This document shows, piece by piece, positions 1 to 41,077 of a DNA stretch of 41,077 bases. This stretch comes from Clostridiales bacterium. Its GTDB lineage: Bacteria > Bacillota > Clostridia > Christensenellales > Aristaeellaceae. The stretch is taken from the NCBI GenBank assembly GCA_015056145.1, contig SVGY01000021.1:1-41077 (forward strand), in the 5' to 3' direction. Under the pieces are notes generated by a model that saw only the letters and a list, made by a program, of their open reading frames with translations, did no database searches and was not told the origin of the DNA. Numbering within the stretch: the first letter of the stretch is position 1; each line of letters starts with the position of its first letter. The translations under genes and the position numbers were made by a program.

Positions 1-106
1 TGATCTCTGGCTTAATCTCCTTTGCGATATATACGGCTACAAAAGCGATAGAAAGAAAAACAGCAATCGCATTTTGCTGAAACCATCTGACGAATTTTGT
101 ACGCAT
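1..106 (-). CDS. Small membrane protein, truncated by window edge
   Basis: Thirty-five codons are visible, from an ATG at 104-106 to the window edge. A good SD (GGAGG, about 6 nt upstream on the minus strand) precedes it. The peptide starts MRTKFVRWFQQNAIAVFLS and has one hydrophobic stretch at about residues 13-27, followed by a charged segment (AKEIKPE), so it looks like a membrane-anchored protein. It lies downstream of the sensor kinase and response regulator on the same strand, but an intervening stem-loop suggests a separate transcript. No cysteine or serine of an AgrD-type thiolactone core is visible in the part present. Function unknown. Confidence 0.5.
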   Translation of the reverse strand, partial: MRTKFVRWFQQNAIAVFLSIAFVAVYIAKEIKPEI

Positions 107-165
107 TATGTACCTCCAATTTTAGATGCAATAATTCTCGTGTTCATTTTATCATAGTAGTACAA

Positions 166-197
166 GAAACAGCAAGCCTTGACCTGCTTGCTGTTTC
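166..197 (-). terminator. Stem-loop after the two-component operon
   Basis: A 12-bp perfect stem (GAAACAGCAAGC with GCTTGCTGTTTC) encloses an 8-nt loop and is followed on the minus strand by TTGTACTACT, a weak U-tract. It would end the response regulator-kinase transcript. A 32-nt relative with 25 of 32 identical bases lies at 40876-40907. Confidence 0.5.
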
Positions 198-203
198 GGT
201 TTA

Positions 204-272
204 TCATTGGCCGTTTGTATCGGATACACGACCGTTATGATGTAATGTGAAGGATAACTCCATCCTTTTCAT
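204..272 (-). CDS. Candidate 22-residue ORF after the sensor kinase
   Basis: The ORF starts with ATG at 270-272, or at the second ATG at 261-263, behind a GGGGGAG purine tract, and ends at TGA 204-206. The peptide begins MKRMELSFTLHHNGR and is hydrophilic. It follows the kinase stop by 35 nt and precedes a stem-loop, so it would be the last ORF of the two-component operon, a place where a signal peptide could be encoded. Against this, the first 31 bases (273-243) match 40830-40860 at 24 positions, where the frame closes after 10 codons. A non-coding repeat is therefore an equal explanation. Treat it as a hypothesis. Confidence 0.22.
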   Translation of the reverse strand: MKRMELSFTLHHNGRVSDTNGQ

Positions 273-307
273 CACTCCCCCTGGCGGAAGGCTGCTTTTG
301 TTTGCGC

Positions 308-1636
308 TTATGCGGTTTGATGGCTTAGGAAAGGGAGCAGGATTTTTACAATGAAATGGCGGTTTTCAATCATGAATTCACACCGTCCTTCAGCTTCTCT
401 TACAATGCGCTCTATGGTGCGGATGCCGATGGGGTGGGTGCTGCCGTCGGTGCGGACAATCTTGGAAGAAAGCCATTGTCCCTTTGCAAGATGAATGGTG
501 TCCGGGTTGCAGGGGTTTTTCAGGAGGATCAGGAGCATTTCGCCGGGACGATGGAATTTCAGATGAATGATACGGTTCTCCGTATCAGGGAGCCGCTGCA
601 CGCCTTCGATGGCATTGTCCAGCAGGTTGCCCAGCATGGTACAGAATTTGGTGGAGGACATGGGCAGGCGGTCAAAGGGATAGAGCGAGCAGTCAAAGCT
701 GATTCCCGCCTTGCTCATGGTAAGGGATTTGGCTGTCAGAAGTGCATCCACCGCTGGAGAACCGCTGGAAAAGCTGCTTTCTGCGCTGAGCTCCTTCTGG
801 TAGGTTTTCAGGTATTCCTCGGCGTTTTCATTGCCTGCGTTTTTGACCATTTCTGCCAGAGTCTGCATATGTTGCTTAAAATCGTGCTGGCGGATGGAGA
901 GCTGGTCATACAGCCGTTCCAGTTCCTGCTGGTGATGATCCCGCATGGAGATGGCATCCAACTCCGCCTGATGATCCATCTCCAACTGAAAAATGGCGGA
1001 CATGCGCTGAAACAGAATTACCGTAATAATCATGGATGAGCAAAGCCCGAGGTACACCAGCAGGAAGAACTTGGCTTCGGGACCGTCAAGATGGTTTTTG
1101 TGCAGTGTCTGAATATGGAAAACGACCTTTTCCGCAAGGAAGATGCTGGCAATGGCGCCAAAAAACAGAAACAGATTGGACCAGGAAAGCCGGCTGTATT
1201 CTTTTTTGAATTTGGAAACAATAAACAGCAAAAGGAACAGCAAAACGCTGAAAAGGGAAAGAAACAGAATTTTTGGAAGACCAGAGGACAGCACCACCTC
1301 TGCAGCATTGACCCCGGGGATGGAAACCAGCATAAAGAAAGATACATCCAGTGCAGAGAAATAAAGCACGGCATACATCAAAAGCCAGAAACCGGTGATG
1401 TACCAGTTGTCCTGTACTACAAAAAAAGCATAGGGAACATAAAGCAAAAAGACCAGTTCCAAAGGGATCCTTATGGAAAAAAACAAATCCAGAGACAGGA
1501 TCAGGGTATGGCTGAGAAAAAAGAAAATGTCTGTTTTGCGGTGTGAAGGCTTTAGATGGAGCCGGGAATTGATGAAATACAGAAACAGAAAAGAGCGGAA
1601 TAAATTATAGCATAGTTTAAACAGTATCCACAGCAT
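308..1636 (-). CDS. AgrC-like GHKL sensor histidine kinase
   Basis: A 442-residue protein starting at MLWILFK, with GGAGG 12 nt upstream and a 20-nt overlap with the response regulator gene. The first ~215 residues are strongly hydrophobic, with six or seven predicted membrane segments, as in AgrC/peptide-pheromone sensors. The rest is a cytoplasmic kinase of the GHKL superfamily. The phospho-acceptor histidine is H251 in RQHDFKQH, the N-box is LGNLLDNAIEG at about 335-345, and a G-box-like HPIGIRTIERI is at about 401. There is no HAMP or PAS domain. It should phosphorylate the LytTR regulator encoded just upstream. The ligand is unknown, and no agrB-like protease gene is visible in the window. 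Confidence 0.85.
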   Translation of the reverse strand: MLWILFKLCYNLFRSFLFLYFINSRLHLKPSHRKTDIFFFLSHTLILSLDLFFSIRIPLELVFLLYVPYAFFVVQDNWYITGFWLLMYAVLYFSALDVSFFMLVSIPGVNAAEVVLSSGLPKILFLSLFSVLLFLLLFIVSKFKKEYSRLSWSNLFLFFGAIASIFLAEKVVFHIQTLHKNHLDGPEAKFFLLVYLGLCSSMIITVILFQRMSAIFQLEMDHQAELDAISMRDHHQQELERLYDQLSIRQHDFKQHMQTLAEMVKNAGNENAEEYLKTYQKELSAESSFSSGSPAVDALLTAKSLTMSKAGISFDCSLYPFDRLPMSSTKFCTMLGNLLDNAIEGVQRLPDTENRIIHLKFHRPGEMLLILLKNPCNPDTIHLAKGQWLSSKIVRTDGSTHPIGIRTIERIVREAEGRCEFMIENRHFIVKILLPFLSHQTA

Positions 1637-2363
1637 TTTTGAGGATTCCCTCCAGATAGTAACGGTCAAAAACCCCGTTGATGGAAGCAAGATAAGGACG
1701 GGAAATGGGAAGCAGGTCCTGATTGGACATCATGAGTTCGTTTCGTTTGATGCTACGGACATGAGCGATGTTGACAATATAGCTGCGATGGCAGCGGACG
1801 AAAATTTCCGGTATAAGGCGTTCGGGCAACTCAGAAAAGCGAAGTTTGAGGCGGATTTCGCCGGGATCGCTTCGCTTGCGTACAATGGTATGGGGCGAGC
1901 GGGCCTCGAAATACAGGATATCCTGATAGGGAATGAGAAAGCGGTTTCCGTTTTCCGATACGGTAAAAAACCGATTGGCGGACAGGCGATACTGCTTGTA
2001 AGCGATATCCATGCATTCGGCGATTTCCTCGTAACGGATGGGCTTGCGCAGGTACCGCAGGGCGGATACGCTGTAACCCTCGTAAACATAGGCATCCGTG
2101 CTGGTAACAAATACGATGGGCACCTGTTCGTCCTTTTGGCGGATGAGCTTTGCCAGCTCCATGCCGTTCATTTCATCAATAAACTGGATATCCAGGAAAA
2201 GAAGGTCGGCGGAAAGCTGTTCCCATTTTTCCAGCAACTCTCCGGTGGAGGAAAAAAGAATGAGCTGAACATCTTCTGTGTTGGTAAAATGCATCCATTG
2301 CTTTATTTTTTCAGAAATGGATTTGCGATAAATTCTTTCGTCTTCGCAGATGATGACGTTCAT
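1617..2363 (-). CDS. LytTR-family response regulator (AgrA/LytR type)
   Basis: A 248-residue response regulator starting at MNVIICEDE, with AGGAAG 11 nt upstream. A GTG four codons earlier (2375) is in frame but lies inside the SD. The N-terminal receiver domain has the acidic pocket (CEDE) and phospho-acceptor D58 in LLFLDIQF. The C-terminal half (about 138-248) is a LytTR DNA-binding domain, recognisable from FVRCHRSYIVN and the preceding DILYFEA strand. LytTR regulators bind repeated sites upstream of bacteriocin, virulence or cell-wall genes. It is the first gene of a two-gene operon with its cognate kinase and has a near-consensus promoter at 2396-2424. Confidence 0.9.
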   Translation of the reverse strand: MNVIICEDERIYRKSISEKIKQWMHFTNTEDVQLILFSSTGELLEKWEQLSADLLFLDIQFIDEMNGMELAKLIRQKDEQVPIVFVTSTDAYVYEGYSVSALRYLRKPIRYEEIAECMDIAYKQYRLSANRFFTVSENGNRFLIPYQDILYFEARSPHTIVRKRSDPGEIRLKLRFSELPERLIPEIFVRCHRSYIVNIAHVRSIKRNELMMSNQDLLPISRPYLASINGVFDRYYLEGILKNAVDTV

Positions 2364-2395
2364 GAAGAGGATCACTTCCTATAGAGCATGAATAT

Positions 2396-2424
2396 ATCAT
2401 AATGATTTTTTATTGAAATGTCAA
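2396..2424 (-). promoter_or_regulatory. Sigma-A promoter of the two-component operon
   Basis: On the minus strand: TTGACA (2424-2419), 17-nt spacer, TATGAT (2401-2396). The regulator start codon lies about 33 nt downstream of the -10 box. Confidence 0.75.
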
Positions 2425-2434
2425 ATAATGGTAT

Positions 2435-2471
2435 ACAAAAAACCGGAGAAAGACAATTCGTCTTGCTCCGG
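2435..2471 (-). terminator. Intrinsic terminator of the aldo/keto reductase gene
   Basis: Minus-strand stem CCGGAG-c-AAGAC / GTCTT-t-CTCCGG (2471-2443) followed by TTTTTTG. It lies 17 nt after the reductase stop codon and just upstream of the two-component promoter. Confidence 0.85.
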
Positions 2472-2487
2472 GAAAAGAAATGACGTT

Positions 2488-3621
2488 TTATTCTGCGGCT
2501 TTTGCGGCCTGCTTGAGCAGGTCGATGATGGAAAGGTGCTGGGGGCAGGCGCCTTCGCACATGCCGCATTCAATGCACTGGCTGGGGTCTTCCTTTTCCT
2601 TGATGTGGTTCTTCATGCGGCCCTTGAGGATGTCGGGACGGTCGAACATGAGGGATTCATCCCAGGAACGGAAGATGTCCGGAATGTGAACGTTCTGGGG
2701 GCAGGGCTGGCAGTAACGGCAACCGGTGCAACCGGTTTTCATACGGGCGAGGTAAGCTTTTTTCACATCTTCCATCAGCTGCTTTTCCTCGGCGGACATG
2801 CAGTTCATGGAGGCGTTTTCAAAGATGTTCAGGTTGTCCTTGAGCTGATCCCAGCTGCTCATGCCGCTGAGAACGGTGATCACTGCGGGCATGTCGTACA
2901 GGTAGCGGAAGGCCCATTCCACGGGGCTGCGCTTTACGGGCCATGCTTCATAGAGGGCATTGACATCGGCGGGAGCCTTTGCCAGCATGCCGCCACGCAG
3001 GGGCTCCATGATCACGATGCCCACGCCCTTTTCGTAAGCAGCCTGAATGCCGCTGAGGCAGGCTTGCTCGTCACCATCCAGAATGTTCATCTGAACCTGA
3101 GCCATTTTCCAGTCGTAATCGTTGAGGATTTCCAGGAAGCATTCGGGGCCGTCGTGGAAGCTGAAGCTGGGGAAGCGGATTTTGCCGCTCTTTACAGCAC
3201 GGTCAAGGAAGGCTTTGTAGTTCAGCTTGCGCAGCTTTTCCAGCCGTTCCTTGTTCATGGCGTGCATGAGATAAAAATCGATGTGGTCGGTGTTCAGCTT
3301 CTTCAGCTGTTCATCCAGATACTTGTCCAGGTCTTCTTCGGTTTCCACCAGCCATACAGGCAGCTTGGTGGCAAGCACTACCTTTTCACGGTAGCCGTCT
3401 GCCAGCGCCTTGGCAACCACCAGTTCGCTGGCCCCGCCATGGTAGGGATAGGCGGTGTCGATATAGGTTACGCCATGGTCGATGGCATAGCGGATCATAT
3501 CGATGGCATAGGGCTCGTCAATGAGCTTTTCGCCGTCCTTTTCGATGACGGGCAGGCGCATGCAGCCAAAGCCGAGACGGGATACGGTTACATCGGTTCC
3601 GGGAAAGGTTGCGGTGTTCAT
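2488..3621 (-). CDS. Aldo/keto reductase with C-terminal 4Fe-4S ferredoxin domain
   Basis: A 377-residue oxidoreductase. Residues 1-285 are an aldo/keto reductase TIM barrel with the expected tetrad D55, Y60 (DTAYPYHG), K86 and H120. The C-terminal ~80 residues hold two ferredoxin-like cysteine clusters, C298/C301/C304/C307 and C349/C352/C355/C359. This architecture is common in Clostridia as a 'predicted oxidoreductase of the aldo/keto reductase family'; the physiological substrate is not established. The tail suggests electron exchange with ferredoxin-type carriers as well as NAD(P)H. The ATG has GGAGG 9 nt upstream. It is monocistronic, with its own promoter (3687-3715) and terminator. A paralogue lies at 27227-28414. 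Confidence 0.9.
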   Translation of the reverse strand: MNTATFPGTDVTVSRLGFGCMRLPVIEKDGEKLIDEPYAIDMIRYAIDHGVTYIDTAYPYHGGASELVVAKALADGYREKVVLATKLPVWLVETEEDLDKYLDEQLKKLNTDHIDFYLMHAMNKERLEKLRKLNYKAFLDRAVKSGKIRFPSFSFHDGPECFLEILNDYDWKMAQVQMNILDGDEQACLSGIQAAYEKGVGIVIMEPLRGGMLAKAPADVNALYEAWPVKRSPVEWAFRYLYDMPAVITVLSGMSSWDQLKDNLNIFENASMNCMSAEEKQLMEDVKKAYLARMKTGCTGCRYCQPCPQNVHIPDIFRSWDESLMFDRPDILKGRMKNHIKEKEDPSQCIECGMCEGACPQHLSIIDLLKQAAKAAE

Positions 3622-3686
3622 AAATAAGAACCTCCTTGTATCACTTACATTTGCAGGTTGTTAACGCAGGTTATGCATTGCATGTT

Positions 3687-3715
3687 ATTATATCGAAAAT
3701 CATCTATCATTGCAA
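3687..3715 (-). promoter_or_regulatory. Sigma-A promoter of the aldo/keto reductase gene
   Basis: Minus strand TTGCAA (3715-3710), 17-nt spacer, TATAAT (3692-3687). Around the presumed start are an ATGCAATGCAT near-palindrome and two AACCTGC motifs that could be operator sequence; no regulator is apparent. Confidence 0.7.
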
Positions 3716-3737
3716 CTGTATACGGTAAAAAATTTGA

Positions 3738-5468
3738 TCATTCCTGAGCCTGGATGCGGTGCATGCGGGCGTATATGCCGTCGAGGGCCAGTAACTGTTC
3801 GTGGTTACCGCTTTCAGCGATTCGGCCATCCTCAATCACCAGGATCAGGTCCGAATTGCGGATGGTGGAAAGACGGTGGGCGATGGCCAGAATGGTGCGT
3901 TTTCCGGCGATGGAACCGATGGCGGCCTGAATCTGCCGTTCGGTTTCCACGTCCACAGAGGCCGTGGCTTCGTCCAGAACGATGATGGGGGAGGAACGGA
4001 GAATGGCCCGTGCGATGGCTACACGCTGTTTCTGCCCGCCGGAAAGGCGCAGCCCACGCTCGCCAACTCTGGTCTGGTATCCGTCGGGCATGGCCAGAAT
4101 ATCCTCGTGGATATTGGCGGCTTTTGCAGCTTCCTCAATCTGGGCGGGGGTAGCATCGGGGCGGGCATAGCCGATGTTTTCGTAGATGGTACCGTTGAAG
4201 AGGAAGGTATCCTGCAGAACCGGGGAGATATTGTGCCGGAGGCTTTCCAGAGTAACGTTTTTGATATCCTGCCCGTCGATGCGGATGGAACCCTGGCACG
4301 GCTCGTAGAAACGGGAGATGAGCTGGGTCAGCGTGGTTTTGCCAACGCCGGTGGGGCCCACCAGCGCCACCATCATGCCCGGCTTGCAGGTAAAGCTGAT
4401 ATCCTTCAGCACAGGCTCGTTTTCGCCGTAGGCAAAGGTTACATGGTCAAAGGTCACTTCGCCCTGCACGTTTTTAAGCTCCACAGCGTTTTCGCTGTCC
4501 TGAATGTCGGAAGGGGTATCCAGTATCAGCATGGCACGTTCGGCGCCGGCCATGGATTGCTGCATGCTTTCCAGCAGATTGGCAAGGCCGGTCACGGGGG
4601 CGTAGAACAGACTCAGATACAGAACAAAAGTAACGATGATTTCCACGCTCAGGCCGTGATAGTATGCCAGCAGGCCGCCAAAACCCACTACCAGAATGGT
4701 GCCGATGGAGGAAAGGAACTCCACCGATGGATGGAAAATGGCGCTGATTTTCAGGGCGTGAAGCATGGCCTTGATGTGGTCGAAGTTCTTTTCGTTCACT
4801 TGCTCAGCTTCGTAGCTTTCCTGGCCGAAAGACTGGATTTCGTGGATGCCGCTGAGGTTATCCTGCAGCTTGGCATTCAGCTCGCCCATCTTTTTTTGGG
4901 AAACCCGGAAAAAGGGGCGGACTTTCTTGCTGAAAATTATGCCGGAAACCAGGATCAGCGGGATGGGAAAGCAGGTGATCAGCGCCAGTTCCCACTTTAC
5001 GGTGATCAGGATCACCAGCACGCCTGCAAAGGTAATAATGTTGGTGAACATTTCCGGGATGATGTGGGCGTAAAGCAGCTCAAAGTCCCGGGTATCGTTT
5101 ACCACACGGCTCATCAGGTCGCCGGTCTGCTTGTCGTGGAAAAAACCCAGATGCAACCGCTGCATTTTGTCATACATGCGTGTGCGAAGGTCGCCTACCA
5201 GATACCAGGCAGCCTTGTGGGCCAGATAGTTGCTCAGGAAACGGAAAACGATCCGGAGCAGGTAGAGCGCAATCAAAATCAGGGTAAGAATCAGAATGGT
5301 TTTCAGGGAACCCTCCGGCATGCCCTTTTCCACCACGCCGGTCATGGAGGAAAGTACCCTGGGGGCCGCCAGGTTAATCAGCGTCAGGGTCAGGGTGGAA
5401 AGAATGGCAGCAATGTACAGTTTTTTGTAGCGCACAGCCTCACGGCTAAGCTTCCATAGCAGTTTCAT
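3738..5468 (-). CDS. ABC exporter half-transporter (TMD-NBD fusion)
   Basis: A 576-residue fused ABC exporter starting at MKLLWKLSREAV, with GGAGG 5 nt upstream; the in-frame ATG eight codons earlier has no SD. Residues 1 to about 310 form six membrane helices of the type-1 exporter fold. Residues from about 335 form the nucleotide-binding domain, with Walker A (GPTGVGKTT), the LSGGQ signature, Walker B plus glutamate (IIVLDEAT) and the switch histidine (AIAHRLST). Such half-transporters (MsbA/LmrA/BmrA-like) dimerise and export lipids, peptides or drugs. No partner half-transporter gene is adjacent, so a homodimer is likely. The substrate cannot be read from the sequence. Promoter at 5507-5534; no clear terminator is seen before the next minus-strand gene. 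Confidence 0.92.
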   Translation of the reverse strand: MKLLWKLSREAVRYKKLYIAAILSTLTLTLINLAAPRVLSSMTGVVEKGMPEGSLKTILILTLILIALYLLRIVFRFLSNYLAHKAAWYLVGDLRTRMYDKMQRLHLGFFHDKQTGDLMSRVVNDTRDFELLYAHIIPEMFTNIITFAGVLVILITVKWELALITCFPIPLILVSGIIFSKKVRPFFRVSQKKMGELNAKLQDNLSGIHEIQSFGQESYEAEQVNEKNFDHIKAMLHALKISAIFHPSVEFLSSIGTILVVGFGGLLAYYHGLSVEIIVTFVLYLSLFYAPVTGLANLLESMQQSMAGAERAMLILDTPSDIQDSENAVELKNVQGEVTFDHVTFAYGENEPVLKDISFTCKPGMMVALVGPTGVGKTTLTQLISRFYEPCQGSIRIDGQDIKNVTLESLRHNISPVLQDTFLFNGTIYENIGYARPDATPAQIEEAAKAANIHEDILAMPDGYQTRVGERGLRLSGGQKQRVAIARAILRSSPIIVLDEATASVDVETERQIQAAIGSIAGKRTILAIAHRLSTIRNSDLILVIEDGRIAESGNHEQLLALDGIYARMHRIQAQE

Positions 5469-5506
5469 GGCATCCTCCTGTGTAGTTATCAAAACGTGAC
5501 CTATTC

Positions 5507-5534
5507 ATTATAGCGAATCCAATAAGAAATGCAA
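5507..5534 (-). promoter_or_regulatory. Sigma-A promoter of the ABC exporter gene
   Basis: Minus strand TTGCAT (5534-5529), 16-nt spacer, TATAAT (5512-5507), 39 nt upstream of the ATG. Confidence 0.65.
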
Positions 5535-5556
5535 ATGTTATTTATCTGGGATCATC

Positions 5557-5583
5557 ACCGAACCAATTCTCCGGCATACCCTG
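5557..5583 (+). promoter_or_regulatory. Possible sigma-K-type promoter of the DUF11 gene
   Basis: AC at 5557-5558, 16 nt, then CATACCCTG (5575-5583), compared with the mother-cell sigma-K pattern AC-N16-CATANNNTA, a one-base departure. No sigma-A promoter is evident in the region. A GAAGGC/GCCTTC stem lies in the leader at 5591-5606. Confidence 0.25.
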
Positions 5584-5631
5584 TCAGCAGGAAGGCAAAG
5601 AGCCTTCTCCATAAAGGAGATGATTTTTTCA

Positions 5632-6489
5632 ATGGCCATTTTTACCAATCAGGCCACCCTTTCCTACCGGGGCGGTGTCGTTAACTCCAACACGGCTGTG
5701 GGCGAAATTGTGGAGGTGCTCAGCATGAGCAAAACCGCAATTTCCAGCGGCTATGTGGTGGGGGATCCGGTAACCTATGTTCTCAGCGTGGTAAACAGCG
5801 GCAGCCAGGATATTACGGGCGTTACCATCACGGATGATCTTGGCGGCTACTCCATGGGCGCAGGCACAGTCTACCCGCTTACCTATGTTCCGGGGTCGCT
5901 GCGCTACTTCATTGGCGGTGTGCCGCAGATGGCCGCCCCGGCCGTAAATGCGGGGCCGCCGCTTGAGATCGGCCCGTTTTCCGTTCCGGCAGGCGGCAAT
6001 GCCATCCTCATCTATGTGGCTACGGTGAACCAGTTCGCTTCGCCTGCGCCCAATGCAGCCATCACCAATACCGCCACCCTGACCGGCGGGGGCGTAATCA
6101 CTCCGGTTGTGGCCTCGGAGACCGTTGAGGCGGGCAATGCCGCTCAGCTGAATATTTTCAAAAGCCTGAGCCCTTCCACAGTGGTGGAGAACGGATTTAT
6201 CACCTACACCTTCCTCATTGAAAACAGCGGCAACACTGCAGCTGTGGCTACCGATAACGTGGTGGTTACCGATCTGTTCAACCCCATCCTGGCGGATCTT
6301 TCCGTCACCTTCAACGGCATTCCCTGGGTGGAAGGCGTTCATTATGAATATAACGAGGCCACGGGGCTGTTTACCACCACGCCCAGCGCCATTACCGTGC
6401 CTGCGGCTGACTATGCACAGGATCCGGTCAGCGGTCAGTGGGTCATCACCCCCGGCACTGCCACACTGGTGGTCAGCGGCAGGGTATGA
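5632..6489 (+). CDS. DUF11 (conserved repeat domain) protein
   Basis: A 285-residue protein made of two DUF11-type beta-sandwich repeats, at about residues 30-145 and 165-280. They are recognisable from V-x-Y-x-[LV]-x-[LV]-x-N-x-G signatures (VTYVLSVVNSGS, ITYTFLIENSGN) followed by V-V-V-T-D or V-T-I-T-D. It begins MAIFTNQATLSY, a start shared by clostridial proteins of this type. There is no signal peptide, membrane segment or LPxTG anchor, although most DUF11 proteins are surface proteins. Release by mother-cell lysis or display on the spore surface would fit, as would the sigma-K-like motif upstream, but this is inference. The ATG is preceded by AAGGAG 12 nt away; the ATG at 5620 overlaps the SD and is rejected. 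Confidence 0.75.
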   Translation: MAIFTNQATLSYRGGVVNSNTAVGEIVEVLSMSKTAISSGYVVGDPVTYVLSVVNSGSQDITGVTITDDLGGYSMGAGTVYPLTYVPGSLRYFIGGVPQMAAPAVNAGPPLEIGPFSVPAGGNAILIYVATVNQFASPAPNAAITNTATLTGGGVITPVVASETVEAGNAAQLNIFKSLSPSTVVENGFITYTFLIENSGNTAAVATDNVVVTDLFNPILADLSVTFNGIPWVEGVHYEYNEATGLFTTTPSAITVPAADYAQDPVSGQWVITPGTATLVVSGRV

Positions 6490-6515
6490 ACCGCAAAGCA
6501 CAAAGGATGCGCCGG

Positions 6516-6541
6516 GACTGCCGTTTCCTCCTGCGGCAGTC
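6516..6541 (+). terminator. Stem-loop after the DUF11 gene
   Basis: GACTGCCG / CGGCAGTC stem with a 10-nt loop, 27 nt after the stop codon. Only a weak T-rich tail follows and it runs into the next promoter, so termination may be incomplete. Confidence 0.5.
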
Positions 6542-6544
6542 TCG

Positions 6545-6573
6545 TTGCCTGTTTGGCGGGAAAGTGGTATAAT
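6545..6573 (+). promoter_or_regulatory. Sigma-A promoter of the radical SAM gene
   Basis: TTGCCT (6545-6550), 17-nt spacer, TATAAT (6568-6573) with an extended -10 TG. Confidence 0.7.
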
Positions 6574-6609
6574 GCCCGTAAATAAAACCACAGCAGGAGA
6601 TGACCCTGA

Positions 6610-7500
6610 ATGCAGTGCAGCCTTTGCCCCCGGAAATGCGGAGCCCTTCGGACGGAAAAAATGGGTCAGGGGTACTGCGGCGTAGGCACGCTGCCGCTGG
6701 TTTCCCGGGCGGCTGCCCATATGTGGGAGGAACCTTGCATCAGCGGTACAAAAGGCAGCGGCACGGTGTTTTTCAGCGGCTGTGCGCTGGGTTGCGTGTT
6801 TTGTCAGAACGAGCGCATCAGCCACCATCCTCTGGGCGAGATTATGACGCCCCGGCAACTTTCGCAGGTTTTTGCAAGGCTGGAGGAAGAAGGCGTTCAC
6901 AATATCAATCTGGTCACGCCCAGCCATTTTGCTCCGGCGATTTTCGAGGCGCTTTCCATCCGCAAGCCCGGCATCCCCGTGGTATGGAATTCCAGCGCCT
7001 ACGAAACGCCGGAACTGATTGAAGCAGCACGGGGTCTGGTGGATATTTTCCTGCCGGATCTGAAATATTGCTCCGAAAAGAGTGCCCTCGCCCTTGCAGA
7101 TGCGCCGGATTATTTTGAAGTGGCCACTCAGGCCATCCGTGCCATGTGCCGGCAGACGGGCCTGCCGAAATATGACGATAACGGGCTGATGCTTTCCGGA
7201 ACGCTGGTGAGGCATCTTGTGCTGCCCCTGCGCACCCGGGAAAGCATGGCAATACTGGATTTTATAGCCGCCGAGCTGCCTAAAGGCACCCCGGTGAGCC
7301 TGATGCGCCAATACACCCCCATGACCGATACAAAGCTGCCTGGTCTGGACCGACGGCTGACGGACAGGGAATACCGGCAGGTGCGGGATCATATGCTGGA
7401 TTTGGGGCTGGATGGTTACCTGCAGCAGAAGGAAGCAGCCAACAGCATATATACGCCCGCCTTCATGGATGAGGAAAGCCGTAGGCTGTTCCCGGGCTGA
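6610..7500 (+). CDS. PflA-like radical SAM protein (PflX/COG1313 type)
   Basis: A 296-residue radical SAM enzyme with the CX3CX2C iron-sulfur motif C58/C62/C65 (GCALGCVFCQN) that binds the SAM-cleaving 4Fe-4S cluster. A second N-terminal cysteine set (C3, C6, C10, C23; CSLCPRKCG) is characteristic of the PflX-like, pyruvate-formate-lyase-activase-related family of unknown substrate. The central part (VTPSHFAPAI, NSSAYE, DIFLPDLKY) follows the partial TIM barrel of that family. The full length is normal. The ATG has AGGAG 10 nt upstream. It is monocistronic and ends in a strong terminator that also contains the next promoter. No glycyl-radical enzyme gene lies nearby, so its partner is unknown. 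Confidence 0.85.
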   Translation: MQCSLCPRKCGALRTEKMGQGYCGVGTLPLVSRAAAHMWEEPCISGTKGSGTVFFSGCALGCVFCQNERISHHPLGEIMTPRQLSQVFARLEEEGVHNINLVTPSHFAPAIFEALSIRKPGIPVVWNSSAYETPELIEAARGLVDIFLPDLKYCSEKSALALADAPDYFEVATQAIRAMCRQTGLPKYDDNGLMLSGTLVRHLVLPLRTRESMAILDFIAAELPKGTPVSLMRQYTPMTDTKLPGLDRRLTDREYRQVRDHMLDLGLDGYLQQKEAANSIYTPAFMDEESRRLFPG

Positions 7501-7523
7501 GCACCTGAGGCAAAAAAGATGCA

Positions 7524-7554
7524 TGAATATCACATTTCTTTTTGCGCCATACTT
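7524..7554 (+). promoter_or_regulatory. Sigma-G (forespore) promoter of the spoVA operon
   Basis: TGAATA (7524-7529), 18-nt spacer, CATACTT (7548-7554), very close to the sigma-G pattern TGAATA-N17/18-CATACTA. Bacillus subtilis spoVA is known to be sigma-G dependent. The -10 box falls in the loop of the upstream gene's terminator hairpin. Confidence 0.7.
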
Positions 7555-7580
7555 TTGGCGGAAAGGAATGTGATTTTTTT
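7529..7580 (+). terminator. Intrinsic terminator of the radical SAM gene
   Basis: Long imperfect stem: ATCACATT (7529-7536) pairs with AATGTGAT (7567-7574), with CTTTT-GCGCC against GGCG-AAAGG inside, then a run of T. It overlaps the sigma-G promoter and supplies the SD of the next ORF (AAAGGAA). Confidence 0.75.
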
Positions 7581-7718
7581 ATGCCCGCAAACAGGCAGCA
7601 GTTTGTGTACACCGACCTGCATCCTACCCCAAGACCCCCGGAAAAGGAAATATGCCGCCCGGAAAGGGCTGCGGAGATGAAAATACGCAACCAGACCCAA
7701 GGAGGGATTCATCCATGA
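7581..7718 (+). CDS. Uncharacterised 45-residue protein opening the spoVA operon
   Basis: An ATG about 20 nt after the inferred sigma-G transcription start begins a 45-codon ORF (MPANRQQFVYTDLHP...). Its TGA overlaps the spoVAC start codon as ATGA, the usual arrangement for translational coupling. The SD AAAGGAA is 12 nt upstream. The peptide is hydrophilic, rich in proline, arginine and glutamate, has one cysteine and no membrane segment, and matches no family I recognise. Its interior carries the GGAGG SD used by spoVAC. The alternative is a leader ORF that only primes translation of spoVAC. Promoter position, frame and overlap make a real gene likely; function unknown, presumably in the forespore. 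Confidence 0.55.
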   Translation: MPANRQQFVYTDLHPTPRPPEKEICRPERAAEMKIRNQTQGGIHP

Positions 7719-8173
7719 ACAGGCAGAGAGTTCATACCGACCCCGAGTATTATTCCAAGATGACAGACAGGTTTTCACCGCCCAGCAAATTTGGCAAATG
7801 CCTGCTGAGAGCATTCTGGGTGGGCGGCGTCATCTGCCTGCTGGGGCAGGGAATTGCAGATGGCGGCGCAGCGCTGTTCAAACTATCCAGCCGGGATGCA
7901 TCCAGCCTTGCCAGCATTGTGCTTGTGTTCATTACCGCCCTGCTGACGGGCGTGGGCGTCTTTGATAAAATCGGCCGCTACGCAGGAGCAGGTTCTTTTG
8001 TTCCCATTACGGGCTTTGCCAACGCCATGGTTTCCCCGGCGTTGGAATACCGCCGGGAGGGCCTGGTGCTGGGCCTGGGCGCAAAGCTGTTTACCATTGC
8101 CGGGCCGGTGCTGGTGTACGGTGTAAGCGCCTCTGTGATTTACGGAATCATTTATGCGCTGTTTGTGCACTGA
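7715..8173 (+). CDS. spoVAC: Stage V sporulation protein AC
   Basis: A 152-residue SpoVAC homologue of normal length, starting MNRQRVHTDPEYYSK. Several membrane helices start at about residue 30, and the family sequence GAGSFVPITGFANAM is present. In Bacilli, SpoVAC sits in the forespore inner membrane and acts in the SpoVA channel that takes up dipicolinic acid during sporulation and releases it at germination. The start (7715) is preceded by GGAGG 8 nt upstream inside the upstream ORF; a longer in-frame ORF from 7652 is rejected. It is followed after 13 nt by spoVAD. Confidence 0.95.
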   Translation: MNRQRVHTDPEYYSKMTDRFSPPSKFGKCLLRAFWVGGVICLLGQGIADGGAALFKLSSRDASSLASIVLVFITALLTGVGVFDKIGRYAGAGSFVPITGFANAMVSPALEYRREGLVLGLGAKLFTIAGPVLVYGVSASVIYGIIYALFVH

Positions 8174-8186
8174 AGGAGGCAATGAG

Positions 8187-9218
8187 ATGCAATCAAGAAG
8201 GATCGGTCAACAGACCATTGAGCTGCAAAACCGTCCGGCGCTATGCGGCAATGCTGCCTTTGCAGGCAAGAAGGAGGGAGAAGGCCCGCTGGGCAGCCAG
8301 TTTGATCATGTGGCCCACGATGAGATGTACGGCCAGGAAAGCTTTGAACTGGCGGAACGGAGGTTCTACCTGGACGCCATTGACACCGCTGTGAAAAAAG
8401 CGGGGCTTGCCCCGGAGGAAATACAGTTTCTTCTGGGAGGCGATCTGCTCAATCAGATCATCACCGCTTCATTTTCTGCACGGGATCTGGGCATCCCCTT
8501 TATTGGCCTCTATGGCGCATGTTCCACTATGAGCGAAAGCCTGTGCCTTGGCGGCATGCTGGTGGACGGCGGTCATGCGCAAAGGGTGGTGTGTGCCGCC
8601 AGCAGCCATTTCTGCACAGCGGAGCGGCAGTATCGTTTCCCGCTGGAATTCGGCTCGCAGCGGCCGCCCACTGCTCAGTGGACGGTAACGGGCGCAGGCG
8701 CAACCGTGCTTTGCGCAGAACCGGTATCGGCACCACTGGCGCATCTGAGCCGCTGCTGCATGGGCCGGGTAGTGGATCTGGGCATCAAGGACGCAAACAA
8801 CATGGGAGCGGCCATGGCTCCCGCAGCCGCAGATACGCTCCTTTCTCTCTTCAGGGATACGGGCACAACCCCCGGGGATTACGACCGCATCATTACCGGC
8901 GATCTTGGTCAGGTAGGGCACGACCTTTTGATGCAGCTGATGCGTGAAAACCGCATGCCATTGATAGATGAGCGATATCAGGACTGCGGGCTGATGATTT
9001 ACGACCGGGAAAAACAGGATGTGCATGCAGGGGGAAGCGGCTGCGGATGCAGCGCAACGGTGCTCAACGCCTATTATCTGCCGAGGCTGCAAAAGGGTCA
9101 GCTGAAAAGGATCCTGTTTATGTCCACCGGTGCGCTCATGAGCCCCACCTCCAGCCAGCAGGGCGAAAGCATCCCCGGCGTAGCGCATGCGGTGGTTCTG
9201 GAAAGCCCCACCCTTTGA
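8187..9218 (+). CDS. spoVAD: Stage V sporulation protein AD
   Basis: A 343-residue SpoVAD homologue with the thiolase/ketosynthase-like fold typical of this family. Recognisable segments are GLYGACSTMSESL around the ketosynthase-like cysteine position, AASSHFCTAERQYRFP, and the C-terminal GSGCGCSATVLNAYYL. SpoVAD binds dipicolinic acid on the inner spore membrane and works with SpoVAC and SpoVAE. The ATG at 8187 has GGAGG 8 nt upstream; the ATG at 8182 is out of frame. Second recognised gene of a three-gene minimal clostridial spoVA operon (C-D-E). Confidence 0.96.
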   Translation: MQSRRIGQQTIELQNRPALCGNAAFAGKKEGEGPLGSQFDHVAHDEMYGQESFELAERRFYLDAIDTAVKKAGLAPEEIQFLLGGDLLNQIITASFSARDLGIPFIGLYGACSTMSESLCLGGMLVDGGHAQRVVCAASSHFCTAERQYRFPLEFGSQRPPTAQWTVTGAGATVLCAEPVSAPLAHLSRCCMGRVVDLGIKDANNMGAAMAPAAADTLLSLFRDTGTTPGDYDRIITGDLGQVGHDLLMQLMRENRMPLIDERYQDCGLMIYDREKQDVHAGGSGCGCSATVLNAYYLPRLQKGQLKRILFMSTGALMSPTSSQQGESIPGVAHAVVLESPTL

Positions 9219-9236
9219 TTTTTTGGAGGAATTTCT

Positions 9237-9596
9237 ATGTTGTGGATGTATCTGAAGGTGTTTGTGGTAGGCGGGCTTATCTGCATGGCAGGAGAGCTTC
9301 TGGTACTGCTCACCAAGCTGACCCCGGCCAGGATCCTGGTGTGCTATATTATCGCCGGGGTGGTGCTGAGCGCAGCAGGACTCTACGGGCCTCTGGCGGA
9401 GTTTGCCGGAGCGGGCGCAACCGTGCCCCTTACGGGCTTTGGGCATGCGCTGTGCCAGGGTGTCAAGTTCAGCGTGCAGGAAAGCGGTTTTATCGGAGCC
9501 TTTACCGGCGGCCTGGCTGCCACCGCTGGTGGCATTGCGGCTGCGGTGTTCTTCGGCGCCCTTGTGGGCCTGATCTTCAAGCCCCATTCCAAGTAA
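9237..9596 (+). CDS. spoVAE: Stage V sporulation protein AE (SpoVAEb type)
   Basis: A 119-residue, four-helix membrane protein resembling SpoVAC in its GAGATVPLTGFGHA segment, as expected for the SpoVAC/SpoVAEb pair. It completes the dipicolinate channel operon. The ATG has TTGGAGG 9 nt upstream and comes 18 nt after the spoVAD stop. The operon ends at the bidirectional terminator 9602-9630. No spoVAA, spoVAB or spoVAF is present, in line with the reduced clostridial operon. Confidence 0.95.
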   Translation: MLWMYLKVFVVGGLICMAGELLVLLTKLTPARILVCYIIAGVVLSAAGLYGPLAEFAGAGATVPLTGFGHALCQGVKFSVQESGFIGAFTGGLAATAGGIAAAVFFGALVGLIFKPHSK

Positions 9597-9601
9597 AGCA
9601 A

Positions 9602-9630
9602 AAAAGACCGGCGATGCATGCCGGTCTTTT
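9602..9630. terminator. Bidirectional terminator between spoVAE and spoVM
   Basis: AAAAGACCGGC / GCCGGTCTTTT, an 11-bp perfect stem with a 7-nt loop and A and T runs on either side, serving the convergent spoVA operon and spoVM. Confidence 0.9.
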
Positions 9631-9638
9631 CCGGGTCT

Positions 9639-9719
9639 TCACTTTTGCTTTCGTGCAAGTAATCTGAGCAGTCCGCTCAAAAAGCGGGGAGCACGCACGC
9701 AGATCATCCTGACGGACAT
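9639..9719 (-). CDS. spoVM: Stage V sporulation protein M (26 residues)
   Basis: A 26-codon ORF starting MSVRMICVRAPRFLSG and continuing LLRLLARKQK. It has exactly the length of SpoVM and aligns without gaps to the amphipathic helix of the B. subtilis protein (KLPKFLGGIVR against RAPRFLSGLLR), including the proline that sets its shape. SpoVM recognises the convex outer forespore membrane and anchors the SpoIVA coat basement layer. The SD GGAGGTGA overlaps the stop codon of the preceding gene, giving translational coupling. It is too short for routine ORF calling. It ends 8 nt before the bidirectional terminator. Confidence 0.85.
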   Translation of the reverse strand: MSVRMICVRAPRFLSGLLRLLARKQK

Positions 9720-9723
9720 CTCA

Positions 9724-9918
9724 TCACCTCCATGTACGGCTGATCCTCAGCAGCAGCACGCCTGCCGCCATCAGTGCCACGCCCAGCAGCGCAAGCCATG
9801 CCCAGCCGGGAATGCAGATAAACAGCAGGATCACTCCCACAGAAATCAGCACATAGCCGGCAATGGCTGCAAAGGGGCTCTCCGTGGCGGGGTAGCAGCG
9901 TTCATAGGCCTTAGACAT
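9724..9918 (-). CDS. 64-residue two-helix membrane protein coupled to spoVM
   Basis: A small protein starting MSKAYERCYPATESPF with two hydrophobic helices (about residues 18-38 and 42-58) and an arginine-rich end. GAGG lies 8 nt upstream of the ATG; an in-frame GTG three codons earlier overlaps the SD. Its stop lies inside the spoVM SD and the two starts are 5 nt from coupling, so they are co-expressed. That context points to a sporulation-membrane role, but I recognise no family. It lies 49 nt after the MATE gene, leaving room for its own promoter; a CATAGGGT motif upstream is only a weak sigma-E resemblance. Confidence 0.7.
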   Translation of the reverse strand: MSKAYERCYPATESPFAAIAGYVLISVGVILLFICIPGWAWLALLGVALMAAGVLLLRISRTWR

Positions 9919-9967
9919 TTCTGTCACCTCGCATGCTTCACCCTATGCGGCGGAATATGGAAATGTG

Positions 9968-11326
9968 CTATGCGTCCTCAGGGAAATTTTTCAGGCTGAA
10001 AAGCACGATGGGTACCGCCAGCGCAAATGACATCAGGTCGCTGACAGGCTGGCTCAGCTGAAGGCCCATAAGGCCCAGCAACCGGGGCAGGATGAATACC
10101 ATGGGGATCAGGAACAGGCCCTGACGGGCGGTGGCCAGCAGCGTGGCCCGGCCTGCCATGCCGATGGTCTGCAACAGCATGTTGGCCATGATTACAAAGG
10201 CGGCCAGCGGCAGCACGATGCACTGGTACCGGAGGGCGGGCTCTCCAATGGCCCATACATCCGGGCTGTCCTTGATGAGCAGCTGCATAATCTGAGGCGC
10301 AAGGGGCAGCACCACCAGCGCAGTAACGATCAGCACCGCTGTGCAAACCTTTACCGAAAACCAGAATGCCTGCTTTACCCGGCTGTATTTTTTTGCGCCG
10401 TAATTAAAGCCACATACGGGCTGGAAGCCTTGGCCAAAGCCGATGATGGCGGAATTGCATATCTGCATCACCCGGGTTACGTTGCTCATGGCAGCGATGG
10501 CCGCATCCAGAAAGGGCCCTGCGGCAAGGTTCAGGCATATAGCGGATATGCTGGCAAGCCCCTGCCGGGCAAGGGAAGGCACGCCGCCACGGAAAATTTC
10601 CGCAAAACGGGATAATTTCGGGGAGAAGTTTTTCAGCTGGATACGGATATTGCCGCCTTTGCGGCTCATTACAAGCAGCATTACAAAGCTGACAAACTGG
10701 CCGATGCTGGTGGCCAGCGCTGCGCCGGTAACGCCCATGTTCAGCCCGAAAATGAAGAGAGGGTCCAGGAGAACGTTGAGGATGGTACCGCAGGTCATGC
10801 CGATCATGCCGTAAAAAGCACTGCCCTGAAAGCGCAGCTGGTTGTTGACGACGAAACTGCCGATGAGGAAGGGCACGCCGGGCATCAAAAGGAGAATGTA
10901 CTGCCTGGCAAAGGGCAGGATGGTATCCGTCGCTCCCAACAGCCTGGCTATGGGCGAGGAGAAAAAAAGCCCTGTCAGCATCATCAAAAGGCCTGCCGCC
11001 AGCGAGGAGAAAAAGCCGGTAGAAGCCATTTTTTCAGCATCCTCTGTGCGGCCGGCACCCAGCGCCCGGGAGATGTAATTGCCCGAGCCATGGCCGAACA
11101 TGAAGGCCACTGCCTGCATGATGTTCATCAGGGGAAATACCACGCCAATGGCGCCGGTGGCGCTGGCATCGCCGATGAGGCCCACGAAGAAGGTATCCGC
11201 CAGATTGTAAAGGGCGGTAATCAGCATGCTGATGATGGTGGGCACTGCCAGTGAGAAGATCAGCCTTGGCAGGGGTGTTTGGGTCATGTAGTGGAGCTTC
11301 TGCTCCGGGGACATTTGCTTTTGCAT
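9968..11326 (-). CDS. MATE-family multidrug/sodium antiporter
   Basis: A 452-residue, 12-helix transporter of the MATE family. It has the duplicated six-helix architecture (N-half PTIISMLITALYNLAD, C-half PSLARQGLASISAICLN) and the family segment PVCGFNYGAKKY. The subgroup resembles clostridial MepA-like proteins, which use ion gradients to expel cationic drugs; the substrate here is unknown. The start MQKQMSPEQK is chosen because GGAAG lies 7 nt upstream; the ORF extends ten codons further without an SD. It follows the 128-residue protein gene by 19 nt and probably shares its promoter at 11803-11830. Confidence 0.92.
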   Translation of the reverse strand: MQKQMSPEQKLHYMTQTPLPRLIFSLAVPTIISMLITALYNLADTFFVGLIGDASATGAIGVVFPLMNIMQAVAFMFGHGSGNYISRALGAGRTEDAEKMASTGFFSSLAAGLLMMLTGLFFSSPIARLLGATDTILPFARQYILLLMPGVPFLIGSFVVNNQLRFQGSAFYGMIGMTCGTILNVLLDPLFIFGLNMGVTGAALATSIGQFVSFVMLLVMSRKGGNIRIQLKNFSPKLSRFAEIFRGGVPSLARQGLASISAICLNLAAGPFLDAAIAAMSNVTRVMQICNSAIIGFGQGFQPVCGFNYGAKKYSRVKQAFWFSVKVCTAVLIVTALVVLPLAPQIMQLLIKDSPDVWAIGEPALRYQCIVLPLAAFVIMANMLLQTIGMAGRATLLATARQGLFLIPMVFILPRLLGLMGLQLSQPVSDLMSFALAVPIVLFSLKNFPEDA

Positions 11327-11345
11327 CGAGTTGCTTCCTTTCTTG

Positions 11346-11732
11346 TTACAGGCCAAGGATCAGCCAGAGCTGGTAAAGGGTGAAACCCAGATTGTTGTAG
11401 CGGGCAAAGGGTTGGGCATAGTAACTGCTGCCGACGGATTCGCCACTTGCATATTCCTCGAATATGTAGCGGGTATCTTCCATGCAGCATATGGCGTTAA
11501 CGTTCTCCCACCGGTATTTGCGGATATATTTGCCTATTTTGGCAGGGCTTTCAACGGTGCGGATCAGCTCTTTTTCATCGTCGGTGATCTTCCAGATTTC
11601 CAGCCGGTCGATGGGATGATCGATGTTGACACGGTAGTCCGGAAAAGGGCAGGCAACAAACTCCACCCAAAATGCCAGCGCAAGAAACAGCACTGCAATC
11701 AGGATCAGTCCGCCCAGGAAAATCTTTTTCAT
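11346..11732 (-). CDS. Single-pass membrane protein, unknown function
   Basis: A 128-residue protein starting MKKIFLGGLILIAV with one N-terminal hydrophobic helix (residues 4-22) and an extracytoplasmic domain. A cysteine follows the helix (VACPF), but the preceding residues do not form a good lipobox, so lipoprotein status is doubtful. GGGG is 12 nt upstream of this ATG; the ATG four codons earlier abuts the SD. It is the first gene of the MATE operon, so it may be an accessory protein or an unrelated passenger. No family recognised. Confidence 0.6.
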   Translation of the reverse strand: MKKIFLGGLILIAVLFLALAFWVEFVACPFPDYRVNIDHPIDRLEIWKITDDEKELIRTVESPAKIGKYIRKYRWENVNAICCMEDTRYIFEEYASGESVGSSYYAQPFARYNNLGFTLYQLWLILGL

Positions 11733-11802
11733 AATTTTTTTCATCCCCTTTGCGCAGAAAATGACCGACAAAACAAAAAACAAGCTTTTTCAAGCCTTTT
11801 CC

Positions 11803-11830
11803 ATTATAAAACTTTCCGCATGTTTTTCAA
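11803..11830 (-). promoter_or_regulatory. Sigma-A promoter of the MATE operon
   Basis: Minus strand TTGAAA (11830-11825), 16-nt spacer, TATAAT (11808-11803), about 70 nt upstream of the first gene. Confidence 0.7.
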
Positions 11831-11838
11831 GTTGTAAA

Positions 11839-11873
11839 GAAGGAATTTTTGCTTCTGCGGCGAATACTATAAT
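11839..11873 (+). promoter_or_regulatory. Overlapping sigma-H-like and sigma-A-like promoter of hpf
   Basis: GAAGGAATT (11839-11847), 11 nt, GGCGAATAC (11859-11867) fits the sigma-H pattern RNAGGAWWW-N11/12-RNNGAATWW at all but the last base. A sigma-A -10 TATAAT (11868-11873) with a poor -35 overlaps it. B. subtilis hpf (yvyD) is known to be sigma-H and sigma-B dependent, so sigma-H control here is plausible. Confidence 0.45.
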
Positions 11874-11879
11874 CACAGA

Positions 11880-12025
11880 GAGAAAAGATGCATCAGACGA
11901 AACGAAACCTATCATCCGGGGGAAACTATCCGAAAGGAGCGTGGTACCATTGGCACCCGCAGAGTTTTTTGTCCCCTTTTGGGGACGGTAATCAAAACCC
12001 AATCTGAATGATAAGGAGATCCACT
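11880..12025 (+). ncRNA. Structured leader upstream of hpf, candidate raiA-type RNA
   Basis: About 146 nt lie between the inferred transcription start and the hpf ATG, with no ORF. Visible structure includes TCC-GAAA-GGA with a GNRA loop (11929-11938), a GTCCCC/GGGGAC stem with a TTTT loop (11970-11985), and complementary GGTACC and GGCACC segments. Comparative work has described structured 'raiA' RNAs upstream of raiA/hpf genes in Clostridia. Position and structure suggest this is a member, but I cannot run a covariance model. The GTGGTACC motif resembles a T-box only superficially. Confidence 0.4.
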
Positions 12026-12571
12026 ATGAATATCAACATTACCGGCAAAAATATGGTCGTAAGCAACAATGTCAATGATCGCGTGCTGAAGAAAGTGGGC
12101 AAAATGGAGCGCTACCTCGGAGCCAATGCATCCCTGCAGGTACGCCTCACCAAGGAGAAGAACAACCGCCGCAAATGCGAAATCACAGTTCCCTTCGAGG
12201 GCGTGACGCTGCGTGCGGAAGCCTCCAACGATGATAACCTTTACATCAGCATCGATCAGGCGCTGGCAAAACTGGAGCGCCAGATCCACAAGCATCGCAC
12301 CAAGCTGGAGAAGCGGCTGCGCACTGACGCCTTTAGCCCCAAAGAGCTGGAATACGATGCGGAAGAAGCCCACGCCGAAGCCGAAGAAGGCCGCAAGGTG
12401 GTACGCCACAAATCCTTCCCTGTGCGCCCCATGAGCATGGAGGACGCCATTTTGCAGATGGAATTGCTGGGCCACGACTTCTTCGTATTTGTGAATATAG
12501 AGACCGATCGCACCAATGTGCTGTATCTGCGTAAGGATGGCGACCTGGGTCTGCTGGAGCCCGAAGCATAA
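12026..12571 (+). CDS. hpf: Ribosome hibernation promoting factor, long form
   Basis: A 181-residue long HPF (RaiA/YvyD) protein. Residues 1 to about 100 are the ribosome-binding domain (MNINITGKNMVVSNNV... with RCEITV-like KCEITVPFEG and YISIDQALAKLERQIHKHR). A charged linker at about 100-125 follows, then the C-terminal dimerisation domain (SMEDAILQMELLGHDFFVF ... NVLYLRKDGDLGLLEP). Long HPF links two 70S ribosomes into inactive 100S particles in stationary phase and stress. The ATG at 12026 has AAGGAG 8 nt upstream; the upstream in-frame ATG at 12008 has none. Monocistronic. Confidence 0.97.
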   Translation: MNINITGKNMVVSNNVNDRVLKKVGKMERYLGANASLQVRLTKEKNNRRKCEITVPFEGVTLRAEASNDDNLYISIDQALAKLERQIHKHRTKLEKRLRTDAFSPKELEYDAEEAHAEAEEGRKVVRHKSFPVRPMSMEDAILQMELLGHDFFVFVNIETDRTNVLYLRKDGDLGLLEPEA

Positions 12572-12597
12572 CGGATCAAAACTTCATTCAGAAAAGA

Positions 12598-12619
12598 GCG
12601 GGGGAAACCCCGCTTTTTT
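12598..12619 (+). terminator. Intrinsic terminator of hpf
   Basis: GCGGGG / CCCCGC stem followed by TTTTTT, 27 nt after the hpf stop. Confidence 0.9.
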
Positions 12620-12644
12620 ATATGCAGAGGAAATGTGGTATAAT
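12616..12644 (+). promoter_or_regulatory. Extended -10 promoter of the phosphatase gene
   Basis: TATAAT (12639-12644) preceded by TGTGG (extended -10); a weak -35 TTTTAT (12616-12621) stands 17 nt away within the terminator tail. Confidence 0.5.
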
Positions 12645-12669
12645 GGCAGAAAGGAAAGGGGAAGAGATC

Positions 12670-13233
12670 ATGGCATCCTTGTTTGCATCCACCAGGAATA
12701 CCCGGGCGCTGCCCGGCTGCGGTATGCGTTTTCTCCGCAGCGATGCACCGCTGTGCCTTGCAGAGGAGGAAGTACAGTGGCTTGTGAAAAATAACGTGCG
12801 CACATTGGTGGATCTCCGCTCAAAGGAAGAAGTGGACCAAAACCCCTGTCCACTGGCGGAGAGAGATGGGTTTTTCTACTGCCATCTGCCCGTAACCGGC
12901 GGAGGCGCAACGCCAAAATCCAGAGCACATTTGCATGAAACCTATGCGGGGATGATCGATGCACAGATGGACAGAATCCTGGAAACCATCCTCTGCGCCA
13001 GGACAAATGTGATGTATTTCTGTACCGCCGGCAAGGACAGAACCGGCGTGGTGACAGCTCTTCTTTTGCGTAAAATGGGCTGTGATGAAAAAACCATTGT
13101 TGATGATTATATGCTCTCTGGAGACAATCTGATGGATATGCTGACGGCATATGCCCAGGCCCATCCGGAAGTGGATTTGGATATCATCGTTCCCAAAAGG
13201 GAAAATATTGAGAGGATTTTAAGGCTTCTGTAA
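12670..13233 (+). CDS. Tyrosine-protein phosphatase (PTP loop CTAGKDRTG)
   Basis: A 187-residue cytoplasmic phosphatase of the bacterial Y_phosphatase3 type. It has the nucleophile C118 and arginine R124 in the P-loop CTAGKDRTG, and an N-terminal NTRALPGCGMRFLRSDAP segment with LVDLRSKEE. Family members dephosphorylate phosphotyrosine and sometimes phosphoinositides; the target is not predictable. The start MASLFAST is chosen because AGGGGAAGAG lies just upstream; the ATG at 12643 sits inside the -10 box and would not be transcribed. No cognate tyrosine kinase gene (BY-kinase) occurs in the window, although a polysaccharide operon lies 17 kb away. Confidence 0.88.
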   Translation: MASLFASTRNTRALPGCGMRFLRSDAPLCLAEEEVQWLVKNNVRTLVDLRSKEEVDQNPCPLAERDGFFYCHLPVTGGGATPKSRAHLHETYAGMIDAQMDRILETILCARTNVMYFCTAGKDRTGVVTALLLRKMGCDEKTIVDDYMLSGDNLMDMLTAYAQAHPEVDLDIIVPKRENIERILRLL

Positions 13234-13306
13234 AAATCAGCTTCTCCATCCACTGAAAAAACCGTATATTTCCTCCAATTCCAGTCCACGCTACGTTCAA
13301 GGAGGG

Positions 13307-14389
13307 ATGAGCGTGGCGCAGGGAATCATGATGGAATGGGAGTGGCGCAAACAGGCACAGCGCAGCGCCAGGCGCAGGAACAGGTGCTGGGGCCCGCAGT
13401 GCCTTGTGAGCAAGCCGGCGAAGAAAACAGACCGACGGCTGTTTGCAGGGCTTCTTGCAGCGTCTGTTATGATTGCGGCGCTTTTGCCCCTGCTTTATCC
13501 GCCCGAACAAGCAAGGGAAACCTTCCAGACCCGGGAAAACGTGCAGCATCAAAGCAGATCGTCGATAACAGCACGAAGCCTGAGCACCGTCAATTATTCG
13601 CTGCCGGAGGGCATGGAGGCAGAAAAGCGTACCTTCACCCGGGAAGAAATGCTGCGGGGAAAGATGCTCTATCTGGACGAGCAGACCCGGATTCCAATGG
13701 GTGTGCCCATGCCCAACACCATGAGCGTGGCAGGTTATGGCAAGGGAATGGTGCCCGTCAGCGATTTGTCGGTACGCAGCGGACAGGAAACCATCCGTGC
13801 CCTGACGGGATTGTTTGCGGCATTGAGAGGCGCAGGGGTCAGCTGCTTTGCGGTGTGCCATGGAACAATGACGCCTTTGGAACAGAAGCAGCAGATGCTG
13901 AATTGTTTTCTTGAATACGCAAAAGGAATGCCCCTTGAAGAGGCTGCCCTGAAAACGCTGGCTGAGATGGATGAACCCGGCTGCGGTTCCATGACGCAGG
14001 AATACGCAGTAGAGCTGTGCCTTGCCTCGTCGCCGGATGCGGAGAAAACCCCGCTGGAGGAAAGCCCGGAAGGCAGAACCCTGCTGCAAACGGCATGGCG
14101 ATATGGCTTTATTCTTGAAAAAGGGGAAAACCGATGGCGGCTGCGTTATGTGGGGCAGGCCCATGCTGCTGCCATGGTCTTCCTTGACCTGGATATGAAG
14201 GATTATCTGCTGCATCTGCATGAAAGGGGCATTATCCAGGTAAGGCTGGATGCGGATACCACCTGTATTATCCTTTGTCAGCCCATGGAAGGGGAATATG
14301 TGGAGTTCCTTATGCCCAAAGGGGCACGCTGGGAAGTCAGCCATGATAATATGGGCTACGGACTGGCCGCCTGCGTGATAGAACATTGA
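13307..14389 (+). CDS. Membrane-anchored VanY/DacB-like protein with lost zinc ligands
   Basis: About 360 residues. A basic N-terminus is followed by one membrane helix (about 45-63), a linker, and a C-terminal domain from about 150 that follows the M15B D-Ala-D-Ala carboxypeptidase layout: MTQEYAVELCLAS where the family has SEHxTGxAxD, then LLQTAWRYGFILE and RWRLRYVGQAHAAAM where it has EPWHxRYVGxxHA. The histidine and aspartate of the first motif and the histidine of the last are replaced (T, E and R), so a zinc peptidase reaction is not expected. It may bind peptidoglycan or a partner protein. Start: the ATG at 13307 touches the SD GGAGGG; the GTG at 13313, with 6-nt spacing, may be the true start. 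The downstream terminator carries a 164-nt repeat insertion. Confidence 0.6.
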   Translation: MSVAQGIMMEWEWRKQAQRSARRRNRCWGPQCLVSKPAKKTDRRLFAGLLAASVMIAALLPLLYPPEQARETFQTRENVQHQSRSSITARSLSTVNYSLPEGMEAEKRTFTREEMLRGKMLYLDEQTRIPMGVPMPNTMSVAGYGKGMVPVSDLSVRSGQETIRALTGLFAALRGAGVSCFAVCHGTMTPLEQKQQMLNCFLEYAKGMPLEEAALKTLAEMDEPGCGSMTQEYAVELCLASSPDAEKTPLEESPEGRTLLQTAWRYGFILEKGENRWRLRYVGQAHAAAMVFLDLDMKDYLLHLHERGIIQVRLDADTTCIILCQPMEGEYVEFLMPKGARWEVSHDNMGYGLAACVIEH

Positions 14390-14396
14390 TGAAAAA

Positions 14397-14422
14397 GACC
14401 GGACACATAGTTGCGTCCGGTC
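14397..14422 (+). terminator. Terminator stem-loop stripped of its U-tract by repeat copy A
   Basis: GACCGGAC / GTCCGGTC stem, 8 nt after the VanY-like stop codon, preceded by AAAAA. It is followed directly by the 164-nt repeat instead of T residues. Identical to 14585-14610. Confidence 0.75.
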
Positions 14423-14585
14423 AGCTTGTGGAAAAACCTCATTCTTGTCAGTCAAAGCCGCAAATCTTGCACCTTCGGTGCTGGCTGTGCTTTCTTGAAA
14501 GTGCTGCGGCACAAGGAATGTGGGCTCTGCCCACACCCGGCAGGGGGATGATCCCCCTGCACCCTGCGCATTTTTTGACAGCCAG
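14422..14585 (+). repeat. 164-nt structured repeat, copy A
   Basis: Starts CAGCTTGTGGAAAAACC and ends TTGACAGCCAG. It differs from copy B at two bases only. Internal stems include GCACC/GGTGC, CTTTC/GAAAG, GTGC/GCAC, TGTGGGC/GCCCACA and AGGGGGAT/ATCCCCCT. The ends form an imperfect inverted repeat (CAGCTTGTC with GACAGCCAG, 6 of 9). It is flanked by a perfect 27-bp direct duplication (14396-14422 and 14584-14610) that contains the terminator hairpin. No coding capacity is credible. End assignment is uncertain by one or two bases because flank and element share them. Confidence 0.9.
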
Positions 14586-14615
14586 ACCGGACACATAGTT
14601 GCGTCCGGTCTTTTT
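14585..14615 (+). terminator. Duplicated terminator hairpin with intact U-tract (copy A)
   Basis: Second copy of the GACCGGAC / GTCCGGTC stem-loop, followed by TTTTT. It now terminates the VanY-like transcript 196 nt after its stop codon. Confidence 0.85.
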
Positions 14616-14666
14616 GTGCAAGCTCGTGAAGAAGAGCCTTTTTTGGCAGAATCGTGTAAAGCAAAA

Positions 14667-14689
14667 AGGACGTGCAATATGCACGTCCT
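14667..14689. terminator. Stem-loop abutting repeat copy C, probable thrC terminator
   Basis: AGGACGTGC / GCACGTCCT stem. On the minus strand it is followed by TTTTTGC and would terminate thrC. On the plus strand, repeat copy C begins right after it. Confidence 0.7.
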
Positions 14690-14853
14690 CAGCTTGTCGA
14701 AAAACCTCATTCTTGTCAGTCAAAGCCGCACATCCTGCACATTCGGTGCTGGCCGTACTTTCTTGAAAGTGCTGCGGCACAGGAAATGTAGGCGCTGCCC
14801 ACACCCGGCAGGGGGATGATCCCCCTGCACCCTGCGCATTTATTGATGGCCTG
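14690..14853 (+). repeat. 164-nt structured repeat, copy C (degenerate)
   Basis: Same length and order as copies A and B but with about 14 substitutions, several disrupting stems (TGTAGGC, GCACATTCGGTGC) and the right end (GATGGCCTG). It abuts the terminator stem 14667-14689 on its left. No hairpin duplicate is found on its right, so it looks older. Together with copy A it fills most of the 483-nt gap between the VanY-like gene and thrC. Confidence 0.85.
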
Positions 14854-14872
14854 AGTTCCTGTAAGGGTTTGA

Positions 14873-16369
14873 TTACTTCAGCTGCTCCAGCAGGGTTTCC
14901 TCCATGGCGGGCACCTCACACACGGTCTTGTGGCGGATGGGCAGGGAGGAAAGCTCGCTGATCTGCTTGGGAATGGCCACACCGGAGAGTTCCTCCAGAC
15001 GCTTGGCGCACTGGAAGGCATCCATATCCTTGACGGCTTCTGCGCCCTCCAGGCTGCGAACAACGCTCTCGCTGAACTTGTAGGGGCTGGCGGTGGCAAG
15101 GATTACGGCGGGGGTATGGTCGCCGGTCTGATTGCGATAGTTTTTCAGCACATAGCTGGCAACGGCGGTGTGAGGATCCATTACATAGCCGCTGCGATCG
15201 AATACACGCTTGATTTCGGCAGAGGTCATGTTGTCGTCTGCATAATCCGCCCAGAAGGTCTGCTTAAGCTGCTGCAACCGCTGTGCACCAATGGAGAAGC
15301 TGCCCACAGGGGAGGTGAGCTGGCTCATCCATTCACGAACCAGATCAGCGTTGCGGTCGGCGGCTTCAAAGAGCAGGCGCTCCAGGTTGGAGGAGATCAG
15401 GATATCCATGCTGGGGGACATGGTCTGGAAGAAGGTGCGGTGGGTATAGTAAATGCCATCGGAGAAGAAATCGGACAGCACGTTGTTGCGATTGCTGGCG
15501 CAGATCAGGCGGCCCACAGGCAGACCCATGCGCTTGGCGTAATAGCCGGCCAGAATATCGCCGAAGTTGCCGGTGGGCACGACGAAGTTCACATTCTGAC
15601 CCATACGGATGTGGCCCAGCTCCACAAGGCGCATGTAGGCGGTGAAATAGTATACCACCTGGGGCACCAGACGGCCGAAGTTGATGGAGTTGGCCGAGGA
15701 GGGCAGCTTGCCGGCGGCATTCATCTTTTCGTGGAATTCGGGGCTGGAGAACAGCTTCTTCACACCGGTCTGTGCATCGTCAAAGTTGCCCTTTACGCCG
15801 ATGACGTGGGTGTTGTTGCCGCCGGTGGTTACCATCTGCAATTCCTGCATCTTGCTCACGCCGCCGTGGGGGTAGAACACGGTGCAGCTGGTGCCGGGGC
15901 AATCCTTGAAACCTTCCAGCGCGGCCTTGCCGGTATCGCCGCTGGTGGCTACCAGAATGCTGATCTCCCGGTGCTCGTCGTTCTTCTGGGCTGCCAGGCG
16001 CACAAGGTGAGGCAGCAGATTCAGAGCCACGTCCTTGAAGGCAAGGGTGGGGCCATGGAACAGCTCCAGCACATGGGTGTCGCTCTGCAGGGTCTTCAGG
16101 GGGACGATGGCAGGATCGTCAAAGCTCTTTTCGTTGTAAGCGGCATTGACGGCTTCTTCGATCTCTGCAATGGAGTAATCCTCAAGGAAGTCACGCAGGA
16201 TGCGGGCAGCCTGCTCCTGATAGCTTGCGCCGCAAAGGGCAGCCAGACGCTCCTGGGAAAGCTGCGGGTACATGCTGGGCACATAGAGGCCGCCGTCCTT
16301 GGCAAGACCCCACAGAATGGACTGGGAAGCCGTTACGCATGCGCCGCCACGGGTAGAGAAGAAAGACAT
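14873..16369 (-). CDS. thrC: Threonine synthase
   Basis: A 498-residue PLP enzyme converting O-phosphohomoserine to threonine. The PLP-binding lysine is K112 in FHGPTLAFKD; VATSGDTGKAALEGF and PTGNFGDILAGYYAK form the cofactor-phosphate site. Starting MSFFSTRGG, it belongs to the longer E. coli/yeast-like class. The ATG at 16369 has AGGAG 10 nt upstream; the ORF extends 11 codons further without an SD. It is transcribed alone from the promoter at 16428-16456. Its 3' UTR has been lengthened by repeat copy C. No thrA or thrB is adjacent. Confidence 0.96.
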   Translation of the reverse strand: MSFFSTRGGACVTASQSILWGLAKDGGLYVPSMYPQLSQERLAALCGASYQEQAARILRDFLEDYSIAEIEEAVNAAYNEKSFDDPAIVPLKTLQSDTHVLELFHGPTLAFKDVALNLLPHLVRLAAQKNDEHREISILVATSGDTGKAALEGFKDCPGTSCTVFYPHGGVSKMQELQMVTTGGNNTHVIGVKGNFDDAQTGVKKLFSSPEFHEKMNAAGKLPSSANSINFGRLVPQVVYYFTAYMRLVELGHIRMGQNVNFVVPTGNFGDILAGYYAKRMGLPVGRLICASNRNNVLSDFFSDGIYYTHRTFFQTMSPSMDILISSNLERLLFEAADRNADLVREWMSQLTSPVGSFSIGAQRLQQLKQTFWADYADDNMTSAEIKRVFDRSGYVMDPHTAVASYVLKNYRNQTGDHTPAVILATASPYKFSESVVRSLEGAEAVKDMDAFQCAKRLEELSGVAIPKQISELSSLPIRHKTVCEVPAMEETLLEQLK

Positions 16370-16427
16370 ATATATCACGCTCCTGAAAAATACCGGTATC
16401 ATCCGGGAAACCGCTTTTACAAGCTAT

Positions 16428-16456
16428 ATATTACACGGAAATCACAATACTGTAAA
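16428..16456 (-). promoter_or_regulatory. Sigma-A promoter of thrC
   Basis: Minus strand TTTACA (16456-16451), 17-nt spacer, TAATAT (16433-16428), about 60 nt upstream of the ATG. Confidence 0.6.
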
Positions 16457-16533
16457 GCCTTTCCTTTGTCTTTCTCATTGTTTTCTCATTTTTGGTTCAT
16501 AATGGCCTCATGCTTTTTTGAATGGCCTCTTCT

Positions 16534-16561
16534 TTTATTCGGTGGAAAAACATGCTACTAT
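16534..16561 (+). promoter_or_regulatory. Possible promoter of the small membrane protein genes
   Basis: TTTATT (16534-16539), 16-nt spacer, TACTAT (16556-16561). Moderate match, divergent from the thrC promoter. Confidence 0.3.
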
Positions 16562-16616
16562 ACCATCGTACCCCGGGGAAATAACTCCGGCAGGCAAATT
16601 AAGGAGGAACTCACCA

Positions 16617-16964
16617 ATGAGCGAATATGAAAACGACAGTCTGGGCCCGGAGGGCAGCTATTACGACCACCTTGAACGGGAGAAAGCCGATGAAAAACGC
16701 CGCAAGGACGAAGCATCCTTCCCTCTGATCATTGCCATTACCTATCTGGTGATGGGCGCTGTTTTCGACATGTGGCACCCCAGCTGGCTTCTGTTTTTTA
16801 CCATTCCGCTGCGGTATATGAAGTTTCGTTCTACACGGGAAATGATCCTGAATCCCGTTTCCGCAACGCTGATCTACCTGGTGATCGGCTTCTTCTTCCA
16901 CATCTGGCATCCCACCTGGCTGATTTTTGCTTTCATCCCCTTTGCCTATATCGGCGGAAAATAA
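16617..16964 (+). CDS. Small membrane protein with duplicated WHPxWL motif
   Basis: A 115-residue protein with a charged, probably cytoplasmic N-terminus (residues 1-48) followed by two copies of a short unit: hydrophobic helix, then MWHPSWLLFFTIP (about 62-74) and IWHPTWLIFAFIP (about 98-110). This tandem layout resembles the C-terminal membrane modules found in some Firmicutes regulators and small membrane proteins of unknown function. GGAGG lies 9 nt upstream of the ATG; the in-frame ATG at 16518 lacks an SD. It begins an apparent three-gene plus-strand operon of membrane proteins. Confidence 0.7.
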   Translation: MSEYENDSLGPEGSYYDHLEREKADEKRRKDEASFPLIIAITYLVMGAVFDMWHPSWLLFFTIPLRYMKFRSTREMILNPVSATLIYLVIGFFFHIWHPTWLIFAFIPFAYIGGK

Positions 16965-16976
16965 GGAGCGGGTTTT

Positions 16977-17783
16977 GTGAAAAAGCTTTACGAAAACAAA
17001 CCAGTGACTTTTGCCCTTCTGTGGATCGGCCTGTATGTGCTTTTGATGAACATCGCACTGAATTTCTGCGGCGGGTTGGATGACCTTGCGGCCAAAACCG
17101 CCGCACAGGTCGCCATACCCGCAGGCTGTGCCTTGCTGCTGGCAGCTGCTTCCACCGCATGGATCGTAAAAAACGGAATGACGGAGGAATTTGGTCTGTG
17201 CCGCCTTGGGAGCAATGCAAAGGGATTTTTGTGGTTTCTGCCGCTGATCCTTCTATCCTGCGTTAATCTGGTCAATGGTCTGGGCCTTTCTGCCCCTCTT
17301 GCCGTATCACTGCTGATGATGGTGAATATGGCTGTGGCGGGCTATGTGGAGGAGATCATTTTTCGAGGATTCCTGTTCCGTGCCATGGAAAAGAACGGGC
17401 TCAGGAGCGCTGTTATCGTCTCGGCGGTCACTTTTGGCGCTGGACATATCGTCAACCTGATGAACACGGCGGACAAATTTGGCGTGATTTTGCAGGTGTG
17501 CTATGCTATTGCTGTAGGTTTCCTGTTTACGGTCATCGTATACAGGGGCGGCAGCCTGTGGCCCTGCATATTGAGCCATATGTTCATCAACGGCACCAGC
17601 GTGTTCGCCAAAGAACAGGGCCCCTTTACGGCATTGCTGGGTCGCCTTTTCGGGGGAAATGCTCCGCTGTATACCGACTTGTGCACAGCTGTGCTGATGA
17701 TCCTTCTTTCGTCCGCATACGCTGCCTGGGTGTGGAAAAAGGCAAAGCCTTCCGTAAAAGAGATGGAATGCGCCAATGACTAA
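16977..17783 (+). CDS. CPBP-family intramembrane metalloprotease (CAAX protease-like)
   Basis: A 268-residue polytopic protein with the conserved CPBP/Abi motifs: E125-E126-xxx-R130 (EEIIFRG), F-x3-H157 (FGAGH) and H201 (SHMFIN). These place the catalytic glutamates and histidines in the membrane. Bacterial members act in bacteriocin maturation or immunity, signalling, or unknown processing. It starts with GTG at 16977 behind GGAG and 8 nt. It overlaps the next gene by 8 nt and follows the WHPxWL protein by 12 nt, so the three are probably co-transcribed. No bacteriocin precursor was recognised nearby. Confidence 0.88.
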   Translation: MKKLYENKPVTFALLWIGLYVLLMNIALNFCGGLDDLAAKTAAQVAIPAGCALLLAAASTAWIVKNGMTEEFGLCRLGSNAKGFLWFLPLILLSCVNLVNGLGLSAPLAVSLLMMVNMAVAGYVEEIIFRGFLFRAMEKNGLRSAVIVSAVTFGAGHIVNLMNTADKFGVILQVCYAIAVGFLFTVIVYRGGSLWPCILSHMFINGTSVFAKEQGPFTALLGRLFGGNAPLYTDLCTAVLMILLSSAYAAWVWKKAKPSVKEMECAND

Positions 17784-18267
17784 ATGGCTGAATCTTTACG
17801 GAAAACAATATCTGGGGTTTTGGGCCCTGGGGCTTGTGCTGTTTGTCTTGCAGGAAATTCCCTATATTATTATGCCTTTGTTCCATCCTGAAAAGAATCC
17901 CATTATGAATATGCAGGAATCCTCGCTGGTTCTTGAAGTATGCGAGAAAATCCTCGGCGTTATGTGCATCGTTTTGATGACGTTTGTAGTGCATGGGGAT
18001 GCGGGTTTTTTTTCCATAAAATCCGGAAAAGAGAAGCTGTTTTTCTGCGTTGCGATGGGGATACTGCTGATGAATTTCGGTGGCTGGTATTTGTATTTTA
18101 CAGGCCATCAGAGCCTTGCGGTGATGATGATATTTATCGTTGCGCTTCCGCCGCTGTATTATGTGTTCATTGGCCTTTGGAGGGAGAATATTCCCCTTGT
18201 GGCTGCAGGAATTGCCTTTTTGGTCGTTCATTTTGTCCATGTGCTGGGAAATCTGAAAATGGGATAA
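17776..18267 (+). CDS. Polytopic membrane protein, unknown function
   Basis: A 163-residue protein with about five hydrophobic helices (near residues 15-35, 60-75, 88-105, 115-130 and 140-158) and no recognised family. The start ATG overlaps the end of the CPBP protease gene by 8 nt, implying translational coupling and a possible joint function. Its transcript reaches a terminator that carries repeat copy B. Confidence 0.65.
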   Translation: MTKWLNLYGKQYLGFWALGLVLFVLQEIPYIIMPLFHPEKNPIMNMQESSLVLEVCEKILGVMCIVLMTFVVHGDAGFFSIKSGKEKLFFCVAMGILLMNFGGWYLYFTGHQSLAVMMIFIVALPPLYYVFIGLWRENIPLVAAGIAFLVVHFVHVLGNLKMG

Positions 18268-18291
18268 AGACGGATCCCAGAAATAATTCAA

Positions 18292-18316
18292 GAGGATATT
18301 GCAGAGCGATATCCTT
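18292..18316 (+). terminator. Terminator stem-loop separated from its U-tract by repeat copy B
   Basis: AGGATAT / ATATCCT stem with a 9-nt loop, 24 nt after the stop codon. Only two T residues remain before the repeat begins. Perfect 25-bp duplicate at 18481-18505. Confidence 0.75.
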
Positions 18317-18480
18317 CAGCTTGTCGAAAAACCTCATTCTTGTCAGTCAAAGCCGCAAATCTTGCACCTTCGGTGCTCGCTGTGCTTTCTTGAAAGTGCT
18401 GCGGCACAAGGAATGTGGGCTCTGCCCACACCCGGCAGGGGGATGATCCCCCTGCACCCTGCGCATTTTTTGACAGCCAG
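18317..18480 (+). repeat. 164-nt structured repeat, copy B
   Basis: Starts CAGCTTGTCGAAAAACC and ends TTGACAGCCAG. It is flanked on both sides by an exact 25-bp duplication (18292-18316, 18481-18505), with the bases just outside differing, so the duplication length is unambiguous here. All internal stems are perfect. It is nearly identical to copy A, 3.7 kb away, which suggests recent mobility rather than old divergence. Confidence 0.9.
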
Positions 18481-18511
18481 GAGGATATTGCAGAGCGATA
18501 TCCTTTTTTTC
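18481..18511 (+). terminator. Duplicated terminator hairpin with U-tract (copy B)
   Basis: AGGATAT / ATATCCT stem followed by an uninterrupted T-run. It is the working terminator for the 163-residue membrane protein gene. Confidence 0.85.
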
Positions 18512-18536
18512 TTGCATCTCCCTTGCGCTTCTTTTG

Positions 18537-18563
18537 GTTCTTTTCTTCCAGGAAGAAAAGAAC
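18537..18563. repeat. Perfect 27-nt palindrome between convergent genes
   Basis: GTTCTTTTCTTCC, one central A, GGAAGAAAAGAAC: 13-bp arms without mismatch, within 18512-18604. On the minus strand it lies 42 nt after the GH67 stop. No strong T-run follows on either strand, so it is not a typical terminator, although it may help end the xylan operon. The rest of 18512-18604 holds nothing recognisable. Confidence 0.6.
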
Positions 18564-18604
18564 GCCCCCGGCAGGGTCGCCGAAGGCATTCAAAAAATTG
18601 TAAC

Positions 18605-20455
18605 TCAGTAAATCTTCCGGCCCTTTTGATCCTCGGCGCCGCTGTAACGGTGGAAGTAGGTGTTGACAATGTCACGCCAGTTGCGGGCATTGATCACCTG
18701 CTTTTCCATCTTGTCAAGCACACGGGCGAATACGTCGCCGGGAAGCTGGCCTTCCAGCGTTTTCCAGCTGGCAAGCAGCTGTTCTGCCCCCTCGGCGCCT
18801 TCAAAATGGTCGTCGTAGATGCGCTGGATCATGGTGCGGCCGTCCTTCATTACATGGTCGTAGGGCATGCGGTGGAAGAACAGCAGCATTTCCTCGGGAC
18901 AGGTGGTGGGATCTTCGTAGAGCTTCTTCAGCTCTTCGGGATACTGGGCTGCAAAGCCGGTACCGTTGGAACTGCGGTCAATGCCCACGCCGTTGCGGTC
19001 AGCCCGCAGGTAGGTGCCCCAAAGAGCGTATTCGTATCCCTCCGGGTTGGGGCCGTAGTGGCTGTGGGGCTCCACCATCCAGCCGATGCCCAGGGGTGCA
19101 TTGTACTTCTGGTAAGTGCTGCGGGACTGGTGCAGCATGTGGGTAATGGTATCCACAGCAGGGCAATCCTTGCCGTAGGTCAGCTTTGCCCACTGGTCAG
19201 CCATGTCCTCGCCGAGACAGTCGGGATTCCAGCACAGACGTCCGTAGGCGTACAGGTTGGCCATAGCCAGATCGTGTCCGGCCCAGTTTTCATCCCGACC
19301 CAGATTGGTTACGGCGCAGATGGCAGAAATGTTGTTGCGGGGCATCAGGTCGAAAATCTCCTGCCATACCTCCTGCATGTAGTACAGGTCAATCTGCTGG
19401 CCGGTGTATTCCTGGGCCAGCTGCAATTCCAGCGCACGGCTGGTGTGCTTAAGGCTGAAGAGCAGGGGAGAGACGGGTTCACGCACCTGGAAATCCACCG
19501 GGCCGTTTTTGATCTGCAAAAGCACGTTGTCGTCAAACTGACCGTCCAGCGGCATGAAGGTGTTGTAGGCAGCGCAGGGACGATCGGTTTTCTGATCCCG
19601 CCAGTCCTGACGGCAGTTGTACACAAAGCAACGCCATACCAGTGTGCCGCCGAAGGGCTTCAGGGCCCGGGCCAGCAGGTTTGCCCCTTCAGCCTGATTG
19701 CGGCCGTAGGTGATGGGACCGGGGCGGTATTCGCTGTCCGCCTTCACCACAAAGCCTGCCAGGTCGGGAATCTGCTGGTAGATGGCGGCGGTGCGCTGTT
19801 TCCACCAGGCAATAACAGCTTCATCCAGCGGGTCTGCGGTGGATAGACCGTTGTAGGTGGGGGAGGCAAAGTCCACGGTAATCAGCAGACGGATGCCGTA
19901 GGGTCGCAGGATTCCAGCCACTTCCACCACTTCCGGCAGAAGATCATCGATGAGATGCTGGGCAGGGGCGTGTACGTTTACGTTGTTCAGGGCCACGGTG
20001 TTGATGCCTGCGGAACTGAGGATGCGGGCGTACATGCGCAGGCGCTCCGGGTCGTAGTCAAAACGGCTGCCTTCAAAGAACAGGCTGCGCCCTGCGTAGC
20101 CACGCTCTACAGTGCCGTCCATGTTGTCCCAGTGGTTGAGCATGCGCAGGGCATACACAGGCTGCTGGACGCAGCTTTCCGGCTTTTTGCCAAGGGCGAT
20201 GTCCCTCAGCAGGGCAAATGCGCCGTAAAGGAGACCTGCTTCCTTGGCGAAAATAGAAATGGCCTCTTCGGAAACCTCGATGCGGTAACCTTCGCCCAGG
20301 TCTTCTTCCCGAAGGATTACGGGCGTGTCAAAGCCGTAGTAAGCAAGGCCTGCATCCAGTTCCAGCCGGGCGGCATCCTTCGGGGAGGCTGCTTTGCCGG
20401 GCATGGGGTAGGGCAGCCAGGCGCTGGTATATTTGGGATAATTTTTTTCAGTCAT
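18605..20455 (-). CDS. aguA: Alpha-glucuronidase, GH67
   Basis: A 616-residue GH67 enzyme that releases 4-O-methylglucuronic acid from the non-reducing end of xylooligosaccharides. Diagnostic segments are LNHWDNMDGTVERGYAGRS, the general-acid region VVKADSEYRPGP, and DDNVLLQIKNGPVDFQVREP, carrying the Asp and Glu of the catalytic base pair. It is shorter than typical bacterial AguA (about 680), mainly in the N-terminal domain. No signal peptide: cytoplasmic, so aldouronic acids must be imported. AAGGAG is 7 nt before the ATG. Last gene of the four-gene xylan operon. Confidence 0.93.
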   Translation of the reverse strand: MTEKNYPKYTSAWLPYPMPGKAASPKDAARLELDAGLAYYGFDTPVILREEDLGEGYRIEVSEEAISIFAKEAGLLYGAFALLRDIALGKKPESCVQQPVYALRMLNHWDNMDGTVERGYAGRSLFFEGSRFDYDPERLRMYARILSSAGINTVALNNVNVHAPAQHLIDDLLPEVVEVAGILRPYGIRLLITVDFASPTYNGLSTADPLDEAVIAWWKQRTAAIYQQIPDLAGFVVKADSEYRPGPITYGRNQAEGANLLARALKPFGGTLVWRCFVYNCRQDWRDQKTDRPCAAYNTFMPLDGQFDDNVLLQIKNGPVDFQVREPVSPLLFSLKHTSRALELQLAQEYTGQQIDLYYMQEVWQEIFDLMPRNNISAICAVTNLGRDENWAGHDLAMANLYAYGRLCWNPDCLGEDMADQWAKLTYGKDCPAVDTITHMLHQSRSTYQKYNAPLGIGWMVEPHSHYGPNPEGYEYALWGTYLRADRNGVGIDRSSNGTGFAAQYPEELKKLYEDPTTCPEEMLLFFHRMPYDHVMKDGRTMIQRIYDDHFEGAEGAEQLLASWKTLEGQLPGDVFARVLDKMEKQVINARNWRDIVNTYFHRYSGAEDQKGRKIY

Positions 20456-20476
20456 GGTTGATCTCCTTCTGTATCA

Positions 20477-21973
20477 TCAGCTGTGGGTGCGGTACCATTC
20501 ATAATCGTAGCCGAAATCGTTCTGCTTCTTCACAGCGGAAAGAACAAAGTGGACAAGGCCGTTCTCCCGGAGGGTCAGCATGGGAACTTCGCCGGCGGCA
20601 AGGGGCTTGCTTTCGGTAAGGGGCTGGGCTGCGGCCTTCAGAAGGCGCAGCTGCTCGGCGGTGAGAGAGGAAGGCTCGCCCATTTCGTGCCACATCTTGA
20701 GAGGATTGCAGCATACTTCGTCCACGGTTTCCGTCAGAAGCACGGATTCGCTTGCCACGGGCAGGTTCAGACTGAGCTCCAGCACCTTGCGCTCGTCCCG
20801 GCAAAGGTTCCAGGCGACGCCCTCCAGGCTGCCGTCGGGGCGGCGCATTACCAGAAGGTTTTCATCCCGGTAGATGCATTCCCCCTTGAGGTTGTTGAAG
20901 AAGCGGAAGGTGTAATAGGTGGGCTTCTGGATCATACCGTTGGCCATCATGCCAAAGCCGCCGTGAAAGGGAGTGGGAGGTACGCCCATTTCCTCGAATA
21001 CGTCGCCGAAGGTCCAGTAGGAGTAGGAGGCGGCCACATCGCCCAGCACAGCCAGCAGCCCTGCGATATAGGCGGCGTTCAGGTTGGTATCATGAATGGG
21101 GCAGAAGGGATTGTAGGAAGTGTTGAATTCGGTGATGTGCATGGGCATGCCCTTGAATTCGGGATAGCTGTCGATGGCATCCCGGGTGCCCTGCATCTCG
21201 GAGAAGAGATCTTCCACGGTGCGCATGGTGTGGTAGAGGTAACGTCCCTGCCTTTCGGGAGTTTCGCCCATGTAGGCGTGGCGGCTGACAAAGTCCAGAG
21301 GCAGTTTCTTTTCTTTGACAAAATCCAGGAAATCGGTGATCCACTTGGGAGTTTCGCTGCCGCCACATACGGCGGGGCCGCCCACCTTCATTTCGGGGAT
21401 GACTTCTTTTACGGCCAGTGCGCTGATCTCGTACAGGCGCAGATATTTTTGCTTGTCCGCATTTTCCCAGAAACCGGGCAGGTTGGGCTCGTTCCATACC
21501 TCGCAGGGCCATGCGCTCACTTCTTCGTAGCCGTAACGCTCCACCAGATGACGAAGCAGAGCCTTGATCATGTCCGTCCACTTGGTTTCATCGGCGGGAG
21601 GGGTGGTGTTGCCCTTCCAGTAGAAGATGGTCTGGGTGCCGGAGGCCATCTTTTCGGGCATGAAGCCCAGCTCCAGGAAGGGCTTGATGCCGGCGGCGAG
21701 GTAAGCGTCGAATACCCGGTCCAGATAGGTGAAATTGTAGCTGATGCGCTCGGTGCCGTCCTCGTTTTTCCAGCACTGGAAAATGGCCATGTCATCGCTG
21801 AAGAGGCCGTGACCACGAATGTGGCTGAAGGCGCATTCGCTCTGCACATAACGCAGCTGATCCATGTATTCCTGCTGCAGGGCAAGGCCCATGCGTCCGG
21901 TGCCTACGCAGAAAGCAGCGTTGTTGTGGAAATCCACACGGTTTTCGGTATTCAGGGCTACTTCTTTTTTCAT
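20477..21973 (-). CDS. xynB: Beta-xylosidase, GH39
   Basis: A 498-residue GH39 enzyme close to the usual length, cleaving xylose from xylooligosaccharide ends with retention. The acid/base is E162 in VWNEPNLPGFW and the nucleophile is E282 in HITEFNTSYNP, both at the spacing known from Geobacillus and Thermoanaerobacterium XynB. No signal peptide, so intracellular. It starts 7 nt after the MBL-fold gene and is followed after 21 nt by the GH67 gene. The pair would convert imported aldouronic acids to xylose and methylglucuronate. Confidence 0.92.
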   Translation of the reverse strand: MKKEVALNTENRVDFHNNAAFCVGTGRMGLALQQEYMDQLRYVQSECAFSHIRGHGLFSDDMAIFQCWKNEDGTERISYNFTYLDRVFDAYLAAGIKPFLELGFMPEKMASGTQTIFYWKGNTTPPADETKWTDMIKALLRHLVERYGYEEVSAWPCEVWNEPNLPGFWENADKQKYLRLYEISALAVKEVIPEMKVGGPAVCGGSETPKWITDFLDFVKEKKLPLDFVSRHAYMGETPERQGRYLYHTMRTVEDLFSEMQGTRDAIDSYPEFKGMPMHITEFNTSYNPFCPIHDTNLNAAYIAGLLAVLGDVAASYSYWTFGDVFEEMGVPPTPFHGGFGMMANGMIQKPTYYTFRFFNNLKGECIYRDENLLVMRRPDGSLEGVAWNLCRDERKVLELSLNLPVASESVLLTETVDEVCCNPLKMWHEMGEPSSLTAEQLRLLKAAAQPLTESKPLAAGEVPMLTLRENGLVHFVLSAVKKQNDFGYDYEWYRTHS

Positions 21974-21979
21974 GGTGAT

Positions 21980-22795
21980 TTACCGTCCTTTTCTGGCAAA
22001 AGCCGTTTTGTTCCAGTCGAAAACAAAGATCATGTCCTTGCAGGGGGAAGCTTGATGGGTGTCGATGCCCATGGCTTTGCCGGTGTCCACGGGAGGGGCG
22101 TTTTTCAGGCATTCGTCCGTAAGCCCGGCGAAGAAATTCTCCCAGTCACTGCGGTCAAAGAGCATGGGCTGATGGGAGCAGAGCACCTTTTCAAAAAGCA
22201 GGGGCGAAAGGCGGCGGAGCTGATTGTCCCGCATTTCCTCGGCAGGCAGCGCCGCAGGGAAGAAAAGCCAGGTGCAGGGGTTCCAGTTGTCGGCGGTAAG
22301 CAGCAGTTTGTGCTCGGGCACATAGCATACTGCGGAGCCTGGGGTGTGACCGGGAATATGCATCACCTGTACTGTGAGCTCGCCCAGATCAATGGTTTTT
22401 TCCTCCATGGCAAGGGGCATGGGGATCGGAGCGTTTACATAGGCATCACCGTCGATGTCCACGCCCTTTGAAAGAGCCTGTTTCAGAATCTCCTGCCGCT
22501 TTTCCGGCCGGGTGTAGAGGGCGAAATCGGGCTGATCCTCCGCAAACATGTAGCTTTCCCTAAACCAGCGTGCACCGATGACGTGGTCGTGATGGCCATG
22601 GGTCAATAGCAGCGTAACGGGCTTGGATGTGAGGGTTTCCACAAAGGCTGCCACATCGTGAAGACCGTAGCCTGCATCCACCAAGAGGGCCTGCTTTTCG
22701 CCGATGATGAGGGTAAAGCAAACGCCCATGGCGGTTTCCTGAATGTGATGTACTCCGGGCAGAACCTCCCGGGATGTGAAGAAGGCTTCAGACAT
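21980..22795 (-). CDS. MBL-fold metallo-hydrolase in the xylan operon
   Basis: A 271-residue metallo-beta-lactamase-fold protein with the metal motif THGHHDHV and downstream ligand regions IPGHTPGSA (H) and LLLTADNWN (D). Late histidine: CSHQP. GGAG is 6 nt before the ATG. It lies inside the glycosidase operon with gaps of 15 and 7 nt, so its substrate is probably connected with the sugar pathway, for example a lactone or ester hydrolase acting on deacetylation or uronate products. That is inference; the fold alone does not tell the substrate. Confidence 0.85.
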   Translation of the reverse strand: MSEAFFTSREVLPGVHHIQETAMGVCFTLIIGEKQALLVDAGYGLHDVAAFVETLTSKPVTLLLTHGHHDHVIGARWFRESYMFAEDQPDFALYTRPEKRQEILKQALSKGVDIDGDAYVNAPIPMPLAMEEKTIDLGELTVQVMHIPGHTPGSAVCYVPEHKLLLTADNWNPCTWLFFPAALPAEEMRDNQLRRLSPLLFEKVLCSHQPMLFDRSDWENFFAGLTDECLKNAPPVDTGKAMGIDTHQASPCKDMIFVFDWNKTAFARKGR

Positions 22796-22810
22796 AACGT
22801 TCTCCTTTCA

Positions 22811-25800
22811 TCAGGAAAGCTTTTCAAAGCGGAATGAGTGGAAGTCAAACTGGCTGCCGGGCAGGAACACGAAGGTTGCGCTGCACACGCCGCAAACTGC
22901 ATCTATGGTGAATGCCTGTTTGTGCCGCAAGCCGCCGTTAAACATGAGTCGGGTGGTATACTGGGCGCCTTGCGAATCTGTCAGGCGCAGGTTGACGGGC
23001 TGGGAATCCAGCGGCGTTTCTCCGTCTATGGTGATAAGCATTTTTTCGCAATCTTCAAAATCCATGTTTTCGTACACCAGGGAAACATTGTTGCCGATGC
23101 CGAGAACCGCACTGCCTTCCCTGCGGAAACTGTCGCCGTATATGCTGTCGGCTTCCCCGGCGGTCAGGGGCAGCCAGGCCCGGCTTTGCTTTGTGAAGGA
23201 AAAACCCTTGAGGTGGATTTTCTTTTCCATAACAAAGCACAGGGTCTTTATGCCGGTGAGACGGCGGGGCAGGCGATAGGTTTCCGGCTGATAAACGTTC
23301 CACTGGCTGGGTTTTTCATAGGGCAGAGTGCACAGATGCTCGCCGCCCTGACCGGGGTCGCCAAGCCACAGCTCAATATCGTACCTGTCGCCGGTAAGAG
23401 CAAATACAGGCAGGGTGATTTCGTCACTGCCAACGGGCCCGAAGTCCACATTGCTGAAGCCGGCCATGCTTCTGCCGTCCCGGGCGAAGGCCACGCCGTG
23501 ATCATTGCCGGGGGTGATTTCGCCGGAGGTAAGGTCGCACAGACCACCGGAAACAAAGCGATAGGGGTCAAGGGAAGTCTGACCGAAGCCGGTCAGCTCA
23601 AGCTCCATGTGGGAAAGCACACGGGCGTGGGCGTAGCCGTTGTTCACAAAGGCCCTGAGGTACACTTTACCGTCGCCAAGGCCAGTGACGATACAGCCCG
23701 AGGGCGTTGCCTCCACTTTGGCACAGAAGGATTCCACGCCGGAGGGAGTAAGGATTTTGTACTGAACTGCCTCCGGTGACGCATGGTGAGGCAGGCAGTC
23801 TGTGTGGAATTCCACAGTGGGGTTTTCGGGGCTGAGGCAGGTGCTGCCCATGGGACAGAGGCGAATCTGCCGCACATGAACCGGCTCCGTAGGTTCGGCT
23901 ACTTCGTTGAAAAGGGGCAGGCGGCAGCGTCCCTCCGCGGCGGAGGCTTCCTTTATGGGGATGGACAGTTCTGCCGGTTCAAGGCCCTGTGCTTGTGCAC
24001 GGATGCGGACAACGCCGGGCTTGTCGCCTGCGCCGATGATGGCCAGCAGCTTGCCGGAGAAAAGGCGGCGGCTGCTTGTCTGGTACTGGTCAAGATCGGT
24101 GCTGTCGCCGTTATCCATTCCCAGCAGCAAGCCAGGCCCCTCCAGGGTGATGTGCACCCGGTCGGCGGCATTGTGCACAGGGTTTCCATCCTTGTCCACC
24201 GCTGAGATGGCAAGGAAGGTCATGTCTTCATTATCTGCCAGGAGGAAATCATCCTCTGCGGTCATGATCAGCCTTGCGCTGTCGCCGAAGCTGCACTGCA
24301 TATCCCGGGCGATCTCGTTGCCCTCGGAGTCATAGCACAGCGCAAGGAGCTGGCCGGGCTCATAGGGAACCTTCCACAGGCCCCGGCAGTGCACAGGATC
24401 CCGGCGGTCAAGTTTCTGTCTTCCCAGAGAACGGCCGTTGAGGAAGAGCTCCACCGAATCGCCGCATGCGGAAACAGGCACGTCGATCATCTGGCCGTTA
24501 TTCCAGTTCCAGTAGATGCCGATGTGAACCATGGGCCTGTTTGCCCACAGGGACTGGAAGAGGTAGTAGCTGTCCTTTTTGAAACCGGCGGTATCCGTCT
24601 GGCCGAAGTAACAGTTGCGGGTGTGGTAGGGCGTAGGCTCGCCGATGTAGTCGATGCCGCTCCAGATGAACTGGCCCATGGAATAGGGCAGGTTCTGATC
24701 GGTGACGATGCATTCGCCAAAGCTTCGTGCGCCCCAGCTGGTGGGGCTGTTGCCCAGGGAGGAGCACTGCAGGTCGTCATCGCTGAGAAGGGAGCTTTCC
24801 AGCGGGAAGTGATAAATGCCCCGGCTGGAAAGTATGGAAGAGGTTTCGCTGCCGTAGATAACCCAGTCCGGGTGCTCTGCATGGTGGACGGGGTAATACT
24901 TTTCTGCATAGTTGTAGCCCACAGCTTCGATATGCTCTGCGCAGAGCTGTGCGCCCTTCCAGGGCATGAAGTTGGAACCAATGGTAATGAAGGCGTTGCC
25001 CTCAGGATCGTGGCGGCGCACATACCGGCTCAGCATCTGCGTCAGCTCCGGGCCACGCTGCTCGTTGTTGGTATCCGGGATTTCGTTGCCGATGGACCAC
25101 ATGATCAGGCTGGGATGGTTGCGGTCCCGGCGTACCCAGGCGGCCACGTCCCGTTCTGCATGCTCAGGAAAAAAACGACCGTAATCGTAAGGAGTCTTGG
25201 GCATTTCCCACATATCGAAGGCTTCGTCCGCAACGTAAATGCCCATTTCGTCACAGAGATCCATTACCTGCCGGGCAGGGGGATTGTGGGAGGTTCGCAG
25301 GGCGTTTACCCCCATTTCCTGCATCAGGCGCAGCTGGCGGCGGGCAGCCTTTTCGTGGAAGGCGCTGCCCAGCGCTCCCAGATCGTGGTGGAGGCAAACA
25401 CCGTTCAGCTTTACGGGCTCGCCGTTGACCAACAGCCCTTTGTCGGGGTCAAGCTCAATATGGCGCAGGCCGATGTTCTGCCGGAGGACCTGGTTGCCAA
25501 GGGTGGTATGGAGCTGGTAGCAATAAGGGCTTTTATGGCTCCACAGATGGGGATTGTCCACCGTGAGGCTGCATCTGACCAGAGAGCTGGAAGCGGGGCA
25601 GGCAGCCTCTGCCACGGTGTTGCCCTCCGCATCCACAAGGCGGTGGGTGAGGGTCAAAGCATCGCCGGGGCAGGAAAGCTCAGCGGAAATATCCGCTTGC
25701 CATAGGTCGCCCTGCTGGCGCAGCACCACATAGACGCCATCCGGCAGGATGTGGCATTTGTCCAGAAGGTGCAGCGTTACGTCCCGGAAAATTCCTGCGC

Positions 25801-26185
25801 CGCTGTACCAGCGGGAGTTGGGGCTCTGATGCCGGACGTGAACCATCAGCTGGTTTTCGCCAGCATGAAGGCGGCCCGTCAGGTCGGCGTCAAAAGCGGT
25901 GTAGCCGTAGGGATGGGACAGTATCACTTCGCCGTTGATAAGGATGTCGCAATCCATATATACACCGTCAAAACGGAGGATGCAGCACTTGTCCAGCTCC
26001 TCATCAGAAAAGGTCAGGCTGCGAAGATACCAGCCGTCGCTGTTTTCGTAAAGATCGTTTGCCTGAGCGATGAGCCAGTCGTGGGGAATAGCCACGGGCT
26101 GCCAGCGGCCGGAAAGGGCTTCTTCGAGCGTGCTGCCCTCGTGAAGCTTCTGAAACTGCCAGCGGTCATTTAAGAGCCTTTGCAT
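22811..26185 (-). CDS. Large GH2 glycoside hydrolase with DUF4982 and C-terminal beta-sandwich modules
   Basis: A 1124-residue enzyme. Domain order: GH2 sugar-binding jelly roll (about 1-165), Ig-like domain (about 170-255), GH2 TIM barrel (about 255-560) with acid/base E368 in WSIGNEIPD and nucleophile E447 in YGSETSS, DUF4982 (about 570-640, DSVELFLNGRSLG), further Ig-like modules, and two C-terminal carbohydrate-binding-like beta-sandwiches (about 900-1124). Beta-galactosidase is the default annotation, but in this operon a xylan side-chain activity such as alpha-L-arabinosidase-, beta-galactosidase- or glucuronidase-type is possible. No signal peptide. The start has GGAGG 7 nt upstream; 20 further N-terminal codons are rejected. 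First gene of the operon. Confidence 0.88.
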   Translation of the reverse strand: MQRLLNDRWQFQKLHEGSTLEEALSGRWQPVAIPHDWLIAQANDLYENSDGWYLRSLTFSDEELDKCCILRFDGVYMDCDILINGEVILSHPYGYTAFDADLTGRLHAGENQLMVHVRHQSPNSRWYSGAGIFRDVTLHLLDKCHILPDGVYVVLRQQGDLWQADISAELSCPGDALTLTHRLVDAEGNTVAEAACPASSSLVRCSLTVDNPHLWSHKSPYCYQLHTTLGNQVLRQNIGLRHIELDPDKGLLVNGEPVKLNGVCLHHDLGALGSAFHEKAARRQLRLMQEMGVNALRTSHNPPARQVMDLCDEMGIYVADEAFDMWEMPKTPYDYGRFFPEHAERDVAAWVRRDRNHPSLIMWSIGNEIPDTNNEQRGPELTQMLSRYVRRHDPEGNAFITIGSNFMPWKGAQLCAEHIEAVGYNYAEKYYPVHHAEHPDWVIYGSETSSILSSRGIYHFPLESSLLSDDDLQCSSLGNSPTSWGARSFGECIVTDQNLPYSMGQFIWSGIDYIGEPTPYHTRNCYFGQTDTAGFKKDSYYLFQSLWANRPMVHIGIYWNWNNGQMIDVPVSACGDSVELFLNGRSLGRQKLDRRDPVHCRGLWKVPYEPGQLLALCYDSEGNEIARDMQCSFGDSARLIMTAEDDFLLADNEDMTFLAISAVDKDGNPVHNAADRVHITLEGPGLLLGMDNGDSTDLDQYQTSSRRLFSGKLLAIIGAGDKPGVVRIRAQAQGLEPAELSIPIKEASAAEGRCRLPLFNEVAEPTEPVHVRQIRLCPMGSTCLSPENPTVEFHTDCLPHHASPEAVQYKILTPSGVESFCAKVEATPSGCIVTGLGDGKVYLRAFVNNGYAHARVLSHMELELTGFGQTSLDPYRFVSGGLCDLTSGEITPGNDHGVAFARDGRSMAGFSNVDFGPVGSDEITLPVFALTGDRYDIELWLGDPGQGGEHLCTLPYEKPSQWNVYQPETYRLPRRLTGIKTLCFVMEKKIHLKGFSFTKQSRAWLPLTAGEADSIYGDSFRREGSAVLGIGNNVSLVYENMDFEDCEKMLITIDGETPLDSQPVNLRLTDSQGAQYTTRLMFNGGLRHKQAFTIDAVCGVCSATFVFLPGSQFDFHSFRFEKLS

Positions 26186-26286
26186 GGTAAAGCCTCCTGT
26201 GTGATGATTGCGTTGCGCTTTGTTTTGGCCTGGTAAGCATATCATATTCCACCCGGCGGAACTAATCAGATTTTATTTTGGAATGC

Positions 26287-27090
26287 TCAGATGTTGCTTT
26301 CTCCCTCCGGGAAGCCCATCCGGTCAGTGAAATAAACCGGGTATTCCCGGGCGGTTCCGTAGCCCAGCTTGTGGGCGAGCTTTACGGAAATGGCATTGGC
26401 TGCATCCCAGCTGGGATAAAGCCCCCGCTTCAACGCTTCCAGGATGAGGGCTGCTGCGCAGGCCGTGGCGAGCCCTTTCCTGCGGTGGTCTTCTGCAATG
26501 TCGATTTCGATTTCAATGCCGCCGGGAAATACAGAATAGCTGGAGGCACCGCCCACCAGGTCTTCCTGGTGCATCACTGCCATGCCGAGGCCACGGTTCA
26601 GATAGTCGGCCTCATCCTGGAACTGGGAAACAAAATCTCTGCTCCATTCCGCTTCAAGGCATATACGGTAAAGGCTGCCGTCCATGGGGGTGATCCGGTA
26701 GCCTTCCGGCAGGGCAGCGGCAAGCTGGCGCAGTTTTTCCGTATCGAAATGGGTTTCACTGCGGTGAAAGGCGTAGCGCAGCTGCTTTTCGCAACTGCCG
26801 CCATAGACCCTTTCTATCAGGGCGGACCATTTTTCATCCCGGGGCGTGAGGATGCAGAAGCGAGGTCTGCCTTCCGGAGAAAAACGAAGCAGCTTCTCCG
26901 AGGGCTCGCCGGCGTAGAAGGCAAAATCGCCAAGAAAACACATGGCGCTGCCCAGGGGCGACTCAGACAGGTCTGCATACACAATGCCCATAACGCCGCT
27001 TAACGAAGAAAGAATCAGCGTTTCCTCCCAGCCCTCAAACAGCGGGGCGGCAAGGGCGGGGTTTTCCAGACGGCCAAGCAGGGAGAACAC
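26287..27090 (-). CDS. GNAT acetyltransferase, ZmaR-like
   Basis: A 267-residue protein. The N-terminus FEGWEETLILSSLSGVMG with FLGDFAFYAG, and the acetyl-CoA motif DHRRKGLATACAAALI near residue 215, match the GNAT subfamily named after zwittermicin A resistance protein. Such proteins acetylate small molecules; the substrate is unknown here. The only in-frame start before the first recognised residues is GTG at 27090, with GAAGGAAG directly abutting; a stop lies just upstream in frame, so translation initiation may be inefficient or use a later codon. Its promoter (27120-27149) lies back to back with that of the divergent reductase operon. The 101 nt between it and the GH2 gene contain no clear promoter, so the xylan operon might also receive read-through. 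Confidence 0.8.
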   Translation of the reverse strand: MFSLLGRLENPALAAPLFEGWEETLILSSLSGVMGIVYADLSESPLGSAMCFLGDFAFYAGEPSEKLLRFSPEGRPRFCILTPRDEKWSALIERVYGGSCEKQLRYAFHRSETHFDTEKLRQLAAALPEGYRITPMDGSLYRICLEAEWSRDFVSQFQDEADYLNRGLGMAVMHQEDLVGGASSYSVFPGGIEIEIDIAEDHRRKGLATACAAALILEALKRGLYPSWDAANAISVKLAHKLGYGTAREYPVYFTDRMGFPEGESNI

Positions 27091-27119
27091 CTTCCTTCAA
27101 AACAATGATCATTACCGGT

Positions 27120-27149
27120 ATTTTACAGTATTTGCGCCATAAATGTAAA
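27120..27149 (-). promoter_or_regulatory. Promoter of the GNAT gene
   Basis: Minus strand TTTACA (27149-27144), 18-nt spacer, TAAAAT (27125-27120). A perfect palindrome AATGATCATT (27104-27113) covers the presumed transcription start and could be an operator. Confidence 0.5.
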
Positions 27150-27154
27150 GCGGT

Positions 27155-27183
27155 TTGACAGCGGATAAAGCCTGCTCTATAAT
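27155..27183 (+). promoter_or_regulatory. Consensus sigma-A promoter of the reductase-dehydrogenase operon
   Basis: TTGACA (27155-27160), 17-nt spacer, TATAAT (27178-27183): perfect consensus. Its -35 lies 5 bp from that of the divergent GNAT promoter. Confidence 0.9.
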
Positions 27184-27226
27184 GATGAAAAATCTGGTTT
27201 ATCAAAACGTTTGGGAGGGTATACAG

Positions 27227-28414
27227 ATGTTGATGAGCGAAGTGCACGGAAACCGCTTATCCCTGCTGGGCTTTGGCGCAATGCGTCTGCCCGTGCGTGA
27301 AGATGGCACCATTGATCAGGTACAGGTAAAGGCCATGGTGGACTACGCCATGGAAAACGGTGTGAACTATTTCGATACCGCCTATCCCTATCACGGGGGT
27401 CATTCGGAGCTGTCTCTGCGGGAAGTCCTGAAGGAGTATCCCCGGGAAAGCTACTTCCTGGCGGACAAGTACCCCGGTCATCAGATCGCCTCCAGCTACG
27501 ACCCCGCCGGAGTTTTTGAAGACCAGCTGAAAAAATGCGGCGTGGACTACTTTGATTACTATCTTCTGCACAATGTGTGCGAAAACTCGCTGGACGTTTA
27601 TCTGGATGAAAAATGGGGCATCATCCCCTATTTTCTTGAGCAGCGCAGGCAGGGGCGCATCCGCCGACTGGGCTTTTCCAGCCACGGAAGCCTTGCCATG
27701 CTGGAAGGTTTCCTGGAGAAATACGGCAACCAGATGGAGTTCTGCCAGCTGCAGCTGAACTATGTGGACTGGACGTTGCAGGATGGAAAAGAAAAATGTG
27801 CCCTTATGGCAAAGTACGGCATTCCTGTATGGGTCATGGAGCCGGTCAGGGGCGGTAAGCTGGCCAATCTGCCCGAGGAGGCCGCCGCTGAGCTTAAGGC
27901 CCTTCGGCCGGAGGAAAGCCAGGCAGCCTGGGCCTTCCGTTTTCTGCAGGATGTGCCCGAGGTGAAAATGATCCTCAGCGGGATGTCCAGCTTTGAGCAG
28001 ATGAAGGACAACGTGAAAACCTTCCGGGAAGCGAAGCCCCTTTTGGAGGAAGAAAAGCAGCTTCTTTTCCGTATTGCCGAGGATATGAAAAAATCCGTCC
28101 CCTGTACAGCCTGCCGCTATTGCGTGGAGGGTTGCCCCATGGGGCTGGATATTCCCGGGCTGATCAAGGCCGCCAACGACTTTGCCTATCATCCCAGCGC
28201 CAATGTATCCATGATGATGGACGCCCTGCCTGAGGACAAGCGTCCCTCGGCATGCATCGGATGCGGAGCCTGCACCGGCATTTGCCCCCAGAAGATTGAC
28301 GTGCCCGGCGTGCTCAGCCACTTTGCAGAGCATATGACCCAGTACCCCAGCTGGGCAGAAATCTGCCGCCAGAGGGAGGAAGCCCAGAAAGCCCTTATGG
28401 CAAAAAAAGAATAA
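27227..28414 (+). CDS. Aldo/keto reductase with C-terminal 4Fe-4S domain (second paralogue)
   Basis: A 395-residue protein starting MLMSEVHGNRLS, with GGGAGG 9 nt upstream. Aldo/keto reductase barrel with tetrad D50, Y55 (DTAYPYHGG), K81 and H115, then a ferredoxin-like tail with CTACRYCVEGCP and CIGCGACTGICP. It has the same architecture as the product of 2488-3621 but a clearly diverged sequence. It is transcribed from a perfect-consensus promoter and followed after 69 nt by a D-2-hydroxyacid dehydrogenase gene, suggesting a shared role in carbonyl reduction or redox balance; the substrate is not established. Confidence 0.9.
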   Translation: MLMSEVHGNRLSLLGFGAMRLPVREDGTIDQVQVKAMVDYAMENGVNYFDTAYPYHGGHSELSLREVLKEYPRESYFLADKYPGHQIASSYDPAGVFEDQLKKCGVDYFDYYLLHNVCENSLDVYLDEKWGIIPYFLEQRRQGRIRRLGFSSHGSLAMLEGFLEKYGNQMEFCQLQLNYVDWTLQDGKEKCALMAKYGIPVWVMEPVRGGKLANLPEEAAAELKALRPEESQAAWAFRFLQDVPEVKMILSGMSSFEQMKDNVKTFREAKPLLEEEKQLLFRIAEDMKKSVPCTACRYCVEGCPMGLDIPGLIKAANDFAYHPSANVSMMMDALPEDKRPSACIGCGACTGICPQKIDVPGVLSHFAEHMTQYPSWAEICRQREEAQKALMAKKE

Positions 28415-28483
28415 CCGGCCCCAAAACAACCATAATAGGCAGCAAAGAATATTGCTCAGCCGCCGGCCGGAAGGAGGAACACC

Positions 28484-29515
28484 ATGAAAATAGCAGTTTT
28501 TGATACCAAAGCCTACGATAAACCGGGGTTTGAAGCCGTAGGTGAAAAGACCGGAATCACGTTCAAATTTTTTGAGCCCAAGCTCAACGAGGATACCGTG
28601 GAACTGGCAAAGGGTTTTGACGGGGTGTGCATCTTCGTCAACGATACTGCCAATGCGGCCGTTATTGACCGGCTGCATGAGCTGGGCATCAGGATTATCG
28701 CCCTGCGCTGTGCAGGCTTCAACAATGTGGATATCAAGCATTGCTATGGCAAAATCCATGTGGTGCGGGTGCCTGCCTATTCGCCTTATGCGGTGGCGGA
28801 ACATGCCATGGCTATGCTGCTTACCTCCGTCAGGCGTATCCATAAGGCCTATATCCGTACAAGGGATTTCAATTTCAGCCTCAACGGCTTTACCGGCTTC
28901 GACCTGTACGGAAAGACGGTGGGCGTCATCGGCACCGGCAAGATCGGCCGGGTGTTTATCGATATCTGCAAGGGCTTTGGTATGAAGGTAATCGCCTACG
29001 ACAAATACCTTGCGGAGGATGCAGGGCTGGAATATGTGGATCTTCCCGAATTGTACCGCCGCAGCGATATCATCTCCCTTCACTGCCCCCTCACCGAGGA
29101 AACCCATTACATGATCAACGCCGAAACCATCGGCCTGATGAAAAAAGGCGTGGTCATCCTCAATACCTCCCGTGGGGCCCTCATCGATACGGACGCTCTG
29201 GTGGAGGGCATCAAGGCCCGCAAGGTGGGTGCGGCCTGCCTGGATGTATACGAGGAGGAATCGGATATCTTTTTTGAGGATTTCTCCGGCCACATCGTGG
29301 AGGATGATACGCTGGCAAGGCTTATCTCCATGCCTAACGTGATCGTCACTTCCCATCAGGCGTTCCTGACGGAAGAGGCCCTTGGCAACATTGCCGAGAC
29401 CACCGCCGAAAACCTGTTGGAGTTTGAACAAAGCGGCGCCTGCAAAAACGAGCTCTGCTACCATTGCGGCAGGGTGGATGAGTGCCGCAAGCATCGCCTG
29501 AAAAAATGCTTCTGA
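28484..29515 (+). CDS. D-lactate dehydrogenase-like 2-hydroxyacid dehydrogenase with cysteine-rich tail
   Basis: A 343-residue NAD-dependent D-2-hydroxyacid dehydrogenase close to D-lactate dehydrogenase. It has the Rossmann motif GVIGTGKIGR, a substrate-binding arginine in NTSRGALID, a glutamate in the LDVYEEE region and a catalytic histidine in VTSHQAF. It would reduce pyruvate to D-lactate or act on a related 2-oxoacid. The last 24 residues form a separate tail with five cysteines (C320, C325, C328, C334, C342), pattern CYHCGRxxxC, which may bind metal or sense redox state. SD GGAGG 6 nt upstream. Ends in a strong stem-loop shared with the convergent methyltransferase. Confidence 0.9.
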   Translation: MKIAVFDTKAYDKPGFEAVGEKTGITFKFFEPKLNEDTVELAKGFDGVCIFVNDTANAAVIDRLHELGIRIIALRCAGFNNVDIKHCYGKIHVVRVPAYSPYAVAEHAMAMLLTSVRRIHKAYIRTRDFNFSLNGFTGFDLYGKTVGVIGTGKIGRVFIDICKGFGMKVIAYDKYLAEDAGLEYVDLPELYRRSDIISLHCPLTEETHYMINAETIGLMKKGVVILNTSRGALIDTDALVEGIKARKVGAACLDVYEEESDIFFEDFSGHIVEDDTLARLISMPNVIVTSHQAFLTEEALGNIAETTAENLLEFEQSGACKNELCYHCGRVDECRKHRLKKCF

Positions 29516-29533
29516 AAAAAGCGATAATGGAAA

Positions 29534-29567
29534 GCCCCGGGGCAACGAAAAAACGTTGCGCCGGGGC
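29534..29567. terminator. Bidirectional stem-loop between dehydrogenase and methyltransferase genes
   Basis: GCCCCGG-GGCAACG, six A, CGTTGC-GCCGGGGC: a very stable hairpin between convergent genes; the U-tracts on both sides are short (CTTT). Confidence 0.75.
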
Positions 29568-29602
29568 CGCTTTATGCATGTGTTTTTTCCAGGCCCGGGG
29601 GA

Positions 29603-30361
29603 TCAGCCTTTCTGCGCCGTCAGGAAAAAGCGGTGGATGCGGCCCTCGATGCATCCTTTCTCTTCAAGGAGACGCTGTGCCTGCCAAAGCCGGTCCAGGT
29701 TGCCTTCCACGGAAAATCCGGGAAATTCCCATTGGATGATCCGGGCAAACCATACCAGTGCACCTACATCAAAGAAACGAATGGGATTAAAGCATTCCTG
29801 CCCTTCGATGATATCAAGTCCGACGTTTCTCAGCCGGTTTTCAGCGTCTTTCAGGTACTGCCCGGGGAAAGGGTTTTCCCATTTGCCCATGAGCAGCTCC
29901 ACCAGCTCCCGGTCGTTTTCCGCACCTACTTGCTGGGTAATGAAAAGACCACCTTTCTTCAATACCCGGGCGATCTCCGGGGCGCAGAAATCCCCGTGTC
30001 GGTTAATGACCATGTGGAAGGCTTCATCCTCAAAGGGCAGAGAGGCGGCTTCGCCGGGGCGGAAATCCACCTGAAGGGGCAGAAGGATTTTTTTGCACAG
30101 TTCCACATTGGGGGGATAAGCCTCGGTAGCTGCGGTATTCTTATGGGGATGGCCCAAGGACAGCAGGAACTCTCCGCCGCCGGTATCGATATCCAGTATC
30201 CGCATTTCCGGTGTGAGATGGTCAAGAATCCGGGTGCGGTAATCCCAGGGCAGATCGTTTTCCTCGGTGTATTTGCCATCAATGTGGCTGAAATCCCAGC
30301 CGTGGATGTGTGCGGCTTCTTCTTCGGCCTTCCACAGTGCGATGCGTTGATTTTCAGTCAT
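29603..30361 (-). CDS. Class I SAM-dependent methyltransferase
   Basis: A 252-residue methyltransferase with motif I ILDIDTGGGEFLL at about residues 53-65, an acidic/aromatic post-motif (ATEAYPPN), motif IV region FHMVINRHGDFC and VLKKGGLFITQQVG. It is a free-standing Methyltransf_11/25-type enzyme; the N-terminal HIHGWDFSHIDGKY segment is shared by a group found in Firmicutes. Small-molecule and RNA substrates are both possible. SD AAAAGGAG is 9 nt upstream of the ATG but can pair with CCTTTTC just upstream of it. The long leader (30372-30464) and promoter (30521-30550) suggest post-transcriptional control. Confidence 0.85.
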   Translation of the reverse strand: MTENQRIALWKAEEEAAHIHGWDFSHIDGKYTEENDLPWDYRTRILDHLTPEMRILDIDTGGGEFLLSLGHPHKNTAATEAYPPNVELCKKILLPLQVDFRPGEAASLPFEDEAFHMVINRHGDFCAPEIARVLKKGGLFITQQVGAENDRELVELLMGKWENPFPGQYLKDAENRLRNVGLDIIEGQECFNPIRFFDVGALVWFARIIQWEFPGFSVEGNLDRLWQAQRLLEEKGCIEGRIHRFFLTAQKG

Positions 30362-30371
30362 GAAAAACTAC

Positions 30372-30464
30372 TCCTTTTCTGTTTTTTGAAAAGGGCGCAG
30401 CCTACTGACAACAGTTTCTTTACCCGGTGCATTCTGCTGTCAGCTTTTTTGAGGCTGCACCGGG
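30372..30464 (-). promoter_or_regulatory. mRNA leader with competing hairpins and SD sequestration
   Basis: Read on the minus strand: CCCGGTGCA (30464-30456 side) can pair with TGCACCGGG (30431-30423), a 9-bp perfect stem. Alternatively GCAGCC (30458-30453) pairs with GGCTGC (30402-30397) and CTGACA (30443-30438) with TGTCAG (30410-30405), a mutually exclusive or pseudoknotted fold. Next, CCTTTTC (30394-30388) can pair with GAAAAGG (30379-30373), hiding the methyltransferase SD. The layout is that of a riboregulator; no known riboswitch class was recognised. Confidence 0.5.
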
Positions 30465-30520
30465 AAATTACCTCGCATGGGTCCGCACATGGACATTCAC
30501 CTCTGCCTGTATTTTCAACC

Positions 30521-30550
30521 ATATTAACACAGGATAAAAAGAATGGTCAA
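30521..30550 (-). promoter_or_regulatory. Promoter of the methyltransferase gene
   Basis: Minus strand TTGACC (30550-30545), 18-nt spacer, TAATAT (30526-30521), giving a leader of about 150 nt. Confidence 0.6.
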
Positions 30551-30570
30551 TATGAGGAATATTGTCGGAC

Positions 30571-30599
30571 TTTACATTTTCATTAGGATGAAGTAAGAT
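30571..30599 (+). promoter_or_regulatory. Promoter of the polysaccharide operon
   Basis: TTTACA (30571-30576), 17-nt spacer, TAAGAT (30594-30599), about 95 nt upstream of the first gene and divergent from the methyltransferase promoter. Confidence 0.6.
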
Positions 30600-30609
30600 A
30601 GACTTGTGA

Positions 30610-30655
30610 ACATATGTAAAAATGCATTGCATTTTTTGCACATGTTTTGCGCAAA
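30610..30655 (+). promoter_or_regulatory. AT-rich palindrome cluster in the polysaccharide operon leader
   Basis: ACATATGT (30610-30617), AAAAATGCA-T-TGCATTTTT (30618-30636) and TTTGCGCAAA (30646-30655) follow one another just after the inferred start. They could be operators of an unknown regulator or a hairpin with a T-run acting as an attenuator. Confidence 0.35.
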
Positions 30656-30694
30656 TGTTTATGGTACAAGGCTTTTTCAGAGGTGGATGCAGCG

Positions 30695-31444
30695 ATGGAC
30701 AGGAATGAAGTGAAGGTGGCTGTGGCAACGCATAAGCCCTATCACTTTCCCGGGGATGAAGCCTATTTGCCGGTGCATGCCGGTGCGGCGCAAAGCGCTC
30801 CTCTGGAATACCAAAGCGATGCGGAGGGCGAGAATATCTCTCAACGCAATCCTAATTACTGCGAGCTGACGGTTTTGTACTGGGCCTGGAAGAATTTGCC
30901 CTCTGATGCACTGGGACTGGCCCATTACCGCCGGTATCTGGCGCATGATGGTAAACCGCTTACCGCAGCCCGCATGGCGAAGCTTTTGGAACAAACGCCG
31001 GTGCTTCTGCCCAAAAAGCGTCATTACTGGATAGAGACCAACGAGAGCCAGTATGTACATGCCCACGGCGCTGAAAGCCTGAATGCGCTGAAGGAGGTTA
31101 TCTCGGACTGTGCACCGGAATACCTGGATGCCTTCCAGCAGAGCCTTGGGCGCAGAAGCGGCCACCGGTTCAATATGTTCATTATGCGGCGGGAAGTGGC
31201 GGATGCCTACTGCCAGTGGCTTTTTGGCCTGTTGTTTGAACTGCAGCGCCGCATCGGGGGCACTCCGGTGGAAATTCCCCGTTTGTACGGCTTTCTCAGC
31301 GAACGGATGCTGGACTGCTGGCTGGATGTGGGTGGATATGCCTGGCAGGAATTGCCGGTATACGCTACCGAGAAAACCAACTGGATCCGGAAAGGTTTTG
31401 CTTTCCTGAAAAGAAAGTTCTTTTCCGGCACCAGGAAAAGCTGA
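30695..31444 (+). CDS. DUF4422 glycosyltransferase-like capsule protein
   Basis: A 249-residue protein of the DUF4422 family (capsular/exopolysaccharide glycosyltransferase-like). It starts MDRNEVKVAVATHKPY and carries the family motifs NYCELTVLYWAWKN, GLAHYRRYL, HRFNMFIM and LSERMLD. DUF4422 genes usually lie in capsule loci beside galactofuranose genes, as here (glf follows after 37 nt). SD AGAGGTGG is 8 nt before the ATG; 16 further in-frame upstream codons lack an SD. First gene of a ten-gene operon. No membrane helix, so it acts at the cytoplasmic face. Confidence 0.88.
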   Translation: MDRNEVKVAVATHKPYHFPGDEAYLPVHAGAAQSAPLEYQSDAEGENISQRNPNYCELTVLYWAWKNLPSDALGLAHYRRYLAHDGKPLTAARMAKLLEQTPVLLPKKRHYWIETNESQYVHAHGAESLNALKEVISDCAPEYLDAFQQSLGRRSGHRFNMFIMRREVADAYCQWLFGLLFELQRRIGGTPVEIPRLYGFLSERMLDCWLDVGGYAWQELPVYATEKTNWIRKGFAFLKRKFFSGTRKS

Positions 31445-31481
31445 CCGGATGATATGACCCGCATGACCGGGAGGTGCTTGA

Positions 31482-32591
31482 GTGCAATATGATTATCTGA
31501 TTGTGGGGGCGGGGCTCTACGGAGCAGTGTCTGCACGGCAGCTGACCGATTACGGAAAAAAATGCCTTGTGATCGATCGCCGCAGCCACATTGCAGGCAA
31601 CGTTTATACGGAGAAAATCGCAGGCATCGACGTGCACCGCTATGGAGCCCATATTTTTCACACCTCCAACCGGCGTGCATGGGAGTATGTGAATCGTTTC
31701 GCCCGGTTCAATCACTATATAAACAGCCCCTTGGCGGTATATGGCGATGAGGTTTACAATCTGCCCTTCAACATGAACACTTTTTCCAGAATGTGGGGTG
31801 TACGCACTCCCGCCGAGGCCAAGGCGATCATCGAAAGCCAGGTGGCCGGGCTTGGAATCACCGATCCCCAAAACCTGGAGGAACAGGCGCTGTGCCTGGT
31901 GGGCCGGGATGTATACGAAAGGCTGGTCAAGGGCTACACGGAAAAGCAGTGGGGCCGTCCCTGCCGGGAGCTTCCTCCATCCATCATCCGCCGCCTGCCC
32001 TGCCGTTTTGTTTACGACAACAACTACTTTGACGACCCCTATCAGGGCATTCCGGTGGAAGGCTATACCGCCATGGTTCAAAAGATGCTGGAGGGCATCG
32101 AGGTCCGGCTGGGCGTTTCCTGCCGGGAGCTGCTGGCAATGCAGCCCGACTGTGCCAAAAAGGTGATATACACAGGCTGCATCGACGAGTTTTTTGATTA
32201 TCGTCTGGGCGCCCTTCAGTACCGGAGCCTGCGCTTTGAGACCGAGGAGCTGGACTGTGATAATTATCAGGGAAACGCCGTTGTGAACTACACCGCAAAC
32301 GATGTGCCCTATACCCGCATCATAGAGCATAAGCACTTCGCCTTCGGCAGGCAGCCCACGACGGTCATCAGCCGGGAATATCCCGTGGAATGGCATCCCG
32401 GCATGGAGCCCTGCTACCCGGTGAACGATGCGGCAAACGCTGAGCTGTATGCCCGCTACGCAGAACTTGCACGTCTGGAAGCCCCCCATGTACGCTTTGG
32501 CGGCAGGCTGGGTCAATACAGGTATTACGATATGGATAAGGTTATCATCAGCGCATTGGAGGACTGTGACCTTGAAATTATCAACGTTTGA
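31482..32591 (+). CDS. glf: UDP-galactopyranose mutase
   Basis: A 369-residue flavoenzyme interconverting UDP-galactopyranose and UDP-galactofuranose. FAD-binding GxGxxG motif DYLIVGAGLYGAV at the N-terminus, YGAHIFHTSNRR with the flavin-contacting histidine, KGYTEKQWGRPCREL, and the C-terminal GGRLGQYRYYDMDKVI, all hallmarks of Glf. Length is normal. It starts with GTG behind GGGAGG and 7 nt. It implies galactofuranose residues in the polymer made by this locus. Its end overlaps the LicD gene start by about 20 nt. Confidence 0.97.
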   Translation: MQYDYLIVGAGLYGAVSARQLTDYGKKCLVIDRRSHIAGNVYTEKIAGIDVHRYGAHIFHTSNRRAWEYVNRFARFNHYINSPLAVYGDEVYNLPFNMNTFSRMWGVRTPAEAKAIIESQVAGLGITDPQNLEEQALCLVGRDVYERLVKGYTEKQWGRPCRELPPSIIRRLPCRFVYDNNYFDDPYQGIPVEGYTAMVQKMLEGIEVRLGVSCRELLAMQPDCAKKVIYTGCIDEFFDYRLGALQYRSLRFETEELDCDNYQGNAVVNYTANDVPYTRIIEHKHFAFGRQPTTVISREYPVEWHPGMEPCYPVNDAANAELYARYAELARLEAPHVRFGGRLGQYRYYDMDKVIISALEDCDLEIINV

Positions 32592-33495
32592 TCTGTTCAA
32601 GCACGTTACGGGGGAAGAATGCATCGAACTGGATGATCGGCAGCTTGAGCAGCTTCAGCGCCTGCTGAAGGAGATCCTCTGCGATGTGGTGGATGTATGC
32701 GAGTCAAACAACATCGCCTATTCCCTGGGGGGAGGTTCTGCCCTTGGCGCAGTGCGGCATCAGGGCTTTATCCCCTGGGATGATGACATTGATTTGAACA
32801 TGCCCCGGGCGGATTATGAGCGGTTTCTTGAGGCCTTTGCACGGGAGAAGGGGGATCAATACTGGATCCATACCCCTGAGACCACGGATAATTACGGATT
32901 GCTGCATACCCGCCTGCGCAGAAAGGGTACCAGCGTCCGAACCAAAGAGGATTTTTATACCGATGAATGCGGCGCAATGGCAGATGTGTTCGTAGTTGAA
33001 AACTGCTATGACAACGCCGTTTTGCGCACACTTCACGGCATTGCCTGCATGGCTCTGGGCCTGGGGCTTTCCTGCAGGAAGTTTTTCAGGGACAGAAGGC
33101 AGCTGATGGCGTTGGTGAAGGATATCCCCAAAGCCCGCCGGATATGCCGGCTGAAGATAGCGCTGGGCTTTTTTACCGCCGTTTTTTCCATCAACTGGTG
33201 GACCCGGCTGGCAAACCGCTGCTATTCTGCCTGTAAAAACAACCAGAGCCAAAGGGTGGTTATCCCCTCCGGGCGCAAACACTTTTTTGGCGAGATTTAT
33301 CAGCGCAGTGCAGTGTGCCAGTATCAGAAGCTGCCCTTTGAGGGCTACAGCCTGAACTGCGTCCGGGATACGGATGCCTATCTTGGCAGATTATATGGAG
33401 ATTATTTGTCGCCTCCTCCGGAAACCGAACGGGAAAAGCATGTGTACTTCCCTCCGTTTTCCTTGGGTGGGTTTTCAGAGAGTGAAAAGGAGTGA
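32572..33495 (+). CDS. LicD-family phosphotransferase
   Basis: A protein of about 307 residues with the LicD signature: YSLGGGSALGAVRHQGFIPWDDDIDL near residue 55, followed by M-P-R-x-DYERF. LicD proteins transfer phosphocholine or phospho-polyol/phosphosugar groups from CDP-activated donors to glycans; the catalytic DDDID acids are intact. A hydrophobic stretch near 180-200 may touch the membrane. Start uncertain: TTG 32572 is spaced 9 nt from GGAGG, GTG 32566 only 3 nt. Either overlaps glf. Next to CDP-polyol synthesis and polymerase genes, a phospho-polyol donor is more likely than choline, since no lic choline genes are seen. Confidence 0.88.
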   Translation: MKLSTFDLFKHVTGEECIELDDRQLEQLQRLLKEILCDVVDVCESNNIAYSLGGGSALGAVRHQGFIPWDDDIDLNMPRADYERFLEAFAREKGDQYWIHTPETTDNYGLLHTRLRRKGTSVRTKEDFYTDECGAMADVFVVENCYDNAVLRTLHGIACMALGLGLSCRKFFRDRRQLMALVKDIPKARRICRLKIALGFFTAVFSINWWTRLANRCYSACKNNQSQRVVIPSGRKHFFGEIYQRSAVCQYQKLPFEGYSLNCVRDTDAYLGRLYGDYLSPPPETEREKHVYFPPFSLGGFSESEKE

Positions 33496-33501
33496 AAATT
33501 G

Positions 33502-34224
33502 GTGAATGTTGCATTGATTTTTGCAGGCGGAACAGGTCAGCGAATGAATTCCGGCACCACTCCAAAGCAGTTTTTGGAGCTGCATGGCAAACCCATTCTG
33601 ATCTATACCCTTGAGCATTTTCAGGATCATGAGGATATCGACGGCATTGTGGTGGTGTGCCTGGAAAGCTGGAATGACCGGCTGCGGAAACTGATCAAGA
33701 AATTTGATATTTCCAAGGTAAAGGCCATTGTTCCCGGCGGCGCAAGCGGCCAGGAATCCATCTTCAACGGCCTTGAGGCGATCCATGAGCTGTATCCTCA
33801 GGAGGATACCGTGGTTCTGGTGCACGATGGAGTCCGTCCACTGATTGAAGCAGAAACCATCACCGACGCCATTGCATGTGTACGGAAAAATGGCAATGCC
33901 ATCACCGTCACCCCCGCTATTGAGACCATCACCATCGATAATCAGGGAGATTGCGTTGGCACCATCGTCAACCGCAGCCGCTGCAAGATGGCCCGTGCGC
34001 CGCAGTGCTTCCTGATGAAGGATCTTTATGCCGCTCATCTGAAGGCCAGGGAAGAAGGTAATACCGATTTTATTGATTCCGCCAGCATGATGCAGCATTA
34101 TGGCCATGTACTGTACTGCGTGGATGGCCCTGCCTTCAATATCAAGATTACCACTCCTACTGACTTCTATATTTTCCGGGCCATTGCGGATGCCAAGGAA
34201 GATTCGCAGATTTTCGGTCTGTAA
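33502..34224 (+). CDS. IspD/TarI-like cytidylyltransferase
   Basis: A protein of about 240 residues with the nucleotidyltransferase N-terminus ALIFAGGTGQRM, PKQFLELHGKP, the VLVHDGVRPLI segment and the C-terminal NIKITTPTDFYIFRA typical of the TarI/Bcs1/Abp1 branch rather than housekeeping IspD. It would couple CTP to a sugar or polyol phosphate such as ribitol-5-P, arabinitol/ribulose-5-P or fructose-6-P. It starts with GTG 33502 (or TTG 33499) behind AGGAG. The adjacent SDR gene, instead of TarJ, points to a CDP-sugar reductase route. Housekeeping IspD cannot be excluded, but context is against it. Confidence 0.82.
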   Translation: MNVALIFAGGTGQRMNSGTTPKQFLELHGKPILIYTLEHFQDHEDIDGIVVVCLESWNDRLRKLIKKFDISKVKAIVPGGASGQESIFNGLEAIHELYPQEDTVVLVHDGVRPLIEAETITDAIACVRKNGNAITVTPAIETITIDNQGDCVGTIVNRSRCKMARAPQCFLMKDLYAAHLKAREEGNTDFIDSASMMQHYGHVLYCVDGPAFNIKITTPTDFYIFRAIADAKEDSQIFGL

Positions 34225-34245
34225 TGTAAAGGACGTGCTTTGAAC

Positions 34246-35289
34246 ATGTGGAAGGAATCACCCGTATATTTGGAGGATCTGTCCGGCATCGTGGCAGACA
34301 GCAACATTCCCTGGGAAAAACTGTCCGGCAAGACCGTGCTGGTAACCGGCGCCACGGGGCTTATCGGGGCTACGGTGGTAAATGCGCTGCTGTACTATGG
34401 CAAGGTGCGGGTTTTGGCCCTGGTGCGCAATCTGGATAAGGCCCGGAGCAAATTTGCTGCTCAGCTGGCAGAGTGCGGCGACCGTCTGGCTTTTGTGGTG
34501 GGGGATGTGTGCAGCCCGCTGGCCATTGATGAAACTGTGGATTACATTGTGCACGGCGCCAGCCAGACCGCCAGCAAAGCCTTTGTGGAACAGCCCGTGG
34601 AAACCATCGACACCGCAGTAAACGGTACCCGCAATGTGCTGGAGCTGGCCAGAAAAAAGCAGGTTCAGGCTTTCGTTTACCTCTCCAGCATGGAGCTTTA
34701 CGGCTATCCGGAAAAGGGTCACGTTGTAACCGAAAACGAAGTGGCAGGTTTTGATACCACCGTTGTGCGCAACTCCTATCCCATCGGCAAGCAGATTTGC
34801 GAAGCGCTGTGCAGCGCTTACGATCAAGAATACGGCGTGCCGGTAATGATCCTCCGCCTTACCCAGACTTTCGGCCCTGGCGTGGAATATACCGACCAGC
34901 GCATTTTCGGCGAGTTTATCCGCTGCGCAAGGGAAAAGCGGGATATCGTCCTGAAAACCAAAGGCGAGACGGAACGCTGCTATCTTTACACCGCTGATGC
35001 GGTACGGGCCATTCTTACTGTTATGCTCAAAGGGGAACGCAGGCAGGCTTATACCGCTGCAAATGCGGCCACCTATTGCTCCATCGCCCAGATGGCGGAG
35101 ATGATCTGCCGGGAACTGGCTCAGGGCGAAATCTCCGTTCGCTACGAATTGGCTGATGTGCAGAAGCTTGGCTATGCCAACACGCTGTATATGAACCTGG
35201 ATACCACAAAGCTGCAGGCGCTGGGCTGGAAGGCTCAGGTGGATCTGCTTCAGACATACAAACGAACGCTGGAGTCCATGATTTACTGA
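34246..35289 (+). CDS. NAD-dependent epimerase/dehydratase-like SDR
   Basis: An extended SDR of about 347 residues with cofactor motif VTGATGLIGATVV, the active-site serine region YLSSMELYG, the YxxxK pair NSYPIGKQ and an RxxxxxGP-type segment (LTQTFGPGVEY). It follows the cytidylyltransferase by about 20 nt. Comparable nucleotidyltransferase/SDR pairs (Abp1-Abp2 and Mnp1-Mnp2 of Streptococcus pneumoniae) make CDP-arabinitol or CDP-mannitol, so reduction of a CDP-ketose is my preferred role; sugar epimerisation is the alternative. ATG 34246 has AAGGA 12 nt upstream; TTG 34240 has better spacing and could be the true start. Confidence 0.82.
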   Translation: MWKESPVYLEDLSGIVADSNIPWEKLSGKTVLVTGATGLIGATVVNALLYYGKVRVLALVRNLDKARSKFAAQLAECGDRLAFVVGDVCSPLAIDETVDYIVHGASQTASKAFVEQPVETIDTAVNGTRNVLELARKKQVQAFVYLSSMELYGYPEKGHVVTENEVAGFDTTVVRNSYPIGKQICEALCSAYDQEYGVPVMILRLTQTFGPGVEYTDQRIFGEFIRCAREKRDIVLKTKGETERCYLYTADAVRAILTVMLKGERRQAYTAANAATYCSIAQMAEMICRELAQGEISVRYELADVQKLGYANTLYMNLDTTKLQALGWKAQVDLLQTYKRTLESMIY

Positions 35290-35304
35290 AGGAGGCCGCC
35301 GAAG

Positions 35305-36582
35305 GTGCTTGCTAAACTGAAAAAGAAACTGGGCAATACCGTTCCATATCTGGTGGAAGGCATTTTTTTCAAAAAGCTGTGGAGCCTGATCAAGCATTGC
35401 TTTACCACGCTGCGCAAAAAGCTGGATGGTTTTCTTGCGGGGCTTGCCCGCAGGAGTCTTTCCAAAAAAACCGAGATCAACCCGAAAAAAATCCTTTTTA
35501 CGACCTTTCAGGGGGATTATACCTGCAACCTGAAATATATTACCGAAGAGTTGCTGCGCCAGCAGGTGGACTGCGAGATCGTCTGGGCAGTGAGGGAGAG
35601 CAGCTTCCGCAGCCCCCATCTGTTTCCTGCCGGGGTAAAGCTTGTGCAGAAGGGAAAATATGAATATTTCCGGGAATGGTGCAGCGCAAAGGTGATCGTC
35701 GTCAATTCCGTGGAAACCTTTGCCAGCTATATGCCAAAAAAACAAGGGCAATTCCTGCTCCAGACCTGGCATGGCTCGCTGGGCATAAAGCGTTTTGGCA
35801 AGGATAAATTCTGGACTTTGCTCAACGCTGCAAAGAAAATGGCCCCCCTCACCGATGCCATCGTTTCCAACAGCAGCTTTGAGGATGCAGTGTACAAGGA
35901 TACCTTCTGGGATAAAACGCCCATCTGGCAGTTTGGCCACCCTAGAAACGATATCCTGATTCCTACCGATGGCAACGCCGGGCTGAGAGAACGCCTTGCC
36001 AAAAAGGTAAGGGAAGAATACGGCATTGGGGAGGATGAAAAGGTGGTGCTGTATGCGCCCACGTTCCGCAACGCCTGCAATGTGGACTGCTATTCCATCG
36101 ACCCCCGCATGCTGACCGAAGCCTTTGAAAAGAAAGACGGTTGCCGCTGGCGGCTGATGATCCGCCTGCATCCCACGGTTAGAAAAATGAGCAGAAGCAT
36201 GCCCCTCTTGCGTGACAGGAACGTGATCGACGCTACACTTTATCCGGATATTCAGGAATTGATGCTTGTGGCAGATGCGTTTATCACGGATTATTCCAGC
36301 TGCATTTTCGACTTCGTGCTCAGCCGCAGGCCGGGCTTCATTTTTGCCACCGATATCGAACTGTATAACAACGAGCGGGGTTTTTACTACCGCCTGGAGG
36401 ATACGCCCTTCCCCGTTGCCACAAACAACCAGGAGCTGCTGGCGAATGTGGAGGCCTTCGATGAACGGGCCTACCTTGACCGTGTTGAGGAATTCCTGAA
36501 GGAAAAAGGCTGCGTGGAGGATGGCTGCGCCAGCGCCCGTGTTGTGGAAAAAATCGCTGAGATCATGGAAAATAAAGACTGA
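35305..36582 (+). CDS. CDP-glycerol/ribitol glycerophosphotransferase family protein (TagB/TarF-like)
   Basis: A 425-residue single-domain member of the CDP-glycerol glycerophosphotransferase family. Signature regions are LLQTWHGSLGIKRFG, FGHPRNDIL, VLYAPTFRN, RLHPTVRK and TDYSSCIFDF. These GT-B enzymes add glycerol-phosphate or ribitol-phosphate from CDP donors to wall teichoic acid or capsule acceptors at the membrane. About 300 residues shorter than TagF, comparable with TagB/TarF, so it may be a primase or a short polymerase. It starts with GTG behind GAAGGAGG and 9 nt. Fits the CDP-alditol supplied by the two preceding genes. Confidence 0.92.
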   Translation: MLAKLKKKLGNTVPYLVEGIFFKKLWSLIKHCFTTLRKKLDGFLAGLARRSLSKKTEINPKKILFTTFQGDYTCNLKYITEELLRQQVDCEIVWAVRESSFRSPHLFPAGVKLVQKGKYEYFREWCSAKVIVVNSVETFASYMPKKQGQFLLQTWHGSLGIKRFGKDKFWTLLNAAKKMAPLTDAIVSNSSFEDAVYKDTFWDKTPIWQFGHPRNDILIPTDGNAGLRERLAKKVREEYGIGEDEKVVLYAPTFRNACNVDCYSIDPRMLTEAFEKKDGCRWRLMIRLHPTVRKMSRSMPLLRDRNVIDATLYPDIQELMLVADAFITDYSSCIFDFVLSRRPGFIFATDIELYNNERGFYYRLEDTPFPVATNNQELLANVEAFDERAYLDRVEEFLKEKGCVEDGCASARVVEKIAEIMENKD

Positions 36583-36598
36583 AAGGGAGGTGCTGCAG

Positions 36599-37675
36599 GT
36601 GAAAAGAAATGGTAAAATTGAACTGATGAGATTTCTGTTCAGCATGGCAGTGATGATTTTTCACAGCTATTATTTTGCTGCGGACGGAGCTTGGTCTCTG
36701 TTCAAGCGGGGCGCATTGGGTGTGGAGTTCTTTTTTATCGTCTCCGGATACCTTATGGCACGCTCTGCCGCAAAACGGGCAAAGGAACCCTGTGCTGATC
36801 TTGGCAAGGAAACCACCGCATTCATCGGTCACAAAATATCAAGCCTGATGCCCAATTTTATTGTGGCGTGGGTTCTGGGCCTTTTTGTGATGTTTTTCCG
36901 TGCAGGAGATTATACCTTCGGCGCTTTTCTGAACCGTGCCATAGAAGGCGTGTGGGAACTGCTGTTTTTGGTTATGGCTGGCTTTGGCAAGGTTCGGGTC
37001 AATGTGGACTGGTATATTTCCGCAATGCTTTTGGCCATGCTGTTCCTTTACCCGCTTATGAGGAAAAACTTTTCTGTTTTTTCCCGCATCGTTGCACCGA
37101 TCGTGGCAGCCTTTGTTCTGGGCTTCTTCTATTTCACCTCCCTTACGCCCACCAACGTAATGCAGTACTATACGGTGATCTATAAGGGTATGCTCCGGGC
37201 TGTGGCGGAACTGTGCCTGGGTGTTGCGTTGTATCCCTGCATCGAGAAGCTGAAAGGCGTATCCCTCACCAAACACGGCAGGAGGCTGGTGACTGCCGCA
37301 GAGCTTTCCTGCTGGCTCATCGTTTTTGGGTATATGGCCTTTCACCAGACCAAAACCTATGATTTTTTCATCATGATCTTTATCACTGGTGGAATCGTTC
37401 TGGCATTCAGCCATCAGGGTGCATTTGCGGGCTGGTTTGACAAGCCGGTTTTTGCCTGGCTGGGTGAGTTCAGCCTGTCGCTTTATCTTGGGCATTCCTA
37501 TTGGAGCCACTTTATCGAAAAGTATTTCTCCCATATTGACTACTGGACGCTGCTGATCCCGTACATTTGTGTTTCCCTTTTGTCGGGCCTGCTGGTGTAC
37601 TATGTGTCCAAGGGCATAAAAAAGGTTTCGCCCAAGGTGCTTGCTTATCTGAAACAAAAACTGGTTGCTCAGTAA
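36599..37675 (+). CDS. Acyltransferase-3 family membrane protein
   Basis: A 358-residue protein with about ten membrane helices and the acyltransferase-3 layout: KIELMRFLFSMAVMIFHSYYF with the catalytic histidine near residue 24, GVEFFFIVSGYLMA, and the C-terminal GEFSLSLYLGHSY. It probably O-acetylates sugars or polyols of the polymer while it is assembled. No SGNH domain is fused, unlike OatA. The GTG start is preceded by GGGAGG and 8 nt; the longer in-frame ORF from 36521 overlaps the previous gene without an SD. Confidence 0.9.
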   Translation: MKRNGKIELMRFLFSMAVMIFHSYYFAADGAWSLFKRGALGVEFFFIVSGYLMARSAAKRAKEPCADLGKETTAFIGHKISSLMPNFIVAWVLGLFVMFFRAGDYTFGAFLNRAIEGVWELLFLVMAGFGKVRVNVDWYISAMLLAMLFLYPLMRKNFSVFSRIVAPIVAAFVLGFFYFTSLTPTNVMQYYTVIYKGMLRAVAELCLGVALYPCIEKLKGVSLTKHGRRLVTAAELSCWLIVFGYMAFHQTKTYDFFIMIFITGGIVLAFSHQGAFAGWFDKPVFAWLGEFSLSLYLGHSYWSHFIEKYFSHIDYWTLLIPYICVSLLSGLLVYYVSKGIKKVSPKVLAYLKQKLVAQ

Positions 37676-37710
37676 ACCGGAGCTGAGGGAATGGAAAGTG
37701 GGGTGTTGAC

Positions 37711-38490
37711 GTGTTCAGTAAAATGATACACTCTGCCAGGAAGCATTGGTTTTTATTTCAAGAACTGGTAAAACGTGACTTCAAGCAAAAATACAAAAGA
37801 ACCGTTTTGGGAATGTGGTGGAGCGTATTGTCGCCACTGCTTCACCTTTTGGTGCTCAAACTTGTTTTTACCAGCTTTTTCGGAAGAGACAGCGAGTATT
37901 ACACCACCTATCTTTTTGCGGGTACGCTTTTGTTTACGTTTTTCAAGGAAGCTACCAATCAGGGCATGTCCACTTTGGTCAGCAATGCCAGCATCATCAG
38001 CAAGATCAATCTGCCCAAGTATCTTTTGCTTCTTTCAAAGAACGTATCTGCCATTATCAATTTCGGTCTGACTCTGATTTTGTTCTTCATCTTTGCAGCG
38101 CTGGACGGCGTGCCCTTTACATGGAAGTTTTTCAGCCTGATTTACCCCATCCTCTGCCTGATACTGATCAACCTGGGCATAGGCTTTATTCTGTCGGCAA
38201 TGTATGTGTATTTCCGGGATACGAAGTATCTCTACGATATCTTCACGCTGCTTTTGCACTATGTGTCCGCCATTTTTTACCAGGTGGACCGCTATCCGCC
38301 GCAAATGCAGAAGCTGTTTCTGATTAACCCAATCTATGGCTGCATCAATTATTTCCGCATGGTCACCATCGGCGGTACAATCCCCTCCTTTGGGTATCAC
38401 CTGTACTTGTTTGGCTATGCTGCGGTTCTGATGGGGATTGGCTGCTGGATTTACAAAAAGAATAATCACACCTTCATATATTATCTGTAA
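37711..38490 (+). CDS. ABC-2 polysaccharide exporter permease (TagG/Wzm-like)
   Basis: A 259-residue, six-helix ABC-2 permease. The N-terminus ELVKRDFKQKYKRTVLGMWWSVLSPL is the classic TagG/Wzm/KpsM signature. Together with the next gene it forms a channel exporting lipid-linked polymer. GTG start with GTGGGG upstream. Located near the end of the operon, after the assembly enzymes. Confidence 0.93.
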   Translation: MFSKMIHSARKHWFLFQELVKRDFKQKYKRTVLGMWWSVLSPLLHLLVLKLVFTSFFGRDSEYYTTYLFAGTLLFTFFKEATNQGMSTLVSNASIISKINLPKYLLLLSKNVSAIINFGLTLILFFIFAALDGVPFTWKFFSLIYPILCLILINLGIGFILSAMYVYFRDTKYLYDIFTLLLHYVSAIFYQVDRYPPQMQKLFLINPIYGCINYFRMVTIGGTIPSFGYHLYLFGYAAVLMGIGCWIYKKNNHTFIYYL

Positions 38491-38504
38491 TCCGGAGGAA
38501 GGAT

Positions 38505-39314
38505 ATGGCTATTATCAAAGCACAAGGCGTTTCCATCCGCTATATTACGGGTGATTTTCGCAACATCGGCCTGAAGGAATATATCGTGCGCCGTCTGAAG
38601 AAAAATTACCGGGTGGAGGAGTTCTGGGCTGACAGGGACGTCACCTTTGAGCTGGAGAGGGGCGATATGCTCGGCATTATCGGCACCAACGGCGCAGGCA
38701 AGTCTACGCTGCTGAAGGCTGTCAGCGGGATCATGATCCCCACGGAGGGTACCATCGAGACCAACGGCACCATCGCTGCGCTGCTGGAGCTGACCAGCGG
38801 TTTTGACGGCGATCTTACCGTGCGGGAAAACACATATCTCCGGGGGGCGCTGCTTGGCTATACCCGCAGGTTCATGGAGGAAATGTACGACGAGATCATT
38901 GCTTTTGCGGAACTGCAGGAGTTTCAGGACCGGCCCTTCAAGCAGCTTTCCAGCGGCATGAAAAGCCGCCTGGCTTTTTCCATCGCCTGCCTGGTCAACC
39001 CGGATATTCTGATTTTGGATGAAGTTCTTTCAGTGGGCGACGGTTCCTTCAAGAAAAAAAGCGGAGACAAAATGCGGCAGATTCTTCAGAGCGGCGTAAC
39101 GGGTATCCTGGTATCGCATTCCATTACGCAGGTCAGGGAAATGTGCAACAAGATTCTCTGGCTGGATCATGGAAAACAGATCGCTTTTGGCGATGACGTG
39201 AAGATGCTGTGCGACGCCTACGAGCAGTTCCTTTCAACGAAAAAGCTTCCCAAAAACCAGCAGGAAGTGCTGGAAGCCGCATCCGAATGGCAGAAGAAAA
39301 AGGAAAAGAAGTAA
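38505..39314 (+). CDS. ABC polysaccharide exporter ATPase (TagH/Wzt-like)
   Basis: A 269-residue ATPase with Walker A GTNGAGKST, the signature LSSGMKSRL, Walker B DILILDEVLSVGD and the polysaccharide-exporter subfamily segment ITGDFRNIGLKEYIVRRLKK. It lacks the carbohydrate-binding C-terminal domain of large Wzt proteins, ending in a short basic helix, so substrate recognition must lie elsewhere. GGAGGA is 6 nt before the ATG, 14 nt after the permease gene. Confidence 0.94.
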   Translation: MAIIKAQGVSIRYITGDFRNIGLKEYIVRRLKKNYRVEEFWADRDVTFELERGDMLGIIGTNGAGKSTLLKAVSGIMIPTEGTIETNGTIAALLELTSGFDGDLTVRENTYLRGALLGYTRRFMEEMYDEIIAFAELQEFQDRPFKQLSSGMKSRLAFSIACLVNPDILILDEVLSVGDGSFKKKSGDKMRQILQSGVTGILVSHSITQVREMCNKILWLDHGKQIAFGDDVKMLCDAYEQFLSTKKLPKNQQEVLEAASEWQKKKEKK

Positions 39315-39320
39315 AGTCAT

Positions 39321-39349
39321 TTGTGGCATAGGACGGCATGTGGTATACT
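39321..39349 (+). promoter_or_regulatory. Internal promoter before the ligase/polymerase gene
   Basis: TTGTGG (39321-39326), 17-nt spacer, TATACT (39344-39349) with extended -10 TG. Allows separate expression of the last gene. Confidence 0.55.
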
Positions 39350-39396
39350 TCTCGGGACCAACCCCGGTATTTTGATGGCTGCACGGGAGGATTGAC

Positions 39397-40782
39397 ATGA
39401 AACTTACAGGAGAAGCAAAACGGGCTGAGATGGGGTATTCCATCCTGATTATATGTCTGCTGTATTTGCTCATCGTGGCGATGACCAAATTGGCCTTTCC
39501 CGTTTTTCATCTGGTGCTTGCCCTGCCGCCGGTTATTCTCTTTTTGGCGATGGCTTTCCGGAAGGAAAAACGGAACGCACTGCTGTGGCTTGGCATTGCC
39601 TATATGGGCTGGTTTTTTTTCAGCCGTCTCCTTCTTGGGCCGAAGGTTCTTGTCAGTTCCTCTTCCATTTTCTGTATACTGAGCGTTTCTTTGCTGATGG
39701 CGCTGCCTTTTGCATCCATTATGGAGGAGGAGCAAAATAAAAAGGGCCTGCTGATCGCAGCAACCATCGGAGCCGTCGTTTTTTCCGCATCTGCATGGAT
39801 CGGCATAGCGATCACCTTCATTACCAGAATGACCGGTTTGAATCTTCTGGGAGGAGCCTTTTATGTTGGCGATGATGGCCGCCTGTGGACTTATGGTCAT
39901 CCCAATAACGCAGCCTGCCTGTTTTTGATAGGACTTTTTTGCACTGGATATCTGATTTTCACCCTTCGCAAAAAATGGTGCACCATTTCCGGCATCATTA
40001 TGATTCTGGGCCTATGGACAGCCATTGCCTTTACGGGATCCCGAACGGTTATGCTGCAATGTTCTGCAGCGGCGGCAGCGCTGATTTTTGTGCAGATATG
40101 CACCAGCCACCGGCATCCGGTGGTTTTCAGGGTGGTTTTGGCGACGATTGCGGCGGCAGTATCGATGCTGCTTGTTTACAAGGGGTTTGAATGGACGGTG
40201 GAAGGGCTTGCGGGCAGCAGCGCCAGCGCCGAAACCGTATCTGTAGCCGTAGAGGAGGAAGTGTCCGAAACCCGGCCCAACATAGCCGTCAGGCCCCTGA
40301 AAGATGATCTGAAAAGCTTCACCGGCCGTACCAGGGCATGGAAAGGCTCCCTGGAGCTGATCAAGGCTCATCCTGAGGTGCTGATTACGGGCCTTCCGGA
40401 TAACGAAATCATGCCGCAGCTGAACCACTATATCGGCAAAAGGCCCTACGATTACGCACATGCTCATAATGCGTATCTTCAAGTGGTGCTGAACCTTGGC
40501 CTGCCGGGTCTGCTTATGTCACTGGTGTTCACATGGCTGAGCCTGAAAAGCGCATTGACGGTGGTTTTTGCAATCAGAAGAAAGCGTACATTTGCAGATT
40601 GCATCATTGCTCTGGCTGGACCGGTGCTTCTGATTGCAACCATTACCGAACCTTTCCTCTTTACGGAACAGATCAATATTCCTCCCTGCAATTTCTACTT
40701 TTTCCTCTTTTTGGGCTATACCCTCCGGCTGGAGAACAAAATAGTTTCAGATAGCAAAAGACTTTTTGCAGAAGCTGAATAA
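39397..40782 (+). CDS. O-antigen ligase/polymerase family membrane protein (Wzy/WaaL-like)
   Basis: A 461-residue protein with about eleven membrane helices and one large extracytoplasmic loop (about 265-345), in which AHAHNAYLQVVLNLGLPG is the O-antigen ligase family signature with the functional histidine. It would polymerise repeat units or ligate finished glycan on the outer face. GGGAGG is 6 nt before the ATG. It has its own promoter and is followed by a stem-loop at 40794-40822. Having both an ABC exporter and a Wzy/WaaL-like protein in one locus suggests two glycans or a ligation step after export. Confidence 0.88.
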   Translation: MKLTGEAKRAEMGYSILIICLLYLLIVAMTKLAFPVFHLVLALPPVILFLAMAFRKEKRNALLWLGIAYMGWFFFSRLLLGPKVLVSSSSIFCILSVSLLMALPFASIMEEEQNKKGLLIAATIGAVVFSASAWIGIAITFITRMTGLNLLGGAFYVGDDGRLWTYGHPNNAACLFLIGLFCTGYLIFTLRKKWCTISGIIMILGLWTAIAFTGSRTVMLQCSAAAAALIFVQICTSHRHPVVFRVVLATIAAAVSMLLVYKGFEWTVEGLAGSSASAETVSVAVEEEVSETRPNIAVRPLKDDLKSFTGRTRAWKGSLELIKAHPEVLITGLPDNEIMPQLNHYIGKRPYDYAHAHNAYLQVVLNLGLPGLLMSLVFTWLSLKSALTVVFAIRRKRTFADCIIALAGPVLLIATITEPFLFTEQINIPPCNFYFFLFLGYTLRLENKIVSDSKRLFAEAE

Positions 40783-40793
40783 CGCTGTACCCT

Positions 40794-40822
40794 TGTCCTG
40801 CGGCAAATACGACCGCCGGACA
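40794..40822 (+). terminator. Stem-loop at the end of the polysaccharide operon
   Basis: TGTCC-t-GCGG / CCGC-c-GGACA stem, 11 nt after the stop. It is followed by GTGGGGGG, not T residues, so termination efficiency is doubtful. Confidence 0.4.
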
Positions 40823-40829
40823 GTGGGGG

Positions 40830-40907
40830 GATGGAAAGGATGAACTTCTCCTTCATTGTATAACAGGCAAATAGCGAAACCATAAGCCTTGGCTGGCTTG
40901 CAGTTTC
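40830..40907 (+). repeat. Two-part element related to 166-273
   Basis: 40830-40860 matches the minus strand of 273-243 at 24 of 31 bases, including an AAGGAT...TCCTT stem. 40876-40907 is a 32-nt imperfect hairpin (GAAAC...GTTTC) matching 166-197 at 25 of 32. It occupies most of the gap between the polysaccharide operon and the terminal gene. Confidence 0.5.
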
Positions 40908-40962
40908 GTGTGCTGCGGTGATAGAATGAAAGCGATAAACTGGAATTTGGCGGAGAGATAGT

Positions 40963-41077
40963 ATGAATCAGAAGGTAAGAATTTTAGAAGAACGAATTAC
41001 AGCAGAAGAATATATAGACTTCTTGAAAAGAACGGATTTGGGTTCTCAATATCCAAAAGAGCGGTTCGTTGATAGAA
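40963..41077 (+). CDS. GNAT-like acetyltransferase, N-terminal fragment at window edge
   Basis: Thirty-eight codons from ATG 40963, with GGAGA 6 nt upstream, running off the window. The peptide starts MNQKVRILEERITAEEYI and continues LKRTDLGSQYPKERF, resembling the start of a GNAT subfamily in Clostridia. The acetyl-CoA motif lies outside the window, so the call rests on the N-terminus only. Base composition is clearly more AT-rich than the polysaccharide genes, which could mark foreign DNA. Confidence 0.5.
   Translation, partial: MNQKVRILEERITAEEYIDFLKRTDLGSQYPKERFVDR

Follow-up and report, generated by a model that had tools for sequence, protein, structure and literature searches.

A 164-bp repeat found in at least 56 copies at terminator-like hairpins of a Clostridiales genome is likely a MITE that is moved in trans by an IS1182-family transposase of one particular branch, an enzyme that is predicted to attach the element to each strand at the feet of the hairpin and that would recognize the shape of the DNA instead of its sequence. 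An IS1182-type MITE, with a target duplication whose length is set by the shape of the target, is the most likely reading of the repeat.

The window (the whole stretch of DNA analysed, contig SVGY01000021.1, 41,077 nucleotides) contains three copies of the repeat (Table 1). An exact 25-bp duplication about the copy at 18317, described in an earlier note made from the sequence by itself, is present as claimed. The duplicated hairpin reported at the 14422 copy is present as well, but the length of 27 bp given for it is too long, because those 27 bp overlap the element's own ends, and 24 bp is the best reading. The hairpins of these two copies are different hairpins. Neighboring frames in the window encode GH67-family, threonine-synthase-like and Rce1-like proteins, together with two proteins for which Pfam gave no match. 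A further repeat-like stretch, with at least seven matching places in the relative G016, is found at 18525-18588, beyond the element and its hairpins.

Table 1. Copies of the repeat and their adjoining hairpins in the window.
Feature	Position	Strand	Remarks
164-bp element copy	18317..18480	+	ends CAGCTTGTCGAAAAAC... / ...TTTTTTGACAGCCAG; identical over 164 bp to 12 other genome copies
25-bp terminator-like hairpin, left copy of duplication at element 18317-18480	18292..18316	+	
25-bp hairpin, right copy, at element 18317-18480	18481..18505	+	followed by U-tract
Second 164-bp copy	14422..14585	+	98.8% identity
24-bp hairpin, left copy, at element 14422-14585	14398..14421	+	
24-bp hairpin, right copy, at element 14422-14585	14586..14609	+	followed by U-tract
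Third copy, degenerate	14690..14853	+	92-93% identical; right end eroded
Left hairpin of third copy (14690-14853)	14667..14689	+	right duplicate absent

BLAST of the repeat against its own 2.77-Mb assembly (40 of 74 first-look candidates were scored) gave at least 45 matches, of which 13 show 100% identity across 164 bp; the recurrence of the pattern is far beyond chance. From 92 own-genome sequences (the window, L001-L042 and L070-L118), 56 distinct copies were parsed with both ends, and the hairpin differs at nearly every one of these sites. A well-aligned flanking duplication (score of at least 15 with the element boundary fixed) accompanies 49 of the 56, and a matching hairpin pair is present in 52, comprising these 49 ungapped cases and three with indels; four copies are without a matching pair. 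The seven copies outside the 49 are L082 and L114 (one-base indels), L001 (several changes), the window copy at 14690 and L074 (one hairpin lost), and two copies in L105 (a mixed array). The earlier note had proposed extracting genomic copies with their flanks; many were recovered, 52/56 with a matching hairpin pair, and its central idea, a mobile element that goes to terminator-like stem-loops and duplicates them, is likely correct. The matching hairpins on both sides of the 52 also rule out stem-loop replacement of the IS1272 type. When the genome was searched for the element ends, the first 100 of 233 places included six outside known copies, of which four were further copies (two truncated) and two were chance occurrences; no autonomous element was seen among these 100 places. 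One copy (L116, at G000:C2:15922) is without its left half and is joined straight to a hairpin.

The length of the duplication varies with the hairpin. It ranges from 18 to 39 bp among the 49 own-genome copies, so the fixed length of 25-27 bp first proposed does not hold generally, and from 17 to 40 bp across all elements (MITEs and IS1182-type elements together). The midpoint of the duplication coincides with the hairpin dyad axis in 46/49 copies and lies half a nucleotide off in 3/49, as determined by a search over 21 offsets in which pair scoring began two bases to the left of the duplication and moved inward. Watson-Crick pairs occur in 28 of the 49 just outside the duplication, in 31 at the outermost duplicated pair, and in 46-48 at each of the next six. 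The base composition around the cut is A-rich on the left and T-rich on the right. Predicted folds of the rebuilt empty sites often run past the duplication through A/T tails, and the correlation of folded length with duplication length is moderate (r = 0.61, 46 distinct sites), which together place the cut near the border of GC stem and AT tail and not always at the last possible pair. No 10.5-bp periodicity was detected in the duplication lengths of the 46 distinct sites (Rayleigh p about 0.54), and this counts against two bound sites on a straight duplex.

Insertion had been thought to occur always on the U-tract side, at the 3' foot of the stem. This proved not to be general: in a simple count of A and T, the U-tract was to the right of the element in 14/49 copies, to the left in 16/49, and on both sides or unclear in 19/49, giving 14 forward and 16 reverse insertions. 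As both orientations relative to the U-tract occur, it is the DNA dyad, rather than the transcript end, that seems to be read. Among 30 loci with 1.5-kb flanks, 23 have a called frame that points at the site and ends no more than 200 bp away, by a mechanical and crude frame calling that misses the window's own copy at 18317.

Empty orthologous sites with a single hairpin, also anticipated in the earlier note, are represented by one clean case in G016, which had the highest identity among the relatives in the searches run. For the copy C16:127218 both flanks align, the gap between the flanking matches is 143 bp in G016 vs 347 bp, and the G016 site has one hairpin, which follows the stop codon immediately. 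A single similar hairpin is present in G016 at C23:70904, where 12 relatives show hairpins of terminator type behind the same gene but no copy of the element; this comparison is weaker, being made by eye over the first 330 bases, and the hairpins are not alike among the relatives. L503, at the C23:70904 site, has another CAG-type end. Two other places were rejected as empty sites: C23:64320, where G016 is without the element but also without that hairpin, and C16:134081, the right flank of which is on another contig.

Tandem hairpin-element-hairpin-element arrays of two to four units occur at G000:C8:63994-64721 (four units), C8:155926-156468 and C8:167239-167592, and also at C6:30393-30749, C16:539089-539454 and C31:95373-95908. 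Sub-types can be mixed within one array (as in L031, with one copy 100% and another 98.8% identical), which suggests repeated insertion into the same hairpin. The arrays of two to four units suggest that a copied hairpin can be reused as a target; unequal exchange may be an alternative origin for them. In L105 (G000:C8:177000-179675) successive hairpins of the array differ, as if recombination had fused two insertions.

The terminal repeat of the element is CAG..TGTTGACAAA. The 164-bp element has the imperfect inverted ends CAGCTTGTCGAAAAA and CTGGCTGTCAAAAAA, and its right end in the own genome (CTGGCTGTCAAAAAATG) departs from the CAG...AAAG form. Ends in relatives are similar, about CAG..TGT.GA.AAA; those of L043 are CAGGCTGTTGATAAACCC and CAGGTTGTCGACAAAGTG, and diverged copies of the genus have ends like CAGACTGTTGATAAACCC and CAG..TGTCGACAAAGTG. 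The repeat has matches in 16 of 60 genomes and in 13 of the 17 in the genus (own genome included), with copy numbers in relatives that are lower bounds, at most 14 candidates per genome having been scored. Hairpin duplications of 21-31 bp accompany eleven copies, diverged and complete, in seven genomes of the genus, drawn from 40 scanned loci that in part overlap. The MITE ends in the genus are asymmetric, one being ...AAACC and the other ...AAAG, and this asymmetry recurs in L445 (see below) and, by eye, in 11 of 20 plasmid or viral IS elements. The repeat is thus MITE-like in being short (164 bp) and non-coding, with inverted ends and many copies with target duplication, and in having its ends in common with autonomous elements (L445, the 20 plasmid or viral elements, and L455). 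It encodes no IS1182 transposase of its own, since 164 bp leaves no room for one.

A scan of GTDB genomes with the end pattern CAGACTGTTGANAAACC gave at least 118 loci, whose record titles name Clostridia, Bacilli, Proteobacteria and other groups. Exact hits adjoin a hairpin (score of at least 8) in 48 of the 118 listed, vs 18/2360 random positions in the same loci; 70 of the 118 listed fall below this score. At 12 of the 118 listed loci there are short elements, 165-278 bp long, flanked by duplications (including Microbulbifer L362, Sutcliffiella L347 and Zoogloeaceae L378), and the hit L367 has a 14-bp repeat in copies 2.7 kb apart, without a hairpin. The search for full-length elements with the same ends, suggested at the outset, led to L445, a 1613-bp element that encodes a 465-residue transposase and is flanked by an exact 30-bp duplication holding a hairpin. 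The L445 transposase matches PF05598, PF13751 and PF01609, and the IS1182-family model NF033551 with 338.8 bits against a cut-off of 270.

Exact hairpin duplication (17-30 bp) is also found in 18 of 20 further elements with L445-like transposases, namely 19 plasmid elements chosen for diversity from the best 40 of 1528 matching records, and L534 from a viral contig; L539 is exact over 24 bp, and for L552 and L553 the exact lengths are by-eye readings. In L542 and L551 (Enterococcus) the left and right hairpins are unlike, perhaps owing to recombination between copies. Most of the plasmid records retrieved are annotated as IS1182 family, and some are without annotation. L534 is the one relative from a protein scan of viral contigs, while two end-pattern scans of such contigs (201 loci checked) gave hairpin-duplicated elements only at own-genome or genus loci; one hit was rejected as a repetitive coding stretch. 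Within the window's genus, genome G002 carries a 2603-bp insert (L455) in which an IS1182 frame with one stop lies between exact 40-bp hairpin copies, and which may be a nested insertion. IS1182 pieces in G001, G006 and G008 (L457-L461) have, by eye, CAG-type ends directly behind hairpins. The mobilizer of the own-genome MITE is not seen, because a search of the assembly (94% complete) with the IS1182 model gave 0 candidates. A DDE_Tnp_1 search of the 17 genus genomes found none in the own genome and nine places in its relatives, seven of which were recovered by the IS1182 model. The one match to rve transposases in the own genome appears by eye to be an IS3-like pair of frames.

IS1272 and TnSha1, members of the IS1182 family in staphylococci, are targeted to inverted repeats or to the hairpins of terminators regardless of sequence, and TnSha1 is found in both orientations at one terminator (PMC5678879, PMC4923244). 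IS1272 removes or replaces the stem-loop, with no target duplication in new insertions; duplication of the whole stem-loop by attack at the 5' feet is drawn as a possible pathway, and was not seen, in the available part of PMC5678879. The present elements are like these two in their IS1182-family transposase and hairpin targeting and unlike them in duplicating the whole hairpin, and our data match the prediction of that duplication pathway, a pattern from which we infer the cruciform step. The IS1182-branch transposase would mobilize the 164-bp MITE in trans and would read its target as an extruded cruciform or as a hairpin in single-stranded DNA. Cut points that are distant in sequence would become neighbors at the four-way junction; if the target brings them together, cuts 17-40 bp apart could be made by a DDE transposase dimer whose active sites have the ordinary spacing. 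The hairpin would end up copied on both sides if the strands are joined at its 5' feet and then repaired, and would be lost if they are joined at its 3' feet. With the element in place, A-tract and hairpin would make up the left side, and hairpin and U-tract the right, one terminator for each direction. As a complete terminator would be kept on each side, an insertion would do almost no harm and the target would be regenerated, which would explain the tandem arrays. On balance we incline to the wider view that one IS1182 branch and its MITEs attack the cruciform junction, so that a duplication of 17-40 bp is dictated by the hairpin and not by enzyme geometry, that a sister branch attacks the opposite feet and deletes the hairpin, and that terminators serve as a renewable safe haven across bacterial phyla.

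A cruciform would be unnecessary if the transposase read a palindromic duplex, in which a flexible spacer separates two inverted half-sites, and made a long staggered cut. Pairing beyond the duplication is indeed common, and the cut near the GC-stem/AT-tail border, A-rich to the left and T-rich to the right, could be a base-composition signal; yet the duplications span 17 to 40 bp with no 10.5-bp periodicity at the 46 MITE sites, and by eye the hairpins have no half-site sequence in common, so that we judge this reading unlikely, if deserving of attention. Conserved hairpins in the interior of the element (e.g., window 18350-18460) bring to mind a structured 164-nt RNA copied into terminators by a reverse transcriptase in trans, in the manner of a bacterial SINE or group IIC intron. 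In an alignment of 12 copies, taken from the own genome and seven others of the genus, 439/456 cells pair and 12/38 pairs are changed on both sides. The conservation could reflect RNA, single-stranded DNA or arm-to-arm correction, the last of which can also give compensatory change in a palindrome; moreover, insertion occurs in either orientation relative to the U-tract, and the inverted-repeat ends resemble those of transposase-coding elements with the same hairpin duplication. An RNA-templated origin is therefore highly improbable; where the earlier note offered a MITE or an RNA-templated element mobilized in trans, the MITE is probable and the RNA-templated option gained no support.

Slippage or recombination at an ancient unit of terminator and repeat, which would make the paired hairpins something other than a target duplication, could draw on the tandem arrays, such as that with four units. 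It is scarcely credible given that the hairpin differs at nearly every site, near-identical elements lie at unrelated sites, the orthologous empty site has a single hairpin, and sub-types can be mixed within arrays.

Any one transposase is usually taken to make target duplications of nearly constant length. For the repeat and its relatives, the length of the duplication changes with the target, across a twofold range and with the dyad in the middle, and with this relation the reading of cruciforms by a transposase in living cells becomes directly testable. Orphan terminator-flanked repeats are also tied to a named transposase branch, and a class of elements is recognized that goes to gene ends, likely leaving termination intact. 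Group IIC introns insert behind terminator stems, are not known to leave a target duplication, are orientation-bound, and contain a ribozyme. The present element is similarly sited and differs in its duplication, its two orientations and the absence of an Rfam match; a search of the window at gathering thresholds matched no Rfam family, and a group II ribozyme in the element was rejected on this ground. EFAR is reportedly (Venditti et al. 2007) a palindromic miniature element of about 170 bp that targets stem-loops of 24-37 bp and duplicates most of them, and we know of no transposase assigned to it. EFAR, of enterococci, is named as a MITE in the available part of PMC3733652; it differs from the present MITE in genus and is likened to it by description only. 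YPAL (RU-2) of Yersinia, about 168 bp, has duplications of 3-26 bp at targets that span or adjoin dyad symmetry (PMC2229807), and by description only it is like the present MITE in size and in variable duplications at dyads; the accessible portion of that paper does not state that the whole stem-loop is duplicated. Long duplications are shared with the IS1202 group, for which the available part of PMC10132070 gives target duplications of 16-28 bp, with targets not identified, and a TnsB-like transposase and TGT ends (described for Acinetobacter members). Its rve-type transposase and TGT ends contrast with the CAG ends seen here, and membership in IS1202 is ruled out because the conserved ends begin with CAG and the transposase of relatives is IS1182. 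We agree with the earlier note that neither IS1202 nor group IIC introns fit; the family missing from it was IS1182. In the main text of a review of prokaryotic MITEs (PMC10969869), as far as available, neither "IS1182" nor "EFAR" appears, and a limited search of open-licence literature found no report of whole-hairpin duplication by IS1182 elements. The kind is known, in MITEs at dyads and hairpin-targeting IS1182 elements; what is new is the branch-wide rule, the IS1182 link and the dyad-centered length law, although earlier print is possible.

ISfinder reportedly lists variable repeats for IS1182. Repeats of 4 bp are listed for the IS1182-family elements ISPse1 (PMC3281130) and ISCaa15 (PMC3196728), in the available parts of these papers, so that the hairpin-duplication rule would hold for a branch and not for the whole family. 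In a tree of 29 transposases (without L557, and without L544 and L553, the longest frames of which are shorter than 300 residues), ten of a longer type, a sister branch, separate from 19 others at 100/100. Eleven elements with the longer type were considered, two from the genus and nine from plasmids (from the best 30 of 2197 matching records), and ends that are GGGGCTGTC-like, GAGGCTGTC-like or CTGGGACA-like were found in nine; none were found for L560 and L454, and those of L554 are doubtful. Hairpin duplication was seen in none of the nine longer-type elements with ends found. In ISSau3 the inverted flanks pair over 11 bp, as expected if the element is sited within a stem.
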